A stretch of 21,555 nt of DNA from a virus: IMG/VR virus record IMGVR_UViG_3300050821_004494, positions 1 through 21,555 of that record; one strand, written 5' to 3'. A program made the position numbers and the translations under genes. Under the pieces are notes generated by a model that was not told the origin of the DNA, did no database searches, and saw only the letters and a list, made by a program, of their open reading frames with translations. Positions 1 through 21,555 of this stretch are shown here, piece after piece (position 1 is the stretch's first letter; each line of letters begins with the position of its first letter).

Positions 1-1
1 C

Positions 2-2542
2 GGTGTCACTCCGGTAAATTTAGGATACCCCGAGGGATGGTTACAGCGTTATGGGGCCATAAATGATGGACTTACCGATAACACCCAGGCTATCCAGAAT
101 TGTATAAATGTCTGCCAACATCTCACTAGTGGAACTTCCTATGGGCAATCTATGCAAGGATTACCAGGAGTTTATAGATATACCTCTTCCCTAGTAATAA
201 ATGCAGCCATGACTATTTCTCCGCCTACTATAGCTGGACCACGTGTCTACGCTCCTTTAGGCGGAAGTTCTACAGCTTACGGAGGCATAGAATTCTTATT
301 CGATCCTCCGACTAATCCTAGCAATCGTCTAGCTCCTTCAAGTTTTGCTATTCAATTGAATATCGGCAGTGTGGGATCTGAAGGATATGCTAGAGTACGT
401 CTACAAGGTCTAGGTATATCTTGGACACAAATTAATTGTGGTGGTGTATATATTGTCGGTGCCCAAGATGTGGCAATTACAGATTGCTGGTTTACGGGAG
501 GTCTGACTAATTATCCTAGTGCCTCTGGTATAGGTATTTATTGCCTAGATGCTATAGTTACAGAATTTCATCGTAATACTTTCCGCTACATGGGATTTGG
601 AATTGTAGCTGAGAATTACTGGAATGAAAATGAGATTGCTCGTAATGATTTTGAACTTATCCAGCAAGCCGGTATTTTCTTACGAGGTAAAGCTGGATCG
701 TCAGTTCGTTCTACTATTAGATCCAATAACTTCCGTGGCGACAGTGTACACAGTATGCTGTATGGAGTATACATTGCCGGTGTTGCCAGCAATATTACGG
801 TAGAAGAAAATACTTTTGAAGTAGTTACTACCAATCCCGTTGCAGTTGCCAATTTTGATATCATAGATTCCACTAATAATGGAATTCCTTCTGATATACA
901 CATCCATAAAAACTCATTCATTGCCACTAATTCTGCTGGCGGAGCAGCCATAGTATTGACCGCTTGCAGTGGAGCTACTGTATGGGAGAATTCACTTCTA
1001 AGCCCATCCGGATCTTTAGCAAGCCTAGTTAATGTATCTGCCACTAACACTAGCAACATTAACTTACGCAATAATGATTCCGCCGGTTTTACACTGCTTA
1101 CCGGATATTTTGCTTCAGTAACGGGAGATGCGCCGACTGCTGCAGAGATTACAGCCGGAGCTACGCCAGTAAATTATTCATATCCACCAGGGCATTTGTG
1201 GCGTTTCCTTACAGCTTCTCAGATATCTTCAGTTCTTGCTTTTACATACGCAGTAGACTGTACTGCTGCCATTAATGCGTGGATTAGTGTAGGAAATGCT
1301 TTGTACGCTCCTGCCGGCGGTTACGCAACTACGGGCGGTCACACATTTCAAGCAAAGCAGGATTTGGTTGGCGATGGCATTCAAAGCACCATTTTTAAGC
1401 ACACAAGTACTACAACTACCCTTTTCTCTTTACCTCTTTATGGAAGTAATCAAGCCACAGTAGAATTCGGCGGTAACCATTTCCGGGACTTCTCTTGTGT
1501 AGGACAAGGCCCTACCAATTCAAATGAGGTGGGTTTTTATGTAAAGAATAAAACCGATATAAAGTGGGACCATATTGAGATAACGGGTTTCGGCTACGGT
1601 GTCCTAGGTGCAAGAGATAATGCCGCAAATAGTTGTACCCAGTTATCATTCGTTGCCTGCAGAGTTCTAAATTGTGGATATGCCTTATGGGCGCCTTTGG
1701 CTTGGAATGCTTGCCAATTCATTGGGGGTTGCTGGGAAGGGACTATCATTTCAATGGTACTCTACGACGCCTCAGCTACTACTATTAATACCAATGTGCA
1801 GACAGCTTCAACTGCTAGTTGCGCTGTATTTGCTGCAGGGTGCCAAGGATGCACATTTACACTTTATTGTGAAGGATCAGCTACAATATCTTCCGGAACA
1901 CTTACTTGGCTTCCTGTAGCAGCATTTCTAATCCTTTCCAGCGGAAAGGATATTGCAAACAATGCCTCTCCCGGGGGCATAGCACTTCAGGTCAATCAAG
2001 CTAATTCGATTCCTGGCGGTGTATATGGCTCCAATACTGGAGTTGCTTACGCCTGCCTTCAGAACGGCGGAAGTAGCTGTCGATATGAGTCTATTAATGC
2101 TGGTTCTGGCATAGGATCAGGAGCTGTATATTTAATTAGCGGAACTCAATGGAATTTGATTAGCGTCAATTACTCTGGTCCTGGAGTAAATGTTACTTAT
2201 CAAACCGCTACTGATGAGGCATTCAATTTTGAATTGAACCGTTACACAGGTTCTGCTAGATTGCCAGCTGTAGATACAGCAAGTATATTTTTAGATGAAG
2301 GAAGTACGTCTGATATAGCATCTATTAATATAAACCAAATAGGCTATCAAGGTGGAAATACTCATTTCCGAAGACTCAATGTGTACGATGGTAAAGGCAC
2401 CCTCCTATATCAAATAGATGGGCAGACTTCTACTGTATCTATATTTACAACTACTATTTATGTTCCAAATATGCCGACTACCAACCCGGGTGGCGGCTCC
2501 AAGAAACTTTGGAGTAATGCGGGCGCGGTGCAATTAGCTTAA
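2..2542 (+). CDS. Tailspike with two tandem beta-helix modules (5' end outside window)
   Basis: The frame is open from base 2, so the ATG at 152 is internal and the true start lies upstream of the window. The visible part is 846 residues. It opens with the linker TPVN-x-x-YP-x-GW and then a QRYGAINDG..DNTQAIQNCI motif, the usual entrance to pectate-lyase-type right-handed beta-helices of phage tailspikes. A long stretch of N, G, I, V and T repeats follows (RNTF, ARNDF, IRSNNF, VEENTF), typical of beta-helix rungs. At 1163-1195 (about residue 388) a second linker, TPVNYSYPPGH, introduces a second module with CTAAINAWI and LYAPAGGY. The likely role is receptor or polysaccharide binding or cleavage. 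I cannot point to catalytic residues. The stop is separated from the next ATG by no bases (TAAATG). Family is confident, enzymatic activity unknown. Confidence 0.85.
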   Translation, partial: GVTPVNLGYPEGWLQRYGAINDGLTDNTQAIQNCINVCQHLTSGTSYGQSMQGLPGVYRYTSSLVINAAMTISPPTIAGPRVYAPLGGSSTAYGGIEFLFDPPTNPSNRLAPSSFAIQLNIGSVGSEGYARVRLQGLGISWTQINCGGVYIVGAQDVAITDCWFTGGLTNYPSASGIGIYCLDAIVTEFHRNTFRYMGFGIVAENYWNENEIARNDFELIQQAGIFLRGKAGSSVRSTIRSNNFRGDSVHSMLYGVYIAGVASNITVEENTFEVVTTNPVAVANFDIIDSTNNGIPSDIHIHKNSFIATNSAGGAAIVLTACSGATVWENSLLSPSGSLASLVNVSATNTSNINLRNNDSAGFTLLTGYFASVTGDAPTAAEITAGATPVNYSYPPGHLWRFLTASQISSVLAFTYAVDCTAAINAWISVGNALYAPAGGYATTGGHTFQAKQDLVGDGIQSTIFKHTSTTTTLFSLPLYGSNQATVEFGGNHFRDFSCVGQGPTNSNEVGFYVKNKTDIKWDHIEITGFGYGVLGARDNAANSCTQLSFVACRVLNCGYALWAPLAWNACQFIGGCWEGTIISMVLYDASATTINTNVQTASTASCAVFAAGCQGCTFTLYCEGSATISSGTLTWLPVAAFLILSSGKDIANNASPGGIALQVNQANSIPGGVYGSNTGVAYACLQNGGSSCRYESINAGSGIGSGAVYLISGTQWNLISVNYSGPGVNVTYQTATDEAFNFELNRYTGSARLPAVDTASIFLDEGSTSDIASININQIGYQGGNTHFRRLNVYDGKGTLLYQIDGQTSTVSIFTTTIYVPNMPTTNPGGGSKKLWSNAGAVQLA

Positions 2543-4012
2543 ATGACTATGTCTATTCCACTTCCGGTAGGTTCTTATGTTGCTGCTGATCCTACTGCTT
2601 CGTGTAAAAGATTGGTCAATATCTTTAGCGAACCTGTTCCTGCAGATTCTGTTCTTCAGGAATTGAAGGGCGGCAATCCTTACCAGGAATCAGCTCCCTC
2701 TTTCCTTAGACGTTGGGCTGGAATTAAACCTTTTGCTAGTGACGGTACTAGTAATCGAACTCGCGGTCTATGGACTATGCAAGGCGTACTGTACGCCGTT
2801 ATTGGACCCACCCTCTACAGTATTTCCAAATCAGGAACTGCAGTAGAACTAGGTACCGGTATACCGGGCAATTCTTTTGTGAGAATGACGGACAATACTG
2901 CTTGCTTAGTAATTCTAGTTCCTAATAGCACCAATTGCTATACTTATTGTCCTAATAGTGCAGGAATACATTTTCAGCAATTAACAGCCTCTCTATTTAC
3001 TACTTATGGAGCTATTGATTGTCATTTTGTGGATAGCTTTATAGTATTCTTGGCTACTAACGGCAGATTATTCTACAATGATGATGGACAAATAGTATCA
3101 GGACAAGAACAAATAACTTTTACTACTAATGCTACTTTCCCTAGAGAGTTTGGCACAGATCTGTTCGTAGGTATGGGGACAGATCATAGGGTTCTTACTC
3201 TTTTCGGTCTATTGTCCAGTGAAAGCTATGTTAACGTAGGTAATCCGGTAGGTACTCCCTTTTCTACAGCTCCTCAGAGCTTCGTAGAACTAGGATGCCA
3301 TCCGGATGCACCTTACACTATAGCATTGCAGGATCAAGCACTGTTCTGGGTAGCTAATGATAAGACGGTTCGTAGAAAGAATGGACAGACTGCTCAAAGA
3401 GTGTCTAACAGTGGTATTGAGGCTATTTTAGAGCATGCGAATCTTCAAGGTTCTTATGCTCTTACGCCCAGTATAGCTGGACATGCTTTGTGGGTACTAG
3501 TAATTCCCAAATCATACAGAACTGTAGTCTACGATTGCTTGACTCAAGAATGGTTTGAGATTGATTCTTACGGTCTTGGTTATTGGCGCGCTCTTTGTTA
3601 TAATAATGCCTATAGTAGGCAATTTGTGGGAGATACTGAGGGACACGGCATAGGGTATTTAGATACTAATGTATTCACCGAGTATGGTGCTACTATGGTG
3701 AGTTCTTTCACTACTCAGCCTATCTATAAAGATCACAATAGGGTGTCTCATCGTAGATTAGAACTTATTATATCTACGGGACAAGGTGGATTTACAGGTG
3801 CTAATCTGTCTCTATATGTATCAGATGATTCCGCCAATACTTTTAGAGGATTCCCTGATAGAAATTTAGGTCCATTAGGAAGTTTTTTCATTCGCGTAAT
3901 TTGGTTTAATTTAGGACAAAGTAGAAATCGAGTATACAGATTTTCTACTAGTGATCCTACACCTACTTTCACTGTTCAAATAACCGCAGATCTAGAATTA
4001 AATAAATGGTAA
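2543..4012 (+). CDS. P22 gp10-like tail accessory / packaged-DNA stabilisation protein
   Basis: A 489-residue protein. Its N-terminal layout follows P22 gp10: a VNIF-x-EP segment (residues 26-31), then RRWAGIKPF (56-64, matching gp10 RSFPGI), then RTRGLW (72-77) and GVLYAVIGPTLYSIS (81-95), the first blades of a beta-propeller-like fold. Length is close to gp10 (about 470). In P22 this protein sits beneath the portal, plugs the connector after packaging and forms part of the tail hub; the same role is inferred here. The ATG follows the tailspike stop directly and a second ATG lies two codons later; no strong Shine-Dalgarno sequence is visible, so translation is probably coupled to the upstream gene. 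The stop is one base before the fibre gene. Assignment is by motif order, not by a database search. Confidence 0.75.
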   Translation: MTMSIPLPVGSYVAADPTASCKRLVNIFSEPVPADSVLQELKGGNPYQESAPSFLRRWAGIKPFASDGTSNRTRGLWTMQGVLYAVIGPTLYSISKSGTAVELGTGIPGNSFVRMTDNTACLVILVPNSTNCYTYCPNSAGIHFQQLTASLFTTYGAIDCHFVDSFIVFLATNGRLFYNDDGQIVSGQEQITFTTNATFPREFGTDLFVGMGTDHRVLTLFGLLSSESYVNVGNPVGTPFSTAPQSFVELGCHPDAPYTIALQDQALFWVANDKTVRRKNGQTAQRVSNSGIEAILEHANLQGSYALTPSIAGHALWVLVIPKSYRTVVYDCLTQEWFEIDSYGLGYWRALCYNNAYSRQFVGDTEGHGIGYLDTNVFTEYGATMVSSFTTQPIYKDHNRVSHRRLELIISTGQGGFTGANLSLYVSDDSANTFRGFPDRNLGPLGSFFIRVIWFNLGQSRNRVYRFSTSDPTPTFTVQITADLELNKW

Positions 4013-4013
4013 T

Positions 4014-5030
4014 ATGACTCAGCTTCCAGTACGAAAAGGTATTTCTGCCCCTGTAGTTGTAAATATTCCTGAAGAATGGAGTAGAGAATGGTTTAGGGAA
4101 TTTATTACTAATTTTCTGGTAGGTGCCGATATACGTAATGTACAGGCTCAGGGTATTACTATTAGTGGTAATGTAAGTGGAAATAATACTGTAGCTGGAA
4201 GCACTACTGTAAGTATTGGACTTACTCCTATAGCAAACGATACAGTCCTAGGAAATATTAGTGGAACTACTGCTGCTCCAGTGGCACTTACTGAAGCTCA
4301 ATTTACAGCTCTTATAAATATTTTTACTGCTACTACTTCAGGAGCTGTGCCTCCTAGTGGAGGCGGAACTTCCAATTATCTTAGAGCAGACGGTACTTTT
4401 GATACTCCTACCTCGGCAGGTCCAATAGCTAATAATACAGTTTTGGGAAATGCCAGTGGCGGGACAGCAAATCCAGTTGCTTTAACTCAGACGCAATTAA
4501 CTACTTTAATAAATCTTTTTACTTCTTCTCTGGCAGGAGCTGTCCCTGCTAGTGGCGGCGGCACCGCAAATTATTTAAGAGCTGACGGAACTTGGTCTAC
4601 TCCTCCTGGGGGAAGTTCTTCTCCTGCTGGAGCTAATACCGATGTGCAATTTAATAATAGCGGTGCTTTTGGTGGGTCAGCTAATTTAACCTGGAATGGA
4701 AGTACCCTAGGAGTTACAGGAACCGTAGCCTCTACTACTTTCAATTCTACTTCTGATCCTTCTACTAAGAAGGATATGATACAGATAAAAGATTCCGATA
4801 AAATAGTAGATTCCATTGCTGGGTATAGATTCAAGTGGCTAGAATCTGATAAACCGTCCATGGGTGTAAAGTCCACGGAAATTAAGGAAGTAGCTCCGGA
4901 ATTAGTATCTAAATTCCAAGAACACGATGTAGTGAATTATAATGGATTAGTAGCTGTTCTAATAGAAGAAGTGAAGTCCCTGCGTTCTAGGATTGCAGAT
5001 CTGGAGATTAAAGTATGCCAAGCGGCATAG
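4014..5030 (+). CDS. Tail fibre with C-terminal S74 self-cleaving intramolecular chaperone
   Basis: A 338-residue protein. Residues 1-70 hold a short N-terminal attachment region (EEWSREWFREFITNF) followed by GITISGNVSGNNT. Residues 72-132 and 137-197 form two tandem repeats (IAN[DN]TVLGN ... NYLRADGT). Next come VQFNNSGAFGGSAN and a beta stretch common in phage fibres. The C-terminus is a peptidase S74 chaperone domain: TSDPSTKKDM places Ser247 five residues before Lys252, the same spacing as the Ser911/Lys916 dyad of endosialidase chaperones. YRFKWLE, a VAPELV motif, VNYNGLVAVLIEEVK and a terminal coiled coil (SLRSRIADLEIKV) follow. In this family the domain trimerises the fibre and is then released by autocleavage, probably before Ser247. 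The end overlaps the next gene by 16 bases. Confidence 0.9.
   Translation: MTQLPVRKGISAPVVVNIPEEWSREWFREFITNFLVGADIRNVQAQGITISGNVSGNNTVAGSTTVSIGLTPIANDTVLGNISGTTAAPVALTEAQFTALINIFTATTSGAVPPSGGGTSNYLRADGTFDTPTSAGPIANNTVLGNASGGTANPVALTQTQLTTLINLFTSSLAGAVPASGGGTANYLRADGTWSTPPGGSSSPAGANTDVQFNNSGAFGGSANLTWNGSTLGVTGTVASTTFNSTSDPSTKKDMIQIKDSDKIVDSIAGYRFKWLESDKPSMGVKSTEIKEVAPELVSKFQEHDVVNYNGLVAVLIEEVKSLRSRIADLEIKVCQAA
4227..4604 (+). repeat. Two-copy 65-codon tandem repeat in the tail fibre gene
   Basis: Copies lie at 4227-4409 and 4422-4604, offset 195 bases. Each encodes PIAN[DN]TVLGN-x-SG, PVALT-x-x-Q, GAVP-x-SGGGT and NYLRADGT. The protein copies are much closer than the DNA copies, which suggests an old duplication kept for shaft structure. 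Confidence 0.9.
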
Positions 5031-5659
5031 AAGCTTCTGGATTAGATTTGGATTCTCTGTTTCTACCTCTAGGAGCATTCACTCCCATCTCCAATGTGAA
5101 TTACCAAGTATCGGGTACTGACATATCTAATCGCTACGCACCAGCCTCCGCAGGTTCTCCGTATGGTCCTGTAAATATCAAAAGTGCTGGAGTAGATATT
5201 GGTACTTTATTTGCTAGTAAAGCTACTAATACTCTTATAGCTGGAACAGGTATATATTCAATAGCTGGACAAAACTCTGGCTTAGTCTCCTCTGGCGGTA
5301 CTAATTATACTCTCACAGCGGGTGTATTTCATCCGGTAGCCGGTGTATCAGATTATGGATATCTTCAAGGTACTATAGGAGCGATTAGTCCTACTAATTT
5401 TAACGGTCTCACTATACCCGCCCTATTTACCACAGTAGATCCATTTACCGGTAGTTACCAAGATCAATTTCGAGTACTGTACTCTACAGATCCAGGTTCT
5501 AATTTCTTTAACACTATTACTGTGGGAAGTATTGTCAGATCTTCAGCTTCAGCTACATATAGCTATACATCGGGTACTGCTACCTGGTCTTGGATAGGCA
5601 GTCCAGATACCGCCGGATTATTCAACTCTACAGGTACTTATAATGTCGCAATTAGCTAA
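5015..5659 (+). CDS. Probable minor tail appendage protein with three 25-residue repeats
   Basis: A 214-residue protein of unknown family. The start is set by GGAG at 5003-5006, 8 bases before the ATG inside the end of the fibre gene. The N-terminus carries three copies of G-x-D-[IL]-x-x-[LR]-[FY] at residues 9, 34 and 59, spaced exactly 25 residues (75 bases). The second and third are SGTDISNRY and AGVDIGTLF. Comparable SG-x-DL-x-x-x-F repeats occur in small proteins near phage fibre genes. The rest is rich in S, T, G and Y and predicted mostly beta. It sits between a fibre gene and the lysis block with translational overlaps on both sides (17 bases with the next gene), which suggests a virion appendage or fibre-associated protein. 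Function is inferred only from context. Confidence 0.7.
   Translation: MPSGIEASGLDLDSLFLPLGAFTPISNVNYQVSGTDISNRYAPASAGSPYGPVNIKSAGVDIGTLFASKATNTLIAGTGIYSIAGQNSGLVSSGGTNYTLTAGVFHPVAGVSDYGYLQGTIGAISPTNFNGLTIPALFTTVDPFTGSYQDQFRVLYSTDPGSNFFNTITVGSIVRSSASATYSYTSGTATWSWIGSPDTAGLFNSTGTYNVAIS
5039..5260 (+). repeat. Three 75-base tandem coding repeats
   Basis: Repeat units begin at 5039, 5114 and 5189 and each encodes a G-x-D-[IL]-x-x-[LR]-[FY] core followed by A/P/S-rich residues. The period is exactly 25 codons. Nucleotide identity between units is low. The end of the third unit is approximate. Confidence 0.65.
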
Positions 5660-5837
5660 TATTCAAAATCATGCTATGGGAGAAATAGCTTTAGCTGGAA
5701 CATGTATCGCTATGGGAGTAAGTAAAATCTTTGAGTTATTTGTAAAAGCAGAGCCAGCGCTAGCCTCCTTATCTTATATAGTAGCTATAGTGGCAGGTTC
5801 AATTACGATCTATTACAAAATCAAGAAGAAAGGTTAG
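5643..5837 (+). CDS. Small membrane protein, possible second holin or antiholin
   Basis: A 64-residue protein starting inside the preceding gene (17-base overlap) and ending 4 bases before the lysozyme start. Two hydrophobic stretches are visible. Residues about 14-34 are weaker and interrupted by K28 and E31. Residues about 40-58 (ALASLSYIVAIVAGSITIYY) are a clear membrane segment. The C-terminus is basic (KIKKKG). Size, charged tail and position directly before the endolysin suit a small holin or antiholin. A second, better-recognised holin lies downstream at 6617, so this one may be the pinholin, the antiholin or an unrelated membrane protein. No family was recognised. Confidence 0.7.
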   Translation: MSQLANIQNHAMGEIALAGTCIAMGVSKIFELFVKAEPALASLSYIVAIVAGSITIYYKIKKKG

Positions 5838-5841
5838 CACT

Positions 5842-6273
5842 ATGGATTCTAGACTTATAGCCGATATCAAGCAATCAGAAGGGTGTAAATTGACGGCGTA
5901 TAAGGATTCATTAGGATTCTGGACAATAGGCTATGGCCACTTACTTGGAAATGAAAAAGACTGGACAGGATACAAGATTACACAAAAACAGGCATCAGCC
6001 CTACTGGAAGATGACCTAGGTTTTGCTCAAACAAAAGCACAAGCATTACTTGAATGGAAAAGTTTGGATACGCCCTGTCGGCAGAATGCCGTAATAGAAT
6101 TAGTTTTTAATATGGGCGATAAATGGAAGCAATTCGCTAAGACTCGTCTGGATATACAGAATAAAAATTGGCAAGCAGCCCACGACGATCTTTTAGATAG
6201 TCTGTGGGCTAAACAAGTAGGAGCTACAAGATCTAATAGAATAGCTACCTATCTTTTACAAGGAGAATACTAA
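5842..6273 (+). CDS. Endolysin, T4-type lysozyme (glycoside hydrolase 24)
   Basis: A 143-residue muramidase that hydrolyses the MurNAc-GlcNAc bond of peptidoglycan. The catalytic triad of the T4 lysozyme family is present with the right spacing: Glu13, eight residues, Asp22, five residues, Thr28 (motifs SEGCKLTAYKDS and WTIGYGH; T4: Glu11/Asp20/Thr26). AVIELVFNMG (about residues 74-83) corresponds to the second lobe, and the C-terminal WAKQVGATRSNRIATYLLQG matches the family end. There is no signal peptide or SAR segment, so export must rely on a holin. AAAGG before the ATG serves as ribosome binding site. No spanin gene was seen nearby. Confidence 0.95.
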   Translation: MDSRLIADIKQSEGCKLTAYKDSLGFWTIGYGHLLGNEKDWTGYKITQKQASALLEDDLGFAQTKAQALLEWKSLDTPCRQNAVIELVFNMGDKWKQFAKTRLDIQNKNWQAAHDDLLDSLWAKQVGATRSNRIATYLLQGEY

Positions 6274-6275
6274 AC

Positions 6276-6587
6276 ATGTCGCAAGTACATATTGCACAAT
6301 GGGTTAACCCCACTCAGAATACAGACGGTACAGCTTTTGCTAGTACTGATTTTGCAGGAATTCAGATTGAAATTGATGGACAACCCGCAGTTAGTGTACC
6401 GGAAGCTTCAGAAATTACTAGTTTTGATCTCAGTACACTAGCTATTTGGTCTACTCTTAAATCAGGCAGCCATACTGCTACTTTAGCCATCACCAATAAG
6501 GAGGGAAATACCAGCGCCTTTTCGGCGGTGGCCACCTTTCCCATTCTCGCGGTGCCAATGGCTCCTACGGGACTTACCGTGGCTTAA
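6276..6587 (+). CDS. Small Ig/fibronectin III-like beta-sandwich protein
   Basis: A 103-residue protein preceded by AAGGAG 10 bases before the ATG. Alternating hydrophobic and polar residues and the sequence SGSHTATLAITNKEGNTSAFS resemble Ig-like or fibronectin III strands. The C-terminus, VPMAPTGLTVA, reads like the first strand of a next FN3 module and then stops. This suggests either a truncated multi-domain ancestor or a module meant to dock onto something. FN3 and Ig domains decorate capsids and tails of many phages and bind cell-surface carbohydrate. It lies inside the lysis block, but no lytic role can be shown. GC content rises near its 3' end. Confidence 0.65.
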   Translation: MSQVHIAQWVNPTQNTDGTAFASTDFAGIQIEIDGQPAVSVPEASEITSFDLSTLAIWSTLKSGSHTATLAITNKEGNTSAFSAVATFPILAVPMAPTGLTVA

Positions 6588-6616
6588 TTGGATTTGCGGA
6601 ATCCTAGGTAATTAAT

Positions 6617-7036
6617 ATGTCTATTTGGGATACAGTTGCAGCTCCTATTATCTCTATCATAAATAAAGTGGTGCCGGATAAGGCAGCTGCAGCTGCTGCC
6701 GTAGCTCAATTAAATGAAATGCAGCTAGCTGGGCAATTGCAAGATGAATTCATTCAATTGCAAGCTGTCACCAGTGCTCAGAGCGATGTGGATAAGGCTG
6801 AAGCTTCTAATCCATCTGTATTTGTATCTGGAGCTAGGCCAGCTATTTTATGGATCTGCGCAGCAGCTTTAGCATTAATGTTTATAGTTGGCCCTATTTT
6901 TACTTGGGTGTGCGCCCTAGTAAATCATCCGACTCCATTTCCTACTTTTGATAGTAACACCTTGATGACTCTTTTATTCGGTATGCTCGGTATGGGCGGT
7001 TGGCATACTTTAGAAAAGGTTAAGGGAGTAAGTTAA
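6617..7036 (+). CDS. Holin of the 3-TM (GTA/phage) family
   Basis: A 139-residue protein. Residues 1-30 are an amphipathic start with KVVPDK. A helical region (LNEMQLAGQLQDEFIQLQAV) follows, then NPSVFVSGARP (65-75), a long membrane segment (about 76-99), a loop with PTPFPTFD, and a second hydrophobic stretch ending in LLFGMLGMGGWHTLEKVKGV. The order VVPDK, SxFVxGxRP, LMTLLxGxLGxGG and EKVKGV is characteristic of the 3-TM holin family described for gene transfer agent and phage release. It should permeabilise the inner membrane to release the lysozyme encoded at 5842. A 29-base gap precedes it. The family is common in alphaproteobacterial phages, a weak host hint. Confidence 0.85.
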   Translation: MSIWDTVAAPIISIINKVVPDKAAAAAAVAQLNEMQLAGQLQDEFIQLQAVTSAQSDVDKAEASNPSVFVSGARPAILWICAAALALMFIVGPIFTWVCALVNHPTPFPTFDSNTLMTLLFGMLGMGGWHTLEKVKGVS

Positions 7037-7039
7037 TAT

Positions 7040-7933
7040 ATGGCTTCTCTGTACTCGAACGTCGCAGTAGCTCCTCCAAATAATAATGCTCAACCAGTAA
7101 CTGACTGGGGCAGCCTATTCGGCGCGGGTGCGGGAGCCTTAGCTAATTACTTTGGCACTCAATCGGCCACAAATGCTCTTACTGGCGGTGAACAGAACGC
7201 CATAAATACTCAAACGGGTATACAAGGTCAACTTGGAGGCATTTATACAGGGCAAAGAGGCCTAGGAAATGGTGCAGATTCTGCCCTATTTTCCAGCCTA
7301 GGGCTGGGGGGAACTCCGGATTATTCGGCCTTTATGAATTCTCCTGGGTTTCAAGGTAGTTTAGGACTAGGTAATCAAGCTATAACTAGGGCAGCTTCTG
7401 CTAACGGAAGTTTATATACTCCTAATATGTTAAATCAATTAGGACAATATGATACTACTTATGCCTCCCAGAATTATAATAATTACGTAGGCAAGCTTCT
7501 TAATGCTGCCGGCCTTGGCGCTCAAGGCAATTCTGGTCTAAGTTCGGGATTGATACAGACTGGTGGAAATATCAGTCAACTTCAGCAGAATCAAGGCAAT
7601 GCCAATGCTGGCGGAGCAGCCAATACTGCCGGTATAGCTTCTAATCTTCTATCTAGAGTTCCTTGGGGAAGTGTAGGAAGCGGTATATCTAACTACTTCA
7701 ATGGCAATTCCGGAAGTAATTCCGGAGGCATAGACACTACTAATTCTGGTATATTGAATGGTTATACCAATTACAGTCCTAATACTAGCGGATATGATTC
7801 TACTACAGGTAATTATGGCAGTTTAGATAATAGTTCTATTTTAGGTAATACCTCTTTTAGTAATTATTCTCTTAATAATGGCTATGATTCATCTACCGGA
7901 TCTTACGGAGACGGTTCTACTTCGGGTTTTTAG
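7040..7933 (+). CDS. DNA-ejection (internal virion) protein, short zero-frame product
   Basis: A 297-residue protein. Residues 16-26 carry AQPVTDWGSLF, shared with the next ejection protein. Residues about 90-160 hold the pattern DYSAFMNSPGFQ..LGLGNQAITRAASANG..LNQLGQY..YASQNYNNYVGKLL, found in many podovirus DNA-transfer proteins comparable in position to P22 gp7. The tail (about 215-297) is low complexity, almost only G, S, N, Y, T and D, with two copies of GYDS[TS]TG[NS]YG. Such proteins are packaged in the capsid and ejected before the DNA to form a conduit across the envelope. The stop TAG at 7931-7933 immediately follows a slippery heptamer, so a fraction of ribosomes should continue into the -1 frame. 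The function is inferred from pattern and position. Confidence 0.8.
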   Translation: MASLYSNVAVAPPNNNAQPVTDWGSLFGAGAGALANYFGTQSATNALTGGEQNAINTQTGIQGQLGGIYTGQRGLGNGADSALFSSLGLGGTPDYSAFMNSPGFQGSLGLGNQAITRAASANGSLYTPNMLNQLGQYDTTYASQNYNNYVGKLLNAAGLGAQGNSGLSSGLIQTGGNISQLQQNQGNANAGGAANTAGIASNLLSRVPWGSVGSGISNYFNGNSGSNSGGIDTTNSGILNGYTNYSPNTSGYDSTTGNYGSLDNSSILGNTSFSNYSLNNGYDSSTGSYGDGSTSGF

Positions 7934-9006
7934 GGGCGCCATCGACCTCGGGGTCCACTAACCTCGGTGGCGCTAACAGTAGTGGAAGCAGCAGTAATAT
8001 CGGATCTGATATAGCTCTTGGAGCCGGTGCTTTAGGCATTGCTGGTGGTTTAGCTTCTGGCAGACCTACTGGATACGCTTCGGCCGGTCTACAAGGTACT
8101 AAGCTACTTTCAGGTAATTCCAATACTAGTGGATTGTTTGGAAACAATGCTAGTGCTATAAATAGTGCGGCTGGATATGGATCTAATGCTTTAGGCGTAT
8201 ATAGCGGCATTAAGCAGGGCGGAGCAGCGGGGTATTCTAATGCCGCCGTAAACGCAGCTCAAATGGGAGCTAGAGCCGGAGCCTTTGGCGGAGCTTCTGG
8301 CACAATAGGCGCAGCAGCTGGCTATGCAGCTATACCTTTAGCACTCTATAATTTTGCTTCGAATTATGAATCAGGTAAAACTGGCTCGGATGCTCTGAAT
8401 GGAGCAGAAGCCGGTGCGGCAATTGGATCAGTTATTCCTGTTATTGGTACTGCTATTGGCGCGGTAATAGGCGGAGCAGTAGGTGCTATATCTTCGGCCT
8501 TTGGTCCTGGAGCTAAAGATCCAGAAACTAGCGGAGTACAGAATCTAATTAATGCCACTAGCCAAAATGGTAATAATTCACAGATAGCTTCTAGTGTTCA
8601 AAATCCATATTTAGGTTTGGCAGGATTATTCGATGAAAGATCAAGTACTTTGCCTATGTACCAGCAATACGGCCGTATGGGAGAAAGTAAGTTTGCTAAC
8701 GGTATGATAAATACTATTAATCAAGCCTACCAGAAAGGTACAATTAGTAAAACCTCGACTCCAGATCAAGTATATCAAAGTGTAGTAGCTCCATGGATAA
8801 ACTCTATGGGCAAAGGGTACAGTAATGTAGGATCTACTTATACTGCTACCACTCAAGGTCTAGTTCAGGATATGGTGAATCAGTATATGAATGGTTCTTA
8901 TAAGACAGCTTGGAAATCCATTGGCGGACAACAGATTGCGTCCAATGCTCCTGAGTACGGTTCATCCGATCAAGCCACTACTGATGGCACTATTATTAAA
9001 GGTTAA
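7040..9006 (+). CDS. DNA-ejection protein, long form made by programmed -1 frameshift (655 residues)
   Basis: After Phe297 a -1 slip at 7924-7930 continues the protein from the TTA codon at 7930 to the TAA at 9004-9006, adding 358 residues. The -1 frame keeps the same Gly/Ala/Ser/Asn-rich composition with no break, beginning LGAPSTSGSTN. It has no ATG until about 8262, and the TTG at 8134 has no clear ribosome binding site, so independent translation is unlikely. At about 8392-8511 lies a glycine zipper (GAEAGAAIGSVIPVIGTAIG followed by AVIGGAVG), typical of membrane-inserting ejection proteins. The C-terminal part (MYQQYGRMGESKFANGMINT, VAPWINSMG, LVQDMVNQYMNG) looks globular and helical. 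Only the long form would contain the membrane segment. A real frameshift mutation or base-call error in the T run is the main alternative. Confidence 0.75.
7924..7986 (+). promoter_or_regulatory. Programmed -1 frameshift signal: slippery heptamer, stop codon and H-type pseudoknot
   Basis: The heptamer G GGT TTT (7924-7930) obeys the X XXY YYZ rule in the zero frame and is followed directly by TAG. After a 5-base spacer (7931-7935), 7936-7945 (GCGCCATCGA) pairs with 7964-7973 (TCGGTGGCGC) in a 10-bp stem with one G-U. Inside the loop, 7954-7960 (TCCACTA) is perfectly complementary to 7980-7986 (TAGTGGA), giving a 7-bp second stem and an H-type pseudoknot. The loops are 8, 3 and 6 bases. The 6-base third loop is short for crossing a 10-bp stem, so the lower pairs may open. 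Confidence 0.85.
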
Positions 9007-9011
9007 TATTT

Positions 9012-10883
9012 ATGGCTGATGTATCTGCACAACCTATTCCCGACTGGGGCAGCCTTCTTTCTAGCTACGGCCAAGGACAGGCTAATATAGGTTTGACTAA
9101 TTCTCAAGCTAATTTAGCGCAAGCTCAGGCTACTCAATCTATTCCAGCGCAGGCAGGACTCGCTAGGGCGCAAACAGGCTTAGCCGGTGCTCAAACTAAT
9201 TTAGTAGGTGCTCAAGCTCAAAAAGCTAATCTTGAAGTAAAGATGATCCAGAAGGCAATGGCGGATGCCGAAGCTACTCAAAATTCTAACCAGCAGGGTT
9301 CTGATAGTGATATCGATCCTACACAAGTGGGCGTATCTTCTTATCTCAATAATTCTTGGTTTGTAGATCCTAAGGGACCTGCCAGTCTTCAACCTTATCT
9401 TCAAAATCCAGCTCTTGCTGCAGCTTTTCCACAGGTTGTTCAAAGAGCGGATGAGATGAGAAAGATAGCTGTGGAATCTGCTACTGCTAAGAATCAAAAT
9501 GAAGCTAATGATGTATATCAGACAGCTAGCACTCTTATGCAGAATGACGGCGGAGCACCACTTCAGAGCCTCCTTAAACTTAAAGATGGCTCCAAATTGA
9601 ATCTTATCGGTAAAGCTATTAATGGCCGTACTGACATGACTCAAGCTGAAAAAGATCAAGCTGCTGAGGCTGCTATAGAATCGGCTGCTAAGACTTCTTT
9701 CCGATTCACTGGTCAGAAGCCTACGGTTGTGGGTGATCAGGAACGATCGGAGCAGACTGGACAGCCTGTTGCCGGTGCCCCCGGAGTACGTCCCAGTCCC
9801 GGAGAACAAATCTCTTCAGCTCAATGGGCGCGGACTCCTCAAACTGCTACCGTTAATGGTAGAGATACTACTACTAGACCTATAGATTTGGGAATCAATG
9901 GTGCCCAGGATTTGCTCAAGGACAAAAGAGGTATTAAATTCTCTAGTCCTCCACCATCTGATCAGCAAGCTCCTATTGCAGGAGGCGGTAATCCACAAAC
10001 TGCCAGTCCCCAGCAACCGACTCCTGGAGGTGGCCAAGGAACAGCTCCTACTGGAAAGCAGCCTCCTATATCCAAGGATGAGCAACAGACGCAAGCTCTC
10101 AGACAAGCCGGTCTTAACGATCCGCAGATTGATTTTGTAAAAAGCCGTCAACCCGGATTTCCCCAGATTCCTAGTAATGAAAAGCCTAATCCTGATGATC
10201 TTAAGGCTAGGGATATTTATAGAGCGCAAGCTCAGAAACTATCTGATGCTACCAATACTGAATTTGCTAGGGCTCAAGATACAGTTACCCATATGACTCA
10301 GATTAAGAATCTCCTGAATACTCCCGGACTTAAATTAGGCCCAGGATCACAAGAGTATTCTCAATTACAGACTATATTTAATCAATGGACTGGCTCGTCA
10401 GCAGGGCAAGCTGGTGCATATCAAGTTCTTACTAAAGTTCTAAATGCTACTGAAATGAATGATCTCCTTCAGCAGTTCCATAGTGAGGGGGCTCAGGTAC
10501 GGCTTGGTGCTTATGAATCTCGACTGATTATGGAAAAGCTTACTGCTAATCCAAATTTAACTAAAGAAGCTATTAATCAGATGCTTAAATGGCAACAGTC
10601 AGATGCTCAGTATACTCTTGATAAATCCAGAACTGCTGCAGCCACTATTGCCGCTGGTAAATCGGTAGCCAATTTCAATACTGAATATGGAACTAAATTT
10701 CCTAAACAAGATATTGTGGACACTTCTGTAAGTCAATTAAATGGTGGTAAGTCTTTGAATTTCGATGGTGCTAAAGGTAAAAGCTACCAGCACGCGGAAG
10801 TATCCGCTAGTGCTGCTAAGCTAGGAATGCCTGTAACTATGCTAGAAGATCAACTCCGCAAAGCTGGAGCTAATATACAATAG
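9012..10883 (+). CDS. Ejection / internal virion protein with Ala-Gln helical N-terminus
   Basis: A 623-residue protein with AAAGG 9 bases before its ATG. It starts with SAQPIPDWGSLL (residues 5-16), the same tag as in the preceding ejection protein. Residues about 20-80 are built of A/Q/L/N-rich near-repeats (LAQAQATQ, ARAQTGLAGAQTNLVGAQAQ) that should form one long helix or coiled coil. The middle is helical (about 120-240). A Pro/Gln/Gly-rich disordered linker spans about 310-360, and a helical C-terminal domain (about 395-620) ends in MLEDQLRKAGANIQ. No lytic transglycosylase motif is visible. Position between two other large virion-type proteins, at the place of P22 gp20/gp16, supports a role as capsid-internal protein released with the DNA. 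No family name can be given from sequence alone. Confidence 0.65.
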   Translation: MADVSAQPIPDWGSLLSSYGQGQANIGLTNSQANLAQAQATQSIPAQAGLARAQTGLAGAQTNLVGAQAQKANLEVKMIQKAMADAEATQNSNQQGSDSDIDPTQVGVSSYLNNSWFVDPKGPASLQPYLQNPALAAAFPQVVQRADEMRKIAVESATAKNQNEANDVYQTASTLMQNDGGAPLQSLLKLKDGSKLNLIGKAINGRTDMTQAEKDQAAEAAIESAAKTSFRFTGQKPTVVGDQERSEQTGQPVAGAPGVRPSPGEQISSAQWARTPQTATVNGRDTTTRPIDLGINGAQDLLKDKRGIKFSSPPPSDQQAPIAGGGNPQTASPQQPTPGGGQGTAPTGKQPPISKDEQQTQALRQAGLNDPQIDFVKSRQPGFPQIPSNEKPNPDDLKARDIYRAQAQKLSDATNTEFARAQDTVTHMTQIKNLLNTPGLKLGPGSQEYSQLQTIFNQWTGSSAGQAGAYQVLTKVLNATEMNDLLQQFHSEGAQVRLGAYESRLIMEKLTANPNLTKEAINQMLKWQQSDAQYTLDKSRTAAATIAAGKSVANFNTEYGTKFPKQDIVDTSVSQLNGGKSLNFDGAKGKSYQHAEVSASAAKLGMPVTMLEDQLRKAGANIQ

Positions 10884-10885
10884 CC

Positions 10886-13045
10886 ATGGCACTCTTAGAT
10901 GACATTGGAGGAGCAACACAAAGTGCACCTCAAGCCTCCTTACTTTCAGATATTGGATACTCTGAGCCGAAGCCAGTTCCTGCACCAGAAAATACCTGGT
11001 CTGGAGCTATTAAAGGTTCCCTAGACGCAGCCCTGTCTTTAGGCACACACGCTTTGGCGGGTACAGCTGGTGCGTTAGCTAGAACCGCTAATAGGATTAT
11101 TCCAGACTACGACGGTAATAGAGAGATAGTAAAGCAGCATATTGACACTCTTCAGAATGCTTTATCCTATGACCCCAAATCTCCTGAAGGGCAGTATGCA
11201 GTAAATCAAATTGCCAAGATAATTGAACCTGCAGCTGATAATATCTCTGATCTTGTAGGCGGATATATCGGCAAAGAGAATGTACCCGCAGCAGCAGATC
11301 TGGCAGCGGCTATTCCTGGTCCCGATATGTTAACAGGAGCTGCTAAGGCTATTAAGTCCATACCAGAAGCTGTGTCTGGAACGGTCTCGGGGACGCGCGC
11401 TCTTATGAGCGGTACTGGATTTGATATATCTGAAAATATAGCTCCTAAAGATATAGGTCTTCATCCTGTTTCTGATTTAAATCCTACTGGTCTTAAATTG
11501 GCTGGATCTTCAGCGGCTCCTACTCTTAAAATGCATCATCAAGCTTTAGGTAACACTATAGCGGGAGCGGAGGCGGGTCTTCCAGCTCCTGAAACTACTC
11601 TTGATCCTGGATCATTGGCTAGAGCACGAATTGCTCCTAATTCAGTTATGACAAGAGTAGGACAGAACACTCCTACCGGAGCAGTAGAGCCCTCAGTGCT
11701 TGATCAAATAGATAGTGCAGGACCTACCGGAGCTATATCTGGTAAAGGCTCTATAGAAAATATTCAGAGTATGAAGGATAATCTCAAAGGTATTTTGAGT
11801 AATCCTGATATTACAGGTCCTGAAAAAATGAATTGGCTACAGGAACTTAGAACTAATGGCTATAAAAATATAGCTTCTAAAGATCCAGGTACTTCAGCTT
11901 TGGGTAAGACACAGCTAGATTCTGCTAAAGCTTTGGAGAACCATATAGAGACTAATTTACCGTCAGATGCGGATGTCTCTATAGATCAGTTCCGCGATGC
12001 TAGAATAGCTCTGGCTAAGAACCACACTGTAGAATCAGCTCTAAAAGGCAATACTATGGATCTAAGGACTTTAGCTCGTATTTATACAAAAAGTCCTAAT
12101 CTAATGACGGATGGTCTAGGAATGCTAGGTAAATTTGCTGCCGAGAATCCGGAAGTTGTAGGTCCTGTTAGCAGACTTAAAGTTCCTAGTGTAGGTCAAG
12201 ATATTTTTGGCCTTAACTTGGAACGTCCGGTACAGACTGGAGTGCAGGCTGTAGGAGGCTCAGCTGGTAGAAAATTGCTAGTAGGAGATACTGGACAAGC
12301 TATACAGAATGCTTGGAATACCTTTTCTAGAGGACAATCTAGATTTAAACCTTTGGATACTACTCCTCAGCCTCCTCCAGGAATGACGGCTTCTACCCCT
12401 CCAGTAGTACCTCCAAAGCCCCAGGAAGGGCGAGGAGGCGGTATTTCTTATGCCGATCTACTAAGTCATGGGCTTGAAAAGGAGCCTGAGAAAGGACTAT
12501 CCTTAGCTCCTATGGAAGCTCCGCAAAGTAATGGCATTCCTTTTACTAGAAATGCGGAACATGAAGCTGGAGAGCTTAGTTTAGCTGATGAGAATTCTTG
12601 GTTTAAGGAGCATAACTCTAATAATCAAGATTATGCGGCAGTTAAGAGCCAAGGAGTGCCAGAAGGTGTAATGGCTCGAACTTCACCCACCAGAGCTAGA
12701 GGTACTTCTCCTTCTATTGATTACCCTAGTGGTGCACAACACGATACATTCTCGCTATTAGAGGATAATGCCTCTAGAGGCGGAGCTGGTAGTAATGAAG
12801 CTATTTCTCGTCTGGCAGAAGAGAAGTCTAAGGGCACAAAACCCGTAATCATAAATCCCGATGGTATGGAGCAGACTCTTTTGCATGACGTAACTGCTGT
12901 AGATAGAAATCCTCCTAAAGGACACATAATAGCAGATGCAAGTACTGGAAAACTTATCAATAGTGGCGGTATGAGTCAAAAAGAAGCTCAATCTCTTCTT
13001 AATAGATGGCGCTATTTTAGTAATTTTAAGAAAACAACTGAATAA
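10886..13045 (+). CDS. Large ejection / internal virion protein
   Basis: A 719-residue protein starting two bases after the preceding stop. The N-terminus repeats a short motif twice: LLDDIGG (3-9) and LLSDIGY (19-25). Residues about 40-180 are Ala/Gly-rich, amphipathic and moderately hydrophobic (IKGSLDAALSLGTHALAGTA; AAADLAAAIPGPDMLTGAAK) and may contact membrane. The centre (about 280-450) is charged and helical. After about residue 490 a Pro-rich linker (TPQPPPGMTASTPPVVPPKP) leads to a C-terminal region ending in GGMSQKEAQSLLNRWRYF. As the third large gene in the ejection block it occupies the place of P22 gp16, but no catalytic motif can be recognised. The role is inferred from position and composition. 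Confidence 0.6.
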   Translation: MALLDDIGGATQSAPQASLLSDIGYSEPKPVPAPENTWSGAIKGSLDAALSLGTHALAGTAGALARTANRIIPDYDGNREIVKQHIDTLQNALSYDPKSPEGQYAVNQIAKIIEPAADNISDLVGGYIGKENVPAAADLAAAIPGPDMLTGAAKAIKSIPEAVSGTVSGTRALMSGTGFDISENIAPKDIGLHPVSDLNPTGLKLAGSSAAPTLKMHHQALGNTIAGAEAGLPAPETTLDPGSLARARIAPNSVMTRVGQNTPTGAVEPSVLDQIDSAGPTGAISGKGSIENIQSMKDNLKGILSNPDITGPEKMNWLQELRTNGYKNIASKDPGTSALGKTQLDSAKALENHIETNLPSDADVSIDQFRDARIALAKNHTVESALKGNTMDLRTLARIYTKSPNLMTDGLGMLGKFAAENPEVVGPVSRLKVPSVGQDIFGLNLERPVQTGVQAVGGSAGRKLLVGDTGQAIQNAWNTFSRGQSRFKPLDTTPQPPPGMTASTPPVVPPKPQEGRGGGISYADLLSHGLEKEPEKGLSLAPMEAPQSNGIPFTRNAEHEAGELSLADENSWFKEHNSNNQDYAAVKSQGVPEGVMARTSPTRARGTSPSIDYPSGAQHDTFSLLEDNASRGGAGSNEAISRLAEEKSKGTKPVIINPDGMEQTLLHDVTAVDRNPPKGHIIADASTGKLINSGGMSQKEAQSLLNRWRYFSNFKKTTE

Positions 13046-13061
13046 TAGTACAGGATAAATT

Positions 13062-14990
13062 ATGTCTGCACCTCCTACCGGCGTTCTATTTTACGAAGGA
13101 CGAGCCAAACCCCTCTCTACTATCGGCCTTACTCAGCCTGGAGCTTACTATCTATTCTATAGTACAAATACACTAACTCCTGCTATTGTGTACGCTGATG
13201 GCGATCTTACAGTACCTCTTAGTCAGAATCCTGGAAATGGAGGTACTACTGCGGCCTCGGATGGCCGACTTCTACCTATCTATTTAGATCCTTCGGTAGT
13301 CTATAGATATCAATTATATAGCCGTTCTGGAATACTTCTTGAGGATATAGATCCATATTTGCCCGTAAGTATACCTTCTCAGGCTCTAATTGGGGCAGTT
13401 TTATACCCTCAAACTCCCCAAGAAACCTCAGCGTCTATTACTCCGGTAAATTATCAATATTCTCCAGATCATATTGGCGATGATGTAAGGAGATATGGCA
13501 ATATTGATTTGACAGGAGCGGTGGACTCTCAGTTTATTTTGAGTGAAGCCAATAGTGTAGGTGTTGCACTTTATCTTCCTAAAGGCACCTATCGAATTTC
13601 CAGTAATATAACCTTTAGCGTTCCTCTATATTTCGAATTTGGAGCTATTCTTAAGCCGGATGCAGGAGTAACTATTACTATTAATTCTCCGGTTTGGGCA
13701 GGTCCCTGGCAGATTTTCAATGTAATTAATACTAATGCTTTGATTACTGGATTGATTAGGCCAATGACCTACGGTGTGCGAATACCGGTAGAATGGATGG
13801 GAGCTGTGGGGGACAATGCAACCAATGATACAGCAGCATTTGCTGCTACAGCTGCATTGGCTAAAGCGGCTGGAAATATAGGCATTCAATTACAAGCCAA
13901 AACCTACTTCATCAATTCTACAATCTATGGAAATGGCTCAGGATCTGCTGGCCAGAGTTTCTACTCACCTTCTTGGTTTGGTGTAGAGAAACGTCAAACT
14001 ATTATTTCTTGTCGCGGCGCCCCCGCCGGTACGCCGGCACTGCTATTTCAAGGTGGATCTGGACAGAACTGCGGAGCTACTATACAGGATATAGGTTTCA
14101 GCGGCGATTCTAATAGTATAGGTATTTCGTTTGAAGGTCAGAATGGTATGCGAGCTATTCGATGCCTTTTTGATACGAATGCTTGCGGAGTTAGATTTTA
14201 TAATAATCAGGTTGGATCTTTTACCGAATTCTGTGTCGCTGAGCAATGCGAGTTCACTGCTCTATGTATTACCGATGCTCAGTTTGCGAGAAATCTCGGG
14301 AATGCCTCCCTTCATGGATCTGGGTTACTGAGGTGTCTCAGTAATAAGTCCGGCGGCAATTCAGTTTTGATCGGTGCCGGCGTAGCGCCTTACAATGCTC
14401 CTCTGGACTTACAGATCTGGAACAATGGAGCTACCACACTGGTCAATAATAGCAGCTCTTCGAATGTCTGGTTTCACGGAAATCTGACTTTTGAGACACT
14501 ATCTGGAGTGCTGACTCTCGCCAGCACCAACCCAGTTTACTATAGTGGTACTATTACTGGAGACAATGAACTAGTTACAGGTGGAGCACTGATCCAATGT
14601 GAGGCCTTTCAGAGCAATCTTTCGGGTGCACCTTGCGCTCTAGGCATACGCAAAGCCTACAGTCAGGTGGGGGTAAGTGGCACAAATTCTTTGGTTAGTA
14701 GTGTACCCGGTGGTACAAAGCTGATCGATGTAAGAATAACGGCTACCAACTATGACTGGCGCGGCACCTTTGTTATTACCCATAATGGTTCTGGCAGTGC
14801 TGGGTATATCTATGCTATTGGGACCACATTAGTGAATAATACCGCAGCATTTGGAGCGCCAAGTGCATCTGTGGATAACACAGGAAACTTGCTATTGGTT
14901 AATTCATCTTACAGTTCCTCAGTCTCTATACGATGGGCAGAAAAAGATTTTGGATTCGGTATAATAAATGGAGCAGTAGCTACGTTCTAA
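13062..14990 (+). CDS. Second tailspike: head-binding domain plus pectate-lyase-type beta-helix
   Basis: A 642-residue protein with AGGA six bases before the ATG. Residues 1-105 form a head-binding domain (GVLFYEGRAKPLS, a PAIVYADGDLTVPLSQNPG segment, RLLPIYLDPSVVYRYQLYS), a type used by podovirus spikes to attach to the tail hub. Residue 127 begins the linker TPVNYQYSPDH, then an RYGNID..LTGAVDSQF module. A second lyase-type entrance is VEWMGAVGDNATNDTAAF (about 242-259) with LQAKTYFINSTIYG, and rung-like repeats follow. It probably binds or degrades host surface polysaccharide. The gene contains only two CTAG sites (hand count), far fewer than most of the window, and has a local GC-rich patch near 14010-14040. 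Both suggest separate acquisition. Its end overlaps the opposing gene by 11 bases. Confidence 0.85.
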   Translation: MSAPPTGVLFYEGRAKPLSTIGLTQPGAYYLFYSTNTLTPAIVYADGDLTVPLSQNPGNGGTTAASDGRLLPIYLDPSVVYRYQLYSRSGILLEDIDPYLPVSIPSQALIGAVLYPQTPQETSASITPVNYQYSPDHIGDDVRRYGNIDLTGAVDSQFILSEANSVGVALYLPKGTYRISSNITFSVPLYFEFGAILKPDAGVTITINSPVWAGPWQIFNVINTNALITGLIRPMTYGVRIPVEWMGAVGDNATNDTAAFAATAALAKAAGNIGIQLQAKTYFINSTIYGNGSGSAGQSFYSPSWFGVEKRQTIISCRGAPAGTPALLFQGGSGQNCGATIQDIGFSGDSNSIGISFEGQNGMRAIRCLFDTNACGVRFYNNQVGSFTEFCVAEQCEFTALCITDAQFARNLGNASLHGSGLLRCLSNKSGGNSVLIGAGVAPYNAPLDLQIWNNGATTLVNNSSSSNVWFHGNLTFETLSGVLTLASTNPVYYSGTITGDNELVTGGALIQCEAFQSNLSGAPCALGIRKAYSQVGVSGTNSLVSSVPGGTKLIDVRITATNYDWRGTFVITHNGSGSAGYIYAIGTTLVNNTAAFGAPSASVDNTGNLLLVNSSYSSSVSIRWAEKDFGFGIINGAVATF

Positions 14991-15234
14991 TTATGTAGGA
15001 AGTATCTTCATACCCTGAACCTACTCTACGAATATAGGCAGTACCGCCATCTACAGCAAAACGATAAGTAGTTTCTCCACTTTCTACTAGGACATGCTTA
15101 TCACCTACTTCAACCCATTTCGTTCCTGGAGTGGGCTGAACTTTGCAATAGTGGGCATTAAAATCATGCCTATGAGTAGAGACAATTTCTTCTCCACAAG
15201 CTGTGCATTTGGCACTATTTTGAATAATTGTCAT
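14980..15234 (-). CDS. Small zinc-binding protein (DUF7695-like)
   Basis: An 84-residue protein and the last gene of the leftward block. The N-terminus has C10-x-x-C13 in KCTACGEEIVSTHRHDFNAH, followed by HYCK. The C-terminal half has FAVDGGTAYIRRVG. The combination CxxCG-x-x-I-x-S-HRHDF and VDGG-x-x-YIRR matches a small phage domain family that I recall as DUF7695. Here an insertion of about 25 residues separates the two halves and the usual second Cys pair is reduced to one Cys. The ATG lies two bases after the SLOG-like gene stop. Its 3' end overlaps the end of the + strand tailspike by 11 bases. Function unknown; probably structural zinc. Confidence 0.75.
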   Translation of the reverse strand: MTIIQNSAKCTACGEEIVSTHRHDFNAHYCKVQPTPGTKWVEVGDKHVLVESGETTYRFAVDGGTAYIRRVGSGYEDTSYIIRT

Positions 15235-15236
15235 TC

Positions 15237-15743
15237 TTAATTCTCAGGTGGAAACATACATTCGCAGGAGCCTTCGAGATTTCCACACACATAGCATGGT
15301 TCTTGAATCACTATAATCTCTCCTGGCTTGCCTAATTTCTCTTTAGCATATTTCACCGTCCAGCACCCTCCGGACTTTATGTGATCCTTAGTTCGGCAGT
15401 GATAGCATAGACCGAACTTCATACCTTTGTAGTCTGGCGGTAATTCCTTAACGGTAATACAGATTACCTTATCAGAAGCTTCCGCTATCTGTATATTTCT
15501 AGGCTTATACCCCGTAGACCATTGCCTATTTTTTGGTGGAAAAGCAGTAAAGGGTATTTTGTACAATTCTGCCGCCTCTCTAGCCCACTGATCTATACCT
15601 CCAAGATGGCAGTCACCACTAAATATATGCAGATCCGAAATATTTTCTCCGTGATCTAGTAGATCCGCTATTAGATCCCTAGCTAGTTCTTCAGTTCTTA
15701 CGGTAAATTTAGCAGCCTCGGAACCTACAATTCCTAGTTTCAT
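15237..15743 (-). CDS. SLOG-like (DUF2493/YspA type) nucleotide-binding protein with Cys-rich tail
   Basis: A 168-residue protein. The Rossmann-like N-terminus reads KLGIVGSEAAKFT (2-14). HIFSGDCHLGGIDQWAREAA (39-58) is the SGxxxGGIDxxA signature of the SLOG/DUF2493 family, then FPP-x-x-RQW-x-x-GYKPRN-x-QIAEASD. SLOG domains bind or process nucleotide-derived ligands, and in bacteria some act in defence signalling. The second half carries Cys113, Cys116, His121 and Cys127 (SGGCWT) and a terminal cluster Cys150-x-x-Cys153, Cys160 and Cys162, likely one or two zinc sites. The ATG overlaps the preceding small gene by four bases (ATGA). The role in the phage is unknown: nucleotide salvage, or interference with nucleotide-based defence. 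Confidence 0.75.
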   Translation of the reverse strand: MKLGIVGSEAAKFTVRTEELARDLIADLLDHGENISDLHIFSGDCHLGGIDQWAREAAELYKIPFTAFPPKNRQWSTGYKPRNIQIAEASDKVICITVKELPPDYKGMKFGLCYHCRTKDHIKSGGCWTVKYAKEKLGKPGEIIVIQEPCYVCGNLEGSCECMFPPEN

Positions 15744-15859
15744 CCTAGGTGCCCATTACGTTCAAAGTAGTAAATCCAGCAGGATTTACAATCGCATTGT
15801 GGAGCTTTAATGGCTTTATAGGTAGGGTGCTTCTTACATTTCCGAGCAAATTCATTCAT
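15740..15859 (-). CDS. Small Cys-rich protein (39 residues), zinc-finger-like
   Basis: The reading frame fills the gap between its neighbours, overlaps the upstream gene by 8 bases and the SLOG-like gene by 4 bases (ATGA). AAGGA lies 8 bases before the ATG. The protein reads RKCKKHPTYKAIKAP, then QCDCKSCWIYYFERNG: four Cys (one CK pair and a C-x-C-x-x-C) plus a His could hold one zinc. Short phage proteins with K-CKKHP-x-Y and C-x-x-CW are familiar but have no known function. Too short for most automatic gene callers. Confidence 0.75.
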   Translation of the reverse strand: MNEFARKCKKHPTYKAIKAPQCDCKSCWIYYFERNGHLG

Positions 15860-16178
15860 CTCCAAGTTCCTTATCCCAATCTATATCCAAAGCTTCGGAT
15901 TTAGTAAGAACCACAGCTCCTTGCTTAGCCAGTAGAGTAGCTATGCTATTGGATAGCATAGTAGTTCCATATGATCGTTCTCGGCAGATATAAATACTTC
16001 CACTATAACCATGAAATTTAAAAGTATCGCCTTCTTTTTCTACTTTAGAAATACCAGAATTCAGTCTCCAACTATCCCCATCTAGGTAACCCCCTAGCCA
16101 ACCTCCTAGAATCTTATAGACTGATTTATCTTCTTTGGCAAGTTTAACTACTACCCATCGATCCGGTATATAATCCAT
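15852..16178 (-). CDS. Conserved-looking phage protein of unknown function (108 residues)
   Basis: AGGAG at 16185-16189 sets the ATG at 16178 (6-base spacing); the ATG seven bases earlier is too close to it. Residues 6-39 read DRWVVVKLAKE..YKILGGWLGGYLDGDSWRLNSGI, followed by GYSGSIYIC-x-x-x-SYGTT. This pattern (DRWVV, GDSWRLNSGI, YGYSGS-x-Y-x-C) recurs in unrelated phages as a small accessory protein, to my recollection without known function. It is the first gene after the hairpin terminator, and its ribosome binding site directly abuts the terminator T tract. Expression therefore probably depends on readthrough or antitermination. Confidence 0.7.
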   Translation of the reverse strand: MDYIPDRWVVVKLAKEDKSVYKILGGWLGGYLDGDSWRLNSGISKVEKEGDTFKFHGYSGSIYICRERSYGTTMLSNSIATLLAKQGAVVLTKSEALDIDWDKELGDE

Positions 16179-16189
16179 TTCATACTCCT

Positions 16190-16224
16190 AAAAAACTAAA
16201 GGCCGCTTCAAGAGCGGCCTTTTT
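16190..16224 (-). terminator. Intrinsic hairpin terminator, T tracts on both sides
   Basis: A 10-bp perfect stem AAAGGCCGCT (16198-16207) / AGCGGCCTTT (16213-16222) has a 5-base loop. On the - strand it begins six bases after the stop of the 53-residue gene and is followed by TTTAGTTTTTT. On the + strand it is followed by TTTTTATTTT, so it could also stop rightward transcripts that run past the last tailspike. It splits the leftward genes into an upstream block and a downstream block of four. Confidence 0.85.
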
Positions 16225-16227
16225 ATT

Positions 16228-16389
16228 TTAACTACCATCTACTATAGATTCTATATCTCGTACTTCGGCATTCAATATAGATTTCTTAGATTCTTTCAGA
16301 TCTATTGCTAGATACTCTCCATATTCGTAGGCATCATGATCTCCATTTAGATCATCTACAAGTACTTTAAGTTCTATATAATACTTCAC
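16228..16389 (-). CDS. Small acidic protein (53 residues), GTG start
   Basis: The frame starts at GTG overlapping the preceding stop as GTGA (4 bases), a common coupling arrangement, and ends just before the terminator. The product reads MKYYIELKVLVDDLNGDHDA and continues YEYGEYLAIDLKESKKS, ending DIESIVDGS. It is strongly acidic and has no Cys or membrane segment. Beta-strand followed by helix is suggested. The frame has no stop over the whole gap and a good amino-acid composition, which supports it as real. No family recognised. Confidence 0.7.
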   Translation of the reverse strand: MKYYIELKVLVDDLNGDHDAYEYGEYLAIDLKESKKSILNAEVRDIESIVDGS

Positions 16390-16610
16390 AAAATATTTGC
16401 CAATCCCATTGTAGTTTTAGCATCCGGTACTACGCATTCGTAAAGTTTAACATCCCCATTCTTATCTGGAACCTGAGGTCCTGGCTTCATGAGATCTTTG
16501 GCGCATTGCTGCCAAGCAGTAGTTCCAGTGTATTCGGCAACTACCTTCACATCATGAACTGCACCACTGTGAATATTGAACAGGCCTACTAAAAGCAATG
16601 CTTTAATCAT
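16386..16610 (-). CDS. Small probably exported protein with two cysteines (74 residues)
   Basis: The N-terminus MIKALLLVGLFNIHSGA looks like a short signal peptide (one Lys, nine hydrophobic residues, SGA cleavage site), leaving VHDVKVVAEYTGTTAWQQCAKD and onwards. Cys36 and Cys59 are the only cysteines and could form a disulphide in the periplasm. The layout DVKVV, W-x-x-C, Y-x-C-V resembles small secreted proteins of unknown function found in proteobacteria and their phages. It starts 3 bases after the phosphoesterase stop. Export by an early phage gene could mean superinfection exclusion or envelope modification; that is speculation. Confidence 0.7.
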   Translation of the reverse strand: MIKALLLVGLFNIHSGAVHDVKVVAEYTGTTAWQQCAKDLMKPGPQVPDKNGDVKLYECVVPDAKTTMGLANIL

Positions 16611-16613
16611 AAA

Positions 16614-17333
16614 CTAAATCACCTCTCCTATCCATCTTTCATTCTTTCCTGTTACTATCATTGGTATAAAGTATGGAATTCCTCGTAAGATAGCTCCGCA
16701 GCCCAAGGTCGGCTTAAACTTGCTATTTTCCCCATACTTGAATGCATAAGCGTGACGGTCAATGAGGCATCCGACGTTAAGGCCAAAAATTGTAGATTCT
16801 TCATTTGCAATAAATCTGAGGCCTCCGTGGGCGTGATGATGCCCGATGACAGTTGATTGCCTATTAGTGATCGCAAGAAGCCGAGCAGCATCAATACCGC
16901 CTTGGCTATCACCATGCTCGTACCGCACACCATCGACAATGTGTACGCGTCCCCATTTCCATCCCTCAGGTGCTTCGAGCAAATCTCTTGGGCTCCTGAG
17001 CGCAGCTCTAGGAAAACCTGCTGCGTAGGCCTTTTTGTAGTATCTATCGAGGTGGTTGGAGGTGCATACGAGCGCTTCCGGGAAGGCATCGTACCACTTC
17101 TCAAGAGCTGAAATAGCGGCGCTAAGCTCATGGCCAGGACTATACCCATCAGGATCATGAGGAAACTTACCGGCGAATGCATGGAAATCTACTTCATCGC
17201 CGATAAAGATTGTGCGTTCAGTGTCATATTTTTCTTCTACAGCTAGGATAAAATCCAAAGCATCTTTGTGAGCAAATGGTTCCTGAAGATCAGGAATTAC
17301 TAATACGTTTTCTTTACCTTTCTTTAGTCGCAT
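16614..17333 (-). CDS. Calcineurin-like metallophosphoesterase
   Basis: A 239-residue enzyme with the ordered metal-binding motifs of the superfamily: D15-L-Q17 (VIPDLQEPFAH), G45-D46-x-x-D49 (IFIGDEVDFH), SNH-x-DR at 92-97 (the GNHD block with Ser for Gly and Leu for Asp), EHGD (139-142) and GHHHAHGG (164-171). It should hydrolyse a phosphomono- or diester using two metal ions; the substrate cannot be read from sequence. Homologous phage enzymes are often encoded among DNA-metabolism genes, as here. It is six bases from the HAD-like gene stop. Its DNA is more GC-rich in the middle (about 50-57% over 16801-16980 by hand count) than most neighbours. Confidence 0.88.
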   Translation of the reverse strand: MRLKKGKENVLVIPDLQEPFAHKDALDFILAVEEKYDTERTIFIGDEVDFHAFAGKFPHDPDGYSPGHELSAAISALEKWYDAFPEALVCTSNHLDRYYKKAYAAGFPRAALRSPRDLLEAPEGWKWGRVHIVDGVRYEHGDSQGGIDAARLLAITNRQSTVIGHHHAHGGLRFIANEESTIFGLNVGCLIDRHAYAFKYGENSKFKPTLGCGAILRGIPYFIPMIVTGKNERWIGEVI

Positions 17334-17338
17334 TCTTT

Positions 17339-17704
17339 TTATTCTTCTCCATCTGTTCGTATACCCGTATTAGGAATTACACCTATCGCCCTATCATCCC
17401 AAATCTCTCTACAGCCCCTATCTTTTATACAGGTTACTTCTAAACGCTGACCAATATGTTTTTCAGTCCAGTCCTGAATGGCATAAATAACTTGGTCTAG
17501 GCTCCAGTCTGCGCCTCTACCTTCCGTTGAAACTCTAGCCGTAAATATCTTTACTCTTTTACCTTGAACAAGCCAATCTACTACTCTGTATACCATTTCG
17601 GGAATAGGTTCGCCAATAGTGTATTCGTCAACCAACTCGTCGTAATAGGCCAAAGTTCTATCTAGATCTACTCCAATCCACTCCTCAATCCAAGTTTCAG
17701 GCAT
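17339..17704 (-). CDS. HAD-like hydrolase/phosphatase
   Basis: 121 residues from the ATG at 17704; an in-frame TTG nine bases upstream is an alternative. Motif I is GVDLDRTLA with D13 and D15 (DxDxT), motif II is IFTARV (T55), motif III candidate is Lys94 in TCIKDRG, and motif IV is WDDRAIGVIPNTG (D103, D104). This is the compact, cap-less type of phage HAD phosphatase related to phosphatase domains of polynucleotide kinase 3'-phosphatases. The substrate may be a nucleotide, a 3'-phosphate end or a sugar phosphate. The ATG overlaps the previous stop region (8 bases). Next to a metallophosphoesterase and a dNTP pyrophosphohydrolase it fits nucleotide or DNA-end metabolism. Confidence 0.85.
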   Translation of the reverse strand: MPETWIEEWIGVDLDRTLAYYDELVDEYTIGEPIPEMVYRVVDWLVQGKRVKIFTARVSTEGRGADWSLDQVIYAIQDWTEKHIGQRLEVTCIKDRGCREIWDDRAIGVIPNTGIRTDGEE

Positions 17705-17861
17705 CTTCCTCAATTCCAGCTAATTTATCCAATTCTTGTTCTGTGAATCCTACTTCTTCTCCGGCTCTCCGTGCTTGATCATACAAATCCCAGGTAATAC
17801 CTATATCATCATTGGCGCATACTCGGAGAACCTCCTCAATTAGCTTACGTACCTGGAGCAT
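17697..17861 (-). CDS. Small acidic helical protein (54 residues)
   Basis: The ATG at 17861 lies 17 bases inside the end of the 51-residue gene. The product reads MLQVRKLIEEVLRVCANDDI, then TWDLYDQARRAGEEVGFTEQELDKLAGIEEDA, and is predicted all-helical and acidic. The same frame can be extended upstream to a TTG at 17993, giving 98 residues, but that extension lies under the 51-residue frame and has no protein-like pattern. I prefer the short form; the start is moderately certain. No family recognised. Confidence 0.6.
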   Translation of the reverse strand: MLQVRKLIEEVLRVCANDDIGITWDLYDQARRAGEEVGFTEQELDKLAGIEEDA

Positions 17862-18000
17862 GTTCGTCTCGCTCAAATACGTAAGGTACATCTTTCCAAT
17901 CACTCCACCATTGTTCGCCTTTAGGTCCTTCAGGAACTCTGAACTGAAGTATATTAGATAATGCTCTGGAGTATCTAAACCACCTAAGTTCAATATCCAT
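17845..18000 (-). CDS. Small Trp-rich phage protein (51 residues)
   Basis: This frame starts at an ATG eleven bases inside the end of the dNTP pyrophosphohydrolase-like gene. The product reads MDIELRWFRYSRALSNILQF, then VPEGPKGEQWWSDWKDVPYV and FERDEHAPGT. The core LQFRVP...W-x-DVP-x-V matches a recurring pattern of very small phage proteins in which a W-x-DVP motif ends a short beta hairpin. Five Trp in 51 residues and a clean fit between neighbours argue for a real gene over the overlapping 98-residue alternative frame. Function unknown. No obvious Shine-Dalgarno sequence, so coupling is likely. Confidence 0.6.
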   Translation of the reverse strand: MDIELRWFRYSRALSNILQFRVPEGPKGEQWWSDWKDVPYVFERDEHAPGT

Positions 18001-18490
18001 TCTTATTTAACCAATCCTTCTGCATCTTTCCTGATGCTCCTTTAGTAGGCCTATTGTCGTTCAATTTGCCCACAGAACTGCCATCAATAAGCATAGCAAT
18101 ACAGGCAATAGCATGATGGAGATGGTGTATGCCAGAATCTTCTGCCAAGTCCTCTCCATCCCACCAAGCTGAGATATGGCGAAGAGCAGCCCCATAATAG
18201 ACGGAAGAGCTAATAGTTTTATCACGCCAGTTGTAAGGTCCATATTTCTTAACTCCATCGGAGAATGCTTCCGCAAGTGCGTGGATAGCACTTGGGGGAA
18301 CAACCTCTAGAGGAATCTTTTTAGCTCCAAACGCTGTCTTCGGATTATTATCCGGGTATCCAGGTATAAGTTCTGGTTTATGTTTATTTGTCGGATCTAT
18401 TAGCCACTTTGATCCATCTTTTAGGCACTGATCCAATGGCAAAATCGAAGTCGTTGTCACAAGCCCAATCTGAGTATCTTTTTGTTCCAT
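17990..18490 (-). CDS. dATP/dGTP pyrophosphohydrolase-like protein (DUF5664 family)
   Basis: 166 residues from the ATG at 18490. The core matches the all-alpha, MazG-like DUF5664 pattern: NPKTAFGAKKIPLEVVPPSA, then EAFSDGVKKYGPYNWRDK, SVYYGAALRHISAWWDGEDL, DSGIHHLHHAIACIAMLIDG and GKLNDNRP. Family members are annotated as dATP/dGTP diphosphohydrolases, which remove pyrophosphate from purine dNTPs and so shape the dNTP pool. The start is uncertain: the frame runs open to 18607, the ATG chosen lies 107 bases inside the resolvase gene, and later candidates (GTG 18460, TTG 18442 or 18436) lack a good ribosome binding site. The homologous core begins after residue 45 in any case. Confidence 0.8.
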   Translation of the reverse strand: MEQKDTQIGLVTTTSILPLDQCLKDGSKWLIDPTNKHKPELIPGYPDNNPKTAFGAKKIPLEVVPPSAIHALAEAFSDGVKKYGPYNWRDKTISSSVYYGAALRHISAWWDGEDLAEDSGIHHLHHAIACIAMLIDGSSVGKLNDNRPTKGASGKMQKDWLNKNGY

Positions 18491-18842
18491 TTTTAACAAG
18501 TTTATTATCTGATCCGAAGAGAAGCCTAATTGATACATCTGGATTACTTTTCTTGACAGCAAGAAGTTTTGTACGATCCGACGAAGTAAGCCTACCTTTG
18601 TACTCAATTATAGTTCCATTTTCCAAAACGAAGTCGGGAGTATAAGATCTTTTCTGCCTCACGGTGGATTTCTCTTCGCAATTCAAGCAAACGCCACCAC
18701 GTACTGTCTTGTAATACTCCAGCTTTAATCCCTCGTATGTAAACTGGATTCCTTGGTCCGTAAGCCATTGAGCTAATTTCTCCTCAGCACCACTGCGGTA
18801 CCCACTACTTCTTTTATGACCCCATTTCCAATTTCTAGGCAT
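18384..18842 (-). CDS. T7 endonuclease I-type Holliday-junction resolvase
   Basis: A 152-residue nuclease matching T7 gp3: YRSGAEEKLAQWL (15-27), FTYEGLKLEYYK, YTPDFVLENGTIIEYKGR (67-84), then SSDRTKLLAVKKSNPDVSIR, LLFGS, K-x-GTKRYSDWACDNDFDFA and IPKRWIK-like VPKRWIK. Putative catalytic residues are Glu20, Asp70, Glu80 and Lys82; T7 has Glu20, Asp55, Glu65 and Lys67, so spacing within the core is identical. The 15-residue insertion before Asp70 contains Cys52-x-x-Cys55. It resolves branched DNA before packaging and may help degrade host DNA. The ATG overlaps the previous gene by 8 bases, and the 3' part is overlapped by the DUF5664 gene. Confidence 0.92.
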   Translation of the reverse strand: MPRNWKWGHKRSSGYRSGAEEKLAQWLTDQGIQFTYEGLKLEYYKTVRGGVCLNCEEKSTVRQKRSYTPDFVLENGTIIEYKGRLTSSDRTKLLAVKKSNPDVSIRLLFGSDNKLVKNGTKRYSDWACDNDFDFAIGSVPKRWIKVANRSDK

Positions 18843-19014
18843 TAATCTTTGTTCTTTCTATTTCATCCAGAAGGTGCACAAATAAATCTATAAATTCAGT
18901 AGGTTCATAAGTATAGTCAGTAGATTCAGCTAAACTCTTTCCACGTTCAGCAATTCTACGTAAAATATCCAACTGTTCGTATAGATAGGGATGTTTTATC
19001 TCTAATCTATGCAT
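18835..19014 (-). CDS. Small helical protein (59 residues), unknown function
   Basis: The start is decided by GGAGG at 19023-19027, 8 bases before the ATG at 19014; the upstream ATG at 19050 would place the start 31 bases inside the preceding gene without such a site. The product begins MHRLEIKHPYLYEQLDILRR and contains a charged helix (IAERGKSLAE) and EFIDLFVHLLDEIERTKINA. Likely two or three helices, soluble. No family recognised. It overlaps the resolvase start by 8 bases. Confidence 0.7.
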   Translation of the reverse strand: MHRLEIKHPYLYEQLDILRRIAERGKSLAESTDYTYEPTEFIDLFVHLLDEIERTKINA

Positions 19015-19018
19015 ATGA

Positions 19019-19234
19019 TTATCCTCCATCTGGATCATTAGCGTATGCAATAGCTTCTGCCGAAATTTCTGTACTTAGGGGTCCTTTCCCCCACATAACC
19101 ACATACTGTGCAGATTTAGTAGTCCCATCATAGTACACAGCATAAGGAAAAGTACCCTCTTCGGCGTCATAGCATTTTAGAGATGGATACCATCCGATTT
19201 CTGTAGGCGGATTTTCTGACCAATAACTATGCAT
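19019..19234 (-). CDS. Small Tyr/Trp-rich protein (71 residues), unknown function
   Basis: The ATG at 19234 lies 8 bases inside the end of the Lar-like gene. A longer in-frame form starting at 19351 would lie almost fully over that gene and is rejected. The product reads MHSYWSENPPTEIGWYPSLK, then CYDAEEGTFPYAVYYDG, YVVMWGKGPLS and ends ANDPDGG. The NPP-x-E-x-GWY pattern resembles short phage proteins of the DUF551 kind, which begin with a W..PP-x-x-G-x-Y motif, but the similarity is slight. Predicted beta-rich and soluble. Confidence 0.65.
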   Translation of the reverse strand: MHSYWSENPPTEIGWYPSLKCYDAEEGTFPYAVYYDGTTKSAQYVVMWGKGPLSTEISAEAIAYANDPDGG

Positions 19235-19448
19235 ACGTCCCCACTCGGCTATTCCATTTATTAATAGCCTCTTCTTCATTCTTAGCTCGAATAGTAAGTA
19301 CGGAATTAAATTGTCCTCGTACGTCCCCACAATAATGGCGTATATCCACACTTAATACCGTGTACTTAGCTCCAGTCCAATATTTATGTGGCAAAATAAG
19401 AGTATCAGTTCCTCCACAAAATGGACATGGTAGTAATCTAATGTCCAT
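19227..19448 (-). CDS. Lar-family-like restriction alleviation / zinc finger protein
   Basis: A 73-residue protein. The N-terminus LLPCPFCGGTDTL carries the LxPCPFCG zinc knuckle (Cys8, Cys11) of the Lar family; RHYCGDV (about 37-43) supplies the second half, with only one Cys where Lar has C-x-x-C, so a His may complete the site. The C-terminus, AKNEEEAINKWNSRVG, matches the family's EEAI-x-x-WN-x-R ending. Rac-prophage Lar relieves type I restriction by modulating the methylase, but most phage homologues are untested, so anti-restriction is possible rather than shown. The ATG overlaps the preceding stop by one base (TAATG). Confidence 0.8.
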   Translation of the reverse strand: MDIRLLPCPFCGGTDTLILPHKYWTGAKYTVLSVDIRHYCGDVRGQFNSVLTIRAKNEEEAINKWNSRVGTYA

Positions 19449-19528
19449 TATTTTTCATTGTAACATTTACGATTTGGTGGATGATTATACCCGCACTTAC
19501 CGCATGTCTTGTAATGTTTAGATGGCAT
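19448..19528 (-). CDS. 26-residue zinc-knuckle microprotein
   Basis: This tiny frame fits exactly between two genes with one-base TAATG overlaps at both ends, as in a translationally coupled chain. The product reads MPSKHYKTCGKCGYNHPPNR followed by KCYNEK. Cys9-x-x-Cys12, His16 and Cys22 make a plausible C-C-H-C zinc knuckle. The two matching stop-start overlaps and the zinc ligands argue for a real gene. Function unknown; single-knuckle phage proteins may bind nucleic acid or a host protein. Confidence 0.75.
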   Translation of the reverse strand: MPSKHYKTCGKCGYNHPPNRKCYNEK

Positions 19529-19968
19529 TATGCAGCTCTTATAAGTCCAAGCTTAATAAGAGCTTCCCTAGGAGCGAACTGAGCAGCACAGACTCCAGCT
19601 ACATAAGCTGGACTAAGTTCATCTAATTGAACTTCTTGTACTTCTCCCAATTCCATATATTCCCACATAGGAATACCTCGTAGAAGTCCTACATATGCCT
19701 CTAGTCGGGCACCCTTACTATTCTCCCACCCCGAAAGAAATACTATGCCTGATACTTTAGATAGCTTAAGAATATCCTCAGCTAAGAGCTTCCAGTACAT
19801 ATCGCCGTAATGTACTGCTAGAGCTTCTTCTTCCTCTTTAGGATCGTTGTCGTCATATGGCGAAATAGCCTCCCATTCTTGAAGTGTAAGTTGCTTCTTC
19901 ATCGCATCAAAAGCAGGTTTATTACCGGCCTCTATGCCTGTTATAGGACCACTAATATAAACTTTAAT
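19528..19968 (-). CDS. DUF4406 nucleoside 2-deoxyribosyltransferase-like protein, AUU start
   Basis: A 146-residue protein if started at ATT 19968. The first ATG in frame (19902) would remove the conserved first strand and loop, KVYISGPITGIEAGNKPAF, which is exactly how DUF4406 proteins begin after Met. The rest carries the helix with WEAISPYDDND, IVFLSGWENSKGARLEAYVG (about 75-94, with the family W-x-x-S-x-GA-x-x-E motif) and GIPMWEY. GGAGG at 19977-19981 is 8 bases from ATT and 5 from the in-frame ATC just upstream. No ATG, GTG or TTG exists between the upstream in-frame TGA and the ATG at 19902. The fold relates to nucleoside deoxyribosyltransferases and may act on nucleotides or nucleotide-like signals. 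It follows the exonuclease by about 20 bases. Confidence 0.82.
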   Translation of the reverse strand: MKVYISGPITGIEAGNKPAFDAMKKQLTLQEWEAISPYDDNDPKEEEEALAVHYGDMYWKLLAEDILKLSKVSGIVFLSGWENSKGARLEAYVGLLRGIPMWEYMELGEVQEVQLDELSPAYVAGVCAAQFAPREALIKLGLIRAA

Positions 19969-19981
19969 GATTAGTTCCTCC
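19966..19981 (-). promoter_or_regulatory. Strong Shine-Dalgarno sequence serving a non-AUG start
   Basis: On the - strand GGAGG (19981-19977) is followed by AACTA, ATC (19971-19969) and ATT (19968-19966). No ATG, GTG or TTG lies within the usable range, so this site points to initiation at AUU or AUC. Confidence 0.75.
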
Positions 19982-19988
19982 GGTATGG

Positions 19989-20834
19989 TTAATCAAATTC
20001 GAATCCTTCTGGTTTCTCCCACCCTTTACCTCTTTCCGATTCCCGTAAGATCCAAAGGAGGGCTGCTTGTTCAAGAAAATAAGATCTAGCTTGTTCGGGA
20101 TCATCAATTCTATCTCTATAGACGCTCCAGACTCGTGATGCAAGCTCCTTTTTAGATTTGGCCCCTCCGAGAAGTTCAGCCGCTCTTTTAGGCCCAATTC
20201 CGTCAATTCCCGGAACATTGTCTGTAATATCTCCCGTAAGCAGTTGAGTATAGAAATTGAAGTCGGCATCCCTAGGGGAGATCCGTCGTAATCGATCATT
20301 AACCCAATCAAAATGCCATCCGGAGATCTGATATAAGTCCTTGTCGATAGAAACCGAGACTGCATCATCTCGAAGCTTGGAAAGATTGATTCCAATGAGG
20401 TCGTCAGCCTCAACATTATCGCCGTAGACGGCTCCGTAGTCTTCAACAAGATACTCCTCTACTTCTCTAAGATATTTGGGCTTGACTTGGTTGCGATTTC
20501 CTTTGTAGGGCTTTGTTTTGGCAATATTGTCCCGGAAAGTGCTAGCAGGGCTAAGGTAGTACGATACCGAAACAGGATTGAGTTTAGTTTTAATTGTATC
20601 AATGGCTGCATCGACTGCTCTAAGAGCGAACCCAATTGGCTGTAACTCCTTTCTAGACCAAATATATCCTAATCTGTCTCCTAGGAATTTTTTGGCCTCA
20701 TTATAAGAATCAAAATCCGTAAAATTATCTGCATATTCAACTAAGTATTTGGTTTTCTCGGCTGCTGCTGCACATCTATATTTTATTATATCCGAGTCTA
20801 TTAGAAGATGCTTTTGCTGTATTTTTTCTAGCAT
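19989..20834 (-). CDS. 5'-3' exonuclease / flap endonuclease (PIN-H3TH type)
   Basis: 281 residues from the ATG at 20834. AGGA at 20843-20840 is 5 bases from this ATG but only 2 from the TTG one codon earlier. Acidic metal-binding sites are spread as in T5 and polymerase-I-type 5' nucleases: LLIDSDIIKYRCA (about 10-22), YGDNVEADDLIG (138-149), SIDKDLYQ (162-169) and LLTGDITDNVPGIDGIGPKRAAELL (199-223), the last being the helix-three-turn-helix DNA-binding motif. KPYKGNR (about 108-114) matches the arch region. It should remove 5' flaps and RNA primers, degrade DNA 5' to 3' and help recombination, working with the downstream resolvase. Confidence 0.93.
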   Translation of the reverse strand: MLEKIQQKHLLIDSDIIKYRCAAAAEKTKYLVEYADNFTDFDSYNEAKKFLGDRLGYIWSRKELQPIGFALRAVDAAIDTIKTKLNPVSVSYYLSPASTFRDNIAKTKPYKGNRNQVKPKYLREVEEYLVEDYGAVYGDNVEADDLIGINLSKLRDDAVSVSIDKDLYQISGWHFDWVNDRLRRISPRDADFNFYTQLLTGDITDNVPGIDGIGPKRAAELLGGAKSKKELASRVWSVYRDRIDDPEQARSYFLEQAALLWILRESERGKGWEKPEGFEFD

Positions 20835-20841
20835 CAAAGTC

Positions 20842-20940
20842 CTAAAAAGAAGGGAGAGGCAGAGGCGCGCTAGATTCTGCTTTAGCTGGTTTGTATCCCA
20901 GAGTGTCCATTATTGCACGTATCGGACACCGCTCTCCCAT
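20842..20940 (-). CDS. Short hypothetical protein (32 residues)
   Basis: This frame exactly fills the gap between two genes: it starts 5 bases after the previous stop, and its own stop codon overlaps the AGGA ribosome binding site of the exonuclease. The product begins MGERCPIRAIMDTLGYKPAK and ends in a Pro/Ser tail (SSAPLPLPSF). It may act as a leader that couples translation to the exonuclease. Its own ribosome binding site is weak. Evidence is position and lack of stops only. Confidence 0.5.
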   Translation of the reverse strand: MGERCPIRAIMDTLGYKPAKAESSAPLPLPSF

Positions 20941-20945
20941 AGGCT

Positions 20946-21209
20946 TTAGTTCAAACCAAGTTCCATTTGAACATCAGCAAGAGGAGCATCCTCTGGCGGA
21001 GTCTTAAGGACATAGTTCAACCAATCATTGATAAAAGTTGTCACCTCACTAGTAAATTCAATGACACCAGTACCACGATTAATAACCACATACATAGGAA
21101 GCTTATCTTCTTCCACGGCACCCACGAATACATCGTAGATACCTCGGGAGAGAATAGGCGTAACATCAGTCTTCAACGGCTCAGCATTATACAGAATAGG
21201 TTTCTTCAA
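20946..21209 (-). CDS. Unknown 87-residue protein, TTG start
   Basis: The start codon is TTG at 21209, supported by AAGGA 8 bases upstream at the end of the preceding gene; no ATG occurs before it in frame and the first internal ATG is at LPMYVV. The product reads MKKPILYNAEPLKTDVTPIL, SRGIYDVFVGAVEEDKLPMY, VVINRGTGVIEFTSEVTTFI, then NDWLNYVLK and an acidic, Pro-containing tail. The central strands and NRGTGV turn suggest a small beta domain. No family recognised. It sits between a 44-residue gene and the 32-residue gene upstream of the exonuclease. Confidence 0.75.
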   Translation of the reverse strand: MKKPILYNAEPLKTDVTPILSRGIYDVFVGAVEEDKLPMYVVINRGTGVIEFTSEVTTFINDWLNYVLKTPPEDAPLADVQMELGLN

Positions 21210-21213
21210 ATTT

Positions 21214-21348
21214 TTATTCCTTACTCAAAAACTCATAAAACTTAGTAGCAGTAGAAATAATTGACTCCGCAGTTTCAGTAGGTCTAGAAATGCGGAGCGC
21301 TGCTTCTAGAGACTGCGCCTTTAATTGTAAAGAAATTGGCAAATCCAT
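21214..21348 (-). CDS. Small hypothetical protein (44 residues)
   Basis: The ATG lies 2 bases after the stop of the preceding gene and the frame runs to 4 bases before the next start. The product is MDLPISLQLKAQSLEAALRI, then SRPTETAESIISTATKFYEF and LSKE: amphipathic helices without Cys or Trp. The terminal AAGGA also serves as the ribosome binding site for the next gene. Position and composition support it; function unknown. Confidence 0.65.
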   Translation of the reverse strand: MDLPISLQLKAQSLEAALRISRPTETAESIISTATKFYEFLSKE

Positions 21349-21350
21349 AA

Positions 21351-21554
21351 TTAATTCCAATTGTCTCCATCTCCGACATCAGGCCCAGCAGCATCTGCCA
21401 CGTCTTCCCTCTCCTCATCTGCCTTAGTCTCCTTACCCATCAACTCCTTAGTGTACTTGTCCCACAGAGTCTTCAGAAACTCTTCTCGTTTAGCGGCTGC
21501 AGGCAACTTGAACACTTCGTATTTGAGTCCGAGGTCAATAAAAGCAAGGGCGGT
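21351..21554 (-). CDS. C-terminal 67 residues of an early protein with acidic tail (5' end outside window)
   Basis: The frame is open to the window edge. Visible sequence: TALAFIDLGLKYEVFKLPAA, AKREEFLKTLWDKYTKELMG, then a strongly acidic tail ADEEREDVADAAGPDVGDGDNWN. A helical charged segment with an acidic C-terminus ending near an aromatic residue is typical of phage single-strand DNA-binding proteins (T7 gp2.5, T4 gp32), where the tail recruits replication partners; its place directly upstream of recombination genes would fit. Too little is visible to assign it, and other replication or recombination proteins end similarly. Confidence 0.7.
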   Translation of the reverse strand, partial: TALAFIDLGLKYEVFKLPAAAKREEFLKTLWDKYTKELMGKETKADEEREDVADAAGPDVGDGDNWN

Positions 21555-21555
21555 G

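Follow-up and report, generated by a model that had tools for sequence, protein, structure and literature searches.

The locus of interest raises a simple question: how is a gene read when its frame closes at a stop codon precisely where a long, startless frame, displaced by one base, takes over? It lies in the window, a 21,555-nucleotide stretch of viral DNA (IMG/VR record IMGVR_UViG_3300050821_004494). Here, the zero frame encodes a protein of 297 residues, and the -1 frame, open across positions 7888–9006, holds a further 358 codons; joined, the two give a product of 297 + 358 = 655 residues. A sequence-only reading of this DNA had put forward both lengths, which our frame reading bears out, and had attributed them to a frameshift in a DNA-ejection protein gene. 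Judged from its sequence, the gene is very probably translated by programmed -1 ribosomal frameshifting, a mechanism that the window's relatives strongly support.

The family assignment was upheld by a profile search, in which the N-terminal half (N-half) matched phrog_598 (DNA ejection; E 6.3e-13, residues 33–241). The same profile was matched by the relatives L024, L026 and L114, while the L029 N-half gave no match in the phrog_598 search of relatives. The gene lies 3' of a stabilization protein and 5' of two large ORFs, which is the P22-like order. These ORFs (623 and 719 aa, starting at 9012 and 10886) gave no profile match and are assigned by position only, standing where P22 has its other ejection proteins (gp20/gp16). 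In isolates such as Sphingopyxis phage VSN-002 and phage DSL-LC05, the annotation likewise places a stabilization protein first, then a DNA transfer protein and then translocase-type proteins; their DNA transfer proteins are linked to the window family via phage CBW1004C-Prop1. Profile matches identify an endolysin, a holin and a tail fibre among the other neighbours. Positions 4014–5030 encode a tail-fibre-like protein whose C-terminal 110 residues match fibre/baseplate families, with an end of the intramolecular-chaperone type. The AlphaFold model of the N-half is poor (mean pLDDT 39.7).

Coordinates of the features discussed in the text (positions in the window)
Feature	Position	Strand	Basis or remark
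Head-closure/stabilization protein (phrog_578), upstream context	2543–4012	+	profile match, E 7.8e-67
Zero-frame ORF, 297-residue short form, DNA-ejection protein (phrog_598)	7040–7933	+	ATG 7040, TAG stop
Slippery heptamer G_GGT_TTT	7924–7930	+	in phase (X XXY YYZ) with the zero frame
-1 frame C-half, 358 codons	7930–9006	+	read directly; kept in relatives
Zero-frame stop TAG	7931–7933	+	read directly
Spacer, 5 nt	7931–7935	+	read directly; equal length in 9/9 junctions
Stem 1, 5' arm GCGCCATCGA	7936–7945	+	read directly, covariation
Stem 2, 5' arm in loop, TCCACTA	7954–7960	+	read directly, shuffle tests
Stem 1, 3' arm TCGGTGGCGC	7964–7973	+	read directly, covariation
Stem 2, 3' arm TAGTGGA	7980–7986	+	perfect 7-bp pairing with 7954–7960
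Most hydrophobic stretch of the long form, IPVIGTAIGAVIGGAVGAI, glycine-zipper-like	8434–8490	+	composition; weak sub-cut-off matches
Two large downstream ORFs, 623 + 719 aa	9012–13045	+	placed by order only

The zero-frame ORF ends with TCG GGT TTT TAG. On re-reading, the heptamer, the TAG, the five-base spacer, the 10-bp stem and the 7-bp loop pairing described in the sequence-only reading all proved correct to the base. Stem 1 consists of 10 pairs, one of them U-G, and an additional G-U pair is possible at 7935/7974. Among the 42,960 positions on both strands of the window, this one ranks first by pseudoknot score; the score (43) compares with 29 for the next best of the window's 96 XXXYYYZ heptamers, and is matched by 0 of 150 dinucleotide shuffles. 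Taken alone, the 7-bp stem 2 is matched in 1% of shuffles of the loop and 3' flank. The locus thus combines an in-phase heptamer, a stimulator within 5–8 nt downstream and a conserved, startless, overlapping -1 ORF. An Rfam search gave no match, and the exact pattern GGGTTTTTAGGGGCGCC did not occur in viral contigs. The pattern TCGGGTTTTTAGGNGC is present in 51 viral stretches; where at least 60 codons lie on either side, it falls in the ejection gene of five contigs and in the unrelated L075, whose -1 frame has been open for 121 codons before the pattern is reached.

Relatives were collected by tblastn-confirmed IMG/VR scans with the C-terminal half (C-half) and the N-half, and all are metagenome contigs. 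They display three states of the gene: (i) the C-domain is fused in one frame to an N-terminal part (L001, L002, L004, L091, L094–L098, L101 and others), (ii) the C-domain is encoded apart, by a gene that starts with an ATG of its own (L102/L103, L114, L117/L135, L010, L013), and (iii) as in the window, the zero-frame ORF ends where a long, startless -1 ORF begins. The third state is found in L009/L017 and L016 (which share a junction), L026, L029/L030, L012/L018, L015, L024, L019 and L129; including the window, there are nine distinct junctions, with N-halves down to 29% identical. Further N-domain relatives (L021–L023, L025, L027, L028, L083–L086) have no attached C-domain. Plain fused or split relatives lacking a conserved heptamer or pairing had been named beforehand as evidence against frameshifting. 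Fused and split genes do exist; yet they represent separate evolutionary states, the split ones show no heptamer in the overlap of the N and C genes, and the position of the shift site, the spacer and stem 1 are conserved throughout the third state. The split loci probably use translational coupling in place of frameshifting.

Two loci stand somewhat apart. Firstly, L020 (3965–5281) has an N-half closely related to that of the window (67% over the matched part) and a different, in-frame C-terminal part with no frameshift, a sign that close relatives swap the C-terminal module. Secondly, in L003/L008 (1–180, where contig IMGVR_UViG_3300010396_000351 begins) the frame breaks at this same domain boundary the other way, in the +1 (or -2) sense: the zero frame reads ...YFGDGYPY* with TAA at 106–108, the C-half follows in the +1 frame, and a hairpin (CCGCTGG/CCAGCGG) lies directly past the stop. 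An error at the contig end or a different kind of frameshift would account for this break. In ten annotated phage records that contain N-domain relatives, the annotation shows only the short, stand-alone gene. Neither the window DNA nor the C-halves matched anything in the phage records searched, and scans of species genomes with the N- and C-alignments confirmed nothing; accordingly, these scans revealed neither a host nor a cultured phage that has the arrangement.

The C-half is conserved at 60–67% identity among relatives. Both halves diverge chiefly at third positions in their stated frames (third-position divergence 50–62%), and this pattern of change shows purifying selection acting on the C-half in the -1 frame, which indicates that the long form is used. 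Within the first 20 codons past the junction, 18 of 27 four-fold sites are kept, versus 124 of 329 elsewhere (three comparisons summed). Could the C-half instead be a separate gene, with its own start or with reinitiation near the TAG? The split relatives offer a precedent: their C-domain gene has an ATG adjoining the N-gene stop (L102/L103, 3515–3536; L114, 2752–2770; L117/L135, from 4786 in L135). In the window, however, the earliest ATG, GTG or TTG of the -1 frame is TTG 8134, which has no clear Shine-Dalgarno sequence and lies 68 codons in, past residues that are conserved in relatives; the earlier claim that this frame lacks a credible start is thereby sustained. In L087, L090, L093 and L099 the first ATG comes only 80 to 305 codons in. 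A separate start would also leave the conserved shift sites and stem 1 unexplained, making it very improbable.

Comparison of the nine junctions shows how closely the signal has been kept. In every one, the shift site lies directly before the zero-frame TAG or one codon upstream, followed by a spacer of exactly 5 nt and a 10-bp stem. Eight of the nine carry an XXXYYYZ heptamer: G_GGT_TTT in four (the window, L016/L017, L026, L029/L030), and A_AAC_CCY in L015, L018, L019 and L024 (A_AAC_CCC in three, A_AAC_CCT in one). The site of the ninth, L129, is GAATTTC, with a T_TTC tetramer. This junction (L129, 4913–4970) reads TCG AAT TTC TAG, an imperfect heptamer with a 5-nt spacer; its stem 1 forms 10 of 10 pairs and stands outside the eight-junction covariation set.

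Across those eight junctions, stem 1 has standard pairs in 78 of 80 cells, with double changes in seven of its ten pairs. Slid versions of the stem score far below it, and permuting the 3' arms among the sequences gives P 0.00025. None of 500 shuffles reaches any of five covariation measures for stem 1, and none of 3000 reaches the summed score of stem 2 (106.5 versus 64.5 in shuffles), although these shuffle tests are inflated by the relatedness of the sequences, against which the third-position divergence given above is to be set. Covariation of both stems in homologous phages had been proposed as a check on the signal. For stem 1 it came out strongly, alongside the conserved position of the shift site and the conserved spacer; for stem 2 the support was weaker, the pairing being found in seven of the eight junctions scored, at only 5–6 bp in several, and absent from L019. 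The third base of a Ser codon in the 3' arm of stem 2 (AGT, AGC, TCG) changes together with the loop. On these comparisons stem 2 is likely, if short of proof for the whole family.

The N-domain tree groups the window, which has the G-type site, with L015 and L018, which have the A type (support 100/98). It follows that the whole heptamer was exchanged while the stem and spacing stayed, and this exchange argues against two explanations that rely on the run of T residues. The first holds that a base of the T run has been lost, through faulty sequencing or assembly or by a recent one-base deletion, and that the true gene is a plain 655-codon fusion. One added T would indeed join the frames, and L001, L002 and L004 are fused in just this manner. 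However, the same break occurs at the same place in independent contigs (L009/L017, L016, L026, L029, L030), and AAACCCY sites, which lack a T run, show it too (L015, L018, L019, L024); covariation of stem 1 would be left unexplained. We consider such an error highly improbable. The second explanation is transcriptional slippage, generating mRNAs in both frames from the T5 run at the junction. Five T residues are short for slippage by bacterial polymerase; the relatives have AAACCCC, AAACCCT or AATTTC at this point, and the downstream spacer and stem suit a ribosomal mechanism. Slippage of this sort has next to no probability.

Under programmed -1 ribosomal frameshifting, most ribosomes would read TCG GGT TTT and terminate at TAG, releasing the 297-residue DNA-ejection protein. 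The pseudoknot, 5 nt past G_GGU_UUU, would cause a fraction of ribosomes to slip back by one base, with the Gly and Phe tRNAs re-pairing on GGG and UUU. Shifted ribosomes would then read the 358 further codons to give the 655-residue form (...GSTSGF-LGAPSTSG...; junction peptide GSTSGFLGAPSTSG). When a strong pseudoknot is present, shifting occurs in E. coli at 61 of 64 heptamers, and neither GGGTTTT nor AAACCCY is among the three failures; U_UU.C, the L129 motif, ranks second among tetramers (PMC4066793). Both GGGTTTT and AAACCCY are absent from the list of E. coli motifs that shift above 0.10% without stimulators (PMC4066793), making a minority long form the natural guess. Hence, shifting in the host would probably involve a minority of ribosomes.

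What might the long form do? Since the C-domain is separate or fused in other phages, we read the long form as an ejection protein with an extra module on some subunits. No family is assigned to the C-half, and its matches to glycine-zipper and bacteriocin families are weak and below cut-off. Its AlphaFold model is all-helical and partly of low confidence (confident only in about residues 200–340), and a fold search with the model gave no significant match. Its composition is what suggests a possible membrane role. We infer that virions contain both forms and that, through the C-half, some subunits of the DNA-injection conduit gain a part that is membrane-active or serves as a scaffold. More specifically, frameshifting may set the virion ratio of the two forms, with a few long subunits—carrying the glycine-zipper, membrane-active C-domain—initiating, anchoring or plugging a trans-envelope DNA conduit of mainly short subunits; we advance this model tentatively, at slightly less than even probability. 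Alternatively, the signal may shift ribosomes while a fixed virion ratio is not what matters, one form being a by-product or the site being regulatory. Fused-only and short-only versions in relatives and isolates imply that a mixture is not needed in every phage. Set against this, the selection on the C-half noted above points to use of the long form, and the stop that nine lineages retain at the shift site suggests that the short form is kept too. A by-product or regulatory role is therefore unlikely, if less so than the explanations discussed earlier.

If frameshifting does set the ratio, it would amount to stoichiometric control of the DNA-injection channel by recoding, and would provide a natural way to probe subunit stoichiometry in the podovirus injection conduit, a difficult subject to study. 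The lineage would also have moved between fused, split and frameshifted forms of one protein, and its slippery site has been swapped wholesale (GGGTTTT versus AAACCCC) above a conserved stem. Annotation pipelines will split such a locus into two genes, the second startless. Well-known cases of -1 frameshifting in phages involve tail chaperones, capsid proteins and tail proteins; here it would concern proteins that carry DNA across the envelope. Frameshifting goes unmentioned in a review of ejection proteins (PMC8954989), and a search of the open-access literature for frameshifting in ejection proteins found nothing relevant, in agreement with the sequence-only reading, which knew of no established case. 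As far as that search reaches, the mechanism is known and the ejection-protein gene is new for it.

Several known systems bear comparison. A mechanistic parallel in bacteria is that of the IS3-family pseudoknots, which likewise combine an X_XXY_YYZ or Y_YYZ site, a short spacer and a pseudoknot stimulator (PMC4066793); gene, slippery sequences and pseudoknot all differ, and the likeness is functional, with no membership claimed. The window's protein is set beside P22 gp7 by its phrog_598 profile match and gene order alone; in the annotated isolates examined, the corresponding genes are short, stand-alone ORFs with no frameshift, unlike the window.

Phage frameshifting has been reviewed for lambda G/GT, T7/T3 gene 10, the A2 head and tail genes and structural genes of Listeria PSA, A118 and A500 (PMC5009743), and the kuravirus major capsid gene is a further -1 case (PMC9965538). 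T7/T3 gene 10 (10A/10B) and the kuravirus gene are podovirus structural genes in which, as proposed here, a -1 shift close to the stop codon produces a minor form with a C-terminal extension (PMC5009743, PMC9965538). Those are capsid genes, whereas ours encodes an ejection protein; the kuravirus site is GGGAAAG, and profile searches found no homology to either group of capsid proteins. In lambda, too, a single gene (G/GT) gives a short form and, at low level, one extended by a -1 shift, and the shift is conserved across divergent phages though the sequences differ, as here (PMC5009743). G/GT belongs to long-tailed phages, lies beside the tape measure gene and places neither product in the virion, whereas the window has an ejection gene in P22-like order. 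A G/GT chaperone identity, which would call for a major tail protein gene on one side and a tape measure gene on the other, was rejected, the neighbours being a head-closure protein, endolysin, holin and tail fibre. An Ig-like frameshift extension was likewise rejected for the C-half, which gave no Ig-like domain match in a Pfam search and is predicted all-helical. In Lactobacillus A2 and Listeria PSA, A118 and A500, whose extensions are Ig-like, frameshifting gives a portion of the copies of a virion protein a C-terminal domain, as proposed for the window; there as here, other phages carry such extensions in frame (PMC5009743).
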